The translations under genes were made by a program, and so were the position numbers. Under the pieces are notes generated by a model. The model was not told the DNA's origin and did not search any database. It was given only the letters and a program-made list of their open reading frames with translations. A stretch of 64,000 nucleotides of DNA from Planctomycetaceae bacterium (GTDB lineage Bacteria; Planctomycetota; Planctomycetia; Pirellulales; Pirellulaceae), in assembly GCA_027487485.1 (NCBI GenBank), contig JAIYDN010000009.1:1-64000 (forward strand). The letters are read 5' to 3'. Every line of letters begins with the position of its first letter. Position 1 is the stretch's first letter. Below, one piece after another: positions 1 through 64,000 of the stretch.

Positions 1-380
1 AAAACTAGCATACCCATACCACAGCCTCCTCGCTGGTTCCAGAATCCTAAACTCGCTTCCACTGCCAAAGTCCCAACCAGGACTAAGACACGCTGCGACC
101 TATTCGCCCGCAACGTGCCTGTGATCGTCTCTCCGATCAGTCCGCCCACTCCACCAGGGCACCGGTGCACGTCTGCAAATCAAGTTTTTACGGTTTGAAG
201 CAATCGCCCCGATCTCTCCCACTGATCTCAAAAGATGGTTTGGTCATCAACTTTCCTTTGCCTTGGTGTCCTATTTGTTGACCTCGTGGGTTAGCCTTGC
301 GGCGAATCCGACTGTCAGGGGAGTGCTATCCAAGTGTTCGGTGCAGATTCCCAGCCTGCACGCCACATACACATTCAAAG
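1..380. other. No gene recognised
   Basis: I see no convincing reading frame or RNA gene here. A 17-bp stretch with a GATCG/CGATC mini-hairpin (122-138) recurs exactly at 484-500, just on the 5' side of the tRNA-like sequence. Its function is unknown. Confidence 0.4.
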
Positions 381-478
381 TCGAACGGGATGGAATCGAA
401 CCACCACTTTCACTATGGGGGCCGTTCGTGCACCTACCCCAGTCACAGTGTGCTCCTAACCAATTAAGCTACCGTTCG
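381..478 (-). tRNA. tRNA-like sequence with a 30-nt anticodon loop
   Basis: On the minus strand the acceptor stem is perfect (CGAACGG with CCGTTCG). The D arm is GCTT/GAGC with GGTTAG in the loop. The T arm is GGTGG-TTCGATT-CCATC. The anticodon stem pairs CACTG with TAGTG, but its loop is 30 nt instead of 7, so no anticodon can be assigned. CCA is not encoded. The extra segment carries a second copy of the acceptor heptamer CGAACGG. A 23-nt insertion in the anticodon loop is the simplest reading, making this a pseudo-tRNA or an unusual tRNA-derived RNA. A class II tRNA with a long variable arm fits worse, because the first 17 nt after the D arm do not fold into an anticodon arm. Confidence 0.5.
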
Positions 479-672
479 AAGGTTGATCGTCTCTCCGATC
501 TGTCACGGCTATCCCCAGATTTGCATCTTGACCGTTTCGACCTCAAACATGCCGGGGCTCACTCAACTTGGCTATCGTGCTCACCAAGTCGCTTTGCGTT
601 TTTTTCCAACTCACCGCGTCTTTCGAGGCCGTAGAGCTGGCTGACTGTCGTCACCACGCGCAAAGTGATTTG

Positions 673-915
673 TTACCACGGGATGCCATCAGGCGCATCC
701 GCATGTTTCTTAGCCTCCTCTTCTCTCCACGTTGCCCAATCCGTAAGCACCATCGAATCCGTTGCTGACTCGTAGTGCACGTGATGAAATTGATTGCAGT
801 TTGTGCAGCCACAATGGCCGTCTGATCCTCCGAACTCCATGCTCAAGCTGATACCGATTGAAAACTCGGTATTGCAGGCTACGCATTTAACTGGGTACCG
901 CTTGGCTTCTGCCAT
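673..915 (-). CDS. Small cysteine-rich hypothetical protein (zinc-ribbon-like)
   Basis: This 80-residue protein has Cys pairs KCVAC near residue 10 and HCGCTNC near residue 35, followed by HHVHY. The pattern suggests a zinc-binding knuckle. No family is recognised. It is the last of three short same-strand genes; its start overlaps the end of the preceding frame by 29 bp, which suggests an operon, or alternatively that the preceding frame is not real. The high Trp and acidic content of the C-terminus looks protein-like. Confidence 0.5.
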   Translation of the reverse strand: MAEAKRYPVKCVACNTEFSIGISLSMEFGGSDGHCGCTNCNQFHHVHYESATDSMVLTDWATWREEEAKKHADAPDGIPW

Positions 916-1285
916 GGCGCCCTCGTTTCACAACCTTGCCAATGACTTCGACGCGGGCCTGCAATGGCCAGCGATGGAACGTAAACAACCCATGGACAAC
1001 ATGCCCTTTGACTGGGCTGAAGTCAGAACCCAAATAGACTCGCAGGTAGAAGTACTGCCACACGATCGCAACGGTGTCGCTGTATGCATGCGAAAGTCGA
1101 TTCTTCGCAGACTGAGCATCAACCAATTGCAGAAAAGCCCCAGTCTCGTGATAGGACCGCGTTGCCTTAGAAAGCAACACTCGCGGTTGACTTCGACTGA
1201 TGCGACACAGCGTAACGATACACTGCAAAGCTTCAGGACTCAGCAAACTAAGCTTACGAGTCCAAGAAGGTTTTAACATGCTCAT
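887..1285 (-). CDS. Hypothetical protein, unrecognised
   Basis: This 132-residue basic protein has no recognised domain. Its start codon overlaps the stop of the upstream 151-residue gene in an ATGA arrangement, typical of translational coupling and the best reason to believe it. Composition is unremarkable apart from Arg/His richness at the C-terminus. It overlaps the next gene by 29 bp. It could be a spurious frame. Confidence 0.35.
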   Translation of the reverse strand: MSMLKPSWTRKLSLLSPEALQCIVTLCRISRSQPRVLLSKATRSYHETGAFLQLVDAQSAKNRLSHAYSDTVAIVWQYFYLRVYLGSDFSPVKGHVVHGLFTFHRWPLQARVEVIGKVVKRGRHGRSQAVPS

Positions 1286-1737
1286 GACTTCACGACCTTG
1301 GCAAATGTGACGCCAAAGGAATGCACGGTAAAACCAAGCTTTCTCAACTCGCTATCGATCCTTGGAGACCGATTGCGATTGGGATCTAAGTCTTTCCAAA
1401 AAATCATATTGAACCCTGTGCGTGCTTCTTTTTCGATTTTCGATAACAACACTAAGAGAATCTCTTCTTCGTTAGGTGTTAGTTCCCTACTAAGTTCCTT
1501 ATCAACAAGCTCGACCGCGGCAGAGGCAGTAAGCAGCGCTGGCTTACCAGCGTCTACATTTGGGGTGCCAGGGCTCAGTTGCGATTGCTCAAGCCAAACT
1601 GTTTCTCGAACCAAAACAGTATCTTTTGGGATGGATCGATCGTCGTTCCGAAACAGGTCTTGCAGTCGCGCTACTTGGCCCGACAGTTCCTTGTGTAGAT
1701 TGACTAAGTTCTCAACAAGAACATTCAGGTCTTCCAA
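1282..1737 (-). CDS. Hypothetical protein with N-terminal coiled coil
   Basis: This is a 151-residue protein. The first 30 or so residues are a heptad-like helix (LVENLVNLHKELSGQVARLQ). The C-terminal 60 residues (ELTPNEEEILLVLLSKIEK followed by a mixed alpha/beta stretch) could be a small winged-helix-like fold, but I cannot assign a family. It heads a three-gene set running towards lower coordinates. About 210 bp upstream lie two 20-bp palindromes that may be operators for the nearby XRE-type protein. Confidence 0.55.
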   Translation of the reverse strand: MEDLNVLVENLVNLHKELSGQVARLQDLFRNDDRSIPKDTVLVRETVWLEQSQLSPGTPNVDAGKPALLTASAAVELVDKELSRELTPNEEEILLVLLSKIEKEARTGFNMIFWKDLDPNRNRSPRIDSELRKLGFTVHSFGVTFAKVVKS

Positions 1738-1949
1738 GATTCCCTCCGCTGGATTGATAGCATCAATAGCGAGCAGAACAGCGAAAGAAGAAGCCGGTGC
1801 GATCCCGACTCAATCCGAGTAGTTCGCACGCCGTCACAAGCCATCCAGGTCAAGCCTGACAACGCACCGGCAGTTCTTCACTGATCACGGCGGGCTCGTT
1901 GCTAACACAGCAACAAAGGAAAGAAGCTCACCGACTCACCGGTGGCAAT

Positions 1950-2001
1950 GGTAAAGCAATTGCTTTACCGCTTCAAGGGGAACTAAAGCAATTTTTTTAG
2001 T
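1950..2001. promoter_or_regulatory. Two operator-like palindromes with a shared TAAAGCAA core
   Basis: GGTAAAGCAATTGCTTTACC (1950-1969) is a perfect 20-bp palindrome. A second 20-mer at 1982-2001, ACTAAAGCAATTTTTTTAGT, is the same design with two mismatches. Their centres are 32 bp apart, about three helical turns. They lie just past and over the end of the XRE-type gene and upstream of the 151-residue gene, so binding by the XRE protein is plausible but unproven. Neither is followed by a U-tract fit for a minus-strand terminator. Confidence 0.45.
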
Positions 2002-2257
2002 TTTCTTCTGCACCAGCCTGGAGTATGTCAATGGTCGTCGTTTCGAGGGCCTTTGCGATTTCATCGCAAGTGCGTAGCGATGGATTCCCGTTCTTCCCAA
2101 GCAAAAACTGATTCACCTGCTGAATCGACTTTCCCCAAGACCGGGCGAATTGAGTTTCGGTTAAACCGCGTGTAGAAAGAACAACACGCACGCCTCGAAT
2201 AAAGACCTGAGTGGAATCAGTAAGTTCGGCTCTTAGAGTTGCCATTTCGATGTTCAT
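1997..2257 (-). CDS. Small XRE-family (Cro/CI-type) HTH protein
   Basis: This 86-residue protein contains a helix-turn-helix around residues 30-75: GLTETQFARSWGKSIQQVNQ, then NPSLRTCDEIAKALE, the usual lambda-repressor-like order. There is no second domain. A second in-frame ATG four codons in (2245) has better spacing from the AAAGGA ribosome site, so the true protein may start with MATLRAEL. It follows a coiled-coil gene by 36 bp on the same strand. A role as local regulator is inferred from size and from the palindromes at its 3' end. Confidence 0.7.
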   Translation of the reverse strand: MNIEMATLRAELTDSTQVFIRGVRVVLSTRGLTETQFARSWGKSIQQVNQFLLGKNGNPSLRTCDEIAKALETTTIDILQAGAEEN

Positions 2258-2293
2258 TCCTTTAGGATAGTCGGACGTTTCCGAGAATGCAAA

Positions 2294-2614
2294 TCACTTA
2301 CTGTTCGCCGTCAACTGATCTAATCTCGCAGTTATCTCACTTAGTTTTTCTAGAGACTCAATTTGACGTTCTGCTAGATCTCCAAGAATCGACAATACTG
2401 CTGATTGGAAGCTGCTGATTGGTTTTTCAGACATGCCCAATGACAGTTGCTTATCAAGTGAGTTACGGGCAGTAAGAGCATCGACTGTTCTTCTAAGAGC
2501 TTCAATTTCCTTTTCAGCATCAAACCTTGCGTTTAATTCATTATTCGCAGTTTGAGCATTATCAATGTCTTGGCGGATAGCTTTTAACTGCTGATTTTCT
2601 GTCAAATGCCCCAT
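2294..2614 (-). CDS. Coiled-coil hypothetical protein
   Basis: This 106-residue protein is almost entirely predicted helix, with heptad patterns at residues 5-50 and 65-100 (for example LGDLAERQIESLEKLSEITA). There is no signal peptide or membrane segment. It lies between a zinc-ribbon protein gene and the XRE-type gene on the same strand with short gaps, so the three are probably one transcript. Function unknown. Confidence 0.6.
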   Translation of the reverse strand: MGHLTENQQLKAIRQDIDNAQTANNELNARFDAEKEIEALRRTVDALTARNSLDKQLSLGMSEKPISSFQSAVLSILGDLAERQIESLEKLSEITARLDQLTANSK

Positions 2615-2645
2615 TTGGTTTTTCTTTCGTTCTTGCGTTTAGAAA

Positions 2646-3263
2646 TCAGTCCAGTGAAACCCAGTACTGCTCAACACATGACCAGCGAATGGTTATGGGC
2701 TTACCGTTGTCAGTTCGCACCAAAACAAACGGATCTTCGAGCATTGTGAAGCTTGCATTCCTGCCATCAGTGCTCTGTTCCGAAGCCCAAAGCGATGGGT
2801 CCGGAAACTGAATCTGTCGGATCGAGCCAATGCTGCAAAATCTACCTGCATAGCGCAACGCTAGTTTGGCTTGGTAGTACTGAGCCAACTGGGATTCTCC
2901 GGCGGTCGCGGAGCTGCGATTTACGGCGCCTTCAACGACAGAACTTGCAAGTGATGCTGCAACAACAAAACCCAAGTCTCCCATGAAGCCAATACCTGTC
3001 GACTTAGGCGTCAGCTTTTTCGCTGCCTCGCCGTAGAGACGCTGCACGTTTTGAGATAGCTCCAAAGGAACCATGTAGACAGAATCGAACTCAAGAACGT
3101 GGCCAGAGGTCAAAGTTATCTTGCCCGTATGGGCATTTGTGCCCTCATGTGCAACGATTTTCCCAGGCTCAGAGCACTTGGGACATCGGCTGTTCTTGCC
3201 AATGTTAACATCCGGAGTCTTCGTGATTGTCAGACATTGAGAACAAACCAGAGCCGCCATCAT
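2646..3263 (-). CDS. Zinc-ribbon-containing hypothetical protein
   Basis: Two Cys pairs, CSQC near residue 8 and CPKC near residue 30, form an N-terminal zinc ribbon. Residues 50-120 include a probable beta hairpin (GKITLTSGHVLEFDSVYMVP) and a hydrophobic glycine/alanine stretch (GFMGDLGFVVAASLASS) that could be a weak membrane helix. Upstream GTG/TTG codons and two adjacent ATGs are all possible starts; an ATG was chosen. It is first in the set with the coiled-coil and XRE genes. No known family is recognised. Confidence 0.55.
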   Translation of the reverse strand: MMAALVCSQCLTITKTPDVNIGKNSRCPKCSEPGKIVAHEGTNAHTGKITLTSGHVLEFDSVYMVPLELSQNVQRLYGEAAKKLTPKSTGIGFMGDLGFVVAASLASSVVEGAVNRSSATAGESQLAQYYQAKLALRYAGRFCSIGSIRQIQFPDPSLWASEQSTDGRNASFTMLEDPFVLVRTDNGKPITIRWSCVEQYWVSLD

Positions 3264-3431
3264 CAACACCCGCGATTACGTTCTTTTGAAATAAAGCTTG
3301 CAACCGAACGATTTTGAACTAGGGTCAGATCAATCAAATGAGTCAGGCAACCGAACCCAAAGGATCCGGTTGCCCGATCTCAAAAGCTTGCAGATCAGGG
3401 ATTCTTCAGGGAAGAAACGATCTGCTTCAAG

Positions 3432-3505
<74 letters not shown>

Positions 3506-3720
3506 GGGCAAATGATAGTCATTGCTGCTCCCGCGTCCACCCCAAAGGGAATTTTCTGTGAAGGATTTTTTAAGAGCTTGAACTCCCTCTTTCGTTCAAC
3601 ACATCTGCCTCAACGCAAATCCTCCAACATGCTTTGTCGCAGCTGTGCCAATACTGTACTAACTACGCACGGTCAACACACAATGCGACAGCAAATGCCG
3701 CCTCATCGCGATTCAAGTGA

Positions 3721-4635
3721 CTAGGGACTTGCAGTAAATCGAAGCTTCAAGTCTTGATTCACCACTTGCTTGATCTCGAGACCGCCCTGAAGGACCTCCA
3801 TCGAGATGTCCTGATGAAATTCGGAATGATCGATACAACCCAAAACATTGTTAAACCAAATTGTTCCCAACGACTCTTGCTTGTTGAGCTTGATACCAGG
3901 CTTCTCGTCTGCGCTGACAGATCGAAGTGCTGTGGTTGCTCGAATCTTGTCCAACGTCACGCCGTTCACCATCTCTTCACCAAGATACTGATAAGTCGTA
4001 GTTACGGAAAACTTACCCAACGCCTGCATTTCGATCTCGTACTTTTGTTGCCAATCGTCTCCCACTCGAATCGGAATCTCCGGTAATTGCATCGTGCTGT
4101 TCATCGACAACTCCTTTATCCCTGATTCCGACAATCCACCTTTGCCGTCAATCCACTTCTTTCTTGTCTCGTCGGGAACCGTCCATTGAGTGATCTCCCC
4201 GCTAGGCTTCATGCTGACATCAAAGCTGGTGCCCGCAATCGAGTTGAAGCTGTTGGCCATCGTTGCTGCGACGCCTGTCACTGGCTTTTTGTCATTTGTG
4301 TCAATCACAAAGGTAAGCCCAGGCGATTGCATCTCAAAAACAATCCTGTTCACAGCCTGCTCAACGCGCGCAGTTTTGTCCTCCGACACTTCCAAAACGG
4401 TCCAAGCCATCTCTGTCTTTTGCTGAGTTGTGTTGTTAGAAATGGACGCCTTTGCTGGTGGCAACCCATCCAACTTCATTTTGGTGGTCTGGTCCATTTG
4501 CACTTGGAGAATGCGTCCTTGAGGCAACTTCCATGCAAGGGTCTTTTGAGCCAAGCATGTTCCGCTAATGCCAAACAGAAGCGACAAAAAGCTACAACCT
4601 AGAAGGAACGTTTGAAATACAGCAGTGCGCAACAT
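3721..4635 (-). CDS. Secreted DUF6263-like protein
   Basis: This 304-residue protein begins with a signal peptide (hydrophobic 5-28, AQ cleavage site) behind a good GGGAGAAAATC ribosome site. The mature part is a single beta-rich domain starting with LAWKLPQGRILQVQMDQTTK and containing TYQYLGEEMVNGVTLDKI, a pattern I associate with the DUF6263 family common in planctomycetes. Function unknown; envelope location inferred. It is a single gene, separated from the PH-domain pair by 125 bp. Confidence 0.7.
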   Translation of the reverse strand: MLRTAVFQTFLLGCSFLSLLFGISGTCLAQKTLAWKLPQGRILQVQMDQTTKMKLDGLPPAKASISNNTTQQKTEMAWTVLEVSEDKTARVEQAVNRIVFEMQSPGLTFVIDTNDKKPVTGVAATMANSFNSIAGTSFDVSMKPSGEITQWTVPDETRKKWIDGKGGLSESGIKELSMNSTMQLPEIPIRVGDDWQQKYEIEMQALGKFSVTTTYQYLGEEMVNGVTLDKIRATTALRSVSADEKPGIKLNKQESLGTIWFNNVLGCIDHSEFHQDISMEVLQGGLEIKQVVNQDLKLRFTASP

Positions 4636-4760
4636 GATTTTCTCCCGATAGTGAGTGGATATCCACTGGTTTATACGGGAACCCCACCAAATCGGCTAGA
4701 CGATTTCAAGGAAGCACCGCTTGTTCGAGGCTACCCATCTTGAGTCTCGTTTCTACTAAA

Positions 4761-6410
4761 TCAACGGATTTCAACACTGAGTCGATCAAGCTCATGGTGC
4801 GCGAACTCAGAATCCAGCATTTCAATCTCGATTCGATGCTCTGCCGGCCCTGCACACAACGTATCGACGGAAATTGAAGCCATTTTCCAGCGTCGATCGA
4901 AAGGAGATTCCTGCAGTTTCACGCTCTGTATCTTGTCAAAAAAGGCTATGGAACACTTTTGCAAAAGCACTCCGCTCCGAAATGCGATACCCCATGGAGT
5001 ACGAGCGTAACGCCGACTTCTGGATTTCTTCTTGACCCACCACATCCCGAAACCGGCAATGGGAAACCCAACGATCCAACCCCAGTAAGGCTGGAAATAA
5101 ACACAAACGACAGAAGCGATAATTGAAGCAAGCAGGACAGGGCGAATCATTCGTTGCGATGCATTCGGCGCTAATGGCTGCCAAGAGTACGCGTCGTCAC
5201 GAAACTCGATGCGAGAATCGATTGCGGACAAAATCCTCGCAACCTCTTGGTTAGCGATAATGGGAACGAACCATCTGCGCCCAATGGTGTTGGCTGCTTC
5301 GTCCGATTTGTTAGAACCGCCTGCCGTTTCCACTCGGATTGAGGCTAATCCCAAAAGTCGCATCATCCAAGTTCGATGAATACAAATGACCTGAATTCTC
5401 CCTAACGGAATCGTTGCCGAAATCTTGGTTAGAAGGCCACAATGCAAATGCAAAGATTTGCCCTGCAGTTCGAGCCGGTAACCGTAGAACTTGAACAGAT
5501 ACCACAAAGACGAAAAAATGCGCAAGATTGCGAACAGAATCAACACACCAGCCACCACCAAGGCGGCCGATCCCAGATAGCCAAAATCCTGCGAGATTGA
5601 TTCGAACAAACTTTGGAAGTATCGTCCCTCCGTCTGGATCACATTGTTCATTGCTTGCTTTCTCCGACTGCCCGAAATTCGCTCGGCGGATCGTTCCCAT
5701 GGAATAAACTGATTGCCAAATCTTGCCTGCCAGAAAAGGCCAAACAGAATTCCTGCGATGACTTCGCCGCGATTGCTTATCAAACCGGCGATAACAATCA
5801 ATCTCGTTGGCAACTGGAGCAACAAGGTCCGTGAACGATCTTCGATTGTCTCCTGTTTGATTGAGCTTGGGATCGTTTGGTTCGATCCATTTGTTTCTAG
5901 TTGTTGCGCGTCGTCATTAAGAAAATGTGCGGTGCCGACTTTGGTGAGTTCTATGGAATCAACGCCGGCTGCTCGTTGTTTCGATATTGTCTCTCGTAAT
6001 AGATCCAGCTCGGCAATCGAAAGCACTCGCATAATCGCTTCCGGTTCAGTTCCAGATGCCGTTTCCACCCGAACTTCTCCGACTTTCAGAAGCCGATGGA
6101 ATGGATTCTGCGAGAGATCGATGTTTTGAATTCGATCCAGGGGAACTGTTCGATTAAGTCGCCCCCACAGCCCCTGATGAATGACCAGAGTCCGGTCCTC
6201 GATTCGATATCGAAACGTGAAGAAACGGATCAGTGCAATCATTAATCCAATCGAGAGGATCAAAGAACCGATGGAGTAACCGATCCAGCTGCCGCTGCCA
6301 GTACTTAACAGCGCAGCTACGGTCGGAATCAGATTGTCTCGGATCGTTTTCGCAAACTCGAACAAGACCGAAAGCGGATGAAGATGACGGAACGATCCAT
6401 TTTCGTTCAA
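4761..6410 (-). CDS. YdbT-like PH-domain membrane protein
   Basis: This 549-residue membrane protein has the three bacterial PH (bPH2) units typical of YdbT. The units are near residues 65-140 (LDRIQNIDLSQNPFHRLLKV), 315-390 (LGRIQVICIHRTWMMRLLGL) and 475-540 (FDKIQSVKLQESPFDRRWKM). Transmembrane pairs sit around 30-60, 205-225, 280-310 and 420-455. Its start overlaps the stop of the upstream YdbS-like gene by 4 bp. In Bacillus the pair contributes to envelope stress and antimicrobial peptide tolerance; the role here is inferred from family. Confidence 0.85.
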   Translation of the reverse strand: MNENGSFRHLHPLSVLFEFAKTIRDNLIPTVAALLSTGSGSWIGYSIGSLILSIGLMIALIRFFTFRYRIEDRTLVIHQGLWGRLNRTVPLDRIQNIDLSQNPFHRLLKVGEVRVETASGTEPEAIMRVLSIAELDLLRETISKQRAAGVDSIELTKVGTAHFLNDDAQQLETNGSNQTIPSSIKQETIEDRSRTLLLQLPTRLIVIAGLISNRGEVIAGILFGLFWQARFGNQFIPWERSAERISGSRRKQAMNNVIQTEGRYFQSLFESISQDFGYLGSAALVVAGVLILFAILRIFSSLWYLFKFYGYRLELQGKSLHLHCGLLTKISATIPLGRIQVICIHRTWMMRLLGLASIRVETAGGSNKSDEAANTIGRRWFVPIIANQEVARILSAIDSRIEFRDDAYSWQPLAPNASQRMIRPVLLASIIASVVCVYFQPYWGWIVGFPIAGFGMWWVKKKSRSRRYARTPWGIAFRSGVLLQKCSIAFFDKIQSVKLQESPFDRRWKMASISVDTLCAGPAEHRIEIEMLDSEFAHHELDRLSVEIR

Positions 6411-7057
6411 GAAGCCACCTCCGATTTCTCCGTTTCGGCGGGTTGGCTCTCCTTCGGCTTGGATGCTTGCTGGGCGTCATCCGAGCTGGTGACCAATTCG
6501 CTTTGCTTGGTTGTGGGTTCGCTGGCCGTCGTGGGTTCGATAGGCTCAATCGCGGGTTCAACGGCTACGGGTTTGACTGCCAACCCTTTGGTAGACAGTT
6601 GGTCCCGGATGGATTGTGCGGTTTCCACTAAGATTCCAGCTAGCGGAATGGACGGTTCGTGAGTCCCGCCGGTATTGATGACCAAAGTGGCGATTCCAAA
6701 GCTGCGCATCATTGGCCCTTGCTTGATATCGGTGTGCTGGATGCGATCGCGAGGTATGAAGATTTGGTGTTTCCACCAGATGCCGCGTTGAATTTCGATA
6801 CCGCTGTCCTTCAGTTGCCAGCTGGTCGTTTCATAGGTGCGTTTAGGTAGGTAGAAACTAAAAAAGACTCCTAACAGGGTCAAAACAAACCAAGCCAACA
6901 GACCCAGCCATTGCGTAGTGTCGAATGCTTCGCGAACGAAGAAGCCAACCAAAACCCAGATCAGCAGAAGAACTGGTGAAACAATCGCAACGAAAATCAA
7001 GGACGCAATTCGCTCTACCTTCACAAAGGCCAAGTCTAGTTTCTGAGCTTGATTCAT
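6407..7057 (-). CDS. YdbS-like PH-domain membrane protein
   Basis: This 216-residue protein has two transmembrane helices (about 17-42 and 50-70) and one bPH2 unit (residues 80-155, with IPRDRIQHTDIKQGPMMRSF). A low-complexity Glu/Pro/Thr/Ser tail starts near 165 and is longer than in the Bacillus homologue. It is the first gene of the ydbS-ydbT pair. The 273 bp between its start and the divergent arginine decarboxylase gene should hold both promoters. Confidence 0.85.
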   Translation of the reverse strand: MNQAQKLDLAFVKVERIASLIFVAIVSPVLLLIWVLVGFFVREAFDTTQWLGLLAWFVLTLLGVFFSFYLPKRTYETTSWQLKDSGIEIQRGIWWKHQIFIPRDRIQHTDIKQGPMMRSFGIATLVINTGGTHEPSIPLAGILVETAQSIRDQLSTKGLAVKPVAVEPAIEPIEPTTASEPTTKQSELVTSSDDAQQASKPKESQPAETEKSEVAS

Positions 7058-7330
7058 TCGATTTGCCGAAAAGTAAAAAAGTGTCCTAGCGATCCGTGCA
7101 CGCTGAGTGTTCGCTTGGAGAGACCGAGTCTTGGAGCGTCAGTCTATCTCGAATCCTGTTTTTTCGCAGCCGTTGTGGAGACTGCCTTAGCGACAGTTAC
7201 CTTTGGCAACCGAAAACGCTTATCCAGAAAATGGCAATTCCCGCTTTCCTGGTTGCCTAGGGTCCGTTAATCTGACAACTATTGTTGGCGTTGAAATAGG
7301 GATGGTTGCCACCTCAAGCGAAAGAGCTTT

Positions 7331-9652
7331 ATGAAATTCAAGTTTCCGATCGTAATCATTGACGAAGATTTCCGTTCGGGTAATGCGTCAGGACTGGGCA
7401 TTCGTGCCCTTGCAGAAGCGATCGAGCGGGAGGGCACGGAGGTTGCCGGCGTGACCAATTATGGCGATTTGTCCCAGTTTGCTCAGCAGCAAAGTCGGGC
7501 GTCGGCATTCATTTTGTCCATCGATGACGAAGAATTTGCCACCGACCAATCCATGAAGGTGGCTCTGGAAAATCTACGGAAGTTTATCGGCGAAATCCGC
7601 TTCAAGAACGCAGACATCCCGATCTTCTTGTACGGCGAAACCAGAACCTCCCGTCACATCCCGAACGATATTTTGCGTGAGCTGCACGGCTTCATTCATA
7701 TGTTCGAAGATACGCCGGAGTTTGTCGCTCGGCATATTCTTCGCGAAGCTCGAGCGTACACCGATGGTTTAGCACCGCCGTTCTTCCGAGCGATGGTTCA
7801 TTACGCTCAAGATGGTTCTTATTCTTGGCACTGCCCAGGTCACTCGGGCGGTGTCGCGTTTCTCAAAAGCCCTGTAGGCCAAATGTTTCACCAGTTCTTC
7901 GGTGAAAACATGTTGCGAGCCGACGTATGCAACGCCGTGGAAGAGCTCGGTCAGCTGCTGGATCACACCGGACCTGTCGCCGCCTCGGAACGCAACGCCG
8001 CTAGAATCTTCGGTGCAGACCATTGTTTCTTTGTGACCAACGGCACCTCGACCTCCAACAAGATTGTTTGGCACTCCACCGTGGCGAACGGAGACATTGT
8101 GGTGGTCGACCGCAATTGCCACAAATCGATTTTGCATTCCATCATTATGACGGGCGCGGTCCCGGTCTTTTTAACTCCGACCCGAAACAATCTTGGAATC
8201 ATTGGACCGATTCCGATGGAAGAGTTTCTACCGGAAACGATTCAAAAGAAGATTGATGCCAACGTTTTTGCACGGGAGGCTCAGGCCAAGCACCCAGACC
8301 GTAAGCCTCGGATTTTGACCATCACGCAAAGCACCTACGATGGGATCATCTACAACGTGGAATCCCTGCGCAAGATTTTGGATGGGCGAATCGGAACCTT
8401 GCATTTTGATGAAGCTTGGCTTCCTCACGCGGCCTTCCACGAATTCTACAAAGACATGCATGCGATCGGGCCGAATCGTCCAGCACCGGACGAGTCGATG
8501 ATTTTTGCGACGCATTCGACGCATAAGTTGTTGGCCGGTATCTCACAAGCTTCTCAGATTTTGGTTCGCGAGCCTGTCAAGAAGAAGCTCGACCGCAACA
8601 CGTTCAACGAAGCGTACTTGATGCACGTATCCACGTCGCCTCAGTATGCGATCATCGCTTCTTGCGACGTGGCTGCGGCCATGATGGAACCGCCCGGCGG
8701 AACCGCTTTGGTCGAGGAATCCATCATGGAAGCGCTCGACTTCCGAAGAGCCATGCGGAAAGTGGACGACGAATGGGGCAGCGACTGGTGGTTTAAAGTT
8801 TGGGGCCCCGACCACCTTGCGGAAGAAGGGATCGGCGAACGGGACGATTGGATGCTCAAACCCGACGACAACTGGCATGGATTCGGAAAGCTCGCGACCG
8901 GATTCAACATGCTGGACCCCATCAAGGCCACCGTGATCACCCCTGGCTTGGATGTGAGCGGGCAATTTGCTGAATCAGGAATCCCAGCCTCGATCGTTAC
9001 CAGATATCTGGTCGAACACGGGGTTATCGTGGAGAAGACTGGTCTTTACTCGTTCTTCATCATGTTCACGATCGGTATCACCAAAGGCCGATGGAATACC
9101 TTGCTCAGCTCCTTGCAACAGTTCAAGGATGACTACGACAAGAACCAGCCTATGTGGAAGATTCTGCCGGAGTTCTGCCAGCAGTATCCAAAATACGAAC
9201 GAATTGGGCTGCGTGATTTGTGCAAGCAAATTCACGACACCTACAAGAAGCATGACGTTGCCCGGGTGACCACCGAAATGTATTTGTCCCCCATGCAGCC
9301 AGCCATGAAGCCTTCAGATGCGTTTGCGATGATGGCTCATGATGAAATCGACCGAGTGTCCATTGATGAACTCGAAGGACGCGCAACGGCGGTGCTTCTG
9401 ACTCCCTATCCACCAGGGATCCCTTTGCTGATTCCTGGCGAGCGGTTCAACAAGATCATTGTCGAGTATCTTCGCTTCGCGCGGATGTTTAACGAAATGT
9501 TCCCAGGTTTTGATACGGACATTCACGGCTTGGTCGAAGAAGAGATCGATGGAAAGCGTTCGTATTACGTGGACTGCGTTCGCATCAATGAACCACCTAT
9601 GGTGAAAAGCAAAGAGGAACGAAATCGCATGCCTTCAACCGCAGGTGTCTAG
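7331..9652 (+). CDS. adiA: Orn/Lys/Arg decarboxylase, fold type I, arginine decarboxylase-like
   Basis: This 773-residue protein has the architecture of inducible bacterial amino acid decarboxylases. An N-terminal receiver-like wing domain (about 1-130, IVIIDEDFRSGNASGLGIRA) is followed by the PLP domain with CPGHSGG and the Schiff-base motif THSTHKLLAG (Lys399), then a C-terminal domain. Substrate is inferred as arginine from length and overall resemblance to AdiA; lysine or ornithine cannot be excluded. No antiporter gene is adjacent, so a role in polyamine synthesis is as likely as acid resistance. The Nudix gene overlaps its stop. Confidence 0.88.
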   Translation: MKFKFPIVIIDEDFRSGNASGLGIRALAEAIEREGTEVAGVTNYGDLSQFAQQQSRASAFILSIDDEEFATDQSMKVALENLRKFIGEIRFKNADIPIFLYGETRTSRHIPNDILRELHGFIHMFEDTPEFVARHILREARAYTDGLAPPFFRAMVHYAQDGSYSWHCPGHSGGVAFLKSPVGQMFHQFFGENMLRADVCNAVEELGQLLDHTGPVAASERNAARIFGADHCFFVTNGTSTSNKIVWHSTVANGDIVVVDRNCHKSILHSIIMTGAVPVFLTPTRNNLGIIGPIPMEEFLPETIQKKIDANVFAREAQAKHPDRKPRILTITQSTYDGIIYNVESLRKILDGRIGTLHFDEAWLPHAAFHEFYKDMHAIGPNRPAPDESMIFATHSTHKLLAGISQASQILVREPVKKKLDRNTFNEAYLMHVSTSPQYAIIASCDVAAAMMEPPGGTALVEESIMEALDFRRAMRKVDDEWGSDWWFKVWGPDHLAEEGIGERDDWMLKPDDNWHGFGKLATGFNMLDPIKATVITPGLDVSGQFAESGIPASIVTRYLVEHGVIVEKTGLYSFFIMFTIGITKGRWNTLLSSLQQFKDDYDKNQPMWKILPEFCQQYPKYERIGLRDLCKQIHDTYKKHDVARVTTEMYLSPMQPAMKPSDAFAMMAHDEIDRVSIDELEGRATAVLLTPYPPGIPLLIPGERFNKIIVEYLRFARMFNEMFPGFDTDIHGLVEEEIDGKRSYYVDCVRINEPPMVKSKEERNRMPSTAGV

Positions 9653-10229
9653 TTTGGATCGACACGCCTGGAAGGTACTGTCCGTTAAGCCTCTGTTTGA
9701 ACACAAGCCCTGGATTCGTGCAGAAATGCACGCGATCCAGTTGCCGGATGGGCAAACGATCCCAGAATGGGTTTGGTTGGTCACGCCCGATTTCGTCAAC
9801 GTGATCGCGGTCACCGCGGACGGCTATTTTCTTTGTTTCCAACAAAACAAGTATGCGATTGAAGGTCTGTCGCTTGCACCTGTCGGCGGATACATCGATC
9901 CAGGTGAAACGCCCCTGCAAGCAGCGAAGCGAGAAATGCTAGAGGAGTCCGGTTATGTCTCCGATGAATGGATTCCGATGGGCAAGTATGCTGCCGATGG
10001 GAATCGAGGCGTTGGGCATGGCCATCTTTTTCTTGCCCTGAACGCTCGGAAAGTATGCGATGCGGATGCCGATGACCTCGAACACATGGAATTGCACCTG
10101 TTGTCCGTCGACGACTTCGAACGGGAGCTCTTGAGCGGACAATTCAAACTTCTTCCTTGGACCGCTTGTGCAGCGATGGCATTGCTTCACTGGCGACATC
10201 TTCAGCAACCAACTCTTCAACAAAGTTGA
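9645..10229 (+). CDS. Nudix hydrolase (ADP-ribose pyrophosphatase-like)
   Basis: This 194-residue protein has a clear Nudix box, GGYIDPGETPLQAAKREMLE continuing ESGY, which fits GX5EX7REUXEEXGU. The flanking beta strands resemble NudF/ADP-ribose pyrophosphatases that cleave nucleoside diphosphate sugars. The start is a GTG overlapping the decarboxylase stop by 8 bp; no nearer ATG gives the full first strand. It is followed 6 bp later by pyrF. Exact substrate not determinable here. Confidence 0.85.
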   Translation: MSSLDRHAWKVLSVKPLFEHKPWIRAEMHAIQLPDGQTIPEWVWLVTPDFVNVIAVTADGYFLCFQQNKYAIEGLSLAPVGGYIDPGETPLQAAKREMLEESGYVSDEWIPMGKYAADGNRGVGHGHLFLALNARKVCDADADDLEHMELHLLSVDDFERELLSGQFKLLPWTACAAMALLHWRHLQQPTLQQS

Positions 10230-10235
10230 ATTCGA

Positions 10236-11162
10236 ATGCAACAACTCTCTTTTGGCGATCGCCTTACCCACGCCGTCCTTGCGAAAGAAAATGGTGTTTG
10301 TGTCGGACTTGATCCCCGCTGGGAACAGTTGCCAGCGGCGCTCCGGCCGTCGGAAGGTTCGTCGTTAGATGCGGTCGCAAGCGCATTTGAGAAGTTCTGT
10401 ATCGAGATTATCGATGTGGTTCATCCCTTGGTCCCTGTGGTTAAGCCACAAAGTGCCTTCTTCGAGGAACTGGGGCCAAGTGGTGTTGGGGCTCTGGCGC
10501 GCGTTTGCCAGTATGCGTCCAGCAAAGGTCTTCTTGTGATCATGGATGCGAAGCGAAACGATATCGGAACCACAGCGACAGCCTACGCCAAAGCCTATCT
10601 TGGAAATCATGGTCAAAGTCCCTTCGGCGCAGATTCCCTGACCGTCAGCCCTTACCTGGGCTCGGATTCACTTGAGCCGTTTATCAGCCGATGCAATCAA
10701 GTCCAAGGTGGAATTTTCGTCTTGGTAAAAACTTCCAACCCAGGAAGTGGGTTTATGCAAGATCTGCGGTGCGGCGAGCAGACCATCGCGGAACGCGTCG
10801 CCGACTATGTTCAATCCGAATCCCTTCGAACAGCTTCTTCAAGCACCGCTTACGGCAGCATCGGCGCCGTGGTGGGAGCAACCTACCCAGATCAATTGCG
10901 CGAGATGAGGCAGCGCATGCCCAACGTATGGATACTGATCCCCGGCTATGGAGCTCAAGGGGGTGCGGCGGCGGATGTTGTTGCAGGCATGGATCATCAA
11001 GGCTTGGGAGCGATCGTCAATAGCTCTCGCGGAATCATCTTTGCCCATGAAAATCCAAAGTACCAGCATGCGAGTTCGTGGCAAGCGGCGGTCGAGATGT
11101 CAACTCGCGATATGATTGCGGCCTTACGCAGTGCTTTGGCGCAACGCCATGAAGTACGTTGA
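10236..11162 (+). CDS. pyrF: Orotidine 5'-phosphate decarboxylase, type 2
   Basis: This enzyme converts OMP to UMP, the last step of de novo pyrimidine synthesis, in the cytoplasm. The 308-residue length and the signature LVIMDAKRNDIGTTATAYA mark the longer type 2 family; the Lys and Asp of DAKRNDI are catalytic. GLDPRWEQLP near the N-terminus and VNSSRGIIFA near the C-terminus are phosphate/ribose contacts. It is packed between the Nudix gene (6 bp) and dnaE2, whose start lies inside its last codons. Confidence 0.93.
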   Translation: MQQLSFGDRLTHAVLAKENGVCVGLDPRWEQLPAALRPSEGSSLDAVASAFEKFCIEIIDVVHPLVPVVKPQSAFFEELGPSGVGALARVCQYASSKGLLVIMDAKRNDIGTTATAYAKAYLGNHGQSPFGADSLTVSPYLGSDSLEPFISRCNQVQGGIFVLVKTSNPGSGFMQDLRCGEQTIAERVADYVQSESLRTASSSTAYGSIGAVVGATYPDQLREMRQRMPNVWILIPGYGAQGGAAADVVAGMDHQGLGAIVNSSRGIIFAHENPKYQHASSWQAAVEMSTRDMIAALRSALAQRHEVR

Positions 11163-14100
11163 ACTCCAGTGCAAAAGCAATTTTTCGTTTCTTGAAGGAG
11201 CGTCCCACGCCCACGAGTACGCCCAGCAAGCACTGGAACTTGGTTACGCTGGCTTTGCCGTAACGGATCGCAACACTTTCGCTGGGATCGTTCGAGCGCA
11301 CACGGCAGCCTCCGATCTAAAGATCCCCTTCTTCGTTGGAACGGAAGTCCATCCGATCGATGGCCCCCCGGTAGTTTTGTGGCCCATGACTCGAACCGGG
11401 TACGCAAACCTGTGCCGGCTTCTCTCCATCGGGCGCATGCGTGCAATCAAGGGGGAGTGTGTCCTGTCGTGGCATGATATTCAGCAACACTCCGATCACA
11501 TCTTGGCGGGCATGATTCTTCGTTTGCCCCAAGCTCAACCGCCAGAATTCCTGATGGCTAATCATGTATCCACGGGTGAAGAAAACCACTCGCGGTTATC
11601 GGTCCCGGCCATCCCGAATACGCCCTGGTGTCCTGTTGGAATTCAATTTTCACCGGGGGATCTCGATGAATGGACAAAGTGGCTTGCGAGAGCCAAAGAG
11701 CTTTTTGGTGACCGATTGTATGTCAATGCAAGCGTCCATTCTGGAGTCGATGACCGAACGACTTTGCATCGAATCGTTCAGGTCGGACGCAATGCGAACG
11801 TACCGCTGCTGGCAACTGGCGACTGCTTGTATCACGTTCCTGAGCGGATGATTCTGCATGATTGTGTCTCGGCCATCGCATCGCGAACGACCATTGATTC
11901 GATTGCGATGTCCAGGCCCATGAACGCGTGCTATGCAATGCGCACTCTGAAGGAAATTCAGCGGGTGTATAGCGAATGCCCTTCGGCGATCGATCGAACG
12001 TGCGAGGTTGCCAGTCGGATCCAATTTTCACTGAGCGAATTGCGGTACGAATATCCAAGCGAATCCACGGAGAATGGACTGAAGCCAATTGACTACTTGA
12101 AGCAATTGACTTGGGCGGGGGCCAAAGAACGCTATCCATGCGGTGTTCCCAATAAGATTGTTGCGATGCTGCGACACGAGATGTCCATCATCGAAGACTT
12201 GCGGTATGAAGCCTATTTTCTGACCGTTTGGGATCTAGTGCGTTTTGCTCGCTCGCGGAACATCTTGTGCCAAGGACGTGGTTCTGCAGCCAACAGCGCT
12301 GTTTGTTTTTGCTTGGGAGTTACCAGCGTTGATCCAGACAACTATGACTTGTTGTTCGAGCGATTCATCAGCCGCGAACGGAACGAGGCGCCGGATATCG
12401 ACGTCGATTTCGAGCATCAGCGGCGTGAGGAAGTGATTCAATACGTTTATGCAAAGTATGGACGGGAACGAGCAGGTATGACCGCGGTTGTGACAACCTA
12501 TCGATTGCGTTCCGCTGTGCGGGAATGTGGGAAAGCGATTGGCTTGTCGCAAGATCGAATTGACTCTTTAGCAAAAATTGTGGAGGGTCGAGGTGGCCAA
12601 GAGTCGCTGGAGGAGCGATGCCTTGCAGCAGGTATTGATCCAAAATCGGAGATTGGAAAGCGCTTTCTTTACTTGGTTCAAACGCTGGTCGGGTTCCCGA
12701 GGCATTTATCCCAACATACCGGCGGGATGGTCATGACTCAGGGGCCGTTGCATGAGCTGTGTCCGATCGAGAACGCTGCGATGGAAGACCGATCGATCAT
12801 TCAATGGGACAAAAATGATTTGGATGAACTTGGTATTTTGAAGGTGGACTGTTTAGCGTTAGGAATGCTTTCCGCCATTCATCGCAGCCTAGACCTGATC
12901 GCTTTGAAGTACCATCGACCGCTCACGCTGGCCACCATCCCGGCGGATGATAAGCGAGTGTACGACATGATATGTGCTGCGGACACGGTGGGTGTCTTCC
13001 AGATTGAAAGCAGAGCTCAAATGAGTATGCTTCCAAGGCTTCGTCCTCGCTGCTTTTATGACTTGGTGATTGAGGTCGCGATCGTTCGGCCTGGACCGAT
13101 CCAGGGGCAGATGGTCCATCCTTATCTTGCGGCCCGTAAATCTGGCATCCAACCTGCGTATCCCAATGAGGGAATTGCGCAAGTGCTTTGCAAGACGATG
13201 GGGGTGCCATTGTTTCAAGAACAAGCCATGCGATTGGCGGTTGTGGCTGCGGGCTTCACCCCTGGGGAGGCGGACCAACTGCGACGAGCCATGGCTGCAT
13301 GGCGACGCCCAGGTTTGATCGACCAGTTCCGTCGCAAGTTGATCGATGGCATGCACGCGAACGGATTGGATGAAGTTTTTGCCGACCGAGTGTTTAATCA
13401 ACTGAAAGGGTTTGGAGAATACGGATTTCCAGAATCCCACGCGGCGAGTTTCGCCTTGCTCGTGTACGCGTCCTGTTGGATCAAGCATCATTATCCCGAA
13501 GCGTTTTGCTGTGCGATGCTCAACAGTCAGCCTCTGGGATTTTATGCCCCCGCTCAGTTGATTCAGGACGCTCGTCGACACGGAGTGACCGTGCTGCCCG
13601 CGGATGTGAACCACAGCCGTTGGGATTGCGAACTGTGGGATAGCCAAAACGATGATTTGCGTTCTGGGGTCGGCATGCAAGCACCCCCCGGAGCGCAAAA
13701 GCGTTGTGCATTGCGAATGGGGTTACGCATGATTCGCGGTTTAAAGAGGGACGATGCGGAACGAATAGAACATGCCGCTGGTACGGGAGGCCTGTTCGTG
13801 GATCAAACCGACCTAGTCAAAAGAACTGGATTGTCGAAATCGACGTTATCGCTCCTTGCGGATGCCGGCGCGCTGGCGTCACTTTCCGGGGATCGCCGTG
13901 CGGCCTACTGGCAATCGTTGGCTCAAGAAAAGAAGCAGATCGACATGCCGTTGTTCGAAGCTAGCGGAATCGATCAAGACGAATCGGTTCCGGACAGCTT
14001 AAAACGCATGAATCCGATCGAAGAGGTGTATTCGGACTACGCAACAACGGGGGTATCCCTTTCTGGACATCCTGTTCAATTCTACCGAAAAGAGCTGGAT

Positions 14101-14430
14101 AAGCTCCGAGTCAAGCGAGCGTGTGATTTAACGAGCGATCTCAATGGGCGCCTTGTCCGGGTAGCAGGGCTAATCCTGCTAAGGCAAAGGCCAAGTACGG
14201 CCAAAGGCATTACGTTTGTTACCATGGAGGATGAAACCGGATCGATCAACTTGGTGATTAAGCCCGATACATGGAAACACTACTACCTACTTTGCAAACA
14301 GTCGAACGCATGGTTGGTGCACGGTGTTTTGGAACATCGCGAAGGAGTTGTGCATGTTCTGGTGGCTAAAATTGAGGATATGCGATCTGGAATTGGCCCG
14401 ATCGATTCACGATCGCGAGACTTTCGGTAG
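11149..14430 (+). CDS. dnaE2: Error-prone DNA polymerase III alpha subunit (ImuC/DnaE2)
   Basis: This 1093-residue C-family polymerase performs mutagenic translesion synthesis. The start at MKYVELQCKSNFSFLEGASH gives the canonical PHP-domain beginning; a longer upstream extension is possible but unlike the family. The polymerase core has the PDIDVDFEH catalytic aspartates, helix-hairpin-helix follows, and the C-terminal OB fold (GLILLRQRPSTAKGITFVT) ends in SRDFR as in DnaE2. It overlaps pyrF by 14 bp. The usual partners imuA and imuB are absent from the window. A 20-bp tandem duplication spans its stop codon. Confidence 0.93.
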   Translation: MKYVELQCKSNFSFLEGASHAHEYAQQALELGYAGFAVTDRNTFAGIVRAHTAASDLKIPFFVGTEVHPIDGPPVVLWPMTRTGYANLCRLLSIGRMRAIKGECVLSWHDIQQHSDHILAGMILRLPQAQPPEFLMANHVSTGEENHSRLSVPAIPNTPWCPVGIQFSPGDLDEWTKWLARAKELFGDRLYVNASVHSGVDDRTTLHRIVQVGRNANVPLLATGDCLYHVPERMILHDCVSAIASRTTIDSIAMSRPMNACYAMRTLKEIQRVYSECPSAIDRTCEVASRIQFSLSELRYEYPSESTENGLKPIDYLKQLTWAGAKERYPCGVPNKIVAMLRHEMSIIEDLRYEAYFLTVWDLVRFARSRNILCQGRGSAANSAVCFCLGVTSVDPDNYDLLFERFISRERNEAPDIDVDFEHQRREEVIQYVYAKYGRERAGMTAVVTTYRLRSAVRECGKAIGLSQDRIDSLAKIVEGRGGQESLEERCLAAGIDPKSEIGKRFLYLVQTLVGFPRHLSQHTGGMVMTQGPLHELCPIENAAMEDRSIIQWDKNDLDELGILKVDCLALGMLSAIHRSLDLIALKYHRPLTLATIPADDKRVYDMICAADTVGVFQIESRAQMSMLPRLRPRCFYDLVIEVAIVRPGPIQGQMVHPYLAARKSGIQPAYPNEGIAQVLCKTMGVPLFQEQAMRLAVVAAGFTPGEADQLRRAMAAWRRPGLIDQFRRKLIDGMHANGLDEVFADRVFNQLKGFGEYGFPESHAASFALLVYASCWIKHHYPEAFCCAMLNSQPLGFYAPAQLIQDARRHGVTVLPADVNHSRWDCELWDSQNDDLRSGVGMQAPPGAQKRCALRMGLRMIRGLKRDDAERIEHAAGTGGLFVDQTDLVKRTGLSKSTLSLLADAGALASLSGDRRAAYWQSLAQEKKQIDMPLFEASGIDQDESVPDSLKRMNPIEEVYSDYATTGVSLSGHPVQFYRKELDKLRVKRACDLTSDLNGRLVRVAGLILLRQRPSTAKGITFVTMEDETGSINLVIKPDTWKHYYLLCKQSNAWLVHGVLEHREGVVHVLVAKIEDMRSGIGPIDSRSRDFR

Positions 14431-14452
14431 AATCGCGGGGCTTTCGGTAGAA
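14413..14452. repeat. 20-bp tandem duplication over the dnaE2 stop
   Basis: TCGCGAGACTTTCGGTAGAA is followed directly by TCGCGGGGCTTTCGGTAGAA, 18 of 20 identical. The first copy contains the dnaE2 stop codon; the second ends at the ATG of the next gene. It probably arose by replication slippage. Confidence 0.8.
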
Positions 14453-15897
14453 TGGATCCGAAGGTTTTCGACTGCGAATCGCCCATGCATAAGCATAAGA
14501 CTTCAAGCAGAATGAACGAAGCAGAACGAATGATGAGAAATGAATTCCCATGGATCGACCGATTCCGCATGCATTTTTCCGAATGGCGTGGTCGACTCTT
14601 CGGCAATGCTTCGAGGGTACTTTCGGGAATTCTGATACTGATTCTGTTCATGGCTTCGGCGGTCGGCCAAGAGTCTCGAAATCCTGAGACCGGTTTATTT
14701 GAACTCCGCACAAACCAGCTTTTTTTGGTCACCGACATCCCGATCGATGATGAGCTTCGAAGCTGGCCTTCTTTGCTGGAGCAGAGTATCGAACAATGGC
14801 GAGGCTATTTCGACGTCGCACCGGAGCGAATGCAGAACTTGAGCGTTCAAGTTTTCTTGATCAAAGATCGGGCGCGTTTTGAGAAGCTTCAGTTGCTAGG
14901 CCAAGTTCCTGGCTTCGACGAAGGATATCAATTTGGAAACCAGCTCTATCTTCGCGAGCAGCCATCTGTCTACTACCGTCGGCATTTGTTTTTGCACGAG
15001 GCAACTCACTGGATCATGTGGCATTTGTTTGGAGGGGCTGGTGCGCCTTGGTACATGGAGGGGATGGCAGACCTTCAAGGAACGCATCGTATTCAGAATG
15101 GAAAGATTACCTTAGGTATCATTCCCAATTCCGCGGATGAAGTCCCCTTCTGGGGGCGGCTCCGGATGATCGAAGATACCCTCCGCGACGATTCGGCGCC
15201 GTCGCTCGATCAGATACTGGCCTATCAGAATGATCGCGACAGAACCAAGCGATACTCTTGGAGTTGGGCTGCTTGCCTGTTCTTCACCACACATCCCACT
15301 TATCGCACGGTCTTGCGAAGCTGCTATGGTGATAAGCTTGATTACACGGATGCAGTCTCCATGGAATTGAAATCGAAACTGAGCAGCGAGTGGAACCAGG
15401 TCCAGTTAGATTGGAATGGATTTATCAGCGATTTGGGGTTTGGGTACGATGCAAGCCGTTCTCAAGTTGTCAGTGGACAGCCGCTAAATACAACGGCTGA
15501 CGGTCCAGCGACGAAGATTCGATTAGCGACCGACCGAGGGTGGCAATCCACCGGAATGATGATTCGTCAAGGCTCTCGCATTCAATTGCAGTGCGACGGG
15601 CGTTATACGATTCGAAGGCCAGGGGAACAGCTTCTTGGTGCCCCGAAGAATTTGCCGTGGCAATCGGAAGCTCAGGGCATCACCGTCGAATACTATCGTG
15701 GCCAACCCTTAGGTTGTGTCTTGGCAACCATTCAGCCTATCACTGCGGAGCGTGCAACGAAGCGATGGGAACCCATTCGGGTCGGTCGCTCTCTTGAAAT
15801 GACATCTGCTGAAACGGGACTGTTGCTATTAAAGATCAACGAACCGTCAAGCGAGCTTTACGACAATGAAGGATCGATCGAAATCAGAATAAAGTGA
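14452..15897 (+). CDS. Exported gluzincin-like metallopeptidase
   Basis: This protein of up to 481 residues has a membrane/signal segment near residues 61-78 (VLSGILILILFMASAVGQ). The starts at 14512 or 14530 would give a more normal signal peptide. The core holds an HEATH zinc motif followed about 20 residues later by EGMADLQG, matching HExxH plus a downstream Glu as in gluzincins (peptidase MA-like). The C-terminal 150 residues are beta-rich and may bind a surface ligand. It follows dnaE2 closely on the same strand, but a functional link is doubtful. Confidence 0.72.
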   Translation: MDPKVFDCESPMHKHKTSSRMNEAERMMRNEFPWIDRFRMHFSEWRGRLFGNASRVLSGILILILFMASAVGQESRNPETGLFELRTNQLFLVTDIPIDDELRSWPSLLEQSIEQWRGYFDVAPERMQNLSVQVFLIKDRARFEKLQLLGQVPGFDEGYQFGNQLYLREQPSVYYRRHLFLHEATHWIMWHLFGGAGAPWYMEGMADLQGTHRIQNGKITLGIIPNSADEVPFWGRLRMIEDTLRDDSAPSLDQILAYQNDRDRTKRYSWSWAACLFFTTHPTYRTVLRSCYGDKLDYTDAVSMELKSKLSSEWNQVQLDWNGFISDLGFGYDASRSQVVSGQPLNTTADGPATKIRLATDRGWQSTGMMIRQGSRIQLQCDGRYTIRRPGEQLLGAPKNLPWQSEAQGITVEYYRGQPLGCVLATIQPITAERATKRWEPIRVGRSLEMTSAETGLLLLKINEPSSELYDNEGSIEIRIK

Positions 15898-16000
15898 CCG
15901 GGTGAGACGTAGATGTCGACCCCGGGGTGCAAACCGTAGTGTAGTTGTTACGGACCGAATTGTTGTCGGACTGCTTCGCAGTCACCCGAACAATGCCCAC

Positions 16001-16094
16001 CAACCCCAACGGGGTTTAACATCAAACCCCAGGGTCGCGCAGCGCACCCTGGGGAAGCGGCACCTGCTACGCGCGAACCCCAATGGGGTTTAAC
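16001..16094. repeat. Palindromic repeat element (CCCCAACGGGG type)
   Basis: Two near-identical 20-mers, CAACCCCAACGGGGTTTAAC and GAACCCCAATGGGGTTTAAC, each self-complementary, flank a strong hairpin CCCCAGGGT...ACCCTGGGG (16027-16054). No coding potential. The design resembles REP/RAYT-mobilised intergenic elements common in planctomycete genomes. Confidence 0.75.
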
Positions 16095-16212
16095 TTGAGG
16101 TGATGCTGCAAGTTTGGTTGCTTCTTATGGCAACAAGCCGAGCGATGCAGACAATTCATCGGCGTTCACTCCTCTTTGGTCTGTTCGTTTTTCTGATCTG
16201 TTTCGCTTTTTT

Positions 16213-16453
16213 TGGTTTTAAGCCTGAAGGGCTGTCACATCCTCTGCCGGGGCGAAGGCCCAGGTATCTAGTCAAATGGAACCCAAAAGGCCTGAGGGGC
16301 CGACACACCAATCTTCATTTTGTTCGCTCATCAAGAATGCCCATACGTTCATTGGTGTGCCAGCCCTCCGGGCTTTTGAGATCATTCTGGTTCTGACCGG
16401 TGGTTATCACCACCACCGGCAGAGGATGTTTCAGCCCTTCAGGCTTAAAACCA
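16213..16453. repeat. Nested inverted-repeat element (MITE/REP-like)
   Basis: Outer arms of 38 bp (16213-16250 and 16416-16453) are inverted and identical at 36 positions, with core AAGCCTGAAGGGCTG and CATCCTCTGCCGG. A second inverted pair lies inside: ACACACCAAT near 16304-16312 against ATTGGTGTGCC at 16351-16361, with GGCCTGAGGGGCC and GCCCTCCGGGC beside them. The whole could fold into one long stem. Short open frames through it read KPEGL...HPLP on both strands because of the symmetry; I do not regard them as genes. Confidence 0.8.
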
Positions 16454-16507
16454 AATGTCAACAAACGGTTCAAGACATCTTTTTCAGACATCTTTTTCGC
16501 TACCCCA

Positions 16508-16580
16508 ATATCGAATTTCGAATAAGGAATGTCGAACTTCGAAGGAAGCAGCACTCTACTTCTTCATTCAACATTCCTTG
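16508..16580. repeat. Inverted repeat of the ATATCGAATTTCGAAT family
   Basis: AAGGAATGT (16524-16532) pairs with ACATTCCTT (16571-16579), and the left arm carries ATATCGAATTTCGAATAAGG. A related element with GAATGTCGAA arms occurs at 21062-21132. It sits 13 bp beyond the stop of the nucleotide-sugar dehydrogenase gene and could also help end its transcript. Confidence 0.6.
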
Positions 16581-16592
16581 ATCGACGCCCAC

Positions 16593-17873
16593 TTACGAGC
16601 TGATCACTTTATCGGAGCGCAACGATTTGCTGACTGCGTTTCTTGTATCGATGATCAACGAAGACCACTCGACAAGCTGTTCGTAATTCACGTTGGAATG
16701 AGCAGTGGCGATCAAGGCCGCATCGTACCGGGAAACAGTCTCTTGATTCCACTCGATCGATCGGGTGCCGGCCCAGTGCGAATGCTCGCGCGAGGGACGG
16801 ATCACTGGAACAAATGGGTCGTAGTAACTGACCTCGGCGCCAGCGTGTTGCATCATGTCCATCAGAATGTAGCCTGGGGATTCGCGATCGTCGTCCACGT
16901 TGGCTTTGTAAGCCAGGCCCATCAGCAGGATTTTGCTGCCGTTCAAAGGTTTCTTGACAGCATTGAGTGCGTCGACAAGTTTCCCGATAACGTAGTGAGG
17001 CATCGACGTGTTGATCTCGCCCGCAAGTTCGATGAATCTGGTTGTTTGCCCGTATTCGCGAGCCTTCCACGTTAAGTAGAACGGATCGATTGGGATGCAA
17101 TGCCCACCTAAGCCGGGACCTGGGTAGAACGGCATGAAGCCGAAGGGTTTGGTCTTGGCAGCTTCGATGACTTCCCAGATATCAATTCCCATGGCGCCGT
17201 ACACCACTTTCAGCTCGTTGACCAAGGCGATGTTCACGCTGCGAAAGATGTTTTCAAGCAGTTTGGTTGCTTCGGCAGCGCGGCAACTGCTAACTGGAAC
17301 AACGCGTTCCACCGCAAGGCTGTACAACGCAGTGGCACGTTCTAAGCAGGCTGGGGTAAGTCCTCCGACCACTTTGGGGATGCGTGCTACCTTGCTATCG
17401 GGATTGCCTGGATCTTCGCGTTCCGGAGAAAACGCCAGATGAAAATCGATGCCAGCGGTAAGTCCGGACCCTTGTTCTAAAACAGAACGCAAATCTTCGT
17501 CGGTCGTACCTGGGTAGGTCGTCGACTCCAGAACAACCAGCACCCCTTTCGTTAAAAACGGGGCGATGGCTTGTCCCGTTTTGAGGATGTAGCTGATATC
17601 AGGTTCGCGGTTTTTGTTGAGCGGTGTTGGAACGCAAATGATGACAGAATCGCAGTCTTTCACCAGCGAAAAGTCGGTGCTGGCACGAAGGCGACCGGCG
17701 TCCACTTGCTCTTCAATAGATTGGGCGCTGATGTGGTGGATGTACGATTGCTTGTCGTTGATCGCGATGGCTTTGGCCGCGTCGATATCGAGCCCCAAGA
17801 CGCTCGCTCCGTTGCGAGCGAACTGAAGAGCCAGAGGGAGCCCGACGTAGCCCAAGCCAATAATTGCAATCAT
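16593..17873 (-). CDS. UDP-N-acetylglucosamine/nucleotide-sugar 6-dehydrogenase
   Basis: This 426-residue NAD-dependent enzyme oxidises the C6 hydroxyl of a UDP-sugar to a uronate for cell-surface polysaccharide. The Rossmann motif IGLGYVGLPLALQFA opens the protein. The central domain has KLLENIFRSVNIALVNEL, and the catalytic Cys lies in GPGLGGHCIPIDPFYLTWKA. The latter wording is typical of the WbpA/Tuv group (UDP-GlcNAc or UDP-GlcNAcA precursors) rather than of UDP-glucose dehydrogenase. It lies 17 bp after pgk on the same strand and is probably co-transcribed with it. Confidence 0.9.
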   Translation of the reverse strand: MIAIIGLGYVGLPLALQFARNGASVLGLDIDAAKAIAINDKQSYIHHISAQSIEEQVDAGRLRASTDFSLVKDCDSVIICVPTPLNKNREPDISYILKTGQAIAPFLTKGVLVVLESTTYPGTTDEDLRSVLEQGSGLTAGIDFHLAFSPEREDPGNPDSKVARIPKVVGGLTPACLERATALYSLAVERVVPVSSCRAAEATKLLENIFRSVNIALVNELKVVYGAMGIDIWEVIEAAKTKPFGFMPFYPGPGLGGHCIPIDPFYLTWKAREYGQTTRFIELAGEINTSMPHYVIGKLVDALNAVKKPLNGSKILLMGLAYKANVDDDRESPGYILMDMMQHAGAEVSYYDPFVPVIRPSREHSHWAGTRSIEWNQETVSRYDAALIATAHSNVNYEQLVEWSSLIIDTRNAVSKSLRSDKVISS

Positions 17874-17890
17874 GTCATTCGTTCAATCGG

Positions 17891-19078
17891 TTAGGCGTTA
17901 TCCAAGATCTCGACTGCCTTAAACTTTTCCCCTTCGAGCATCGAAAGGCTTGCACCACCACCGGTACTAACGTGAGTAACGGAGTCCGCAAATCCCAGTT
18001 GCTCGATGGCAGCGGCGCTGTCACCGCCACCGATAATGCTAACACCGTCGCTCTTCGCGACAGCTTGGGCAACGGCAACGGTTCCTTGATCGAAGGGGGG
18101 CATTTCAAAAACGCCCATCGGTCCGTTCCAAACAATTGTCTTTGCGTTTTCGACGATGGCCGAGAACATTTTGCTGGTTTCAGGACCGATGTCAAAGCCT
18201 TCCCAACCGGCAGGAATCTTTCCAGCGGCAACGACTTGTTTATTGCAGGAGCCCTTGAAGGCATCACCGCAATGTGTGTCTACAGGAAGAACGAGTTTGT
18301 TTCCACCTTTTGCGATTAGCTCTTTGGCGAGCTCAACCTTATCTTTTTCGACAAGGCTGTTACCGGTTTCCCCACCTTGAGCGAGCGAAAACGTGTAGGC
18401 CATAGCTCCACCAATCAAGACTTGATCGCAGATGCCCAAAAGGTTGCTGATCACATTGATTTTGTCGCTGACTTTTGCACCACCCAAGATCGCAACGAAT
18501 GGACGTTGGGGGGCAGCGATCGTGTCGCTCAGGTATTGGATCTCTTTGGCAACCAAGAAGCCAACGACCTTGGGCTTGCCGGCCATCGCAAGCGGGACGG
18601 CGACCATCGACGCTTCCTCGCGATGGCAGGTACCGAAAGCATCGTTACAGTAAACGTCTGCCCACGAGGCGAGTTTGCCCGCGTAAGAAGCTTCGCCGTC
18701 CTTTTCGCCGGGATTGAATCGTACGTTTTCGAGCACGACCACATCCCCGTCCTTCATGGCGGTGACCTTGGATTCAGCGTCCGGGCCAACGGTGTCGGTA
18801 GCAAACGCGACTGGCTTTTTAATCAACTGAGCGAGTCGTTCGGCAGTTGGTTTTAGAGTGAATTCGGGTTCTGGTCCCTTTCCTTTGGGGCGTCCAAGGT
18901 GGCTCATTAGGACCAATTTGCCCCCCCGGTTGATGACAGATTCAATAGATGGCAAGGCCATGCGAATCCTTCGGTCGTCCGTGATCGCCCCGGAATCATC
19001 TTGCGGAACATTAAAATCAACCCGCATTAGGACGACTTTACCCTGAACATCCACGTCGGAAATACTCTTTTTAGCCAT
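17891..19078 (-). CDS. pgk: Phosphoglycerate kinase
   Basis: This is a full-length 395-residue glycolytic enzyme transferring phosphate between 1,3-bisphosphoglycerate and ADP. Visible signatures are [12 protein letters not shown] at the N-terminus, the substrate arginines in [13 protein letters not shown] and [10 protein letters not shown], and the nucleotide site [13 protein letters not shown] and [14 protein letters not shown] near the C-terminus. It is the first gene of a two-gene unit with the nucleotide-sugar dehydrogenase. Its promoter should lie in the 450 bp before the divergent oxidoreductase gene. Confidence 0.97.
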
Positions 19079-19292
19079 GTTGACTTTACGCTTGCTTCAA
19101 AATGTACGGATTAGGAAAGGTAACCGCAGGGCCGGATGCCAGAACTATTTAAAAGAGGTCGGGTGCCGGCCATACGGATTGAACAACGCCATTTTTACGC
19201 GGAACCGGCAATTCTGGGTAGCACGGGCATGCCCAATTGAAAAGATGCGGAACTCGAGCTACAATTCGTGCAGGTTGCGAAATATCGACCCC

Positions 19293-19481
19293 TTAGTGGT
19301 GGTTTTTGGGAGCGTAGCTTACCAGTGACCACCCTAAGCCCTCCAGTGCTTCACGTTGTTCTTTCTGAAAAATCTCATCTTCTCCTATTAGCATGGTCTC
19401 CCCTGGCCAATGCGGGGCCAACGTGAAGTACTTGTTTTCCTTTGTTGAAGCCGCTCTATTTTGCGAGCCGCCCCAATCCAA
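19293..19481 (-). CDS. Possible small hypothetical protein
   Basis: A 62-codon frame with a TTG start encodes a Trp- and Glu-rich peptide (for example YFTLAPHWPGETMLIGEDE) whose composition looks protein-like. It lies in the 450 bp between the divergent pgk and Gfo/Idh genes, where I see nothing else. There is no homologue I recognise and no strong ribosome site, so it may be chance. Confidence 0.25.
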   Translation of the reverse strand: MDWGGSQNRAASTKENKYFTLAPHWPGETMLIGEDEIFQKEQREALEGLGWSLVSYAPKNHH

Positions 19482-19528
19482 GTAACTCAGTTTCTTTCCT
19501 TTAGACCATCCCGTCGGGAGTATTTTTC

Positions 19529-20875
19529 ATGACGTCCCAAGATCAAAAGCCCGCTCTAGAAACCAAAGACTCACGTCGCGAATTCATGAAAGCGTCCTCT
19601 ACCGTTCTAGCCGGTGGGGCCATGCTTGGCAGTTTGCCGATTGCTCGAGCAGCTCACTCGTTTGGAAGCGACGAAATCAAGGTCGGCCTGGTTGGTTGCG
19701 GCGGACGAGGAACGGGAGCTGCAACTCAGGCTCTCGACACCAATTCGCCAGAAAATCGCGTCAAGTTGACTGCTGTTGCAGATCCCTTTGAATTCCGTGC
19801 GAAACAAGCCATCAAGAGTATCGGATCGAAGCATACCGACAAGGTCGACGTTGCCGACCGCACGTTTGTTGGTGTCGATGCGTTCAAGAGATTGATTGAA
19901 TCCGATGTCGATTTGGTGATTTTGACTTCGCCACCAGGCTTCCGCCCATTGCACTTTGAGACAGCGGTCAAGGCCGGCAAGCACGTCTTCATGGAAAAGC
20001 CTGTAGCGACTGACGCGCCGGGTGTTCGACGCGTGCTTGCAGCGACCGAAGAAGCCAAGAAAAAGAATTTGGCGGTCGCCGTTGGTTTGCAACGTCATCA
20101 TGAGCCAAGCTACAAAGCTACGATCGCTAAATTGAAAGATGGCGCGATTGGCGACATCATTCTTACCCGTGCTTACTGGAACGGCGACGGCGTATGGACT
20201 CGCGAACGAAAGCCAGAACAGTCGGAACTTGAATACCAAATGAACAACTGGTATTACTTCAACTGGCTAAGTGGTGACCATATTTGCGAGCAACATATTC
20301 ACAACTTGGACGTGATCAACTGGCTGATGGATGGTCCTCCAGCGGAAGCACAAGGGCAAGGCGGACGTCAAGTACGAACAGGCGCAGACAGCGGCCAAAT
20401 CTTCGATCACCACTTTGTCGAATACACCTACAAGAACGGTGTGAAGTTGTTGAGCCAATGCCGCCACATTCCTGGTTGCTGGTCCTCGGTTAGCGAGTAC
20501 GCTCATGGTACCAACGGTTGGTGCGACATTGGCGGTGGCAAGATCTACGACAAATCCAACAAGCAAGTTTGGAGTGCTCCCGGCAACACTCGAGATGGCT
20601 GGGCTCAAGAGCACTTCGACCTGTTTGAATTGATTCGCAAGGGCGAGCGTCCAAACGAAGGTGAATACGGAGCAACTTCGACCATGACTTCCATCATGGG
20701 ACGTATGGCAACCTACACTGGCAAGGTGCTGAAGTGGGAAGATTGCTTGAACAGCAAAGTCAGCTTGGCAAACACCGACGCGATGGACTCGTTCGATGAC
20801 GAAGCCCCGTTGTTGCCTGAAGATGGTAAGTACTGGGTGCCAACACCAGGTCTCGACACTGAGCTGGTTGTCTAA
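19529..20875 (+). CDS. Tat-exported Gfo/Idh/MocA-family oxidoreductase
   Basis: This 448-residue protein has a twin-arginine signal (SRREFMK at residues 15-21, then a hydrophobic stretch to ARAAHS) directing a folded, cofactor-loaded enzyme across the membrane. The NAD(P) Rossmann motif is VGLVGCGGRGTGA. EKPVATDAPGVRR carries the EKP signature, and HIHNLDVINWLMDGPP holds the conserved His. The family oxidises or reduces sugars and inositols and is greatly expanded in planctomycetes. Substrate not assignable. A hairpin suitable as terminator follows the stop. Confidence 0.9.
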   Translation: MTSQDQKPALETKDSRREFMKASSTVLAGGAMLGSLPIARAAHSFGSDEIKVGLVGCGGRGTGAATQALDTNSPENRVKLTAVADPFEFRAKQAIKSIGSKHTDKVDVADRTFVGVDAFKRLIESDVDLVILTSPPGFRPLHFETAVKAGKHVFMEKPVATDAPGVRRVLAATEEAKKKNLAVAVGLQRHHEPSYKATIAKLKDGAIGDIILTRAYWNGDGVWTRERKPEQSELEYQMNNWYYFNWLSGDHICEQHIHNLDVINWLMDGPPAEAQGQGGRQVRTGADSGQIFDHHFVEYTYKNGVKLLSQCRHIPGCWSSVSEYAHGTNGWCDIGGGKIYDKSNKQVWSAPGNTRDGWAQEHFDLFELIRKGERPNEGEYGATSTMTSIMGRMATYTGKVLKWEDCLNSKVSLANTDAMDSFDDEAPLLPEDGKYWVPTPGLDTELVV

Positions 20876-20912
20876 CCAACCCTTCCCGGTTTACTTAACA
20901 TTCGTAGCTAAG

Positions 20913-20968
20913 AAGCGAATTGTTCCACCCAAGAGCCACGAGCCCATAAAGCTTGTGGCTCTTCGCTT
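20913..20968 (+). terminator. Probable transcription terminator hairpin
   Basis: AAGAGCCAC (20931-20939) pairs perfectly with GTGGCTCTT (20955-20963). An outer AAGCG/CGCTT pair extends the stem. It lies 38 bp beyond the oxidoreductase stop. The U-tract is weak, so efficiency is uncertain. Confidence 0.45.
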
Positions 20969-21061
20969 TAATGAGACGCTGGATCTAGCCGCGTTGAGCT
21001 TCATCGCGCTAGATACTTGGTCGCTGGAAGCATTCCATGCCATCTAGTATCAAACTGTTTT

Positions 21062-21132
21062 GAATGTCGAACACTGAATCATGAATATCGAATAACGAAG
21101 TGGCTTGCGGTTTCCTTCCGATTTCGACATTC
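21062..21132. repeat. Inverted repeat with GAATGTCGAA arms
   Basis: GAATGTCGAA at 21062-21071 and TTCGACATTC at 21123-21132 are perfect inverted arms; ATGAATATCGAATAACG lies between. It belongs to the same family as the element ending at 16580. Non-coding. Confidence 0.6.
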
Positions 21133-21197
21133 CTCCAAGAACGTTACGGTGCTAAATCGGCCTGCGTACAAGTGCATTTGCATTTAGTAAAACTATT

Positions 21198-21356
21198 AGG
21201 GACACTCTTTGAGGTGGACACGAACAGATGCTGTCGAAAAATGTGGGGCGAAAAATTTCAGAGACTTGCTTTCGAGAACTATTTTTCGCCCCCCATTTTT
21301 CGACCGCAAGCATTGGTCTCGATTCTGCACGTCGGTTTGGGGGACGCTCCACTTTT
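21198..21356 (+). repeat. Hairpin repeat, left copy flanking the AAA+/TPR module
   Basis: The core is a 24-bp stem: left arm 21233-21256 (GTCGAAAAATGTGGGGCGAA...) and right arm 21281-21304, with one mismatch. It is followed by CGACCGCAAGCATTGG and GGGGACGCTCCAC. A second copy in the same orientation lies at 29028-29208, beyond the two genes. Stem differences between the copies are partly compensatory. It resembles a MITE; no transposase is nearby. Confidence 0.8.
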
Positions 21357-21486
21357 GATTTTGACTCGTCACAATGAAAGGTGCTAACCACCTTCTCGCC
21401 TTTATGTAATCTGCTTCGTGCATTGCTAGAATATGAGGAACAAGTTGGACGTCATTCCGTTGCGATTCGCCTGGCTGTTTGGCAAT

Positions 21487-21560
21487 GCAGAGACGCGGAG
21501 GACGCAAAAAAGAAGCGATCACTGATTTCGCCTTTCTTCTGTGATCTCCGTGCGTCTGTG
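21487..21560. repeat. GCAGAGACGCGGAG inverted repeat
   Basis: GCAGAGACGCGGAG (21487-21500) and CTCCGTGCGTCTGTG (21546-21560) are imperfect inverted arms around an A-rich and a CTTTCTTC stretch. I know this type of element as a frequent intergenic repeat in planctomycetes and relatives. It lies 120 bp upstream of the AAA+ gene, so that gene's promoter is probably between 21560 and 21683. Confidence 0.55.
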
Positions 21561-21682
21561 TTTTAAAAAAGTCTTCGCTGAAGTCGAACCAGAGCCACAA
21601 GTTCTCACACGCGGAACGTATACAGCCTATAATCTGTTGCAATTAACACCCCCCCCCTTTGAACTCAAGTCTTTAATTTGCA

Positions 21683-24592
21683 ATGACCAATAATGGCGAA
21701 CGTCTTCGGGAATATGGTGAATTGTGGGATGGGCAATTCCAACCCAAATCCATTTACGAACGCGATGCGGAAATGCATCGCGTCGTTGAACAGATCGATA
21801 CGACAGGACGTTCCTTTGTCCTTCTCGGTCGATCGGGAGTAGGTAAGACTTCGATTCTTAAAAACGTTTCGGCACAACTTTCTTCCCGATCAAACGATCC
21901 TTGGGGCATCGTTGAAACATCTACCAGCTTTCTCTTGGCTGGAAAGAAGTATATCGGGGAATGGCAAGGTGTCATTCACGAGATGGTGCGTGTAGCCAAT
22001 CGAAAGGCGCGGGTTGCGATTTGGTTTACCGACTTAATGTACTTGGTTGGAGCAGGTAAGGTTGAGGGGAGCGATGACAACATGGCTTCAGCAATGGCCT
22101 CGCTCATCGAACGACGCGACATCCTGGTGTTTGGCGAGTGCACGCCTGAAGCTTACAAGAACAACATTGAGCCTCATTCCTGGTTCGCTCGCTTGCTCGA
22201 TGTCATTCGAATCGACACGATGCCTCCCGACGTCGCTCGACGTGTTATCGAACAAGCAACTGCCGATCAAGCCAAGGAAACAGGAGCAAAATATGGTTGC
22301 TCAGTTCGCTGGTCGACGAATGCCATCGATCGCCTATGGCAGTTTGGCGAAAACTTTTTTCCAGGGATCGAGCGGCCAGCTGGATCGCTAAAACTGGTTG
22401 AAGTCGCACTTAGTGATTCCCTTTTCGAACCGTACCTTATCGAAAAGTTTGAAGCTCTCGATGCGACACACAAGAATCCATCGGAAATCGAAATCGCCCC
22501 CGAGATCGTCGTCCAAGCTTTAGCTCAAGTCACCGGCGCACCGCGCAAGATGCTGGACGATTCGCTCCCTCTTTCGCTTCAGGAAGTTCGCCAGTTTTTT
22601 CAAAGCAAGCTCGTTGGGCAACGACGGCCCATTGAAGTAATGATCGACTTGATCGCGTTGATCAAGGCGGGGCTCACCGATCCCCTAAAACCACTGGGCG
22701 TTCTGATGTTCGTTGGCCCAACTGGGGTTGGCAAAACGGAATTGGCCAAAGCGCTGGCGGAGTTCGTTTTCGGAGGTGCCGATCGACTTATCCGATTGGA
22801 CATGTCTGAGTACCAAGAGTACGGTGCGGTTGAGAAACTGGTCGGGCGTCCCAGTATGCCCGATCCACCTGGGGGCCTCTTGGCTCGCGTGCGGCAGCAT
22901 CCCTTCTCCGTGGTCTTACTCGATGAAATTGAGAAGGCCCATCCCTCGATCTTCGACCTGCTATTGCAACTGTTTGATGAAGGGCGATTGACGCGTGCAA
23001 CAGGAGAGACCATTAACTTTACGCAAACCGTAATCATTCTGACAAGCAATCTCGGTGCGAGTGAACCGGAGTCCAGCGGGTTTGGCTTCGTTGAAACTCC
23101 GGGCGAAACTCCAGAGGAATCGATTCGCGTCGCAATTCAGACTTTCTTTCGACCGGAGTTGATCAATCGGATAGGGCAAATTGTTGTATTCGACCATTTG
23201 TCTCGACATGAAGTGCGATCTTTGGCCATGCGAGAGATCGGAGCCGTGTTGCTACGAAGTGGGATCACCCGTCGAAAGTTACAAGTTGATATCGATCGAG
23301 GAGTTGTCGACGTCCTGGCGCAGACGGGGTACGATCGTCGTTACGGTGCTCGTCCGCTGAAGCGTGCGGTCGAGCGACAAATCCTTGCACCGCTTGCTCG
23401 ATTCTTGTCGGAAATGGATCCAAAAGAGCAGCCCTCGTTGTTGCAGATGTACCCGGTCGCTGACTCGATTCGACTTCGAGCAGTCGATAACGAGCGAAGT
23501 CGAAGACAGCAATCCGTTCCGCGTATTCGCGTTGTCGATCCTGTCGATGGCAAGACCCGGCGTGTCGATTTTGCACACTTGAACGATATAAAGAACGACC
23601 TACAAGTCGCGGTGAGGGATCTGCGCGCTGTGTCGTTGCGACGTCAAGATGCACAGCGTAAAAGCGAACTCATACAATCTAGTAGCAAACCAGATTTTTG
23701 GGATGATGCGGCCCTTGCACGATCACAATTGGCTGAGCTTTATCGATTGGATCGGTTGCAAGAAGCGATGAACGAACTGGAGAGCCACGCTCGCGAAGTG
23801 ACTTTGCAAATCATGCGGCTTAGCCAGAAGGATACTGCAGCCATAGGTGCGATGGCAAACTTGGTCGAACAGCACCTGCGACAATGTTCGCTCGTTCGTT
23901 TCGCAACCCTGTGTGACTCGGACCTCGATCGCAGCGACGCGTTTGTTGTTCTTGAAGCGATTGAGAAAAATTCGAGCGGCCAGGTGATTCGTCTAATCGA
24001 ATCATACTCCGCCTGGGCGAAGCGTTTTGGATATCAAGTAGTCCCAATTCATGAAGAGTGCTTTGACAGCGGCGAACTGAAGCAAGTTGTCCTTCAAATG
24101 GAAGGGGTGGCTGTCTATGGTGTATTGGCTGGCGAACAAGGTTTGCATGAGTTTGAAGCAAGCCATCCGGCGGAAGGGATGTTGGTAAAGGTATCCGTCC
24201 TTCCGATAGTCGATCAGCCATTCGACGCGCAGCAGATCTCTACGGTCAGATCACCCATCAAGTCGAAGGGGAAATACATTGAGCAGTTTCGCACGCAGAC
24301 CGTTGCCACCTACCGACCGACCGGTCAATTCGTAACATTGTGCAACGGATTTGAAGGAGCGCAAGCGGACTTGAGTGCCAGGGAGTTGTTGTTGGCCGAG
24401 TTGTATCGACAAAAACAGGTTGCAAATTTGCAAGAGCAAGTCCCTCATGCGCGAGTGCGCCGCTGGTGGTTGGGTCCTCAACCTCACGTTCGCGATCCGC
24501 GAACGGACGTAACTGTCCGAAGAATCAAAGATGTAGAAGCAGGATTGATTAATCCATTTTTAATTGCTTGGCTCGAAAGAAACGACGCTTGA
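21683..24592 (+). CDS. ClpB-like double AAA+ ATPase fused to a release-factor-2-like domain
   Basis: This is a 969-residue protein. D1 (about 25-290) has Walker A GRSGVGKT (49-56), but its Walker B site reads FTDLMY (115-120) in place of FIDEIH, so the catalytic Glu is missing. D2 (about 300-570) is complete: Walker A GPTGVGKT (345-352), Walker B VVLLDE, sensor TSN (454-456), arginine finger FRPELINRI and sensor 2 YGARPLKR. There is no Clp N-domain or M-domain. Residues 636-965 follow RF2: an N-terminal coil with KPDFWDDAALARSQLAELYR, then SYSAWAKRFGYQV, VYGVLAGEQGLHEFE, TYRPTGQFVTLCN and a tail VRDPRTDVTVRRIKDVEAGL. The SPF and GGQ motifs are gone, so it cannot act as an ordinary release factor. 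It is 48 bp before the TPR/C39 gene. Function unknown. Confidence 0.85.
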   Translation: MTNNGERLREYGELWDGQFQPKSIYERDAEMHRVVEQIDTTGRSFVLLGRSGVGKTSILKNVSAQLSSRSNDPWGIVETSTSFLLAGKKYIGEWQGVIHEMVRVANRKARVAIWFTDLMYLVGAGKVEGSDDNMASAMASLIERRDILVFGECTPEAYKNNIEPHSWFARLLDVIRIDTMPPDVARRVIEQATADQAKETGAKYGCSVRWSTNAIDRLWQFGENFFPGIERPAGSLKLVEVALSDSLFEPYLIEKFEALDATHKNPSEIEIAPEIVVQALAQVTGAPRKMLDDSLPLSLQEVRQFFQSKLVGQRRPIEVMIDLIALIKAGLTDPLKPLGVLMFVGPTGVGKTELAKALAEFVFGGADRLIRLDMSEYQEYGAVEKLVGRPSMPDPPGGLLARVRQHPFSVVLLDEIEKAHPSIFDLLLQLFDEGRLTRATGETINFTQTVIILTSNLGASEPESSGFGFVETPGETPEESIRVAIQTFFRPELINRIGQIVVFDHLSRHEVRSLAMREIGAVLLRSGITRRKLQVDIDRGVVDVLAQTGYDRRYGARPLKRAVERQILAPLARFLSEMDPKEQPSLLQMYPVADSIRLRAVDNERSRRQQSVPRIRVVDPVDGKTRRVDFAHLNDIKNDLQVAVRDLRAVSLRRQDAQRKSELIQSSSKPDFWDDAALARSQLAELYRLDRLQEAMNELESHAREVTLQIMRLSQKDTAAIGAMANLVEQHLRQCSLVRFATLCDSDLDRSDAFVVLEAIEKNSSGQVIRLIESYSAWAKRFGYQVVPIHEECFDSGELKQVVLQMEGVAVYGVLAGEQGLHEFEASHPAEGMLVKVSVLPIVDQPFDAQQISTVRSPIKSKGKYIEQFRTQTVATYRPTGQFVTLCNGFEGAQADLSARELLLAELYRQKQVANLQEQVPHARVRRWWLGPQPHVRDPRTDVTVRRIKDVEAGLINPFLIAWLERNDA

Positions 24593-24640
24593 TCTGACTG
24601 TATGGTTCATCAATAGAATTAGGGGATAGGCAGGGTTGGT

Positions 24641-27600
24641 ATGGAATTTGAAATTGATTGTGTTCAGAACACCCATCTTCATCCGTTATTGTCTGAAGCG
24701 CAGGACAAATGGATAGCCCGACAACCGGCCTTGGCCTACCAAAGTTTTCGAAAGCAGGCTGATGCTCTGCAGGATGCTCGGAAAGCAGGTTCGCTTACCG
24801 CACATGACTGGCGATTTGTCGTAAGCATTCTCAATTCTTGTTCCATGTTCAACCAGGCAAAAGTGGTTGCCAAGCAAGGGCTTTTGGACTTTCCCGAAGA
24901 TGAAGAACTCGTTCTCGAAAGTTTGTGGGAACTAGCCGCTAGCGGTAAGATGTTCGAGTGCATTGAGCGAATTGATAATCATCTTGAGCGAGCAACCGCC
25001 CATCAATTGAGCAGGCTTGAATCGCTACGGGTTTACGCTTATTCCTATTCGGGTTGGAGGCAATCGGCCGCAAAAAACGAACCCAAAGCTCTCGAGCTAG
25101 CCCAAACGGACGCTCTTTCTTTCTATATTCTGTCTCGTGCAGCCTCGTTTCGGAGTGAATGGAAATCTGCAGTTGAATTTGGGCAAAGGGCGGTTCAGCT
25201 TGCCCCTAAGTGGGCGCGTGCTCGGGCTACGCTCTCGGATTCGCTCCTGGCAGTTGGCAGTAAGCAGGAGGCGTTAAAGAACCTGCAGCTATTGCCGGCC
25301 GATGCAACTCCGTTCTTTTCCTATGGAATGTCTGAAGCGTATGCGATGGAAGCGGTCGGGGAGGCACGGATCGCCATTCAGCGACTGGAGAGCCTCCTTC
25401 ATGAATGGCCCGTTCGCTCTCGTTATCAACGGATTGCGGAAACGCATTTGCTCTTGCTACTATTGTCCGAGAATCGCGAAGAGGAAGCCAATCATTTCAT
25501 GGCTTCACGACGCATCAAAAAATTCCCTGTTGAACGCCAATCTGGTGTAGATCGCAAAAAGACTATTTCGCTTCCAATGATTGCTCAGTCTCACAATCAT
25601 TGCGTTCCGACGGTTGCGGCCATGGTTGCGTCCTCGCAAGGGTATCCGGCGAGCCCAATCGAGTTTGCGGTGGGGATGAAGTGCAATGATGGCACGCCTC
25701 TTTGGCGAATGATCGACTATATGTCATCGATTGGGTTCTCTGCACATTGTGTTCGGCCAGAATTGGATACGGTCGAATACTTTATTGACCGAAACATTCC
25801 CCTGATCGGATCAACAAGTGGACTGTTTAGTAGCCATGTCGATGTCATTTGTGGTTATGATCGAGCGATCAACCTGTTGCATATTCGAGACCCTATGCAC
25901 TGGCATGGATTATGCGCGTATGCTTCGAAAATTCAATCGCGATATAGTGGTGGCGACGGCCTTTGGGCACTCGTTCGTAATTCGTCTTCGGACGTTTCAG
26001 CGATTCCGGATGAAATGAAGTGGCCTGAAGGTGAGGCAATCATTCGTATGGCGCGAGCCGTGGCAAATGCAGATCGACTCGCTGCGGAAGAGGCGTTTCA
26101 ACAGATTCCAGACGATCATCCACTTGCCCTGTCTCGAAATGGGTACGCAAATGATGTTGTAATAACTCAGCGCGAATACGATCGCCAGCTAAAAGCGTTT
26201 GCGAATTGGGACGAGGAACCTCTAAAGGCCTCAACCATGCGCGCCATCTTGTCGCAGATCGATGAAAACAACGCAGAAGATGTAATCAAAATGATCGACC
26301 AGCGTGTGGATACATTTGGAACGAAATTTGCCGATTACATCCGATGCCAATGTTTTGTAGCTCAACAAAAATGGCGAGATGCCCAGCAGCTTTTGTCCGT
26401 CCTCTCGCGTGATATTCCCCAGCTTGAATCGCTATGGCGGCTCTATTCGTTGGTTGAAGAACAGCTTGGCAACGCAGAGCTCGCTGAATCACTTCTCAAA
26501 AATGCACTGGACATCGAACCGAACAACGTCGGCTTGAACCGACGTTTGCTCGAACTGAAATCGGATGAGATAACCTACGATGCTCGACTCGCTCGAGTGC
26601 AAGTTCTGTGCGAAGCAGCCCCTGATAACACAGAAGGCAGATGGTTGCTATTCAAGACGATCATGGACGGAGGAGATGGGCTCCAGATAGAGCAAGCCAT
26701 GCGGGAGGCGATTCGCTATTTTCCACGTCAGCCAAGCTGCTATGAAATATTGGCTCGTTGGTACTTGAGGCAAGGACGAAATGACTTGGCAAAACAAGTG
26801 CTATTGGAGGGAAGGTCTCTTTTGGAGGAGGTGGATCTGCCCCTCTTTGATTTTGAGATTCAAGAGCAGAATGACAAGGTTCTCGAGGTTGCGGGCGAAA
26901 CAAACGAAGCGGGTGATTTAAGCTCGTCCGCTCCCACAGACGCTAACAAGGGCGATGAAGTACGAACGGATGCATTCACGGAGAAAATGAATCATGTCGT
27001 AAAGATGAGCAAAGAACTTTCCTCCGCAGAAACATTGAAGCTGACCGAGACACAAGAACTGATTGCTATCGATGACGAAGGTACCTTACCTTGGTCCCAA
27101 TCGGCTTCGTTTCGAAGTTGGTTGCTCGGAAAGAATTTGCTAAGTCCTGGATCGTCAGTCGCTGAAAAGAAAAACGCCCTTGATGAGTTCACGTCCATGC
27201 TTCCCCGAAAAGCCATTCCTGGAATTCCGGAAAGCTACGCTACGTTGCTGTTCGATCTTCTCGAAATCTATCCTCTAACCGCCTTGCACGCACGAGTACT
27301 TTTGGAATGGCTACGAGAAAGTTGCCCGAATTCTTCCAAGTATCCGCGGCTTGAATTTAGTCGAGCGTATTTGCAAGAGCTGAGCGGTAATTTAAACGAC
27401 GCAGAGAAAACACTTGACTCCATCATTGAAAGGTATCCGACCTTCTCCGCGTCGTGGTATCGCAAAGGGCAAATCTCGCGTTCCAGAACAGATCTCAAGA
27501 ACGCCATCCGATTTCATAAAAAGTGCTTGTCCGTGGCCCCTTCTATCGACGGAGCGATGAACGAATTGATTGACATCTACAGTTATCTTCAAGAGCCAGA

Positions 27601-28936
27601 AGAACAGGTCTATCGAGAACAACTGTTGAAGTTGTATCCTTACTCAAGATTGAGTATCTATCGAGCAGCTGCAGGTGCGGGGAAACAAGCGAACTCGGTC
27701 GACAAGGCAATCGAATTCATCCAGAGCCAAAAGGAGCGAATGTGCCACGAAGACTTTGTGCTCCTTCAAGCTCGATTGTTGGCTGATTTCGAGCAATTTG
27801 ACGCTGCTGCAAATTTGGTTGCAACCCTGCCAAGTGTATCCACCAAGAATGCGTCGGTTGCCGATTGGTTGAAAGTGGACTGTTATCTTGCAAAGCAAAA
27901 TTTTTCGGAAGCTATCGACGCGCTATTGACCATCCTTGAAAGAGACAAGGATGATCAGGAAGCACTCGACCAACTAGTCCGATTGTACCGAGAAGTCCAG
28001 CCAGCCAAAGCGGTCACGTTTGCTAAAAATAAACTTCAGAAAGGAGTTAGCAATTACATTTTGGCTTATGTTTTTTGCCAATATGAAAAGGATCCGGTGA
28101 AAGCTGCAATCGACTTGCTGAAGAATCTTGAGTCTGAGCCCAAGGACCGGGTAGCTGCTGCATTCGGCGAGGCCTTCAATCAGAACTCACTCCATTCCCA
28201 TTTGCTTTCTTATTTGAAATGGGTGGATACCAACTTGCCTCATCTCGTGGATATGCGTGAAACTTATGCGATCCGACTAAACATGGCTGGTCAAAATGCG
28301 AATGCTACCCGAGTTGCCGAAGATCTAAACCGATTGGAACCAGACAATCCAAGATGGTTGCGATTGTTGGGGATTTGTATCCAAGATATCGACACCAAGA
28401 AGTCAATCGAATATTTGAAGAAGGAGTTTGAGCTGACTGGTTCCTCGGACACTTTAGTACGACTCGGCCGTGGCTATCAACTGTGCGACGATCCAAAGGC
28501 AGCCAGGCATCACTACTACGGAGCGCTCGAGATCAACCCGCACGAGACGTTGGCGATAACCAACCTGGTGTTCAAATACAACGAATTGAGCCCGGAACTT
28601 CATCGAAAAGCAAATGAAGCACTCGATCATGGCCATGGAGTTCAAGATCAATACTTCCATGTTTGCGCAATCAAGCTCGCCAAACAAGTTCGCGGCAAGG
28701 TTTCCACCAGTTGGTACGCGACAGCACTTCAGAGGTATCAATTGGTCTTGAACGGAGAGGGCTTTCGCGACGAACCCTCTAAGCTGAAGTATGCAATCCT
28801 TTCGTGGGCGACTGCTATCGGTGATAAAAAGACATTGAAAAGATATGGCTCCGTTCTTGATCGGCTGTCCGTTCGGTTTAGGTGGCCTGGAAATGATTGG
28901 ATTCCAAAGGACTCACTCGCAAAGCTCAATGAATAA
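24641..28936 (+). CDS. Giant TPR protein with embedded C39-type papain-like peptidase
   Basis: This is a 1431-residue protein. TPR-like helical repeats occupy about 30-290 and 440-1400 (for example LESLWRLYSLVEEQLGNAEL and SWYRKGQISRSRTDLKNAIR). Between them, residues 310-425 form a C39_2-like cysteine peptidase. Gln316 and Cys321 lie in AQSHNHCVPTVAAM, His399 in SSHVDVICGYD and Asp417 in IRDPMHW, so the oxyanion Gln and the triad are all present. There is no signal peptide or membrane helix, so a cytoplasmic location is likely. It follows the AAA+/RF2-like gene on the same strand; both lie within a pair of direct repeats. I infer that TPRs recruit a substrate or the ATPase and the peptidase cuts it; this is untested. 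Confidence 0.82.
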   Translation: MEFEIDCVQNTHLHPLLSEAQDKWIARQPALAYQSFRKQADALQDARKAGSLTAHDWRFVVSILNSCSMFNQAKVVAKQGLLDFPEDEELVLESLWELAASGKMFECIERIDNHLERATAHQLSRLESLRVYAYSYSGWRQSAAKNEPKALELAQTDALSFYILSRAASFRSEWKSAVEFGQRAVQLAPKWARARATLSDSLLAVGSKQEALKNLQLLPADATPFFSYGMSEAYAMEAVGEARIAIQRLESLLHEWPVRSRYQRIAETHLLLLLLSENREEEANHFMASRRIKKFPVERQSGVDRKKTISLPMIAQSHNHCVPTVAAMVASSQGYPASPIEFAVGMKCNDGTPLWRMIDYMSSIGFSAHCVRPELDTVEYFIDRNIPLIGSTSGLFSSHVDVICGYDRAINLLHIRDPMHWHGLCAYASKIQSRYSGGDGLWALVRNSSSDVSAIPDEMKWPEGEAIIRMARAVANADRLAAEEAFQQIPDDHPLALSRNGYANDVVITQREYDRQLKAFANWDEEPLKASTMRAILSQIDENNAEDVIKMIDQRVDTFGTKFADYIRCQCFVAQQKWRDAQQLLSVLSRDIPQLESLWRLYSLVEEQLGNAELAESLLKNALDIEPNNVGLNRRLLELKSDEITYDARLARVQVLCEAAPDNTEGRWLLFKTIMDGGDGLQIEQAMREAIRYFPRQPSCYEILARWYLRQGRNDLAKQVLLEGRSLLEEVDLPLFDFEIQEQNDKVLEVAGETNEAGDLSSSAPTDANKGDEVRTDAFTEKMNHVVKMSKELSSAETLKLTETQELIAIDDEGTLPWSQSASFRSWLLGKNLLSPGSSVAEKKNALDEFTSMLPRKAIPGIPESYATLLFDLLEIYPLTALHARVLLEWLRESCPNSSKYPRLEFSRAYLQELSGNLNDAEKTLDSIIERYPTFSASWYRKGQISRSRTDLKNAIRFHKKCLSVAPSIDGAMNELIDIYSYLQEPEEQVYREQLLKLYPYSRLSIYRAAAGAGKQANSVDKAIEFIQSQKERMCHEDFVLLQARLLADFEQFDAAANLVATLPSVSTKNASVADWLKVDCYLAKQNFSEAIDALLTILERDKDDQEALDQLVRLYREVQPAKAVTFAKNKLQKGVSNYILAYVFCQYEKDPVKAAIDLLKNLESEPKDRVAAAFGEAFNQNSLHSHLLSYLKWVDTNLPHLVDMRETYAIRLNMAGQNANATRVAEDLNRLEPDNPRWLRLLGICIQDIDTKKSIEYLKKEFELTGSSDTLVRLGRGYQLCDDPKAARHHYYGALEINPHETLAITNLVFKYNELSPELHRKANEALDHGHGVQDQYFHVCAIKLAKQVRGKVSTSWYATALQRYQLVLNGEGFRDEPSKLKYAILSWATAIGDKKTLKRYGSVLDRLSVRFRWPGNDWIPKDSLAKLNE

Positions 28937-29027
28937 CTTCCTTGTTCGAAAGGGGGTTCAACCGGCCAATCGACATTGTTTTGCTATCCATTTCGAATTA
29001 GGCATTTTGTTGCACCATGATCAATCA

Positions 29028-29208
29028 GGGGCGCCTCTTAGAGGTCTCTTGGTACGAACGAAATCACCAAAAGAGTCTGTCGAAAAATTGGGGGCGAAAG
29101 ATTTCAGAATCTTACTTTCGTTATCTATCTTTCGACCCACATTTTTCGACCGCAAGTATTGTTTTCGATTCCGAACGTCCTTTTTGGGGACACTCCACTG
29201 TGGATGTT
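29028..29208 (+). repeat. Hairpin repeat, right copy flanking the AAA+/TPR module
   Basis: This has the same layout and orientation as the copy at 21198-21356. Left arm 29079-29102 and right arm 29127-29150 pair over about 24 bp and are followed by CGACCGCAAGTATTG and GGGGACACTCCAC. The inner stem is CGAAAGAT/ATCTTTCG, where the other copy has CGAAAAAT/ATTTTTCG, a compensated change. It starts 91 bp after the TPR gene stop. Confidence 0.8.
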
Positions 29209-29232
29209 GAGCATTTTGACTGCCAGTCGAAC

Positions 29233-29305
29233 TCGTACTCAATGAAATGGTACTCGTACTCGAAACACGCTGGTCGAGTACGAGTACCGCAGGTGCTGAG
29301 TACGA
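29233..29305. repeat. GAGTACGAGTAC palindromic repeat
   Basis: A perfect 15-bp inverted pair, GGTACTCGTACTCGA (29249-29263) and TCGAGTACGAGTACC (29274-29288), is nested inside TCGTACTCA / TGAGTACGA (29233-29241, 29297-29305). A related copy in the opposite orientation lies at 31378-31420, so the two bracket the QueG/DCC genes. Confidence 0.75.
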
Positions 29306-29333
29306 AAAGACATTTTTCCCAATAGCGGGGCCG

Positions 29334-29633
29334 TTACAGATCGATCAACTCGTAGATCCCACGGCCAGCACGCCTTAGTTTGCCTTGCTCGACGAGCTCT
29401 TCCCAAACGTCTTTGGGGAACTGGTTCGGGGGCGTGATTGCAACCACGCCCGATCGTCCTCCGCCCGACATGGGACCGTGTCCCAAACGCGATTCGTCAT
29501 CCAGCTTCATCAGCTTCAATCGCTTTCGAAAAGCCTTCATCGCAAGCCGAAGAACTTCTTTTCGAGCTGCGGGATCCGGGTCTGGAAGAGGCGACGTTTC
29601 TGACATAGATTCAATCCGATGGATGGGAGGCAT
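29334..29633 (-). CDS. Hypothetical protein
   Basis: This is a 99-residue (or 90 from the MSETSP methionine) charged protein with a basic helix KEVLRLAMKAFRKRLKLMKL, a glycine-rich GPMSGGGRSGVVAI loop and a C-terminal winged-helix-like end (VWEELVEQGKLRRAGRGIYE). The pattern of a small planctomycete-specific protein is plausible, but I cannot name a family. It runs in the same direction as queG, further downstream. Confidence 0.55.
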   Translation of the reverse strand: MPPIHRIESMSETSPLPDPDPAARKEVLRLAMKAFRKRLKLMKLDDESRLGHGPMSGGGRSGVVAITPPNQFPKDVWEELVEQGKLRRAGRGIYELIDL

Positions 29634-29723
29634 TCACACGCATGTTTTGGTATAGATTATCATACCATTCTATCGTGAATCTCGTGAATGATCGACCTGG
29701 GAAGAGCTCCAAGTAGACCAAGA

Positions 29724-30839
29724 TCAAAGTTGGGAATTGCCTTTGTTAAGACGGGCTAAACTCTCCACCGCAGTCTGGACGAGAACACCGTTTTCGCTAT
29801 TAAGCAACGGTTCGATCAACGGTACAAGATCGTGCCGGTTGGTATTTGCAGCAACGATCATGGCGTTGCGTTGCATGCCCACCAACTTGGTTCTCCAGAA
29901 CGGAGTTTTTCGATAGAGCGTCCGAAAGCCAGCTTCGTCCAGTTGCAGCCAATGCTCAAGCGAGCTTTTTCGATCGAGATCCGAATGTTGAAAGGAGGGA
30001 AGAACTTCCGCTTCCGCTTTTCGGTTCCATGGACAAACCATTTGGCAGACGTCGCATCCAAAGAGCCATTCCCCCATTCCTTCGCTCAATTCTGCCGTGA
30101 TGGTCCCACGGTGCTCAATTGTCAAATAGCTAATGCACTTCGATGCATTCAGCACATGCGGCTTTTCAAACGCGTCGGTTGGGCATGCATCCAAACAAGC
30201 GGTACATGTCCCACAATGGTCGGAAGGAAAGGGATCATCCGCTTCCAATTCGATGTCGGTTAGGACAGCAGCCAGAAAGAAATAGCTGCCCATTTGCCGA
30301 TGAAGCAGAAGTGTATTTTTGCCGATCCAACCGATGCCGGCTAGTTGTGCGAAGTCTCTTTCCATCAAGGGGGCGGTATCGACCACGCCTCGATTGCGAG
30401 AGCCCGGAACCTGCTGAGCCAAGTGAATGCAAATCTGGTTCAAGGACTCGCGAATCAAGTCATGGTAATCCACCGAACCGGATGCATAGCTTCCCAGTTT
30501 GGCAAATCGATTGGCAGCGGCATCAAGGGCTGCAGAGGCTTCAGCATTATGAGCATGACCAGACGGAGAATTTGCACGTTTGCTAGGACGAGTATGCGGG
30601 CTGGGCGTGTAGGGCATGCCCAGCATGATCACGCTATTGCACCCTTCCAGAACAGCATCTGGATGCCGATAAGCTTCCAGTCGTTTTGGAATGTAATCCA
30701 TGGTCCCAGCATAACCCTGCGCGATCCAATCCTGAAGCCGTTCGAATCCCGGCGACGCTTGAGCCCGCGCGATTCCAAACAAGGAGAAGCCTAGTTGCTT
30801 GCAGAATTCCTGGATGGGTTGCCGCATGTTTGCCGTCAT
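29724..30839 (-). CDS. queG: tRNA epoxyqueuosine(34) reductase
   Basis: This enzyme catalyses the last step of queuosine synthesis in tRNA, reducing epoxyqueuosine with cobalamin and two [4Fe-4S] clusters. The ferredoxin-like motifs CGTCTACLDACP and GCDVCQMVCPWN are intact. The preceding region (VDTAPLMERDFAQLAGIGWIGKNT) holds the catalytic Asp. The start at MTANMRQP (371 residues) is preferred over a longer frame whose first 57 residues overlap the DCC gene. A HEAT-like C-terminal end is present. It lies 19 bp downstream of the DCC-family gene. Confidence 0.93.
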   Translation of the reverse strand: MTANMRQPIQEFCKQLGFSLFGIARAQASPGFERLQDWIAQGYAGTMDYIPKRLEAYRHPDAVLEGCNSVIMLGMPYTPSPHTRPSKRANSPSGHAHNAEASAALDAAANRFAKLGSYASGSVDYHDLIRESLNQICIHLAQQVPGSRNRGVVDTAPLMERDFAQLAGIGWIGKNTLLLHRQMGSYFFLAAVLTDIELEADDPFPSDHCGTCTACLDACPTDAFEKPHVLNASKCISYLTIEHRGTITAELSEGMGEWLFGCDVCQMVCPWNRKAEAEVLPSFQHSDLDRKSSLEHWLQLDEAGFRTLYRKTPFWRTKLVGMQRNAMIVAANTNRHDLVPLIEPLLNSENGVLVQTAVESLARLNKGNSQL

Positions 30840-30858
30840 CGTGTCGCAGCAGCAAAAA

Positions 30859-31284
30859 TCATGTCTTGCTAGCGACTTTGCCGTGATGAAGCGAACACGT
30901 TCCGTCTGGCTCGCAATTGCGACCAGCGATTTTGTATCGGTACCTTGCAACCATACGATACAAAAATTGCCACAATGCCATCGAAAAAGGGATATGGAGA
31001 ATCGGTGCAACGGGCCACAAGATCGGCAATCGGCGAGTCAAATATCGAACCGCGAAGGCGCCCGGGTACTTGTTTCCTTGAGGGGAGACGATCCACATCT
31101 GTTCCATCATTTGGTCATACGACAAATCTGGAAATCGAATAGCAACTTCGGGATCATGCAGGGACACAAACGACAGCCGGTTTCGTCCGTCAAGCCTCCG
31201 CAGAATGCCAATTTGAGATTTGCAAAAATTGCATTGTCCGTCGTACAGGACAACATCTTTTTCAATCTCATTGAAGGCCATCAT
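30859..31284 (-). CDS. DCC-family thiol-disulfide oxidoreductase
   Basis: This is a small (about 142 residue) DUF393/DCC protein with the family signature VVLYDGQCNFCKSQIG, a CxxC-like thioredoxin-fold site, and the C-terminal Trp/Arg-rich segment. The start at the MMAFNEIEK methionines removes an unlikely N-terminal extension that runs through a repeat. The physiological partner is unknown. It appears to be the first gene of a pair with queG. Confidence 0.82.
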   Translation of the reverse strand: MMAFNEIEKDVVLYDGQCNFCKSQIGILRRLDGRNRLSFVSLHDPEVAIRFPDLSYDQMMEQMWIVSPQGNKYPGAFAVRYLTRRLPILWPVAPILHIPFSMALWQFLYRMVARYRYKIAGRNCEPDGTCSLHHGKVASKT

Positions 31285-31377
31285 GAACTCACAAGCGTGT
31301 TTTTGTAGGGTTGGTAGAGCCGAAAATCGGAAGGCGATAGTCGCACCGAATACTCGAAATGTTTGTCCGTGCGATTT

Positions 31378-31420
31378 TCTCGTACTCGTACTCAGCATCG
31401 CGGTACTCGTACTCGTTGTC
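31378..31420. repeat. GAGTACGAGTAC repeat, second copy
   Basis: TCGTACTCGTACTCAGCATC followed by GCGGTACTCGTACTCG matches the complement of part of the element at 29233-29305. It is shorter and lacks the far arm. It lies between the DCC gene and the acetyltransferase gene. Confidence 0.65.
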
Positions 31421-31516
31421 GATCGATCCCTCAGATAACAACACCGTTCGTTGCGTTAACGAGTCAACATCAACACGATCCCGTCGCTGCATTCTACGTC
31501 AAGAAAAGGGCAAAAT

Positions 31517-32002
31517 CTATTGTGGGTGCCATTCCATCTTGATGTGCGGGCCGAAAACCGGGATTTCGAAAGGCAACCCTGTCGTAACCCAACCTTGGCG
31601 CTGGTAGAACCCAATCGCCGATTGACGAGCTTTGCACCAAAGCGATTTTTGAATCTGTCGAGCAAAAACGTGACTCTCCAAAACAATCAGTCGCCCCACG
31701 CCCGTTCCTTGGGCATTCGACGCAACTGCCATCCCTCGTAATTGAATGGTCGATTCATTTTCGGGGACCAAAAGAGTGGCGCACCCCACGAGGCCCTGGG
31801 AATTGACCGCGATGATATGGACGGTCGAAGCCAAGTGGTCCTCGGGAAAAATGGCGTTTTCTAAGGATAACCCATGTGGTTTTCGAAGAATTTCAAAACG
31901 AAGTCGATGAATGGCTTCCAATTGAGAGTCGTCGGTAACGATTTTGACGTTCGGGCGGTCGAGCATTCTGAAAGGGATGGCTGTAATTGCGGGTTGGATC
32001 AT
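31517..32002 (-). CDS. GNAT-family N-acetyltransferase
   Basis: This is a protein of about 161 residues. The acetyl-CoA site is visible as [20 protein letters not shown] (V-x-x-x-x-x-G-x-G/A pattern), preceded by a beta strand LVGCATLLV and followed by [10 protein letters not shown], the usual beta5-alpha4 elements. The overall arrangement resembles ElaA-like acyltransferases. The start at [10 protein letters not shown] avoids overlap with the divergent promoter of the isomerase gene. Substrate unknown. Confidence 0.82.
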
Positions 32003-32071
32003 GTTATTCTGTTGGGCCTTGAGCGTCTTCCGACTCAAGATTCCATCCTCACTTTAGGAGTCGACAGCAGA

Positions 32072-33070
32072 ATGGCTAGACCTGTTACGTTGTTTACCGG
32101 CCAATGGGCCGATTTACCCATTTCCAAGATGGCCCAACTTACCAAAGATTTTGGCTACGATGGAATCGAACTAGCATGCTGGGGCGACCATTTCGAAGTC
32201 GACAAGGCCAACTCGGACCCGAACTATTGCGATAACAAACGCAAAATGTTGAACGATTTGGGGCTGCAATGCCATGCGATTAGCGCTCACTTGGTTGGGC
32301 AAGCTGTTTTGGACACCATCGATCAACGCCACAAGGCGATCCTTCCGCCCTACATTTGGGGCGATGGAAATCCAAGCGGCGTCAACGAACGAGCCATCGA
32401 AGAAATGAAGGCGACCGCGCGGGCTGCCAAGAAGTTCGGCGTAGGAGTCGTGAATGGGTTCACCGGGTCAAGCATTTGGCACCTCAATTATTCTTTTCCC
32501 CCCGTCCCTCAGTCGATGATCGACGACGGTTTTGCGTTGCTCGCAAAACGCTGGAACCCGATCTTGGACGAGTTCGAAAAATGCGGCGTTCGCTTTGCCT
32601 TGGAAGTCCACCCCACGGAAATCGCGTTCGATATTTACACAGCTCAAATGGCATTGAAGGCGCTCGACAATCGACCCGAGTTCGGCTTCAACTTTGACCC
32701 GAGCCACTTGATATGGCAAGGGATTGATCCCGTTGAGTTCATCCGAGCCTTCCCGGATCGCATTTATCACGTGCACATCAAAGACGCCACCACGAAGCTT
32801 AACGGACGGTCAGGCATCCTTGCGAGCCATCTGAACTTCGGCGACCCAAGACGCGGTTGGGACTTCCGAAGCCCTGGTCGTGGCAGTGTCAATTTTGAAG
32901 AAATCATGCGTGCCTTGAATGATATTAAGTACGCTGGACCACTCAGCGTTGAATGGGAAGACAGTGGAATGGAACGTGAATTCGGCGCTAAAGAAGCTGC
33001 TGGGTTTGTCAAGAATATCGATTTCGCTCCAAGTGGACGAGCGTTCGATTCCGCCTTTGAGAAAGCATAG
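32072..33070 (+). CDS. Sugar phosphate isomerase/epimerase (xylose-isomerase-like TIM barrel)
   Basis: This is a 332-residue protein starting at [12 protein letters not shown], 11 bp after a TTTAGGAG ribosome site; a longer upstream frame is not credible. Metal-ligand motifs of the AP-endonuclease-2 superfamily are present: [31 protein letters not shown] and a late [11 protein letters not shown]. The family interconverts ketoses or processes keto-sugars. It is 4 bp upstream of an SMP-30-type lactonase gene, so the two probably act in one sugar pathway. Confidence 0.88.
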
Positions 33071-33074
33071 CCCG

Positions 33075-34052
33075 GTGAAGTCAACTCAAGTTCTTTTCTC
33101 ACCCGATTCCAGTGCCCTTCGGTTTTTGCCCGAAGGGCCTTATCCCATGGGAGGCAGCAAGTTCTCCTGGGTTGCGATCCAACACGGCCCCAACGAAAAG
33201 ACCGGGTCGGTAAACGTCTTCGACTTGGAGACGAACAGCAACCAAAGCTATCCCTTGCCGGGCCGTCCTGGCTTTGCCTTTCGCACCGATCAAGGCAACT
33301 TTGTGGTGGGCTGCGAAAGGCAAGTTGGCATCTTCGAACCCACAACAGGTGAACTGAAGACGCTGGTGGATGGCATTGATTCCGATTGCGAAGGGACCAT
33401 CGTTAACGACGGAGTCACCTGGGATGGAAACCTGATTTTCGGAACCAAGGATCTTGAGTTTAAGACTAAGAAAGCTGGACTTTATTTTTGGCGAGGCTCG
33501 GATCGCAGGCTATTCCGTTTGCGATCCGACCAAATTTGTAGCAATGGAAAAGTTGTTTTGCCCGTGGATGAAAACCACATCGATCTTCTCGACATTGATA
33601 CCCCCACCAAGAAAGTCGTCTGCTATCGGATCGACACCTTGCAAGGGAAAATCATATCGGAAAGAACCGTGGTGGATCTGAAGGATGATATCGCGTTCCC
33701 AGATGGCATGACCATGAACCTAGCGGGGACCAGCGTTATCATCTCGCTTTACAACCCCAACCCCGCTTCTTTTGGCAGGACGGTCCAGTACTCGATCGCG
33801 ACCGGCGAAGTCGAAGAAACTTGGCAAACGTTGTCGAGCCCGCAAGCGACTTGTCCTCAGTTGGTATTCTGGAAGAATCGTGTTTGGATGATCATCACGA
33901 CGGCGGTGGAGCATATGCCCAGCGAACGTCGAGCCGATAGCAGCGAAGCGGGTTCGCTGTTCCTGGCTGAAACCGACTTCCAATACAACGAAGAGGCTTA
34001 CCGACGCTTGACCCCCGTATTTGTTGAACCGAGCAATTCTGCGACCACGTGA
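33075..34052 (+). CDS. SMP-30/gluconolactonase-like beta-propeller
   Basis: This 325-residue protein starts at a GTG 5 bp after the isomerase stop, with GAGAAAG upstream. The six-blade SMP-30 fold is suggested by CEGTIVNDGVTWDGNLIFG, GLYFWRGSDRRLFRL, FPDGMTMNLAGTSVIISLYN and PQLVFWKNRVWMII, which carry the expected Glu, Asn and Asp metal ligands. Lactonase activity on a sugar lactone is inferred from family and partner. The upstream part of the same frame lies inside the isomerase gene and is not used. Confidence 0.78.
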   Translation: MKSTQVLFSPDSSALRFLPEGPYPMGGSKFSWVAIQHGPNEKTGSVNVFDLETNSNQSYPLPGRPGFAFRTDQGNFVVGCERQVGIFEPTTGELKTLVDGIDSDCEGTIVNDGVTWDGNLIFGTKDLEFKTKKAGLYFWRGSDRRLFRLRSDQICSNGKVVLPVDENHIDLLDIDTPTKKVVCYRIDTLQGKIISERTVVDLKDDIAFPDGMTMNLAGTSVIISLYNPNPASFGRTVQYSIATGEVEETWQTLSSPQATCPQLVFWKNRVWMIITTAVEHMPSERRADSSEAGSLFLAETDFQYNEEAYRRLTPVFVEPSNSATT

Positions 34053-34094
34053 TTCTGCAACCTCGCCAACCTACCAACCGCGGTCCATCACACC

Positions 34095-35036
34095 ATGAAT
34101 TTCGAGACAAACATGATTCTGCAACGCCTGGTCCTTCCAGGCGTTTGCTCCTTGATCGGTTGCATTCTCATTGCAAGAACCGACAAGGGAGAGGATTGGT
34201 TTGAAGACGAGCCTGTGTCGGGGGTTTGGCTTCAGAATTTGTGCGGCGCGTTTTTTTGCGGCATAGGCTTTGTGGTGTCCGATTATTGGTCGCGTGACCT
34301 TCTCTGCAAGCCAGAAGAATGGTTGAACTGGAAGGCATCCTACCAATGGAACTGGATGATCTGGCTGATTCCGGCTGCCATGATTACCCTTGCGATTGCT
34401 CGTGCTGTTTTCTCGACACCCATCCAATATGTTTCTATCGCAGCGACGTTGTTGTGGGGGATGTCCATCGGAATCGTGTTTGTCAGTTTGAACGAAGGGC
34501 AAGTTTGGAAGGACCAGTCCGCCAAACAGATGCCGTGGCTTGCAGCTGGCATTGCCGCGATTGCCTTGAACATTTTTTCGCTCAATGCGATGGCGAAAAG
34601 TGGTGCTGCCCGGTGGCATTCGCTGGTCGTATTGGCTCAGCTTGGTTGTGTCGCTGCGATTGCCATGCTCACCTATGGCAGCCTCGGCGAATTGGGCTTG
34701 GTTGGATCTGCGGTCGCGGCTGCGGCAAGTATCGTCTCGCTGGTCAAGCCGTCAACATCCAAGACACACTACGGTTGGCAGCTATCGACTGTTGTTCTTC
34801 CACTTGCAATCCTGGCGGTAGGTATTTTAACTGTCAGTAGGTTCTTCGAGCCGTTTTCGCTTCCGGCCTGGCTTTTGGCATCGGTCCTTTTTCTGCCTTC
34901 CTTGGCAGGACTTGCGGACTTGGTCTTCGGAAGATTATCGAACGTTTGGTTCAGGCCATTTTTTGCAGGAGCTGTTTGTTCGGGAGTTCTCGGATGGATC
35001 TTGTATTTGGCTCTCTCGAAGACCCCAGACTGGTAG
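34095..35036 (+). CDS. Polytopic membrane protein, unknown
   Basis: This 313-residue protein has about nine hydrophobic helices (for example WLAAGIAAIALNIFSLNAMA and LVGSAVAAAASIVSLV). No known motif is recognised. It starts 42 bp after the lactonase gene and ends 4 bp before another small membrane protein gene, so the pair is probably co-translated. A second ATG at codon 7 is also possible. Confidence 0.7.
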   Translation: MNFETNMILQRLVLPGVCSLIGCILIARTDKGEDWFEDEPVSGVWLQNLCGAFFCGIGFVVSDYWSRDLLCKPEEWLNWKASYQWNWMIWLIPAAMITLAIARAVFSTPIQYVSIAATLLWGMSIGIVFVSLNEGQVWKDQSAKQMPWLAAGIAAIALNIFSLNAMAKSGAARWHSLVVLAQLGCVAAIAMLTYGSLGELGLVGSAVAAAASIVSLVKPSTSKTHYGWQLSTVVLPLAILAVGILTVSRFFEPFSLPAWLLASVLFLPSLAGLADLVFGRLSNVWFRPFFAGAVCSGVLGWILYLALSKTPDW

Positions 35037-35040
35037 CCTG

Positions 35041-35376
35041 ATGCGCATTCCACGAATGGAAGTATTTTTTGTTGTCTTTCCGATCGCGATCGGATTGCTA
35101 GGATACCTTTGCTGGGGCTTGGTTGGCCTGTTGATCGCGTTCTGGATTGGATTGCTTTGGTTCTCGTTGGTACATCAACCTAGACGACACGAGCTGACGC
35201 TGATTTCTGGGCTCGGTCTGATTGGTGCATTCGCGTTCTTGCCCAACGAGATATGGATGAAGCCACATTGGATTCTTGCGACTTGTTTCATCGGCGTTGC
35301 AATCTCGCCGGTCGTCTACGCATTCTTTCGGCCAATGTTGATCGCAAAACGCGATCGCAACCGGCCACGACGGTGA
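35041..35376 (+). CDS. Small membrane protein, unknown
   Basis: This is a 111-residue protein with four hydrophobic segments (residues 8-22, 25-43, 55-70, 78-97) and a basic C-terminal tail (KRDRNRPRR). The ATG lies 4 bp past the stop of the preceding membrane protein gene. No family recognised. Confidence 0.65.
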   Translation: MRIPRMEVFFVVFPIAIGLLGYLCWGLVGLLIAFWIGLLWFSLVHQPRRHELTLISGLGLIGAFAFLPNEIWMKPHWILATCFIGVAISPVVYAFFRPMLIAKRDRNRPRR

Positions 35377-35427
35377 CTGGAAAGCGACGGTGCTCCGGCA
35401 GCAACAGTGACTCGGCAGCAACAGCGA

Positions 35428-36507
35428 CTACAGAATTGGCAACGGGGCGGAGATACTGGATCTGGATGCGATCTGACTCACCAGCGAGCGAACTAAGCCA
35501 CGGCAAATGTTCTCAAATGGTTTCGCGATCATTGGGTCCTGAATGACATCCGCTAGGCGGCCTTCGTCCGATTCGCTTCGTAACTTGATTTGAATTGGCA
35601 CTTCACCTAGGAACGGAACCCCGAGTTCTTCTGCTTTGGACCGCGCCCCACCCTTTCCAAAGATATCAAAAGTCTTGCCGGATTCGGGGTCTGTGAAACC
35701 GCTCATGTTTTCGACCACACCTAGTACGGGCACATTGGTCTTCTCAAACATGGCAATCGCTTTGCCCGCGTCCAGCAAAGCAACCTCTTGGGGAGTGCAC
35801 ACAATCGCAACACCCGAAAGTGGTAGAAGCTGGGACAAAGTCAACGCAACGTCCCCTGTTCCTGGTGGCATATCGATGATCAGATAGTCAAGCTCACCCC
35901 AAGCGGTATCGCGTAAAAACTGAGTGATCGAGCCGTGAAGCATCGGCCCTCGCCAGACTACCGCTTGATCTTTCCCAATCAAGAAGCCCATCGACATGAC
36001 CGGCATCTCGCCCGATTTGATCGGTTGGATTTTGCCATCAACGATTTCTGGGCGACCTTCTAGCCCCAAGAGATGAGGAATACTAGGGCCGTAAACGTCA
36101 GCATCCATCAGGCCCACCTTGGCTCCCAGTCGCTCCAAGGTCAACGCAATTGAGGCTGCAAGGGTGCTTTTGCCAACGCCTCCTTTGCCAGCAGCGACAG
36201 CGATCACGCTTTTCACTTTCAAGCCGATTTGCCCGACCGTCGGAGCTGGACGATAGGTGATGTCCAGTTTTACATTCACTTGTTTGACGCCAGGAACGGT
36301 CGTCAACAAATGGTCTCGCAGGGAATCTGCAACTTCATCGGCGATCGGCTGCATCATGGAAGTCAAACTCAAACGGCAATTGACGACTCCGTCAGATACC
36401 GTCCAATCTCCCACTTGTCCGGTCTTCGACATCGGTCGATTGCTTTCAGGATCCTTGAATGAATCGAGAGCTAATGGAAGTTGCTGATGAATGGCGGCGT
36501 CGGACAT
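35428..36507 (-). CDS. Mrp/ApbC-family P-loop ATPase (Fe-S cluster carrier)
   Basis: This is a 359-residue protein. An N-terminal MIP18-like domain (about 30-100) is followed by the deviant P-loop GKGGVGKST, VGLMDADVYGPSIPHLLG and the switch IIDMPPGTGD. The family delivers Fe-S clusters to apoproteins. The usual CxxC after ENMS (cluster ligand) is absent: here it reads ENMSGFTDPESGKTFDIFG. It is the last same-strand gene after apbE, 127 bp away. Either cluster binding is altered or the protein has another ATP-dependent role. Confidence 0.9.
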   Translation of the reverse strand: MSDAAIHQQLPLALDSFKDPESNRPMSKTGQVGDWTVSDGVVNCRLSLTSMMQPIADEVADSLRDHLLTTVPGVKQVNVKLDITYRPAPTVGQIGLKVKSVIAVAAGKGGVGKSTLAASIALTLERLGAKVGLMDADVYGPSIPHLLGLEGRPEIVDGKIQPIKSGEMPVMSMGFLIGKDQAVVWRGPMLHGSITQFLRDTAWGELDYLIIDMPPGTGDVALTLSQLLPLSGVAIVCTPQEVALLDAGKAIAMFEKTNVPVLGVVENMSGFTDPESGKTFDIFGKGGARSKAEELGVPFLGEVPIQIKLRSESDEGRLADVIQDPMIAKPFENICRGLVRSLVSQIASRSSISAPLPIL

Positions 36508-36634
36508 TGCTGGTAGGACTCTCAGTTACGAATTCGGGCAGAATTTTTCAGTGGTTAAGAGGATAACCGAGCCCAGGGCTTTGTCCAGGTTAGGTAAAGG
36601 GTAGCACCGCAGCTGGCGGTCGAGATTTCACCCC

Positions 36635-37729
36635 TCATGGCTGTCCAAATCGACGATCGCCCAGGGAGCGAAATCGCATGTCGTTCGTCTCTTTTTCAAC
36701 CTGCATGAAAATCGCCTTTCCAAGAGGCAACCTGTGAAATTGCTCGGCCCCCAGCTCCATCCCCATCACAGCCAGGGCCGTAGCCCCCGCATCTGCGTCG
36801 AGAGCTGTGGTGGCAAAAGCGGTCACACTTTGCCGACGCTCGATGGGGCTTCCCGAAAGAGGATCGATAAAGTGACTGAACCTTCTGCCATCAATTTCCA
36901 CATACTGATATAAGTCTCCTGAAGTTGTCACGGCGCAGTCGGAAACCAGATACGTTGCGAACAAAGGCGCGTTCAGCCCAAGCCCCGCCACATCGACTCG
37001 CCATCCATCGCGACCGGGCGGAGCCTTTCCGACTCGAATGTCCCCACCTGCGTTGATAAGGATCGACTCAGTTCCCTTGGCGACCATCGCCTCAAACATC
37101 CGATCAATGATGTATCCCGTTGCAAGACCAGAAACGTCAAGCCGCAAGTCTGCCGATTTCAATGAAACCATCTGTTGCACCAAAGCCTTTTGTGGCGAAG
37201 CGTCGCTTGAACCGATCTCGCGTGGGTCGGGTATCAACTGGACTTGGTCCCAGCCGCATGCTTTGCGAGCTTGTTCGATTTGATCGAGGGCCGGAAGTTC
37301 TTTTTTCTTTCGGCTTGTTCGCCACAGCTGACTTAAAGGGCCAATGGTGATATCGAATCTTCCAACACTTAGTGCATGCCATCGACGACTTTCGTGCAAG
37401 ACGACTTGAAGATCACGACTAACCGCAATCTGCTCATGAAATGCCTTTTGACCAAGAAGGGAAATTTCACTGGTCGCATCGTAATTGCTCAAGATCAGCG
37501 ACAAACGTTCGAGCTCCAGAAGCCCCGCATCGATGGACAGCTTGGCTTGCTGTTCATCCGGAGCATAGACTACCAGATCCAACATGGAACCCATCGAGGG
37601 TTGGGAAAGTTCGAACCGGTACAAGGTCGTTTGAGCACAAGCATGCCTCGAACCAATTACAGCAAGCAGAATGGCGACTGCCGTTCCAAACCAAAAACGT
37701 GAAACACCCCAAAATCGGTGGACCATCAT
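36635..37729 (-). CDS. apbE: FAD:protein FMN transferase (ApbE-like)
   Basis: This 364-residue exported protein has a signal peptide (to about residue 32, ACAQ). ApbE attaches FMN to flavoproteins outside the cytoplasm. Signatures are SMGSMLDLVVY, LRLDVSGLATGYIIDRM, TSGDLYQYVEIDGRRFSHFI with DPLSG, and DADAGATALAVMG with the Mg-binding Asp. Its start overlaps the end of nagA by 4 bp, an unusual partnership. No Nqr or Rnf target is in the window. Confidence 0.88.
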   Translation of the reverse strand: MMVHRFWGVSRFWFGTAVAILLAVIGSRHACAQTTLYRFELSQPSMGSMLDLVVYAPDEQQAKLSIDAGLLELERLSLILSNYDATSEISLLGQKAFHEQIAVSRDLQVVLHESRRWHALSVGRFDITIGPLSQLWRTSRKKKELPALDQIEQARKACGWDQVQLIPDPREIGSSDASPQKALVQQMVSLKSADLRLDVSGLATGYIIDRMFEAMVAKGTESILINAGGDIRVGKAPPGRDGWRVDVAGLGLNAPLFATYLVSDCAVTTSGDLYQYVEIDGRRFSHFIDPLSGSPIERRQSVTAFATTALDADAGATALAVMGMELGAEQFHRLPLGKAIFMQVEKETNDMRFRSLGDRRFGQP

Positions 37730-38631
37730 TTTAAGAGCTCGTATGCATTGGAGAAAAGGACTTTGGTTCGTGTTGTTTCATCCATCCTGATGGCGTTTGG
37801 AAGCGATGCGTCCATATCGGCCATGGTCGACGCGGAACCAGCGAGATAGCCATGATGGCGATGTTTGGTACGCCGCTGAGCATCCACGAGAATGGGCTGC
37901 CCGCCGATAGAATACTCGCCCGGTGGCATCCCAGCAGCACTCATGGAATCGCTGATGACGATGCTGCGGTCTGGACCAACGATACGGATCCACGAGCTCA
38001 AAAGCCACCCCGGCAAGTGCACTCCATCTGCAATGAAGGTGACAAACAAATGTTCCTGAAGAGCCAGCACACGCTGCATGATGTTGTCTTGGCGATCCAC
38101 TTGATGCACACATCCATTTCCTAGGTGAGTGAATCCGACCAACCCGAAATCGATGGATCTACGTAGTTGATCGTAGCTGGCATTCGTATGGCCGGCAAAC
38201 ACCATCACACCTTCAGCCCGCATACGCCGCGTCACAACACCATCGGGATCTTGCTCCGGGGCGAGCGTCAGGATTTTAACTCGCCCGCGCCCCGCTTCGA
38301 TCAACCTCATGGCATTCTCTTCGCTTGCCCCTTGGATATGCTGTTGGGGATGAGTTCCATAAAATCCGGGAACATCGGAAAGGAACGGGCCCTCCACATG
38401 AATGCCTCGGACGCATGGTTGGCGATCAGAATTGTCTTCGGCCCATTGAGCGATCTTGGAAATGCGACGACACATTTCTGGTATCGAGTCGGTAATGATG
38501 GTAGGAAGAAAATCCGTGACCCCGATTTGAACGAGTTGGTTGCATGCAAATCGAAACTGATCGAGAGTCAGATCATCGCTGTTGAAGTCGACGCCGAAGG
38601 CTCCGTTGACTTGTAGGTCGCAGTATTTCAT
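37726..38631 (-). CDS. nagA: N-acetylglucosamine-6-phosphate deacetylase
   Basis: This is an amidohydrolase of about 301 residues starting at MKYCDLQVNGAFG, 4 bp after nagB; an upstream extension overlaps nagB. Metal and substrate motifs are present: HVEGPFLS, FAGHTNASYDQ, THLGNGC, FIADGVHLPGW and VISDSMSAAG. It removes acetate from GlcNAc-6-P, feeding glucosamine-6-P to NagB. It lacks some of the N-terminal beta-sandwich of longer NagA proteins. The next gene is apbE with a 4-bp overlap. Confidence 0.88.
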   Translation of the reverse strand: MKYCDLQVNGAFGVDFNSDDLTLDQFRFACNQLVQIGVTDFLPTIITDSIPEMCRRISKIAQWAEDNSDRQPCVRGIHVEGPFLSDVPGFYGTHPQQHIQGASEENAMRLIEAGRGRVKILTLAPEQDPDGVVTRRMRAEGVMVFAGHTNASYDQLRRSIDFGLVGFTHLGNGCVHQVDRQDNIMQRVLALQEHLFVTFIADGVHLPGWLLSSWIRIVGPDRSIVISDSMSAAGMPPGEYSIGGQPILVDAQRRTKHRHHGYLAGSASTMADMDASLPNAIRMDETTRTKVLFSNAYELLK

Positions 38632-38635
38632 TTTC

Positions 38636-39397
38636 TTAAATTCGCTGGGCGTTTTGAAGACTGTGCGGGCTGAGATTTTGAGCGCTGGCTTCATCCAGGA
38701 CAAGCGTGACGTCGGGATGCTGCTGCAAGATCGAGCCTGGAACCATGGGGGTTACAGGACCATCGACCGATTGCGCGACAGCCTGAGCCTTTCGGCTATC
38801 GGGAACACTGCAAATGATCTTGCTGGATCGGAGTATGGCCGAAATCGTCATGCTGATCGCTTGAGTTGGGCAGTCATCGATACTGGGGAACCATCCCTCA
38901 CCGACTTGCTGCTGGCGACAAGCAAGATCCAGGGAAACAACATGATAAACCGCGTTGGTTTGAAAATCGGCTGGCGGGTCATTGAAAGCCAAATGACCAT
39001 TCTCGCCGATTCCAATCAGCGCCACGTCGATCGGTTCCAGTGACCACTGGCGTGACGCTTCGGCAATGGTCTTCGTCACGTCGCTCATCGAGTCAAGATA
39101 CAGAAACGAACCGATAGGAACGCGATCCACAAAGCGTTGCTTTAGGTAACCGCAAAAACTAGCTGGATGATTGGATGCCAATCCCAAATACTCGTCCAAG
39201 TGAAAGCCGTCGACCCTGCTCCAATCGATCCCGGTCTCACTGGCTAGACTTTCCAGCACCTCAAACTGGCTCGAGCCAGTCGCCACCACCAAACGAGCCC
39301 GCGGTTTCCGAGAAAGGGCTTGAATCAGCGTTTCTGCTGCCAATTTTCCCGAAAACTTCCCTAATCCTTGACGGTCTTGCGCGATCTTAATCAACAC
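38636..39397 (-). CDS. nagB: Glucosamine-6-phosphate deaminase
   Basis: This 253-residue enzyme converts glucosamine-6-P to fructose-6-P and ammonia. Visible are VATGSSQFEVLESLA (phosphate loop), VDGFHLDEYLGL with the catalytic Asp/Glu, ALIGIGENGHLAFNDPP and the late region SSKIICSVPDSRKAQAV. It is the first gene of nagB-nagA-apbE, so amino-sugar breakdown is the likely role, for cell-wall or external GlcNAc. No repressor gene is adjacent. Confidence 0.9.
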   Translation of the reverse strand: MLIKIAQDRQGLGKFSGKLAAETLIQALSRKPRARLVVATGSSQFEVLESLASETGIDWSRVDGFHLDEYLGLASNHPASFCGYLKQRFVDRVPIGSFLYLDSMSDVTKTIAEASRQWSLEPIDVALIGIGENGHLAFNDPPADFQTNAVYHVVSLDLACRQQQVGEGWFPSIDDCPTQAISMTISAILRSSKIICSVPDSRKAQAVAQSVDGPVTPMVPGSILQQHPDVTLVLDEASAQNLSPHSLQNAQRI

Positions 39398-39664
39398 TCT
39401 TCGGCTCCATTAGGTAGATCGTTTGCAACTTGTTTTGTTTTTGCTGGGTTCTGCCATGTTTTGCAACATGGACATTCTCCAAGCGTACAACGTAGGAAAG
39501 CATACTGGCGAAGCACTTTCATGGAAATGATAGCTTATTTCGCGGCTAGAAAGATGGCTCAAAAGAGGCATATTGGCATCTTAGATGCCTTTAAGGCATT
39601 GACACAGGCTATTTCGACGCAATAATGTGGCTTCGGTTTTGATACTCGTTAGGAGGATTTCGGA

Positions 39665-39907
39665 ATGTCGAGTTCGGTCCGTTTCTCTAAGATTTGTCCC
39701 ACCTGTGGGCGATCCTTGCAGATTCCCGTCGAGTTGTTGGGAAAGGAGATCTGCTGTCAAGGTTGCGGGGCAATGCTTCTTGCGACGACACCGGAGACTT
39801 CGAAAGTCGTAAATACATTCGAAGGAATTGACGAACGGGTAGACCGTTTGATACAAGCAGCAGATCGCCAGCTACAACATGCGTCCGCTCCCACCAATCT
39901 ACTTTAG
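39665..39907 (+). CDS. Small zinc-ribbon protein
   Basis: This is an 80-residue protein with CPTC (about 11-14) and CQGC (about 32-35), a treble-clef zinc ribbon, followed by a short helix ([16 protein letters not shown]). It begins 7 bp after a TTAGGAGGATTTCGG ribosome site and ends 5 bp before the HIT gene, so the two form an operon. Function unknown. Confidence 0.75.
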
Positions 39908-39912
39908 GTTCA

Positions 39913-40257
39913 ATGCCCGAAACCATTTTTTCCAAGATCGTTCGTAAAGAGATTCCTGCCAAGATCGTTTACGAAGATGAGCTAAGCATGGCGTTCCATG
40001 ACATCAACGGCCAGGCTCCAGTCCACGTTTTGGTCATCCCTAAACGCCAGATTGACTCTTTAGAACACGCCAATGCTGACGACGCGGCATTGCTTGGCCA
40101 TCTCCAAATCGTGGCTCAGCAAGTCGCTCGCCTGCTTGGTATTCATGAATCTGGATATCGAGTTGTCATGAATTGCGGGGCCGATGGCGGGCAATCGGTA
40201 GGGCACATTCACTATCACGTTTTGGGTGGTCGGCCTTTGGACTGGCCACCAGGCTAG
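39913..40257 (+). CDS. HIT-family (HinT-like) nucleotide hydrolase
   Basis: This 114-residue protein has the histidine triad [10 protein letters not shown] and the N-terminal strand [19 protein letters not shown] typical of HinT. These proteins hydrolyse purine phosphoramidates such as AMP-lysine. Length matches the family exactly. It is second in a two-gene unit with the zinc-ribbon protein and convergent with metH. Confidence 0.92.
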
Positions 40258-40330
40258 CGAATCGCATCGGGTACATGAATCCAGTGCGATCCCTCCAAAA
40301 ACGCCTAGCGGTCGCCCAGGTCGCCTTGAA

Positions 40331-43300
40331 TTATGCATCGTATCCAAGATTGGGAGCCAGCCATCGCTCGGCGGTCGACACAGGCCACCCCTTGCGTTTG
40401 GCGTAATCTTCCACTTGATCGCGGGTGATTTGATCCACCGCAAAGTACCGTGCCTCAGGATGCGAAAAATAGAGCCCACTCACGGATGCTGCTGGCCACA
40501 TTGCATAACTCTCGGTCAACGAGATGCCGGCGCGATTTTCGACATCCAACAACTTCCACAACAGCCCTTTTTCAGTGTGATCTGGACAGGAGGGGTAACC
40601 AGCAGCGGGACGAATCCCTTGGTACTTCTCTTCGATTAGGTCATCGTTGGACAGATTCTCTTGAATTCCCCACTCGTTACGAACCTTTGCATGGAGCATC
40701 TCAGCGAACGCTTCTGCAAGACGATCCGCACAGGCTTGTACCAAGATGGACTTTCCATCTTCCATCTGGGCGCGCAGTTCCTTGGCAATGTCGTCCACCC
40801 CGTGACCGGCCGTAACCGCAAACGCACCGATGTAATCAGGCGTTTCGTTGGGAGACACGTAATCCGCAAGACTTCGGAATGAGCTTTGACCAACCCGTTC
40901 CCACTGCTGACGCAACATCTCAAACCGAGCGATCTCGTCGGTCCGATTTTCGTCTGAGTACAACGCGATGGAATCTCCTAAACTCTTGGCCGCAAAAAAC
41001 CCGTAAACTCCCTTCAGAACGATCGAAGGATCTTTCTCAAAACTATCTAGCACCTTCTGAGCGTCGTTGTACAGTTCCTTCGATATCTCACCGACGAACG
41101 AGTCCTCGAAAATCTTCGGGTACTTTCCTTTGAGCTCCCAAGTCATGAAGAACGGCGACCAATCGATGAATGGTCTCAATTCTGCAACCGTGACCTGGAT
41201 ATCGCGAACTCCCAGGAACGACGGTTTGGGAGCTTCGTAGCCATGCCAATTGATTTCAAAGCGTCGCTTCTTGGCATCAGCAAAGTCGACAAACTTGCGA
41301 TCACGCCGCATGGCAAAGCTTGCACGTTCTTCATCTTGTTTGGCTTTGTTCTCGAGCCCAAAGGTCTTGCGAGAATCAGGATTAACCAATCGCTCCACCA
41401 CTGGAACGCTACGCGAAGCGTCCAGAACGTGAACTACTTCCTGCTGATAATGCTGTGCGATCTTGACCGCCGTGTGCTTGGAACTGGTGGTTGCCCCACC
41501 AATCAGAAGCGGAATCGTAAATCCCTCGCGCTGCATCTCTTTGGCAACGTGCACCATTTCATCTAGCGATGGTGTGATGAGCCCTGAGAGCCCGATCACC
41601 TGAGCGCCGTGCTTCTTCGCTTCCAATAAGATCTTCTCGCAGGGAACCAAGACCCCCAGGTCAATCACTTCGAAATCGTTGCAAGCTAGCACGGTTCCGA
41701 CGATGTTCTTGCCGATGTCGTGCACGTCACCCTTGACGGTTGCAAGCAAGACTTTTCCGCGACTGGTGTGGCCGCCGGTATTGCCGGCAAGCTTCTTTTC
41801 TTCTTCCATAAAGGGGGTCAGGTAAGCGACGCTCTTCTTCATGACCGCCGCGGACTTAACCACTTGCGGGAGGAACATTTTTCCTTGGCCGAACAGATCT
41901 CCAATCAAATTCATCGCATCCATGAGAGGCCCTTCGATCACCTTCAGAGGTCGACCGTACTTGACGCGTGCTTCTTCAGTATCCACGGCAATGTAATCGG
42001 AAATTCCCTTCAACAACGCGTGCTTCAAGCGCTCGTTAACGGGCAACTCACGCCAAGCATCCACCTTGACTGGCCCTTTGTCTTTGGCCTTTACCGTTTC
42101 CGAGAAATCGATCAATCGCTCTGTTGCATCAGGGCGACGATTTAACAGAACGTCTTCGACGCGCTCTCGCAATTCGGGCTCGATCTCATCGTAGACCTCG
42201 AGCATCTCGGGATTGACGATCCCCATGTCCAAACCAGCACGGATGGCGTGATAAAGGAACACCGCGTTCATCGCTTCACGAACGGTGTTGTTGCCTCGGA
42301 ATGAAAAGGAAACGTTGCTAACCCCACCGCTGGTTCGTGCACCCGGGCATTCCTTTTTAATCGTGCGCACGGCTTCGATAAAATCGACTGCGTAGTTCGC
42401 ATGTTCGGGCAAGCCCGTTCCCACCGTCAAGATATTTGGATCAAAGACGATGTCTTCGGCTGGGAAGCCGTTCTCCGTGAGAAGCTTGTAGGCGCGCTTG
42501 CAAATTCGCACTTTGTTTTCGTAATCGGCAGCTTGACCTTGTTCATCAAATGCCATGATCACTGCGGCGGCGCCGTGCTGGTGAATGAACTTTGCCTTGC
42601 GCAGGAACTCTTCTTCCCCTTCTTTGAGGCTAATCGAATTAACGATAGGCTTGCCGGGTGAATGTCGAATACCGACTTCGAGAATTTCCCATTTGGAGCT
42701 ATCGATCATCAGCGGGACTTTGGCGATGTCCGATTCGTGAGCAATCAGGTTCAAGAACGTGCTCATGGCAGCAGCCCCATCGAGCATGCCTTCGTCCATG
42801 TTCACATCAATCACATTGGCACCGCCATCGACTTGATCTTTGGCCACGCGAATTGCGTCTTCAAACTTTCCTTCTTTGATCAGCCGAGCGAACTTTTTGG
42901 ATCCGGTAACGTTGGTGCGTTCACCGACCATCACGAAGGGGTTGTCTTTTCGGAAAACGAAAGGTTCGTTTCCTGCGTATTGCGTGGGCCGATTGTTCGC
43001 TTGGGCCTTCCGAGGCTTGACACCTTCGACGGCTTCCCCGATGGCTTTGATGTGCGCGGGAGTGCTACCGCAACAACCGCCGACAATATTCACCCAACCT
43101 TGGGTTGCAAAATCGCGCACGAAACCCGCCATCTTAGACGGGGTCTCGTCAAACTCGCCCATTTCATTGGGTAGACCAGCATTGGGGTAGCAACTGATCG
43201 CGGAATCGGCAACATTCGCTAATCGCTCCAGATAGGGCCGCATTCTGTCTCCGCCCAATCCACAGTTCAGCCCCACGCTCAACATCGGGAAGTGCGATAC

Positions 43301-44011
43301 GGCAATCCAGAATGCTTCCAGTTGCTGCCCTGTCAATGTTACGCCACCTTCAAACACGGTCGCGGATAGCATGGTCGGCCATCGCTTGCCTCGTTGTGCA
43401 AACACATTTTCAATTGCCAGCAAGCATGCTTTGAAATTGAGCGTATCGAACGAAGTTTCGGGAAGCAGAATATCAACGCCGCCATCCAAGAGTCCGTTTA
43501 CATTGACTTCGTAACTTGCGACCATTTGCTCGAAGCTAAAGGGACGGGTGGCAGGGTCTCCCTTGGCGTTCATCGAAAGTTGGACTGCCGTCGGGCCGAT
43601 GCTGCCCGCAACAAAACGAGGTTTGGAAGGATCTCGTTTCAGATGGGCCTCTACGGCCGACCGAGCAACTTCGGCTCCTGTTTTTGAAATCTCGTATGCG
43701 AAATCGGACAGCTTGTTTTCCGCTAAGCCGATCAAACTCGCGTTGAACGTGTTGGTTTCGATAATGTCCGAACCGGCATTCAAGTACTCTGCATGGATGC
43801 TTCGAATCACATCCGGTTGAGTCAACACCAACAGGTCGGTTGCCTTGGAAAGATCAGCCGGATGGTCTTTAAATCGATCGCCTCGGATTGCGGCCTCGGG
43901 CAACTTCTTTTGGAAGATCAAAGCTCCCATCGAGCCGTCCAGCAGAAGCACCCGCTGCTCCATGAGTTCTCGCAAAAGACCTTCTGTATCCGATTGTGCC
44001 CGCGTCAACAT
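40331..44011 (-). CDS. metH: Cobalamin-dependent methionine synthase
   Basis: This 1226-residue cytoplasmic enzyme transfers methyl from methyltetrahydrofolate to homocysteine through B12. All four modules are present. The homocysteine domain (1-330) has [12 protein letters not shown] and zinc ligands in VGLNCGLG and GGCCGSTP. The pterin domain (365-620) has [14 protein letters not shown]. The B12 domain (665-900) has [12 protein letters not shown] with the axial His. The reactivation domain has [15 protein letters not shown]. It is transcribed alone. No cobalamin riboswitch consensus is apparent in the 230 bp upstream. Confidence 0.97.
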
Positions 44012-44245
44012 TCCTAGTTCCTATTCGATCCATTCCAATCGGCAGTTTCAGCCGAAACAATTGAACTTCCGTAACCGCCGCGATTGGCCCTGAGGCGATT
44101 GCTTTTTCAATGCGATCGCCACAAGGTTGTCATTTTCTACGGCACAGGAAGCAGTCCAAGACGACCATTCTACTAGCCTTCTGATTTCCTCAAAGGATAG
44201 AACAGCACTAACGAAGCGTTTGTAACCGAATCGCTGCGGATTTCA

Positions 44246-46114
44246 CTATTTAGCGGGTGTGGATGGAGAGGAAAGGACCATCGATCCTTCAATATTGCCA
44301 CCCTTTTGGACCGACTCATGGACCAAGACTCCGAACTGCGATCGAACTTGCTTCCATGGTGGAATGTCCTTGGCCGCAAGACCGCATACAACCACTTTGG
44401 TCAGAAGCATCGACGGCCAGTCTACCAAGCGATACTCGCGATTCTCTTGTTCGGGAATTCGAGACCAACTTCTTTCTAGCCACGAACCCAAGAAAGCGGC
44501 TTGCCTTGTTGAAAAAGCCTCCGAGCCACCTTTTGATCTCGACATCGCGTCGTTCCAAAGGGGGGAACCATTTGGATTCTTGGTTTTGGCCGAACTGATG
44601 AGCCCTTTGAACCACGAGCTGTTGGTTGCAAGATAAAGATACTTGTCATCTACGGCAGCACAGCACAAAACTTGATGTTCCCCTTTGGTAAGCGAAACAA
44701 ACAAGGATTCATCGTTCTCGGCTGTCCAACACTGAAAAGGTCCAATCTGTTCGAATCGCACTTCTTCATCGTCTTTGAAAATCGCTTTAACGGCTTTTGC
44801 TGCACCAACCGGGTCTTGCAAAGCACAAGCGATCACTTTTTCACGAGTGAGCTTGCCTGGCTGGGCATCGTCTTGACGCGTCGCTGCAAACTGCATCATC
44901 AATGGGCCTGACTTATAGATCAGTTCTTTGCGGACATCTATTTTCGGTCCATCTGGATCCGTCAGAATGCTGTCCAAAAGATCACCGAAGTTTCCAGGTG
45001 TATCTTCGTCGATCATTTTGTCGACGGTATAGTTCACGCCTTGAAACCATGGCTTCATATCGATGTAGGAGGAGGAAACGAAATCCATGGAATCGATCGA
45101 CAAATTCGGTAGGGACGGCATTGGCCCGGTCTTGTAACTCAATAAAGCAAGTCCGTTGGATGGAGGCTGAGCGATGGAGGTCTTGTACCGAAGACTCCAT
45201 TGTGCTGTGGAACCGTCCGTTCGACTCAAGACACCTTGAACGTCGTTCAGACCAGGCATGCCGAACATGTCGGCGGAGCGAAGAAGTTTGGCATTCCCTT
45301 TGGTAGCGTATGCCTTCATCAATTCCCATGGTGATAACCAAAACTGGAGTCCGCCCGGAATTGCATTTTTTAGAAGTGAATCAACGGCCAATTTGCCGCC
45401 GCTCTTGGTGGAGCTCATACCACCTGTCGACAACCATTCTTGAATTGCCCCAGTTGAAGATGAAACGCAACACCACTGCGACCCAATGGCGACGCAAACC
45501 GAAGGTTTGTCTTTGACGGAACTGTTCATCACCATCAAAGTGGTGGACTTGCCAATTTTCGAGACAGTGAACTTTTGCTTGCCACCATGCACTTGTACGA
45601 TTTTTTGAATGAAAGGATGCTGCTGAGCGTCCGGGCCTAGTTTCGCTAGGAATGCGACCGCCAATTCCGCTTCGTTCCTAGAAAACACAGCGACCGCGCC
45701 AGGCGTCTCAAGCGACGCAAGATCCGACCAATTGATTCCTAACCAAGGCGCTGGATTCAATAACGAGCCGACGCCCAAAGCAGCTTGCTTGGCCGCAACG
45801 TCATTCCATAGCTTGGACGTAAATCCTCTTCCGAAATCGGATGTTTCAATGGACTTGTAGGTGGTTGAAACGGTGGGGGCAGTGACCACAAAATGGGTCG
45901 CTGCAGGAAGCACCTGGGCCAGATTGACTTGATCCAGGGGTTCCGCTTGGACCTGACGGTCACTAACCATTGCCAAGGCTAGCAACAACAGCAACCAAGA
46001 GGAACGAAATCGCCATGTACTGCTGCAAGTGAAACTTCGAAGAACCGATCGGAGTATTTGTTGGATGCCAATGGTTTTGTTAGCAAGCATGAAGTTAAAT
46101 TGAGTCTTATTCAT
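44246..46114 (-). CDS. Exported hypothetical protein of ABC operon
   Basis: This is a protein of about 622 residues. Starting at MNKTQFNF (overlapping the permease stop by 8 bp) gives a signal segment SSWLLLLLALAMVSDRQVQA. The mature part is a repeat-free alpha/beta protein with strands such as THFVVTAPTVSTTYKSIE and APWLGINWSDLASLETPGAV. It resembles large periplasmic planctomycete proteins (DUF3352-like); the assignment is weak. It lies last in the ABC operon and may be a substrate-side partner. Confidence 0.68.
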   Translation of the reverse strand: MNKTQFNFMLANKTIGIQQILRSVLRSFTCSSTWRFRSSWLLLLLALAMVSDRQVQAEPLDQVNLAQVLPAATHFVVTAPTVSTTYKSIETSDFGRGFTSKLWNDVAAKQAALGVGSLLNPAPWLGINWSDLASLETPGAVAVFSRNEAELAVAFLAKLGPDAQQHPFIQKIVQVHGGKQKFTVSKIGKSTTLMVMNSSVKDKPSVCVAIGSQWCCVSSSTGAIQEWLSTGGMSSTKSGGKLAVDSLLKNAIPGGLQFWLSPWELMKAYATKGNAKLLRSADMFGMPGLNDVQGVLSRTDGSTAQWSLRYKTSIAQPPSNGLALLSYKTGPMPSLPNLSIDSMDFVSSSYIDMKPWFQGVNYTVDKMIDEDTPGNFGDLLDSILTDPDGPKIDVRKELIYKSGPLMMQFAATRQDDAQPGKLTREKVIACALQDPVGAAKAVKAIFKDDEEVRFEQIGPFQCWTAENDESLFVSLTKGEHQVLCCAAVDDKYLYLATNSSWFKGLISSAKTKNPNGSPLWNDAMSRSKGGSEAFSTRQAAFLGSWLERSWSRIPEQENREYRLVDWPSMLLTKVVVCGLAAKDIPPWKQVRSQFGVLVHESVQKGGNIEGSMVLSSPSTPAK

Positions 46115-48626
46115 AGGTAAGGTGTCGAATTGGGTTGATCTTGGATGCATTCCATGCAGGTACGATAGCGGCAAGAGTCACGATGACCAGTGTGCCAACG
46201 GCGCAGCCGATCATCAAGGGCGGATTCCATTCAAATTCGGGGGTGTACCCCAACAAGGCCTCGCTACAAGAATAAATGATCAGCACTGTGGTGACGCCCC
46301 CAATCATGCCGAACGACACTCCGATTGCCCCGAGCAGCCAAGCCTGAACCAGCACGGAGGACATCAATTGGCGACGACTGGCTCCTACAATTCGCAGCAA
46401 AGAAAAGTCTCTTGCCTGTTCGATCATGTTCATGGCCAAGGTGGTGGCGATTCCGAAACCGCCCGTCAGGAACGAGATAAAAACGACGCTCCAAACTCCG
46501 GCCGTGACTCCCAAGATGGCTTGGTCGACCCCTTTACGCAAATCGGTCCCACGTTGCAATTCGAATCCATATTGCTCTTTGACTAAACTGAGAGCCGTTT
46601 CCGCTTCGACCAGGTTATCGGGTTCGATTCCCAGCGAGTACCATTGGAATCCAGTCAGTGGGAAAAACTTTTGTGCCGTTCTTCGATCCAAAGTGATCGC
46701 CATACCACCGTTAGCAAAATTCGAGTGCACCCCGCCTACCTTCAATTCAAAGGTTTGGCCATCCACATTGAGCAAAATGGTGTCCCCCGCTTTCTTACCA
46801 AGCTTCTTTGCCAACATCGATCCGATAAAGGTTGCATCGCCAGCAAGTGATTCTCTTGCCTGATCGGAAGTCATTCCCTTGGGTTCGGCAGGGAAGGGGC
46901 AATCGTCAGGGAATTCGCGAACCAAAGCAAGCACGGACTGATCGTTGGCTTGGCACCATACGAATCGAATCGCATTGGACCATTTCAGACCCGGAACTTG
47001 CGACACGGCTTCTCGAAGTGGGTCTTCCGAATCAATCAACAAAGAAGGGCTTTGGGTTGCGATCAAGAACAAGTCCCCTGGTATTGCTCGATTGTGCCAT
47101 CGTTTGATCTCTGCCGTGTTGCTCATTAGGGTTTGCCCAAGTCCAACCGCACCACACAAGGAGATCACTAGAAATCCTGCGTTCAGGGAAGTCCGTTCGG
47201 GGCGCCGAACCAATTGATGCTCCGCCACCTCGACGGGAAAACCCCATCGCAATTTGGAGATCCTGTCCACGATTGCAACCAAGGGAATCAAGCCTAGCGG
47301 TATCCATAACAAGTACGCCAACAAACAGAGCAAGCCAGCCGCAACGCCCCATTGCGGTGAAAGCCATTCTCGCTGAACGCAGAACATTCCAAAAATGGCA
47401 AAGCACCACAGGATCATTCCATTGCGAATTGAACGCCATGGCAAAGACGTATTCTCCGAGACAACCGGTTCCCGAAAGCTCTCCAACGGTGAAATCGCAC
47501 TCTGCTGCTTCTGGGCAAACCAAACGACCAACAGCGTCAGCCCTGGCACAAAAAGAGAAATGGCAACAATCGCAAGCCATGGAATTGAAAAGGCACCAGG
47601 CGGAGTTTGCAAGACTGCGGACAAAACATTCCCCATCACCAAACCAAGCCCACATCCACTCAACACCCCCAAAAGAACACCGATCAAACTGATGGCGAGC
47701 GCTTCCATGAGAACCACTCGCGAAATCTGCTGCGCGGTTGCGCCAAGACAACGCAAAATGGCAAAGTGCGGCCGGCGCTCCGCCAAATTCATTCGGGTAG
47801 AATTGAGCACGATATAGGCGGCCATCGCAACCGCAAGCGCGCTGGCAAAGGACAGGCCAAGTTCCGTCGACTTCAATAAGTCGTCGGCGACACCGACCAT
47901 GTTGGTTCGTTCTTTCACCTTGACGGATGTCGGCAATACTTTAGCTAATTGGTCCGTTGCCGAAGATTTAAGTGCCGCGTCATCGGACTTCAAAAAGACG
48001 CGAGTTCGATCCAGCTGATCTTTAAGAGAGCTCGATTTTTGCAGCCAATTTAAATCGACGATCAATCCATGTTCGCTCGAGATCTGATTCCAAATCTTCG
48101 AAGGGATAATGGCCTTTACCATCAGTTTCTTGAAGCCCTTGCGAAACAGGCATTGCACAAGCTCTCCCTGTTCGACGCTCAACTGCCTCGCAACCAGTTC
48201 CGACAATACGCATTCCTCTGGTCCTGGTATCTGATCGTCCGTCAGTTTGAAAGAAGATTGCAGCAATTGCCGAACTGAGGTCTGCGATTCGTCGAGCGGA
48301 ATTCCTATCGCCAAGCCTCTTGTCTTGAGCTCTTTATTGCGAATGACCGTACCTCGAATCAAGGTCGGCATGGCCACCGAGCCTTCCACGGACTGCGTCA
48401 AAGCCGGATCAAAATCAGAGCTTGAGTATCTACCACCGCTTGCACTTACAATATCAAGGGACGGCAGCCCCTGAACCGCCCTGTTCAGCTCACGAAACGA
48501 GGATCGAGCGTTATGGGAAGCAACAAAGATGCTGACCAGCGTTGCTGTCGACAAAATCAGGCTGACCAAGGTAAACAGCAATCGAGTCGGCCGTTGCTTC
48601 CAATGCTCCCAAAGAATATTGAGCAT
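46107..48626 (-). CDS. FtsX-family ABC transporter permease
   Basis: This is a protein of about 839 residues. An N-terminal transmembrane helix is followed by a MacB-like periplasmic domain, a three-helix FtsX unit (about 260-390), a central helix pair (about 420-470), a second periplasmic domain and a final FtsX unit (about 715-835, ending TLAAIVPAWNASKINPIRHL). This double-FtsX layout is typical of MacB/LolCE-type exporters or mechanotransducers. It starts 4 bp after the ATPase gene. Confidence 0.87.
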   Translation of the reverse strand: MLNILWEHWKQRPTRLLFTLVSLILSTATLVSIFVASHNARSSFRELNRAVQGLPSLDIVSASGGRYSSSDFDPALTQSVEGSVAMPTLIRGTVIRNKELKTRGLAIGIPLDESQTSVRQLLQSSFKLTDDQIPGPEECVLSELVARQLSVEQGELVQCLFRKGFKKLMVKAIIPSKIWNQISSEHGLIVDLNWLQKSSSLKDQLDRTRVFLKSDDAALKSSATDQLAKVLPTSVKVKERTNMVGVADDLLKSTELGLSFASALAVAMAAYIVLNSTRMNLAERRPHFAILRCLGATAQQISRVVLMEALAISLIGVLLGVLSGCGLGLVMGNVLSAVLQTPPGAFSIPWLAIVAISLFVPGLTLLVVWFAQKQQSAISPLESFREPVVSENTSLPWRSIRNGMILWCFAIFGMFCVQREWLSPQWGVAAGLLCLLAYLLWIPLGLIPLVAIVDRISKLRWGFPVEVAEHQLVRRPERTSLNAGFLVISLCGAVGLGQTLMSNTAEIKRWHNRAIPGDLFLIATQSPSLLIDSEDPLREAVSQVPGLKWSNAIRFVWCQANDQSVLALVREFPDDCPFPAEPKGMTSDQARESLAGDATFIGSMLAKKLGKKAGDTILLNVDGQTFELKVGGVHSNFANGGMAITLDRRTAQKFFPLTGFQWYSLGIEPDNLVEAETALSLVKEQYGFELQRGTDLRKGVDQAILGVTAGVWSVVFISFLTGGFGIATTLAMNMIEQARDFSLLRIVGASRRQLMSSVLVQAWLLGAIGVSFGMIGGVTTVLIIYSCSEALLGYTPEFEWNPPLMIGCAVGTLVIVTLAAIVPAWNASKINPIRHLTYE

Positions 48627-48630
48627 AGGT

Positions 48631-49320
48631 CTAGGGCTTTCTTGAATCGTGAACAATCAATCCGTCGCGCATCTTCACAATTCTGTCCGCCGCTTCGGCG
48701 ACCGTATTGTCGTGCGTCACGATCACTAAGGTCTGATGCAACTCTCGAACAAGCTGCCGGAAAAGGTCGATCACCATTTTGCTATTAGTGGAATCCAATG
48801 CGCCGGTCGGCTCATCTGCCAGCAAGATCGCAGGGGACATGACCAAGGCTCGTGCGATCGCAACGCGCTGTGCTTCCCCGCCCGAAAGCTCTCCTGGGCG
48901 ATTTTGTTGCTTGTTCTCCATCCCTACGGACGCGAGGGCTGCAATCGCCTTCGGCCGAGCCTCCTCGATCGAAACACCATCCAAACGCATCGGGACCATG
49001 ACGTTGTCGATGGCCTTTAGCATGGGAAGCAAGTGAACCTTTTGAAAAACGAATCCGATTCGCCTGCGACGCAGCAATGTTTGGCTAAGATCGTCTAAGT
49101 GCGAAATGGACTGCTGTTCCAACAATACGTCACCAGAATCCGGGCTGTCCAACCCACCCAGCATATGCAGCAAGGTGCTTTTGCCACACCCCGATGGGCC
49201 AACAATTGCAACGAATTCCCCTTTGGCTATGTCCAAGCTGACGCCGCGCAATGCCGGGTGATCGACAATCCCTGTTTTATAGGTCTTCGCCACATTGAGG
49301 GCGCGAAGCAGATGTTCCAT
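48631..49320 (-). CDS. ABC transporter ATPase (MacB/LolD type)
   Basis: This 229-residue ATPase has Walker [11 protein letters not shown]-loop [14 protein letters not shown], signature [15 protein letters not shown], Walker [14 protein letters not shown] and switch His in VIVTHD. Length and wording place it in the LolD/MacB/FtsE group that pairs with FtsX-like permeases, here the next gene. It lies 79 bp after the large 809-residue envelope protein gene. Confidence 0.95.
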
Positions 49321-49399
49321 CCAAGACTTTCTGGTTTAGTTGAATCGACATGCAATCATCTAGGAAAGCCCAAAAACTGCAACTGCGATTCTGCTTCTT

Positions 49400-51829
49400 C
49401 TACCAAACTCCCATGATCCCATGAAGCCCATCTTGCTCCACAGCGTCCGGTAAACAACGCTCCAAATAAGGGGCGCGATCCGATAAAATGATAAATGATC
49501 GAGGCTGTGGCTGAAATGGCATCACATTCTGATTCGCACCTGCTCGCGAAGAAGCAATTCCCACACGTTCTGCCCAGAAATCCTCTTCGAAGATTTGCCC
49601 TGTATTGTTTGCCCGACTGTTGAAATTACTAAACTGATTCCGGAAAAACTGGTTCAAGGTGTACTGATCGGCAGAAGGAGCGTCCACGGGTGCATCTGTC
49701 GACACCGAAACATACTTCTTGCGGAGTACGCGAACTGCATCCTCCATCGTCATCTCCGAACAACTGGCTTTCGCCCCCGGTGCTACCTCGTTGGCAATAA
49801 AGCACCGTGATTGTGCATCCACGAACATCGCGACGCTCCAGGCAAAAGCCGAGTCATTTCTGATCGATTTGTCGTTAAGCACTTCGTCTTTTTCTTCCGG
49901 TCTGCCGATCAAGGAAACCCCTCGCAAGGGATGGGTAACGCAGAACTGCGATTGAATTCGTGGTTGCAAAAGGCCCGCATAAACCTGCTTTCCTTCTTTG
50001 TCGAACTGCTGACTGCCAGGTAGTTCTTTGTTGGAATGGATGGTCAATGGAGACAGTTGGGTTTCCTCCCCCAGCACAAAACCTTCGGAGGGAACGACAG
50101 CAGCAAAGTAGCTCTGACGCGACCAAACCATCCCATCGCCCCGTGCGTCCAAACACGCAAAGGACCTTAGGCGACCAATCGATCCAAAACCATCCTTGAG
50201 GATCCCATAGGCAAACAACGCTAGTGTAAAGAAAGCCGCTAAAAGAGGCATCAATATCACCAGCCAAACCCGACGCTTGTGTTGATTGCACCAAAAGAGA
50301 AGTCCCGGGACTACCAATCCTGCGAACGCTGAAACAAACACAAGAAAAGGGATCACAGGCGTACGTCCGACGGATGGAATCAACCACCCCCAGAAATCAT
50401 CCCCAATTCCATCCTTGAATCGTTGAACTCGATTGATCGGAACCTCGGGGGAAAAACCTGCGGGGTCTCGAAACAAGGATTCTGCATCTCGGCGAGCATT
50501 CGTTTCAAGCCGTACCGTTCCAAACCCATAGGAGAAGGTTAGGTCATTCTGTAGCATGTCAGCTTGATCTTCTGGCACCTTTGTAACGCCCGGACCCATT
50601 TTAGGATCCGGAGAAAAAGGAACATCATAAGCCTCCAGCAATCGCGAGGCAGCGATCTCCAGCATCGAAAGTTCAAGGTCAATTCTCGATTGACCGACCT
50701 CTAATAATGAATTCGACAACATTTCAATTGTTTCGAGCAAATCGCCCGTAAAGTCCATTCCGTTAGGGTACATCTGTTGATTGTACCGTGCTGTATTTGC
50801 GAAACCGTCGATGAGATACTTGGATTGAAATTGATCCCAAAGGGTGTCTGGAAACAAGTCCATTGTCGAATCAAAATCACTCTGCTGCACGTTTGGAATA
50901 TCAACCGGCAACACACCCAAGCCACCGCGAATCCATTTTGATTTCGAAGCCCGCAAATCGTTATCTGTTCTAGCCGCATCGATAGTGATCGGAAAACGGC
51001 GTCGCACTTCCTTGATGCTTTTTACGTTGCATACGATTAGCACTCCTCCTGCAAGTGCGTAGTTATTCAGAGACTGAATCGCACCTGGAGATAAGCTTTC
51101 GATTTCTGATGCACTTACAGTGACTTGATCAAATACACTCAAGTACAGCCAGTTGTTCGGCAGCCTTTCTGAATCAGCATAGATCGGTTTGTTCACGCCA
51201 ACCATTCGAGTTTCGGATTGCGAGTACCAGCGTCCGGTCTTTTCAAAGTCCTCTTTCGCACTTTTGCGCCTTGGGTCCAGTCTCGATAGATCCTTTGAGA
51301 AAACAACCAAGCTTGGAGCGTTGCTTGCCCCGGAAAACCCGAGCTGGTTGTACGCGTACACTTTCTGTCCGCTCAACCTTTGACCGTTCAACGTTGCAAA
51401 AATGTTGACTACCTGCGTGTCGAACATGTTGGCCAAGATCTCGCCACGCGCTTCCGATGTTCCCTGTTCAACCGCAATCTCCAAAACCGCTTGAGTCCCG
51501 GTTTCGGAGAAGTACTGGCCATTGGCGAAATGAACCTTGAGATTACCGTCCGTCTTGAATACCACACCTTTTTGCGGAACGACTCTTACGTTGACGGGGC
51601 AATAGCCCGCTTTGTATCCCGTCCACTCGGGGACCGACACATAAATGAAAATGTCCCCCGTCGAGCCCGATCGCTGAGTTATCAAGTATTCGGTTGCATT
51701 CTGGGATAGGTCGATCGCTCCCTGTGCATTCCCACGGTTAGCGTGGAAAAGCACCGAAATGAAAACAGAAGCGATCAAGCTCAACGCAAAGCGCGAAGAG
51801 ATTTTCAGACTTCTCCCAAGGTAAAACAT
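49400..51829 (-). CDS. Large exported/membrane protein of ABC operon
   Basis: This is an 809-residue protein: a signal peptide (about 15-35), then an immunoglobulin-like extracytoplasmic region (TGYKAGYCPVNVRVVPQKGV) and a Rossmann-like stretch (NYALAGGVLIVCNVKSIKEV) similar to GldG/DUF4350-type domains. Two membrane helices follow near 485-540 (IPFLVFVSAFAGLVVPGLLF), with a soluble tail. No enzyme motif. Its position before the ATPase and permease suggests an envelope-complex component. Confidence 0.7.
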   Translation of the reverse strand: MFYLGRSLKISSRFALSLIASVFISVLFHANRGNAQGAIDLSQNATEYLITQRSGSTGDIFIYVSVPEWTGYKAGYCPVNVRVVPQKGVVFKTDGNLKVHFANGQYFSETGTQAVLEIAVEQGTSEARGEILANMFDTQVVNIFATLNGQRLSGQKVYAYNQLGFSGASNAPSLVVFSKDLSRLDPRRKSAKEDFEKTGRWYSQSETRMVGVNKPIYADSERLPNNWLYLSVFDQVTVSASEIESLSPGAIQSLNNYALAGGVLIVCNVKSIKEVRRRFPITIDAARTDNDLRASKSKWIRGGLGVLPVDIPNVQQSDFDSTMDLFPDTLWDQFQSKYLIDGFANTARYNQQMYPNGMDFTGDLLETIEMLSNSLLEVGQSRIDLELSMLEIAASRLLEAYDVPFSPDPKMGPGVTKVPEDQADMLQNDLTFSYGFGTVRLETNARRDAESLFRDPAGFSPEVPINRVQRFKDGIGDDFWGWLIPSVGRTPVIPFLVFVSAFAGLVVPGLLFWCNQHKRRVWLVILMPLLAAFFTLALFAYGILKDGFGSIGRLRSFACLDARGDGMVWSRQSYFAAVVPSEGFVLGEETQLSPLTIHSNKELPGSQQFDKEGKQVYAGLLQPRIQSQFCVTHPLRGVSLIGRPEEKDEVLNDKSIRNDSAFAWSVAMFVDAQSRCFIANEVAPGAKASCSEMTMEDAVRVLRKKYVSVSTDAPVDAPSADQYTLNQFFRNQFSNFNSRANNTGQIFEEDFWAERVGIASSRAGANQNVMPFQPQPRSFIILSDRAPYLERCLPDAVEQDGLHGIMGVW

Positions 51830-51838
51830 ATAGCAAAC

Positions 51839-52585
51839 CTACCGTACTGGAGCTGCTTCTTCTTCGAACATGGTCTTATAAAAAATCCCTGCACCAACGG
51901 CACCAAGGATGGGTGCAACCCAGAATAGCCATAGTTGAGCAATCGCCCAACCACCAACCATCACTGCTGGACCCGTGGAACGCGCTGGATTGACCGACAG
52001 GTTGGTGACTGGAATTCCAATCAAATGGATCAAGGTCAAACCAAGCCCAATTGCAATCGGAGCGAAACCGGCTGGAGCTCGTTTGTCCGTCGCACCATGG
52101 ATGATGAACAGAAAGAAGAAGGTCAATACAACTTCTGCAACAAAGCACGCGACCATCGAATACTGACCAGGAGAATGCTCAGCATATCCGTTGGAAGCAA
52201 AGCCATCGGAAAGCTTGAAGGCAGGATTTCCGGAAGCGATGACATAAAGAACAGCCGATCCCAATAACGCTCCAGCTACCTGAGCCAAAATATAAGGGCC
52301 AACGTCTGCGCCCTTAAATCTTCCCCCGGCGGTTAAGCCCAGAGTGACCGCAGGATTCAAGTGACAACCCGAAATATGGCCAATCGTGTAAGCCATCGTC
52401 AGCACGGTAAGCCCAAAGGCCAATGCAACTCCTGCAAAGCCGATCCCCAAACTGATCGGCGTTTCCCCCACTTTGGCTGCGAAAACCGCGGCTAAAACAG
52501 CGCTACCACAACCCCCGAATACAAGCCAAAAAGTTCCAAAACATTCGGCCACACATCGCTTTCCTAAATCCACCAGGCTACCCAA
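51839..52585 (-). CDS. aqpZ: Aquaporin (MIP family, AqpZ-like)
   Basis: This is a 248-residue channel with six membrane helices and both pore motifs: NPAVTLGL after SGCHL and NPARSTGPA after LSV. The AqpZ-like SGCHLNPAV wording and the His/Arg selectivity residues suggest water rather than glycerol transport. It lies 9 bp upstream of the large envelope protein gene, so it may share that transcript. Length is normal for the family. Confidence 0.95.
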
Positions 52586-52825
52586 CTTTCTTTGCTGTAT
52601 TTTGTTCTGTTTTTACCTCGAAAACCAACCGAGCTGCGGGCAAGGCCCACGCCCGTATGAACCATACCGACTACATCCATGGCGATGAGCGACTGAGGCT
52701 GAAATTGCCGCCAGCCAATAATCCTGCCTGAAAATCAGCTCGTTGGTTCAGACAGGTGATGATACCAAAAAATGACATTGTGTGCGTTGACTTAGTTAAT
52801 GCCCAGAACACACACAAAAATGCAG

Positions 52826-53914
52826 CTAGGACATCTTGACCAATTTGGTAATTCGTCCCGTCTCTACCCATTCCGCTACGTAGATGTTTCCTTGGCGATC
52901 GAAACAAGCATCATGGGGATGAACAAACTTTCCATCTTGCCACTTTGTTTCATCTTTTCGTATGGCAAATCCCTTGTCCGCTTCAATTCTTGCGACATCG
53001 TCTCCTAAAGTGGCAATGGTTTTATAATCTTTGTCCAGAATGGAGACTCGCGACTTCAGTTCAGGGACCAGCAGTAGATCCCCTTGCTGGTCCACGTTCG
53101 CGGGCAAGCCAAAGCCAGTGATTGTCTTTTCGTACTTACCATCGATGGAAAAGATCTGAAGCGTGTTGTTGGCTCGATCGGTCACTACAATCTTCGGAGC
53201 TTGAGGATTGCGGTCGTCGATCCACAAGCCGTGCGGTGTATTGAACTTGCCTTCTCCGGCACCTTCTCCACCAAACGAGCTTAACCACTTACCATCTTTG
53301 TCGTACCGATGGATTCGGAAAGCGCCGTAACCGTCAGCCAAGAAGAAACCGCCATCGCTAGTAAACGCGAAGTTTGTTGGCATGAATCGATCACGTCCCC
53401 AAACGCGCTTGGGCGATTCGGCTTCGTCCGCGTGGTAAACGCCGGATTCTTTAGGAGCTCGTTTCTTCCAAACGACTTCCCCCTTCAAATCAAGCTTGGC
53501 AAACTCCTTAACTTGTTGATAAGCGGCAACGTAAAGAAATTCTTGCGAGCCTTCTTGGCGAACTTCGATTCCATGCCCACCACCTTGATACTGACTTCCA
53601 AAGGCCCGAATAAATTTTCCTTGATCGTCGAAGACAAAGATGGAGGGGTGGTCCTTCAGTTGCTCGCGACCTTCGTGAATCACATAAAGATTATTGGCCG
53701 AATCGACGGCAACATTATGAGTTGTCTGCCAGGTGTACTTCGATGGCAATTGAGGAAAATGATGACGCACTTCGAAGGTATGCTCCCCTGATCCCGTTAC
53801 GATTTTGGAAGGCGTTCGACGAGCCAACGCCAAATTGGGGGCAACCAAAACCCCAGCCGTGCATGCTACAGTGGTTCGAATAAAGTTGCGGCGATCGCGA
53901 TTCTCAGCTTTCAT
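52826..53914 (-). CDS. Tat-exported NHL-repeat beta-propeller protein
   Basis: This is a protein of about 362 residues starting at MKAENRDRRNF; the twin-arginine signal RRNFIRTTV and the hydrophobic LVAPNLALA follow. NHL-like blades are seen in THNVAVDSANNLYVIHEG, FNTPHGLWIDD, HPHDACFDRQGNIYVAEW. It resembles peptidyl-glycine-lyase-like and 6-bladed propellers found widely in planctomycetes. No catalytic residues can be assigned. It is transcribed on its own; 240 bp before the aquaporin gene hold nothing I recognise. Confidence 0.85.
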   Translation of the reverse strand: MKAENRDRRNFIRTTVACTAGVLVAPNLALARRTPSKIVTGSGEHTFEVRHHFPQLPSKYTWQTTHNVAVDSANNLYVIHEGREQLKDHPSIFVFDDQGKFIRAFGSQYQGGGHGIEVRQEGSQEFLYVAAYQQVKEFAKLDLKGEVVWKKRAPKESGVYHADEAESPKRVWGRDRFMPTNFAFTSDGGFFLADGYGAFRIHRYDKDGKWLSSFGGEGAGEGKFNTPHGLWIDDRNPQAPKIVVTDRANNTLQIFSIDGKYEKTITGFGLPANVDQQGDLLLVPELKSRVSILDKDYKTIATLGDDVARIEADKGFAIRKDETKWQDGKFVHPHDACFDRQGNIYVAEWVETGRITKLVKMS

Positions 53915-54038
53915 AATTAAGTCCAATCAATATTAAGGGAGAGGAATACAGACCTAAGAGGCGCTCCTAATATAGATGATGTAGTCAAGCAGAACTACTA
54001 GGTGCAACATGACCTGATCATTGCCAAGAATCACAAAA

Positions 54039-54109
54039 TGTTCCTGATCCCCCAGCGGGATTTCGGTCTTCGGATCCGAGGGGTGAAGGTTCAAATCCTT
54101 CCTGTACAC
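54039..54109 (+). tRNA. Degenerate tRNA-like sequence
   Basis: The T arm GAAGG-TTCAAAT-CCTTC (54085-54101) is perfect. Upstream are a possible anticodon arm (TTCGG...CCGAG around a nine-base loop) and a short D-like hairpin (TCCC-CCAGC-GGGA). The acceptor pairs only 4 of 7 positions (TGTTCCT against CTGTACA), and CCA is absent. No anticodon can be given with confidence. A decayed tRNA fragment is most likely; a functional tRNA is unlikely. Confidence 0.35.
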
Positions 54110-54329
54110 TCGTCTCATCCTGCGAACTTTAGGCTACCCGCTAGTTCGCGGAGTGAGGTTTTGTTTCGCAGCGCATCGTTCGCTGAAGTCCCCTTGTTTT
54201 GGGCGTTTTCGATGTCCCTGCCCAATCTTTCGCGACCTCGATTTTCTTACCACGGGCAGATTTCCCGAATGTTGCTTCCAACCTAACGAACTAAAGTTTT
54301 GTGCAGATTGAAAACGGGGGTTGGCAATA

Positions 54330-54392
54330 GTAGCCGGACTCGCCAGAGTTCGGTTTTTATTCGACGCACTGAAGTCTGGCGAATCCAGCTAC
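54330..54392. repeat. GTAGC...TCGCCAGA inverted repeat
   Basis: The 24-bp arms at 54330-54353 and 54369-54392 are inverted with five differences (GTAGCCGGACTCGCCAGAG against GTAGCTGGATTCGCCAGAC). The loop contains TTTTTATTCG. It is another intergenic palindrome family, 32 bp beyond the stop of the Reg_prop/cytochrome gene. Confidence 0.65.
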
Positions 54393-54424
54393 CCAAGAAA
54401 ATAATATGGACAGAGCACTAGACC

Positions 54425-55975
54425 TCAAATACCCGATAACTGAGTTAACAGCCGGGTGAAAGTGGACGTTCCAACCAAAAGTAACGGCCAGTCAACTGCC
54501 GGGTCGGTTGAACTCGAATCATTTGGCCACGACGGGTACGATTCTACTGGTTGATATTCAGATCCCCAATCATCGGGTGCCTCCAGAATTTTCTCAACTT
54601 CCTGTTCCTGTTGTGCCTGTGTAGCTTTCTCGCTTCTGAGTCCGTCCTCGGTGACGTTGGAAAACGAGATGCCATTGAAGCGATAGAGCCCACCCGAGAA
54701 GCCGCACCAAAGCGTTCCGTTGCGGTCTTCCAGCATTGCCTGAAGCCCAAAGTAGCGGGTCCAGTGGGGCCGGTCGGTCTCGTCGAACAGAGTGAATGTG
54801 TTTCCGTCAAAGCGATACGCTCCAACGTGCGTCGCGCCGATCCAAAGGTCACCGGACCTGGTTTCATAAATCGTGTAGATATCGTTTTGGCTCAGTCCTT
54901 TAGTATTCGGAAAACTGGTGAACTTGTTTCCATCGAAACGGCAGACGCCGCCGTCGCCAGTCATGTTGGGTTGGTACGATTGCATACAGGCAAACCAGAT
55001 GTTTCCCTGCCGGTCTTGTAGGATGGTGTTAACGGTGTTGCTGCACAGGCCATCTTCTTTGGTGAAATGTGTAAAGGTCTTACCGTCATATTTGAAGGCG
55101 CCATAGCCGTCGGTGCCAAACCACAGATTACCATCTTGGTCGTGGAGTTTCATCGCCGGCCGGCCGTTGAAGATGGCATAGGACGACGTTTCCTTTTTGA
55201 CAAACGGGACTTTGAGTTCGACAAATTGGTTGCCGTCGAATCGGAATACGCCTTGATCCATGTTGGCCCAGATGTTTCCATTCCTGTCTGCTCGTACTCC
55301 ACCGCCGCCAGCAGGCAAGGCGGTGCGCATACCGGGTTCAACTACTGGCAAACCATCGGCGCTTCCCATTCGGGTAATCGTCCGACCATCGAATTTGCAA
55401 ATCCCTTCGTGCGTGCCCATCCATACATTTCCCTCTTTGTCTTCGGCAAAGCTCGTGACGACAGTGCTTGGCAATCCATCTTTGGTTGAAAACCATGTCA
55501 GTTTCTTTCCGTCGTAACGCGCCGCGCCGTTTGAGATGGTTCCAAACCACAGACTCCCATTCCTGTCCTCATAAGTCGCAACCACATACTGACTGATCCG
55601 GTCGGTATCGGACGTTTTCAGATCAAGAGTTTTCCTGATCCAATCCGTCATCTTTGTTCGTTCTGATTGAGATGGTTGATCGTCGCCTGCTGGTGGCATC
55701 ATGCGACTTTCTATCTGCTCCACCACGGCTGCGTAAACGCCGCGAAGTTTCGTAAGATCGAACTCGCTTTGGGCATCGAGGAAGTCGAGCCCTTCCATGG
55801 CTTTGGGCGCGTGACAATCAGCGCAGTATTTCACAAGCAGCGGCCGGATCGACTTCGCAAACTCGCCCGACGATTCGCCGCTTGGAAGAGCTTCTAGAAG
55901 CGACGGTTCTTGCGCGCCCAGCCGTATAGCGGTTGTGGCAATAAGAATGATGGAAACAACGATGGATTTGTACAC
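54425..55975 (-). CDS. Cytochrome-c-like domain fused to Reg_prop beta-propeller
   Basis: This is an exported protein of about 517 residues; the GTG start at VYKSIVVSIILIATT gives a signal peptide that a longer frame lacks. Residues about 45-130 are a planctomycete cytochrome C-like domain with CADCH haem motif (SIRPLLVKYCADCHAP). The rest is a two-component-regulator-type propeller of repeated units such as EDRNGSLWFGTISNGAARYD and QDRQGNIWFACM. There is no kinase or DNA-binding domain. Its neighbour is a related propeller, 71 bp away. Confidence 0.8.
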   Translation of the reverse strand: MYKSIVVSIILIATTAIRLGAQEPSLLEALPSGESSGEFAKSIRPLLVKYCADCHAPKAMEGLDFLDAQSEFDLTKLRGVYAAVVEQIESRMMPPAGDDQPSQSERTKMTDWIRKTLDLKTSDTDRISQYVVATYEDRNGSLWFGTISNGAARYDGKKLTWFSTKDGLPSTVVTSFAEDKEGNVWMGTHEGICKFDGRTITRMGSADGLPVVEPGMRTALPAGGGGVRADRNGNIWANMDQGVFRFDGNQFVELKVPFVKKETSSYAIFNGRPAMKLHDQDGNLWFGTDGYGAFKYDGKTFTHFTKEDGLCSNTVNTILQDRQGNIWFACMQSYQPNMTGDGGVCRFDGNKFTSFPNTKGLSQNDIYTIYETRSGDLWIGATHVGAYRFDGNTFTLFDETDRPHWTRYFGLQAMLEDRNGTLWCGFSGGLYRFNGISFSNVTEDGLRSEKATQAQQEQEVEKILEAPDDWGSEYQPVESYPSWPNDSSSTDPAVDWPLLLVGTSTFTRLLTQLSGI

Positions 55976-56046
55976 AATGGAACTTTCTGGAATGTTTGGA
56001 AATGCAAAGCCTTTGCGAACTTCACTGAAGTCGGAGAATTTACGAG

Positions 56047-57177
56047 TCAATTCCAAGGGCCTTTTTTGGTCACTGGGAAAATCGAATTCCCGTCGTATCG
56101 AAAGAGTCCGAACACACCGCCAATCCAGATGCGTCCTTGCCGGTCTTCCATAAAACACTGAATCGCAGCGCTATTGAGCCCGTCCTTTCGGTTGAAATTC
56201 GTGAAGGACTTGCCGTCAAAGCGATATATTCCAGAGTGCTCAATTGGAAACCAGACATTCCCCGATCGATCCAAATGCAGTTTCCACGCCTCCGTGCCGA
56301 TGACACCATCTGCCTCGGTGAAGTGCATGAATGATTTGCCATCCCAGCGGCAAACGCCATTATGATGAGTCGCAAACCAGAAATTACCGTTCTTGTCTTC
56401 CAGTATATCGTTCAAAGAATTGTGACAGAGACCATCTTTCTCAGAGATGTTAGACAGGGATTTCCCATCGTAGATGTATGCCCCGCCATTGGTTGCAAAC
56501 CACATTTTCCCGTGGCTGTCTTGCAGGATAGCGTGAACAATCTTCGCACTGGTGACACCTCGTGAGGGATCTGGTTCGGAAGCGGGAAGTTCAAATGGCG
56601 TAAACGATTTTCCATCGAATCGACTGACTCCTTCCAACGTTCCAATCCAGACTATGCCCTTATTGTCGACTGTGATGCTCCAAACATCGCTGCCCACAAG
56701 GCCATCCTTTTCGGTGTAATTCGTAAATGACTTTCCGTTATATCTGGTGACACCTTGTTCGGTTCCAAAGAACAGATTGCCGTTCTGATCATCAACGATC
56801 CCTCGAACCGCAACGCCCCCAAAGCCCTGTTCAATCGAAAAATACTCCAGCGTCTTTCCATCGTAACGACACACGCCGTCGCCGTTGGTGCCGAACCATA
56901 GATCCCCATTTTGATCTTGGAAGATCCTGCGGATGTAGTCGCTGATCCGTTGCGGATCAGGTTGTTGTGAGGGATCGCCTTCATACCGTGGTGTTTGTTG
57001 TGAACTTATGTTGCCTGGAGCCGGCACCGTTGGCACTTCTTGCGCCTGGCAATTCCTGATCACTACAGGCGATAATGCTAAAAATAGGACTTGGATTTGA
57101 AGCACAAGAATCGGCGGGAACATAGCTGATGTTTTCCGCAACACCCCGCGCGTCTCAGGTTTTTTTGGAATTTGCAT
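56047..57177 (-). CDS. Exported Reg_prop beta-propeller protein
   Basis: This is a protein of about 376 residues with a signal peptide (PPILVLQIQVLFLALSPVVI, ending CQAQ) and about six Reg_prop units (QDQNGDLWFGTNGDGVCRYD, EDKNGNFWFATHHNGVCRWD and others). The units occur in hybrid two-component sensors, but this protein has only the propeller. Its product closely resembles the propeller part of the next gene, suggesting duplication. The 238 bp between its start and the divergent kinase gene is a shared promoter region. Confidence 0.8.
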   Translation of the reverse strand: MQIPKKPETRGVLRKTSAMFPPILVLQIQVLFLALSPVVIRNCQAQEVPTVPAPGNISSQQTPRYEGDPSQQPDPQRISDYIRRIFQDQNGDLWFGTNGDGVCRYDGKTLEYFSIEQGFGGVAVRGIVDDQNGNLFFGTEQGVTRYNGKSFTNYTEKDGLVGSDVWSITVDNKGIVWIGTLEGVSRFDGKSFTPFELPASEPDPSRGVTSAKIVHAILQDSHGKMWFATNGGAYIYDGKSLSNISEKDGLCHNSLNDILEDKNGNFWFATHHNGVCRWDGKSFMHFTEADGVIGTEAWKLHLDRSGNVWFPIEHSGIYRFDGKSFTNFNRKDGLNSAAIQCFMEDRQGRIWIGGVFGLFRYDGNSIFPVTKKGPWN

Positions 57178-57415
57178 GTGTTTCTCTAACTTTACTGGCG
57201 TTGTCGGCAAACATTGATGAACGTTTTGCCGTAGGTACGATTGCTGAACAATCATCCTAACGAGGCTGCGTTACAGTTAGCCGGAATTTCCTTGCCTGGC
57301 TGCAATTCAGGAAAAAACTAGTCTGTAACGGTGTTGCGTTAGTATGTTTGGCATTACGCCGTTACCAACAATGGCCAGGGTAATGGCCTGAGCAGACACT
57401 TGGAATTCGAAAAAG

Positions 57416-59422
57416 ATGCTGAATCAGAATACGCCCTGTCCCGAATTGGCCGAATTGACCGCGTTCGCCAATGGCGACCTCACCGATGCGAAGCTAGAGC
57501 ACTTGGCAAAACACATTGACCAATGCGAGTCGTGCGGAGAGATCGTTGACGCGACTACGAAACTGGACGGTTCCGAGCTGGTTGCCGAGCTTCGCGCCTT
57601 GAAGGTTCAAGTTGCTGACTTGAACACGACGAACGAACGTCACTCTAACTTGGTTCCCGTACCATTGTTGAAAGCTGCCCGTGAAGCCATCGACCCTTTA
57701 TCGCTTCCAGTCTCTTTTGATTCGGGTAAGCGACTTGCAAACAAATTGAAGAGCGGCCCGGTTCGGCTCGGACGTTTTGAATTGCTGTCTGAACTCGGCG
57801 TCGGTTCGTTTGGGTATGTCTTCAAGGCACATGATACCCAGCTGGACAGGTTGGTCGCACTAAAAATTCAGCGAGCAGGCACGTTTGCGACCAATGAGGA
57901 AGTCGAGCGGTTTACTCGAGAAGCCCAAAGTATCGCTCGGCTAAAGCATCCAGGTATCGTGACCGTTTACGATACGATATGTTCTGAAGAAGATATCTGT
58001 TATCTCGTGACCGAGTTCATCGACGGGGAGTCTCTTGAAGAGGGACTTAAGTCAAAAGAATGGAGTTTTGGAGAATCTGCCCACTTGATTGCTGCGATAG
58101 GTGATTCGCTGCAATACGCTCACGAAAATGGAATCGTCCATCGTGACGTCAAGCCTTCCAACGTTTTGATTGACCGACTTGGAAAGCCGCATTTGATGGA
58201 TTTTGGTTTGGCGAAGCGCGATTTCGACTTTGACGACACAATGACATCCCTAGGCCGAATCATGGGAACGCCAGCCTACATGTCGCCCGAACAAGCCTCC
58301 GGTGATTCTCGCAATGTCGATGCTCGAAGCGATGTTTATAGTCTGGGCGTGATGCTTTACGAAATGCTAACCGGTGAACGACCTTTTCAGGGCAACCACC
58401 GAATGTTGTTACTTCAAGTGATGGAAGACGAGCCGCGATCGCCGAGAAAACTAAGAGTGTCCATTCCGCTCGATTTGGAAACGATTTGTCTTAAGTCGCT
58501 ATCGAAATCTCAAACACAGCGTTACCAATCGGCTGCGGAAATGTCGGAAGACTTGAGAAGGTTTACTCACCGCCAGCCGATCAAGGCGAGGCCATTGGGT
58601 AAGTCTGAGAAGCTTTGGCGTTGGTGTCGCGCCTTTCCATTGGCAGCAAGTCTATTGGTTGCGGCTCCACTGGTTTCCATCGGTGGATTTGCTTACCTGT
58701 CTTGGCTATCGACTCATTTCGTTCAAAGTACGGCTTTGGAAAGTACTCGCATGGAGGCCAATATGCTGGAGGATATCAACGACTACTACAGCGAGAATGT
58801 GATCGGTCGAATCGATCAGAATCAAATCCCTGTTACTCACAAGTACGCTTCGACACCGAATTCGCTACCGCTTCCTTTTACTTTCATGATTGACGCAGGG
58901 CGGCGTATCACGGAAAACGAATCAGGGATGCAAGTCAAGATTTACAGCGACTATCCATGGCGAAACGACTGCGGGCCTCAAAACGATTTTGAAGCTACAG
59001 CGATTCAGGCATTAGGTCTCGGCTGTCGAACAGAAATCTCGAAAAGAAGCGACGTAGTGACAAGCCAAGTGATCGAGGAAAACATAGATGGTCGTTCTTA
59101 CTATGAATTTGGTGAAGTCGATGGCAAGCCAATGCTTCGATACGCGCGTGCACAAATCATGAAGCAGAGCTGCGTCGAATGCCATAATCGGGAACCGACC
59201 AGCCCCAAACGCGACTGGGTTGAAGGAGATGTAGCTGGTGTGCTTTCGATAACAAGGCCGTTAGCGCGAGACATTGAATCAACGCGATTGGGCCTCCGCA
59301 GTGCATTCAATATGATTGCTGGCATCGCATTGATGTTGACGGGTTTGACGCTGGCTGTCTTCTGGACGGCAAGACGCCGTTCTGCCGTGAAGTCGGGAGT
59401 ACTATATGACGATCACAACTAG
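57416..59422 (+). CDS. Membrane Ser/Thr kinase with zinc finger and Tll0287-like haem domain
   Basis: This is a 668-residue protein. Residues 5-45 form an anti-sigma-type zinc finger (HIDQCESC). The kinase domain (120-385) is complete: GVGSFGYV loop, Lys150, HRDVKPSN (Asp244), DFG (262-264), SPEQ. After a transmembrane helix (about 405-431) comes an extracytoplasmic DUF3365/Tll0287-like domain with CVECH (586-590), a c-type haem site. A second helix lies at 630-650. The last codons overlap the ECF sigma gene. I infer a redox or ligand signal outside controlling phosphorylation and the sigma factor inside. Confidence 0.88.
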   Translation: MLNQNTPCPELAELTAFANGDLTDAKLEHLAKHIDQCESCGEIVDATTKLDGSELVAELRALKVQVADLNTTNERHSNLVPVPLLKAAREAIDPLSLPVSFDSGKRLANKLKSGPVRLGRFELLSELGVGSFGYVFKAHDTQLDRLVALKIQRAGTFATNEEVERFTREAQSIARLKHPGIVTVYDTICSEEDICYLVTEFIDGESLEEGLKSKEWSFGESAHLIAAIGDSLQYAHENGIVHRDVKPSNVLIDRLGKPHLMDFGLAKRDFDFDDTMTSLGRIMGTPAYMSPEQASGDSRNVDARSDVYSLGVMLYEMLTGERPFQGNHRMLLLQVMEDEPRSPRKLRVSIPLDLETICLKSLSKSQTQRYQSAAEMSEDLRRFTHRQPIKARPLGKSEKLWRWCRAFPLAASLLVAAPLVSIGGFAYLSWLSTHFVQSTALESTRMEANMLEDINDYYSENVIGRIDQNQIPVTHKYASTPNSLPLPFTFMIDAGRRITENESGMQVKIYSDYPWRNDCGPQNDFEATAIQALGLGCRTEISKRSDVVTSQVIEENIDGRSYYEFGEVDGKPMLRYARAQIMKQSCVECHNREPTSPKRDWVEGDVAGVLSITRPLARDIESTRLGLRSAFNMIAGIALMLTGLTLAVFWTARRRSAVKSGVLYDDHN

Positions 59423-60167
59423 GGAACACGATCATTCCAATGCTACGACAAACCCGAATCGCAAGTACGTGAAATCCACTATGGCCACAACAGGTCACAA
59501 CGAAGATCGCGATGCCACAGACCCGAATCGAACTTCGCTTAGCCTGATCTTGCAAGCCACCAGACAAGACCCTGCAGCTTGGGAGCGATTGGTCAGCATC
59601 TACTCGCCATTGGTCTACTTTTGGTGTCAGGAGTCTGGCCTGCCCCGCGCGGATCTGCAGGATGTCTTTCAAGAGGTCTTTCATGCTCTTGCTCGAAATC
59701 TCCATAAATTCCGCCCTATTGAAAACGGTACCTTTCGTGGCTGGTTAAGGACATTAACAAGAAATAAATTGAACGATCACTTTCGCCAGGCTGGGCTCGA
59801 CCCTAAACCTGTGGGTGGAACCGAAGCATTGAATTTCCTGAAGAAAATCCCAGCCGCAACTCAGCGACAATCATCCTCGAACCACTCTTCCGGCATAAAC
59901 GGTGAAGGCCGGTTAAACGAGCAGGCCCCAAACGAACAGTCCCCAACCGAGCAGGCCATTGTTCATTCAACACTCTGCCAAGCGCTTTCCAATGTTCGTG
60001 AAAAGTTCTCGGAACAGTCATGGAAGGCATTTTGGATGGTAGTGGTCGATGGACGCGAAACGGTTGATGTCGCTAAGGAGCTTGGTATGCTGCCTGGTAC
60101 CGTTCGAGTTGCCAAATCCCGCGTTCTCAAACGCCTTCGTTTGGAGCTCGGCGATTCCATTGACTAG
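59406..60167 (+). CDS. ECF RNA polymerase sigma factor
   Basis: This is a 253-residue sigma-70-family protein (or 228 from the MATTGHNED methionine). Region 2 is seen in LQDVFQEVFHALARNLHKFR with GTFRGWLRTLTRNKLNDHFR; region 4 in VAKELGMLPGTVRVAKSRVL. Between them is a repetitive linker (NEQAPNEQSPTEQA) longer than usual. The gene starts inside the 3' end of the kinase gene, so the two are coupled. This resembles planctomycete ECF groups linked to kinases; kinase first is the notable order. Confidence 0.92.
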   Translation: MTITTREHDHSNATTNPNRKYVKSTMATTGHNEDRDATDPNRTSLSLILQATRQDPAAWERLVSIYSPLVYFWCQESGLPRADLQDVFQEVFHALARNLHKFRPIENGTFRGWLRTLTRNKLNDHFRQAGLDPKPVGGTEALNFLKKIPAATQRQSSSNHSSGINGEGRLNEQAPNEQSPTEQAIVHSTLCQALSNVREKFSEQSWKAFWMVVVDGRETVDVAKELGMLPGTVRVAKSRVLKRLRLELGDSID

Positions 60168-60351
60168 AGCGTGCGAATCGGTCGTCTGTCGAGTTTGAAA
60201 CAAACGCGAAAGAATAACCCTAAACGCATTCGCCGCGTCTCAGTTGTTTTGGGAACCTTCACAATCTGTCCTCAGATCAGTCATAGTTGACGCAGCGAAT
60301 CGCAGCTTTGCGGGGACCACAAAGTGTGTCAGTACATCTCAATGCGCGCTA

Positions 60352-60735
60352 ATGGCGAAGAAGACTTCGGTAGAGTCGCGTGGTAATCGCCCGCGGGCCG
60401 ATGAGTTCTTGAGTCACTTTGCAATTGATGAGCGGAACGATCCGAAAGGGCCTCGACCGAGTCGAAGCAAGAAGCATTGCAGTGACAAGGGCTTTCTGGC
60501 AATGACCGAAGTGGACTACCTGATGATTCTCGATTGGCTGGCTCGCAACACCGTAGTGGATAAACGCGGCTCGACGCTTGCTGAGGCCCCTGCGATATTC
60601 GAACGGCTTGGTATCGACAGTACGGCATGGTCGCAGATGGTGAAGACTTTCGGGCGGAGTTTCAAGAACGAGGCGGGTACGCCTACAAGTATCGCTGAAG
60701 CGCGAAGCTTAAAAACACATCGCAAGTTCTATTGA
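60352..60735 (+). pseudogene. Remnant of a transposase-associated gene (C-terminal part)
   Basis: From MAKKTSVESR the frame encodes about 127 residues resembling the tail of planctomycete REP-associated (Y1-like) transposases: DYLMILDWLARNTVVDKRGS, then IFERLGIDSTAWSQMVKTFG and RSFKNEAGTP. The catalytic N-terminal part is absent; upstream bases show no fitting frame. A longer frame from 60244 exists but is not protein-like. I judge it a decayed fragment; a stand-alone small gene is possible. Confidence 0.5.
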
Positions 60736-61007
60736 AGCCGGGTCCTTACCGAATCCGGATTCTATACTGCACTGGAAACCAAGTAAGCACGGGGCGCTGA
60801 TTCGTCGGTATTGCACGGATCTGCTGATTTATCTAGTGGAAAAATCGAATTTATGAGTTGACCTGTCGATGAGAGTCGTCGAAAACGGTGATGCTTTGCG
60901 AGCCCACCGGCTCACCTCCCAAATGGGTGTAAATGAACAACTCGCTTAATGATGTGTCTCCTTGTTCGTCCTGTTAACGGTTTGCCCATTCAACAGAAGA
61001 GCTTATT

Positions 61008-61921
61008 GTGTCCTACTACGTCAAACCCCTTGTGATTGCGACTCTTTCCACCATCGTTCAATGGTTCGCTGTCATGTCATTGCTTGGGGCTGATCCACCG
61101 GAATCTGCCGAGGTAAATGTCCCGTTCCGCTTGAGCTCGCAAAACAATATTGTTGTCCGTGCCACACTAAATGAAGAAGACAGCTTGAGCCTAATGCTAC
61201 ACACGGCTGTTTCCGACTTGATGCTAACCGAAGAGGCGGTTCGAAAAACCAATACCATCCAGTTTTCCGACTCCATCAAAATGAAGTCCTGGGGAGGTGA
61301 AGCCAACTCGCGCGTTAGCAAAGCAAATCAACTTCAAATGGGTACGCTTCTCTTTACAGGAATCGACATCTTTGAAGACAAGAATTCAGGAATGGGTACC
61401 GATGGTAAGTTTGGGCTGGATCTATTCCAGAACCGGATTGTCGAGATCAATTTCGACTCTCAGAACATCATTCTTTACGATTCTCTGCCACAGCAAGCAG
61501 AACAATTCGAGCGGATCAAAATCGTGAACCAAGGTGGGATGCTTCTGGTACAAGGAACCTGTTCGATTGATGACAAAGACACAACAACTCGTTCCTAATT
61601 CATTCTGGCTATTCGGGTGGAATCCTGTTGGATGATGATTTTGTAGCCAGCTCAGGAATGGACCGCCAAATCAAACTCACAGACGAAGCAAGCCTCACGG
61701 ATTCATTCGGGAATACGATCAAGATCAAGAAGGGAAACATACCCAAGTTGATGATCGGAAACTTGAGCAGACTCGATGTACCTGTGGGCTTTTTCACAGG
61801 AGCGAACGGAACTCAAAAAATGAGCATCATGGGTTGTGAAGTTCTAAGGCATTTCAACCTGATTTTCGACATCTCGCAAAGTGATTTGTATCTCGCGGCA
61901 AGAACAGCTCCGCCGAGATGA
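61008..61921 (+). pseudogene. Frameshifted retropepsin-like (aspartyl protease family) gene
   Basis: The first part (196 residues) has a signal peptide and the first lobe (SLMLHTAVSDLMLTEEAV, FGLDLFQNRIVEINFD). It stops just after DDKDTTTRS. In another frame, NSFLIHSGYSGGILLDD begins the second lobe, which continues to 61921. Restoring the frame near 61583 would give one two-lobed protein of about 300 residues. In both lobes the active-site Asp of DTG/DSG is His (LHTA, IHSG), so peptidase activity is doubtful even if intact. The break could also be a sequencing error. Confidence 0.7.
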
Positions 61922-62067
61922 ACTCGACGGAAGCGGAACTATTGCGGGCCGAATTGAGATTGCAACTCTGGCGCAGAAAGACGCGGTTGATTTAGCTAAG
62001 GGATTGCACCTCGCGATTCCTTGTGCAAGTTGCCGTTTCTGCTGGTCGATTTTGTTGTCTCGTTGCC

Positions 62068-62430
62068 TTAATTCGATTGGTCAACATGTCCAAGTACCGT
62101 CGTACTGTCCAATGCGACAGCGTTGGTTTCAAAAGCTACGAGGGTTTCTGGCATTGAGCAAACCTGGAAAGAGCCGCCATCCGGAGCGATGGCATCCAGC
62201 ACCATGAATGCAGCGCCGCTATCAGCCTTCTCGATTTGCCCCCGAAGATAACCTTTGACAAGGGGATAGGGTTTGTACGCAAGCTGGCTGTTGGTTCGAA
62301 AAACATCGTACTGCTTCTTGTCCGAAAAGCCAAAAATGGCTCGCTTGGCGCTGTCGCCTACCGCTCCTACCACAAACGTGCTAACGGGTTTGTCGCCATC
62401 TAATAAAACATAACGTGGGGTCGGAACCAT
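62068..62430 (-). CDS. Hypothetical protein
   Basis: This 120-residue beta-rich protein (for example KPVSTFVVGAVGDSAKRAIF and SGAAFMVLDAIAPDGGSFQV) has no signal peptide. No family is recognised. It lies 151 bp downstream of the cysteine desulfurase gene on the same strand and converges with the retropepsin-like gene. Confidence 0.5.
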   Translation of the reverse strand: MVPTPRYVLLDGDKPVSTFVVGAVGDSAKRAIFGFSDKKQYDVFRTNSQLAYKPYPLVKGYLRGQIEKADSGAAFMVLDAIAPDGGSFQVCSMPETLVAFETNAVALDSTTVLGHVDQSN

Positions 62431-62581
62431 TGCATCACCTGGAGCTCGACAACTCGCTAGGAATCAACGGTAGCCAAATACGTATCGAGATCGTTATGGC
62501 AAGCTAATGGAATGATGACCCGTATCAAAGGTAACAACAAGGTCCCGCATGGCAATAGACAATCCGTTGTTCTTCGGCTAT

Positions 62582-63970
62582 CTATCGACTAAGAAGCCGC
62601 TTCGCATGCTGGACGCTCTGCACGAACCGATCCACTTCCTCCAGCGTGTTGTAGAGATAGAAGCTGGCACGGCAGGTTACAGAGACCCCCAGTCTCGTAT
62701 GCAAAGGCATCGCGCAGTGATGTCCCACTCGAATCGCAATCCCCCGACCGTCCAGCACTCTGGCTATCTCCTCGCCATGAATTCCATCGACTGAAAAGGA
62801 TAAGATTCCGCTCTTTTGTTCCAATGCAGGCGAGTAAATTCGCACTCCTGCAATGGCGCGTAGCCCTTCTTCTGCTCTCGCCACCAAAGTTCGCTCGTGT
62901 TCCATGAGACGCTTCTTCCCAATCGTCTCCAAATACTCGACCGCAGGCTTCATGGAAATGATTTCTGCAATAGCTGGGGTGCCCGCCTCGAACTTGTGTG
63001 GTAAATCCGCCAGTGAAAATCCATCGAAGGTCACCGACTTGATCATGCTGCCACCACCTTGCCAAGCAGGCATGGCTTCCAGAATCGCTTTCTTCCCGTA
63101 ACATACCCCCACCCCCGATGAGGCTAGCATCTTGTGCCCGCTGAAGACAACGAAGTCCGCGTCCCATGACTGCACATCGATCGAGCCGTGCGGAACCGCT
63201 TGCGCAGCATCGATGAGCACGGTCGCGCCCGCACCATGAGCTTGTGCGACGAGTCGTCCCACTGGCAAAACAGTGCCAAGCACGTTCGAAACAGCCGTTA
63301 ATGCAACTAACTTTGTTCTTCCAGAAAGGAGTTGGGCGAACGCATCCTCATCCAAGGTAAAATCAGAACGAATGGGCACCCAGCGAATCACACACCCTTT
63401 CCGCGCGCAAAGCTGTTGCCATGGCACGATGTTGGAATGATGCTCCATTTCGGACAGCAGAATTTCATCCCCCGCCTTTAAATTTGCTTCGCCCCAGCTG
63501 CACGCAACCAAATTGACTGATGCGGTAGCGCCAGCGGTAAAAATCACTTCTTCGCTCGCAGAAGCATGGATAAAACGCTGCACTGCTTGGCGACTCGCTT
63601 CGAGCTGGACCGTTGTTCGAGCCGCCCATTCGTGCCCTGATCGATGGACGTTTGCGTAGTGTTCTAAGTAAACTTCCGAAATAGAATCGATAACGCTTTT
63701 CGGACGTTGCGATGAGGCTGCGTTATCCAGATACGCGATTGCTGTCCCCGATTCGTTCAGCTCTGCAAGGATTGGAAAGTCAGATCGGATGGCATCCATC
63801 CGGTCGCTGAGTCTTCCGTGGTCCACGATCGGAATGTCACTGCTGATGCGAACCGAAGTAGGGGGCGTTTCCGGTACAATCTGCTTCGACAATGCATGCT
63901 CTTTCACTCGACGAATCATCGAATGCAAGCCATTGCTTCGAAGCGGCGAAAGGAAAGACTTCAGATGCAA
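62582..63970 (-). CDS. sufS: Cysteine desulfurase (SufS/CsdA family)
   Basis: This PLP enzyme removes sulfur from cysteine for Fe-S cluster assembly. Visible are AYLDNAASSQRPKSV, EMEHHSNIVPWQQLC, the PLP-lysine motif FSGHKMLASSGVGV, RVGHHCAMPLHTRLG and a C-terminal CRASFYLYNT. The conserved desulfurase domain begins near MDAIRSDFPIL (63799). The frame is open beyond it to the window edge through QYPIESFLEQLHL, so the start is uncertain (63970 TTG, 63919 or 63799) and the gene may be longer than the window shows. Confidence 0.9.
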   Translation of the reverse strand: MHLKSFLSPLRSNGLHSMIRRVKEHALSKQIVPETPPTSVRISSDIPIVDHGRLSDRMDAIRSDFPILAELNESGTAIAYLDNAASSQRPKSVIDSISEVYLEHYANVHRSGHEWAARTTVQLEASRQAVQRFIHASASEEVIFTAGATASVNLVACSWGEANLKAGDEILLSEMEHHSNIVPWQQLCARKGCVIRWVPIRSDFTLDEDAFAQLLSGRTKLVALTAVSNVLGTVLPVGRLVAQAHGAGATVLIDAAQAVPHGSIDVQSWDADFVVFSGHKMLASSGVGVCYGKKAILEAMPAWQGGGSMIKSVTFDGFSLADLPHKFEAGTPAIAEIISMKPAVEYLETIGKKRLMEHERTLVARAEEGLRAIAGVRIYSPALEQKSGILSFSVDGIHGEEIARVLDGRGIAIRVGHHCAMPLHTRLGVSVTCRASFYLYNTLEEVDRFVQSVQHAKRLLSR

Positions 63971-64000
63971 CTGTTCCAGGAAGGATTCGATCGGATACTG

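Follow-up and report, generated by a model that had tools for sequence, protein, structure and literature searches.

A two-ring Clp AAA+ ATPase with a release factor 2-derived C-terminal tail in Planctomycetota and Chloroflexota

Gene Organization and Domain Architecture

The window, the whole 64,000-nucleotide stretch of planctomycete DNA analyzed here, contains a gene whose product is almost certainly a two-ring Clp AAA+ ATPase with a non-catalytic C-terminal tail derived from release factor 2 (RF2). The protein is a member of a separate, well-supported family that occurs in Planctomycetota and Chloroflexota. RF2 ends translation; its SPF motif reads stop codons and its GGQ motif frees the new protein. 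The loss of stop-reading and release motifs from an RF2 relative fused to a motor hints at a built-in link between protein quality control and translation. The gene is organized as follows.

21683..24592, + strand, whole fusion gene (ATG start; 969 aa protein)
21755..22492, + strand, AAA+ module D1, residues about 25-270, without an N-domain in front
22493..23413, + strand, AAA+ module D2, residues about 271-577, with Walker A/B and sensor-2 GAR intact
23414..23587, + strand, linker with a short beta hairpin (residues 615-618 / 625-628) predicted in AlphaFold2 models
23588..24589, + strand, RF2-like tail, residues 636-969, matched by HMM, phmmer, profile-profile and Foldseek searches

Profile matches to both halves confirmed the original prediction that a ClpB-like motor and an RF2-like tail lie on one open reading frame. 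Homologous fusions matched over the full length (53% in G006, 43% in G096 and 29% in the Chloroflexota protein L196, the last with E=2e-110), and since such full-length homologues occur in many genomes, chance similarity, a wrong frame and an assembly artefact were ruled out.

The Clp Motor

The Clp part matched AAA_2 (8.5e-46) and ClpB_D2-small (4.9e-13) in Pfam, and ClpB TIGR03346 (2e-93) and ClpA TIGR02639 (2.1e-80) among the TIGRFAM models, the ClpA match being a single unbroken stretch (residues 46-573). A Clp_N domain was absent among the best 25 of 44 Pfam matches, with the D1 Walker A already at residue 49, and no M-domain lies between D1 and D2 (Walker A spacing of 296). The motor had been called ClpB-type; the Clp D1-D2 assignment held, but the ClpB kind did not, because the protein lacks N- and M-domains and has a ClpP-type loop. 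By its loop and domain layout, the motor is closer to ClpA/ClpC than to ClpB. Given this loop and the ClpA/ClpC-like layout, its likely output shifts from disaggregation to possible ClpP-linked proteolysis. The motifs of the motor are listed below.

21827..21850, + strand, D1 Walker A GRSGVGKT, kept, starting at residue 49
21938..21967, + strand, D1 pore loop AGKKYIGEWQ, aromatic residue kept ([FYW]xGEW in 27/28 planctomycete fusions)
22019..22036, + strand, degenerate D1 Walker B IWFTDL (FIDE in ordinary Clps), by motif comparison
22838..22876, + strand, D2 pore-1 loop site with GY[VI]G lost (LVGRPSMPDPPGG), by loop comparison
22910..22927, + strand, D2 Walker B VVLLDE, kept (DE[IVF]EK in 42/43 fusions, missing in L223)
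23072..23095, + strand, ClpP-type peptidase-docking loop SSGFGFVE, by sequence motif

The control consisted of 16 unselected ordinary Clps. The DE of the D1 Walker B was present in all 16 controls versus none of the 43 fusions at that site, so that a competent Walker B was found in D2 (42/43) and not in both rings. The D2 Walker A reads GPTGVGKT in 27 of 28 planctomycete fusions and GPTGVVKT in the remaining one (L177). The Chloroflexota protein L223 gave the sole D1 Walker B pattern match among the fusions, but in another segment; it is also without the GF loop, has an altered D2 Walker A and lacks the D2 DE..EK.

The D2 GY[VI]G motif was found in 0/43 fusions versus 16/16 control Clps (13 GYVG, 3 GYIG). 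A passage of PMC9663308 treats the contacts made by the Tyr of the D2 GYVG loop as essential to both binding and translocation; the absence of this loop from every fusion argues against an ordinary unfold-and-thread action. Near this site, a Trp (SWGD/TWGD) is present in six Chloroflexota fusions.

The peptidase loop carries [VILF]GF in 28/28 planctomycete fusions and GF in 14 of 15 further fusions (42/43). Loops of the IGL/IGF/LGF kind dock ClpA and ClpX onto ClpP, as described in part of PMC7707817. Among ordinary Clps, GF was present in all 10 with a Walker A spacing of 336-339 and a readable loop and in none of the 5 with a spacing above 400; the latter (402-422) include L023, with a ClpB score above the cut-off, and L024, just below it. 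The genome also has two clpP genes on the same contig (C86:96983-98149).

The RF2-Like Tail

The tail matched TIGR00020 prfB over residues 641-964 (E=3.1e-20), in line with the earlier claim that the likeness runs from the N-terminal coil of RF2 to its C-terminal end, and PCRF PF03462 (4.5e-10). RF2 was retrieved at 1.5e-10 by phmmer against the PDB, and alignment of the fusion-tail profile with the RF2 profile by hhalign gave a probability of 100% (E=2.8e-51). PF00472, the GGQ-domain family, was absent among the best 25 of 44 Pfam matches of the protein. The first AlphaFold2 model of the tail, built from an alignment of three fusion proteins with no RF2 row, was of low confidence (pLDDT 61, pTM 0.46). 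Release-factor chains (RF2, RF1 and mitochondrial RF1) nevertheless accounted for 50/50 PDB matches listed by Foldseek, with a best E of 1.4e-11 and TM up to 0.55/0.63 among the matches listed; a few rows were named by ribosome complex, and their chains were identified as RF1/RF2 through the phmmer PDB listing. A second model with RF2 rows added, and so biased towards RF2, reached pLDDT 87, pTM 0.85 and a best Foldseek E of 4.2e-19. The profile alignment and the first model thus both indicate an RF fold with domains 1-4, as had been anticipated for the region after residue 630. The sites of the RF2 motifs are as follows.

23696..23707, + strand, FWDD of RF2 domain 1, kept (F 25/27, W 27/27)
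23960..23983, + strand, alpha5 tip site (GAGGT in RF2), lost: IEKNSSGQ (two RF2-invariant G kept in 1/27 and 2/27)
24131..24154, + strand, ExGxH core motif of RF domain 2, kept (E, G and H each 27/27)
24152..24178, + strand, SPF stop-codon loop site, shortened, FEASHPAEG, by alignment to RF2
24260..24286, + strand, GGQ loop site KSKGKYIEQ, where the second G is commonly all that survives of GGQ
24431..24457, + strand, RF2 switch loop site (WGSQI), lost: QEQVPHARV, by alignment to RF2
24458..24508, + strand, RF domain 4 RRWWLGPQ..VRDPRTD, kept (R304 27/27, Y306 25/27, D316 24/27)

In the alignment to RF2, EASHPAEG faces SPF at a 6-column gap and SKGKYIEQF faces GGQ. SP[FY] occurred in 0/43 fusion tails. 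GGQ occurred in 0/27 alignable planctomycete fusions and in none of the tails of 15 more, 42 tails reaching the site; the originally described loss of both motifs was borne out in all readable fusion tails. At the GGQ site, 24/27 planctomycete fusions still have the second G, and no conserved Gln or other polar substitute stands out in these 27 sequences. Domain 3 measures 82-83 residues in the RF rows but is shortened in the fusions, to 62-80 in 26 of them and to 48 in another (the truncated sequence L177 was left out of this count).

Beyond these two motifs, 59 columns do not vary among 13 RF2s, and 17 of them have been lost by 90% or more of 27 planctomycete fusions. These losses, which take in the alpha5 tip, R180, TS195-196, RSQ/N263 and the switch-loop GxQ, weaken the case for docking in the ribosomal A site. 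The switch-loop WG[ST] was found in 0/32 planctomycete and 7/11 Chloroflexota fusions. Together with the kept domain 1 and fold core, the latter count suggests that some ribosomal contact may persist. RF2 domain 1 contacts the L11 stalk according to a passage of PMC5378476. The genome encodes its own RF1 and RF2, both with GGQ, and two further PF00472 proteins; the tail is thus no replacement for RF1 or RF2.

Distribution, Selection and Gene Neighborhood

A search for the same fusion across phyla, proposed with the original prediction, recovered it in two: 43 fusions were read, 32 from planctomycetes and 11 from Chloroflexota, with the tail frame open. Three candidates (L178-L180) were rejected as ordinary RF2 genes whose open frames extend upstream. 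Quick trees with SH-aLRT support were built for D2 and for the tail. In the D2 tree a branch with a support of 100 parted the 48 family members included from 12 ordinary Clps, which had been picked because they carry GYVG; in the tail tree another of 100 set the 38 included fusion tails apart from 27 RF1/RF2 rows. Six pairs, which are not independent, show purifying selection on the tail (dN/dS 0.04-0.27), and in 6/6 pairs the dN of the tail exceeded that of the Clp part.

A sister three-gene Clp set (A, B and C) has tails more degenerate than those of the fusions. In the A-type tails the match to RF2 is confined to profile columns 46-216, corresponding to domains 1-2, and a GGQ domain seems to be missing altogether. 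The B-type tails scored 91.6 against the fusion-tail profile versus 8.7 directly against RF2. GYVG was found in 0/28 A/B/C proteins. The peptidase loop of the set has GY in 2/9 B-type and GL in 1/10 A-type proteins, and several members have S, T or A preceding GF.

In 6/11 Chloroflexota genomes the fusion gene is flanked by pyrR-like and pyrB genes. The neighbors of 28 planctomycete fusions, taken within 9 kb, formed few shared clusters, the largest being six loci with a protein kinase gene; this gene lies 3 bases upstream of the fusion at L163 and kilobases away at other loci, and, the genomes being kinase-rich, its pairing was taken as chance rather than as an operon partnership. None of the conserved neighbors seen at the fusion loci compared was a translation gene, and no relative of the TPR/C39-peptidase gene that adjoins the fusion gene in the window was present next to the other fusions in the comparison. 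A search for known anti-phage defence systems (PADLOC) matched the AAA region (best DolB, 1.7e-27, residues 298-459) and nothing beyond that module save two weak LmuB matches (0.008 and 0.02, from residue 634). The plasmid search (E<=1e-60) returned two ordinary Clps. The phage search with the tail (E<=1e-3) returned 29 records, all below 60% identity, 4 of them covering at least 80% of the tail; the 8 phage matches listed are without annotation.

Proposed Function and Alternatives

We tentatively propose that the RF scaffold recruits translation-machinery clients, perhaps at ribosomes, to a Clp motor working with ClpP, a complete mechanism that we hold possible at somewhat below an even chance. 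The tail would be a recruitment module replacing the missing N- and M-domains, and would bring the ring to its clients through the retained RF surfaces (domain 1 and domains 2/4), with no part played by decoding or hydrolysis. Clients would be gripped by the D1 pore loop, ATPase competence would be confined to the D2 ring, and the conserved GF loop would pass clients to ClpP. The translation-linked client, the ClpP coupling and the D1-only gripping are inferred. In favor of the proposal are the RF homology and fold, the loss of motifs with the core kept, the purifying selection, the separate branches in both trees, the GF loop, the clpP genes, the genome's own RF1 and RF2, the WG[ST] kept in 7/11 Chloroflexota fusions and the Vms1-Cdc48 pair described below. 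Against the mechanism stand the disappearance of most RF2 residues touching the decoding and peptidyl-transferase centres, the apparent lack of a GGQ domain in the sister A-type tails, the lack of a translation gene as a conserved neighbor, the missing D2 GYVG loop (43/43), and a GF loop that is not absolute in the sister set.

It is also a real possibility, short of a probable one, that the RF fold was re-used off the ribosome and that the tail is purely a protein-protein scaffold or a ring-assembly or regulatory domain. In ClpA, the contacts with ClpP and within the ring are located at the D2 end, which is where the tail is attached. The loss of most known rRNA/mRNA contact motifs, the degeneration of the sister-set tails (domains 1-2 in A-type; the B-type scores given above) and the translation-free neighborhoods point the same way, whereas the retention of the fold core, of the domain-1 FW motif and of WG[ST] in 7/11 Chloroflexota copies speaks against this reading.

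We regard as unlikely a non-proteolytic remodeller, in which the GF loop is inherited and ClpP unused, D1 stays bound to ATP as a static ring, and conformational switching is the work of D2. It would account for the degenerate D1 Walker B and lost GY[VI]G in every fusion read, the 0/28 GYVG count in the A/B/C proteins and the state of L223, but GF is kept in 42/43 fusions while adjacent loop residues vary, the pattern of a docking motif.

An alternative peptide-release or ribosome-rescue factor using another catalytic residue is very improbable: the shortened domain 3 is still present and the second G of GGQ mostly kept (24/27), but no conserved replacement stands out at the GGQ site, the alpha5 tip, SPF, TSF and RSQxxN are lost, as is the switch loop in planctomycetes, and the genome already encodes RF1, RF2 and two more proteins of PF00472. 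A functionless, decaying relic is still less credible, since, despite the higher dN of the tail, the constraint on it largely refutes this reading, and its frame is open and retained in two phyla.

Comparison with Known Systems

To our knowledge, known proteins of the RF1/RF2 fold are release or rescue factors; here the motifs of release and rescue are lost, and the fold is built into an AAA+ machine and selected in two phyla. The tail shares with RF2 domains 1-4, the FW motif, ExGxH and (V/I)RxY...DxRTG, but differs in having no GGQ, SPF, alpha5 GGT tip or RSQxxN, in lacking the switch-loop Trp in planctomycete copies, and in being fused to a motor in a genome that retains its own RF1 and RF2.

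Like ClpA/ClpC, the protein has D1-D2 without an M-domain, a GF-type peptidase loop, a D1 aromatic pore loop and intact D2 ATPase motifs; unlike them, it has no N-domain, a degenerate D1 Walker B, no D2 GY[VI]G and an RF2-like tail, and the fusion family occupies a branch apart from ordinary Clps in the D2 tree. ClpB/Hsp104 gave the best HMM score, which stems from the D2 part, but the protein has no M-domain or GY[VI]G and carries a ClpP-type loop.

If the tail meets the ribosome, the fusion would be a hard-wired bacterial translation-to-proteolysis link, convergent with eukaryotic ribosome quality control; otherwise, it would be a rare instance of a translation factor taken up as an adaptor domain by a Clp. 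In both cases, a ring that has lost D2 GY[VI]G yet retains a ClpP-type loop offers a natural test of how Clps can work without D2 gripping.

No published description of a Clp-RF2 fusion was found in searches of the open-licence PMC literature, in agreement with the original prediction, and no mention of a Clp fusion of release-factor relatives was found in the available part of PMC6514570. Repurposed release-factor relatives described there are PrfH (RFH), ArfB, catalytically inactive Dom34 and most baeRF-1, the last two being non-catalytic. PrfH and ArfB differ from the present tail in retaining the catalytic Gln, and Dom34 and baeRF-1 in having another fold. The closest concept is Vms1/ANKZF1 with Cdc48, a release-factor relative that works with an AAA+ unfoldase in eukaryotic ribosome quality control (PMC6514570, in part). 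By analogy, a bacterial counterpart may be imagined, although we consider it rather unlikely, in which the tail, blind to stop codons and dead in hydrolysis, would be a built-in tRNA mimic. It would dock the unfoldase, along with ClpP, on ribosomes or on post-termination complexes, where nascent chains or translation factors would be pulled out and destroyed; in an A-B-C hetero-ring version, two of three subunit types would bear such tails. Vms1 itself is a member of the unrelated aeRF-1 superfamily and binds Cdc48 by way of a VIM motif, whereas the RF2-type tail here is joined covalently to the Clp.

The release-factor tail

The 969-amino acid reading frame (21683-24592, forward strand) was confirmed to be real, with homologs spanning its whole length in other genomes. 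The full-length identity to the window protein was 53% in genome G006, which is of the same genus, and 43% in G096, and the Chloroflexota fusion L196 matched it at 29% (E=2e-110). The two Clp AAA+ modules, D1 and D2, occupied about residues 25-577, and residues 641-964 resembled the release factor RF2 (TIGR00020, E=3.1e-20; RF2 in the PDB, 1.5e-10). A profile of 20 fusion tails matched a profile of 12 RF2s over 335 columns (probability 100, E=2.8e-51) and, when searched against the PDB, retrieved RF2 chains at 2.6e-58 and RF1 at 1e-38. The release-factor fold of the original prediction was supported by AlphaFold2 analysis; for the low-confidence model made from three fusion sequences only (pLDDT 61), all 50 of the 50 Foldseek PDB matches listed were release-factor chains. 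With RF2 rows in the alignment, the pLDDT of the tail model was 87. The window's own genome also encodes RF1 and RF2, both carrying GGQ.

The motifs for stop-codon reading and peptide release were compared in an alignment of 28 planctomycete fusions and 14 release factors. As had been claimed for the window tail, both SPF (stop-codon reading) and GGQ (peptide release) were absent, the former being replaced by a six-column gap and EASHPAEG and the latter by SKGKYIEQ. SPF was found in none of the 28 aligned planctomycete fusions and GGQ in none of the 27 reaching the site; the letters GGQ occurred elsewhere in two fusions, inside the Clp part or the linker. The tails of 15 further fusions (4 planctomycete, 11 Chloroflexota) contained neither motif.

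The 59 columns invariant in 13 RF2s were scored in 27 fusions (numbering of sequence L001). Eleven columns were retained in at least 90% of the fusions (F28, W29, A35, G165, E175, G177, H179, L271, R304, Y306, and G332), and another 17 were missing from at least 90%. The missing ones include GG at the alpha5 tip, R180, TS, RSQ, N263, G and Q in the switch loop, and two positions of GGQ (the first G and the Q), whose second G was present in 24 of 27. According to an excerpt of PMC5378476, the switch-loop Trp of E. coli RF2 stacks on A1492 and domain 1 contacts the L11 stalk; the switch-loop motif WG[ST] was detected in 7/11 Chloroflexota fusions and 0/32 planctomycete fusions. Judged by its sequence, the fusion tail cannot read stop codons through the known elements or free peptides through GGQ. 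What is retained is the core of the fold.

The tail is under purifying selection, with a dN/dS of 0.04-0.27 (Clp part, 0.005-0.15) in six pairs, three of which share the Chloroflexota locus L197 with others. The dN of the tail exceeded that of the Clp part in all six.

The Clp motor

The motor had been described as a ClpB-type D1-D2 ATPase; the two-module architecture held, but the ClpB assignment was imprecise. The 16 unselected ordinary Clps used for comparison included one kind with Walker A motifs 336-339 residues apart and a GF loop (10/10 with a readable loop) and another with a spacing of 402-422 and no GF loop (5/5). Among the latter, two were scored as ClpB, L023 above the cut-off and L024 just below it. 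The window protein, which has a Walker A spacing of 296 residues and no N-domain ahead of D1, goes with the former kind. A GF loop at the peptidase-docking place of ClpA/ClpC was present in 28/28 planctomycete fusions and 14/15 others, L223 being the sole exception. The top PDB match of the motor was 5ofo, a chain named ClpB with ClpA, whose IGL aligns with FGF of the window protein. Loops of the IGL/GF type dock ClpA and ClpX on ClpP (PMC7707817, in part). The window's own genome contains the following, on the same contig:

C86, 96983-98149: two clpP genes

In D1, Walker A is kept and an aromatic pore loop was found in 27/28 planctomycete fusions. Walker B of D1 is degenerate, with DE in 0/43 fusions versus 16/16 ordinary Clps. 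In D2, Walker A was intact in 27/28 planctomycete fusions and Walker B in 42/43 fusions. The D2 pore loop GYVG/GYIG, the Tyr of which touches substrate in ClpA according to part of PMC9663308, occurred in 0/43 fusions versus 16/16 ordinary Clps; SWGD/TWGD lies near this place in six Chloroflexota fusions.

The Chloroflexota fusion L223 (4181-7102) has a D2 Walker A changed to GPVGVGKI and lacks DE..EK as well as the GF loop. It is likely a pseudo-ATPase that retains the release-factor tail and a WGT switch loop. More than 270 residues precede the D1 Walker A in 18/28 planctomycete fusions, and in the two tested (L158 and L171) HEAT repeats were detected before D1 (Pfam HEAT_2, 4e-11 and 1e-13).

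Distribution and sister sets

The same fusion, sought across phyla, was present in planctomycetes and Chloroflexota. It was found in at least 24 of 392 genomes of the planctomycete phylum sample (frames read) and in 11 of 251 genomes of Chloroflexota, the phylum of G716 (all 11 read). In the window's order the count was 10 or 11 of 296 genomes (E<1e-70), six of them read, with G080 represented by a fragment; the list resumed at 1e-62, but an ordinary RF2 elsewhere reached 4e-71. No tail match was obtained in the phyla of G715 (Akkermansia locus; 194 genomes), G719 (Rubrobacter locus; 178), or G718 (57), with 3-14 candidates per genome scored, a weak test of absence. In the D2 tree, one branch separated 12 ordinary Clps from all 48 family members included, and in the tail tree one branch separated 27 release factors from all 38 fusion tails included, each with support of 100 (quick method, SH-aLRT).

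Three Clp paralogs form a sister set, which was dispersed in some planctomycete loci and in tandem in five:

L035, 6531-15820: tandem A/B/C Clp set
L036, 5537-14876: tandem A/B/C Clp set
L037, 869-9916: tandem A/B/C Clp set
L038, 8035-16985: tandem A/B/C Clp set
L039, 3-9020: tandem A/B/C Clp set

The A and B tails are degenerate and related to those of the fusions. A-type tails resembled RF2 domains 1-2 (probability 95.4, E 1.9e-8) and on visual inspection have no GGQ domain. B-type tails matched fusion tails with a probability of 91.6 but gave no direct match to RF2 (8.7), and the C-type has no tail. GYVG occurred in 0/28 A/B/C proteins. The triple looks like a hetero-ring. A tandem Clp triple of similar sizes (L224, 5848-14629; 764, 1059, and 1102 amino acids) was present in one genome from the phylum to which the Akkermansia locus L088 belongs, and its middle protein groups with the B-type in the D2 tree.

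The tail of L191 (9308-12805, Chloroflexota) has RF2 domains 1, 2, and 4 and no GGQ domain, and is a putative bridge from fusion tails to A-type tails. Its N-terminal region of about 240 residues gave no Pfam match.

Gene neighborhoods

Planctomycete fusions showed no conserved neighbors beyond a kinase cluster in 6/28 loci. In L163, a protein kinase gene (5977-8088) ends 3 bases upstream of the fusion gene; relatives of the cluster lie within 9 kb of the fusion in five other loci. In the window, a 1431-amino acid gene (24641-28936) follows the fusion by 48 bases and encodes TPR repeats interrupted by a Peptidase_C39_2 domain; no relative was found beside the other fusions compared.

In 6/11 Chloroflexota genomes (L196, L197, and L216-L219), the fusion gene is flanked by pyrB (Pfam OTCace) and a phosphoribosyltransferase gene, presumably pyrR-like, the end of which overlaps the fusion start by 1-4 bases. 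This arrangement suggests co-expression with pyrimidine genes in this lineage rather than a function.

Proposed mechanism

We tentatively favor, as something short of probable, a full mechanism in which the tail would recruit clients to a Clp motor that has a ClpP-type loop and a single competent ATPase ring; a ribosomal client is one possibility. Docking in the ribosomal A site, as originally proposed, is possible but weakened, because the tail has lost most A-site contacts. The original prediction knew of no described system with this fusion, and likewise no description was found in searches of the open-licence PMC literature. The conceptual precedent is Vms1, which is related to aeRF-1 and acts together with Cdc48 (PMC6514570, in part).
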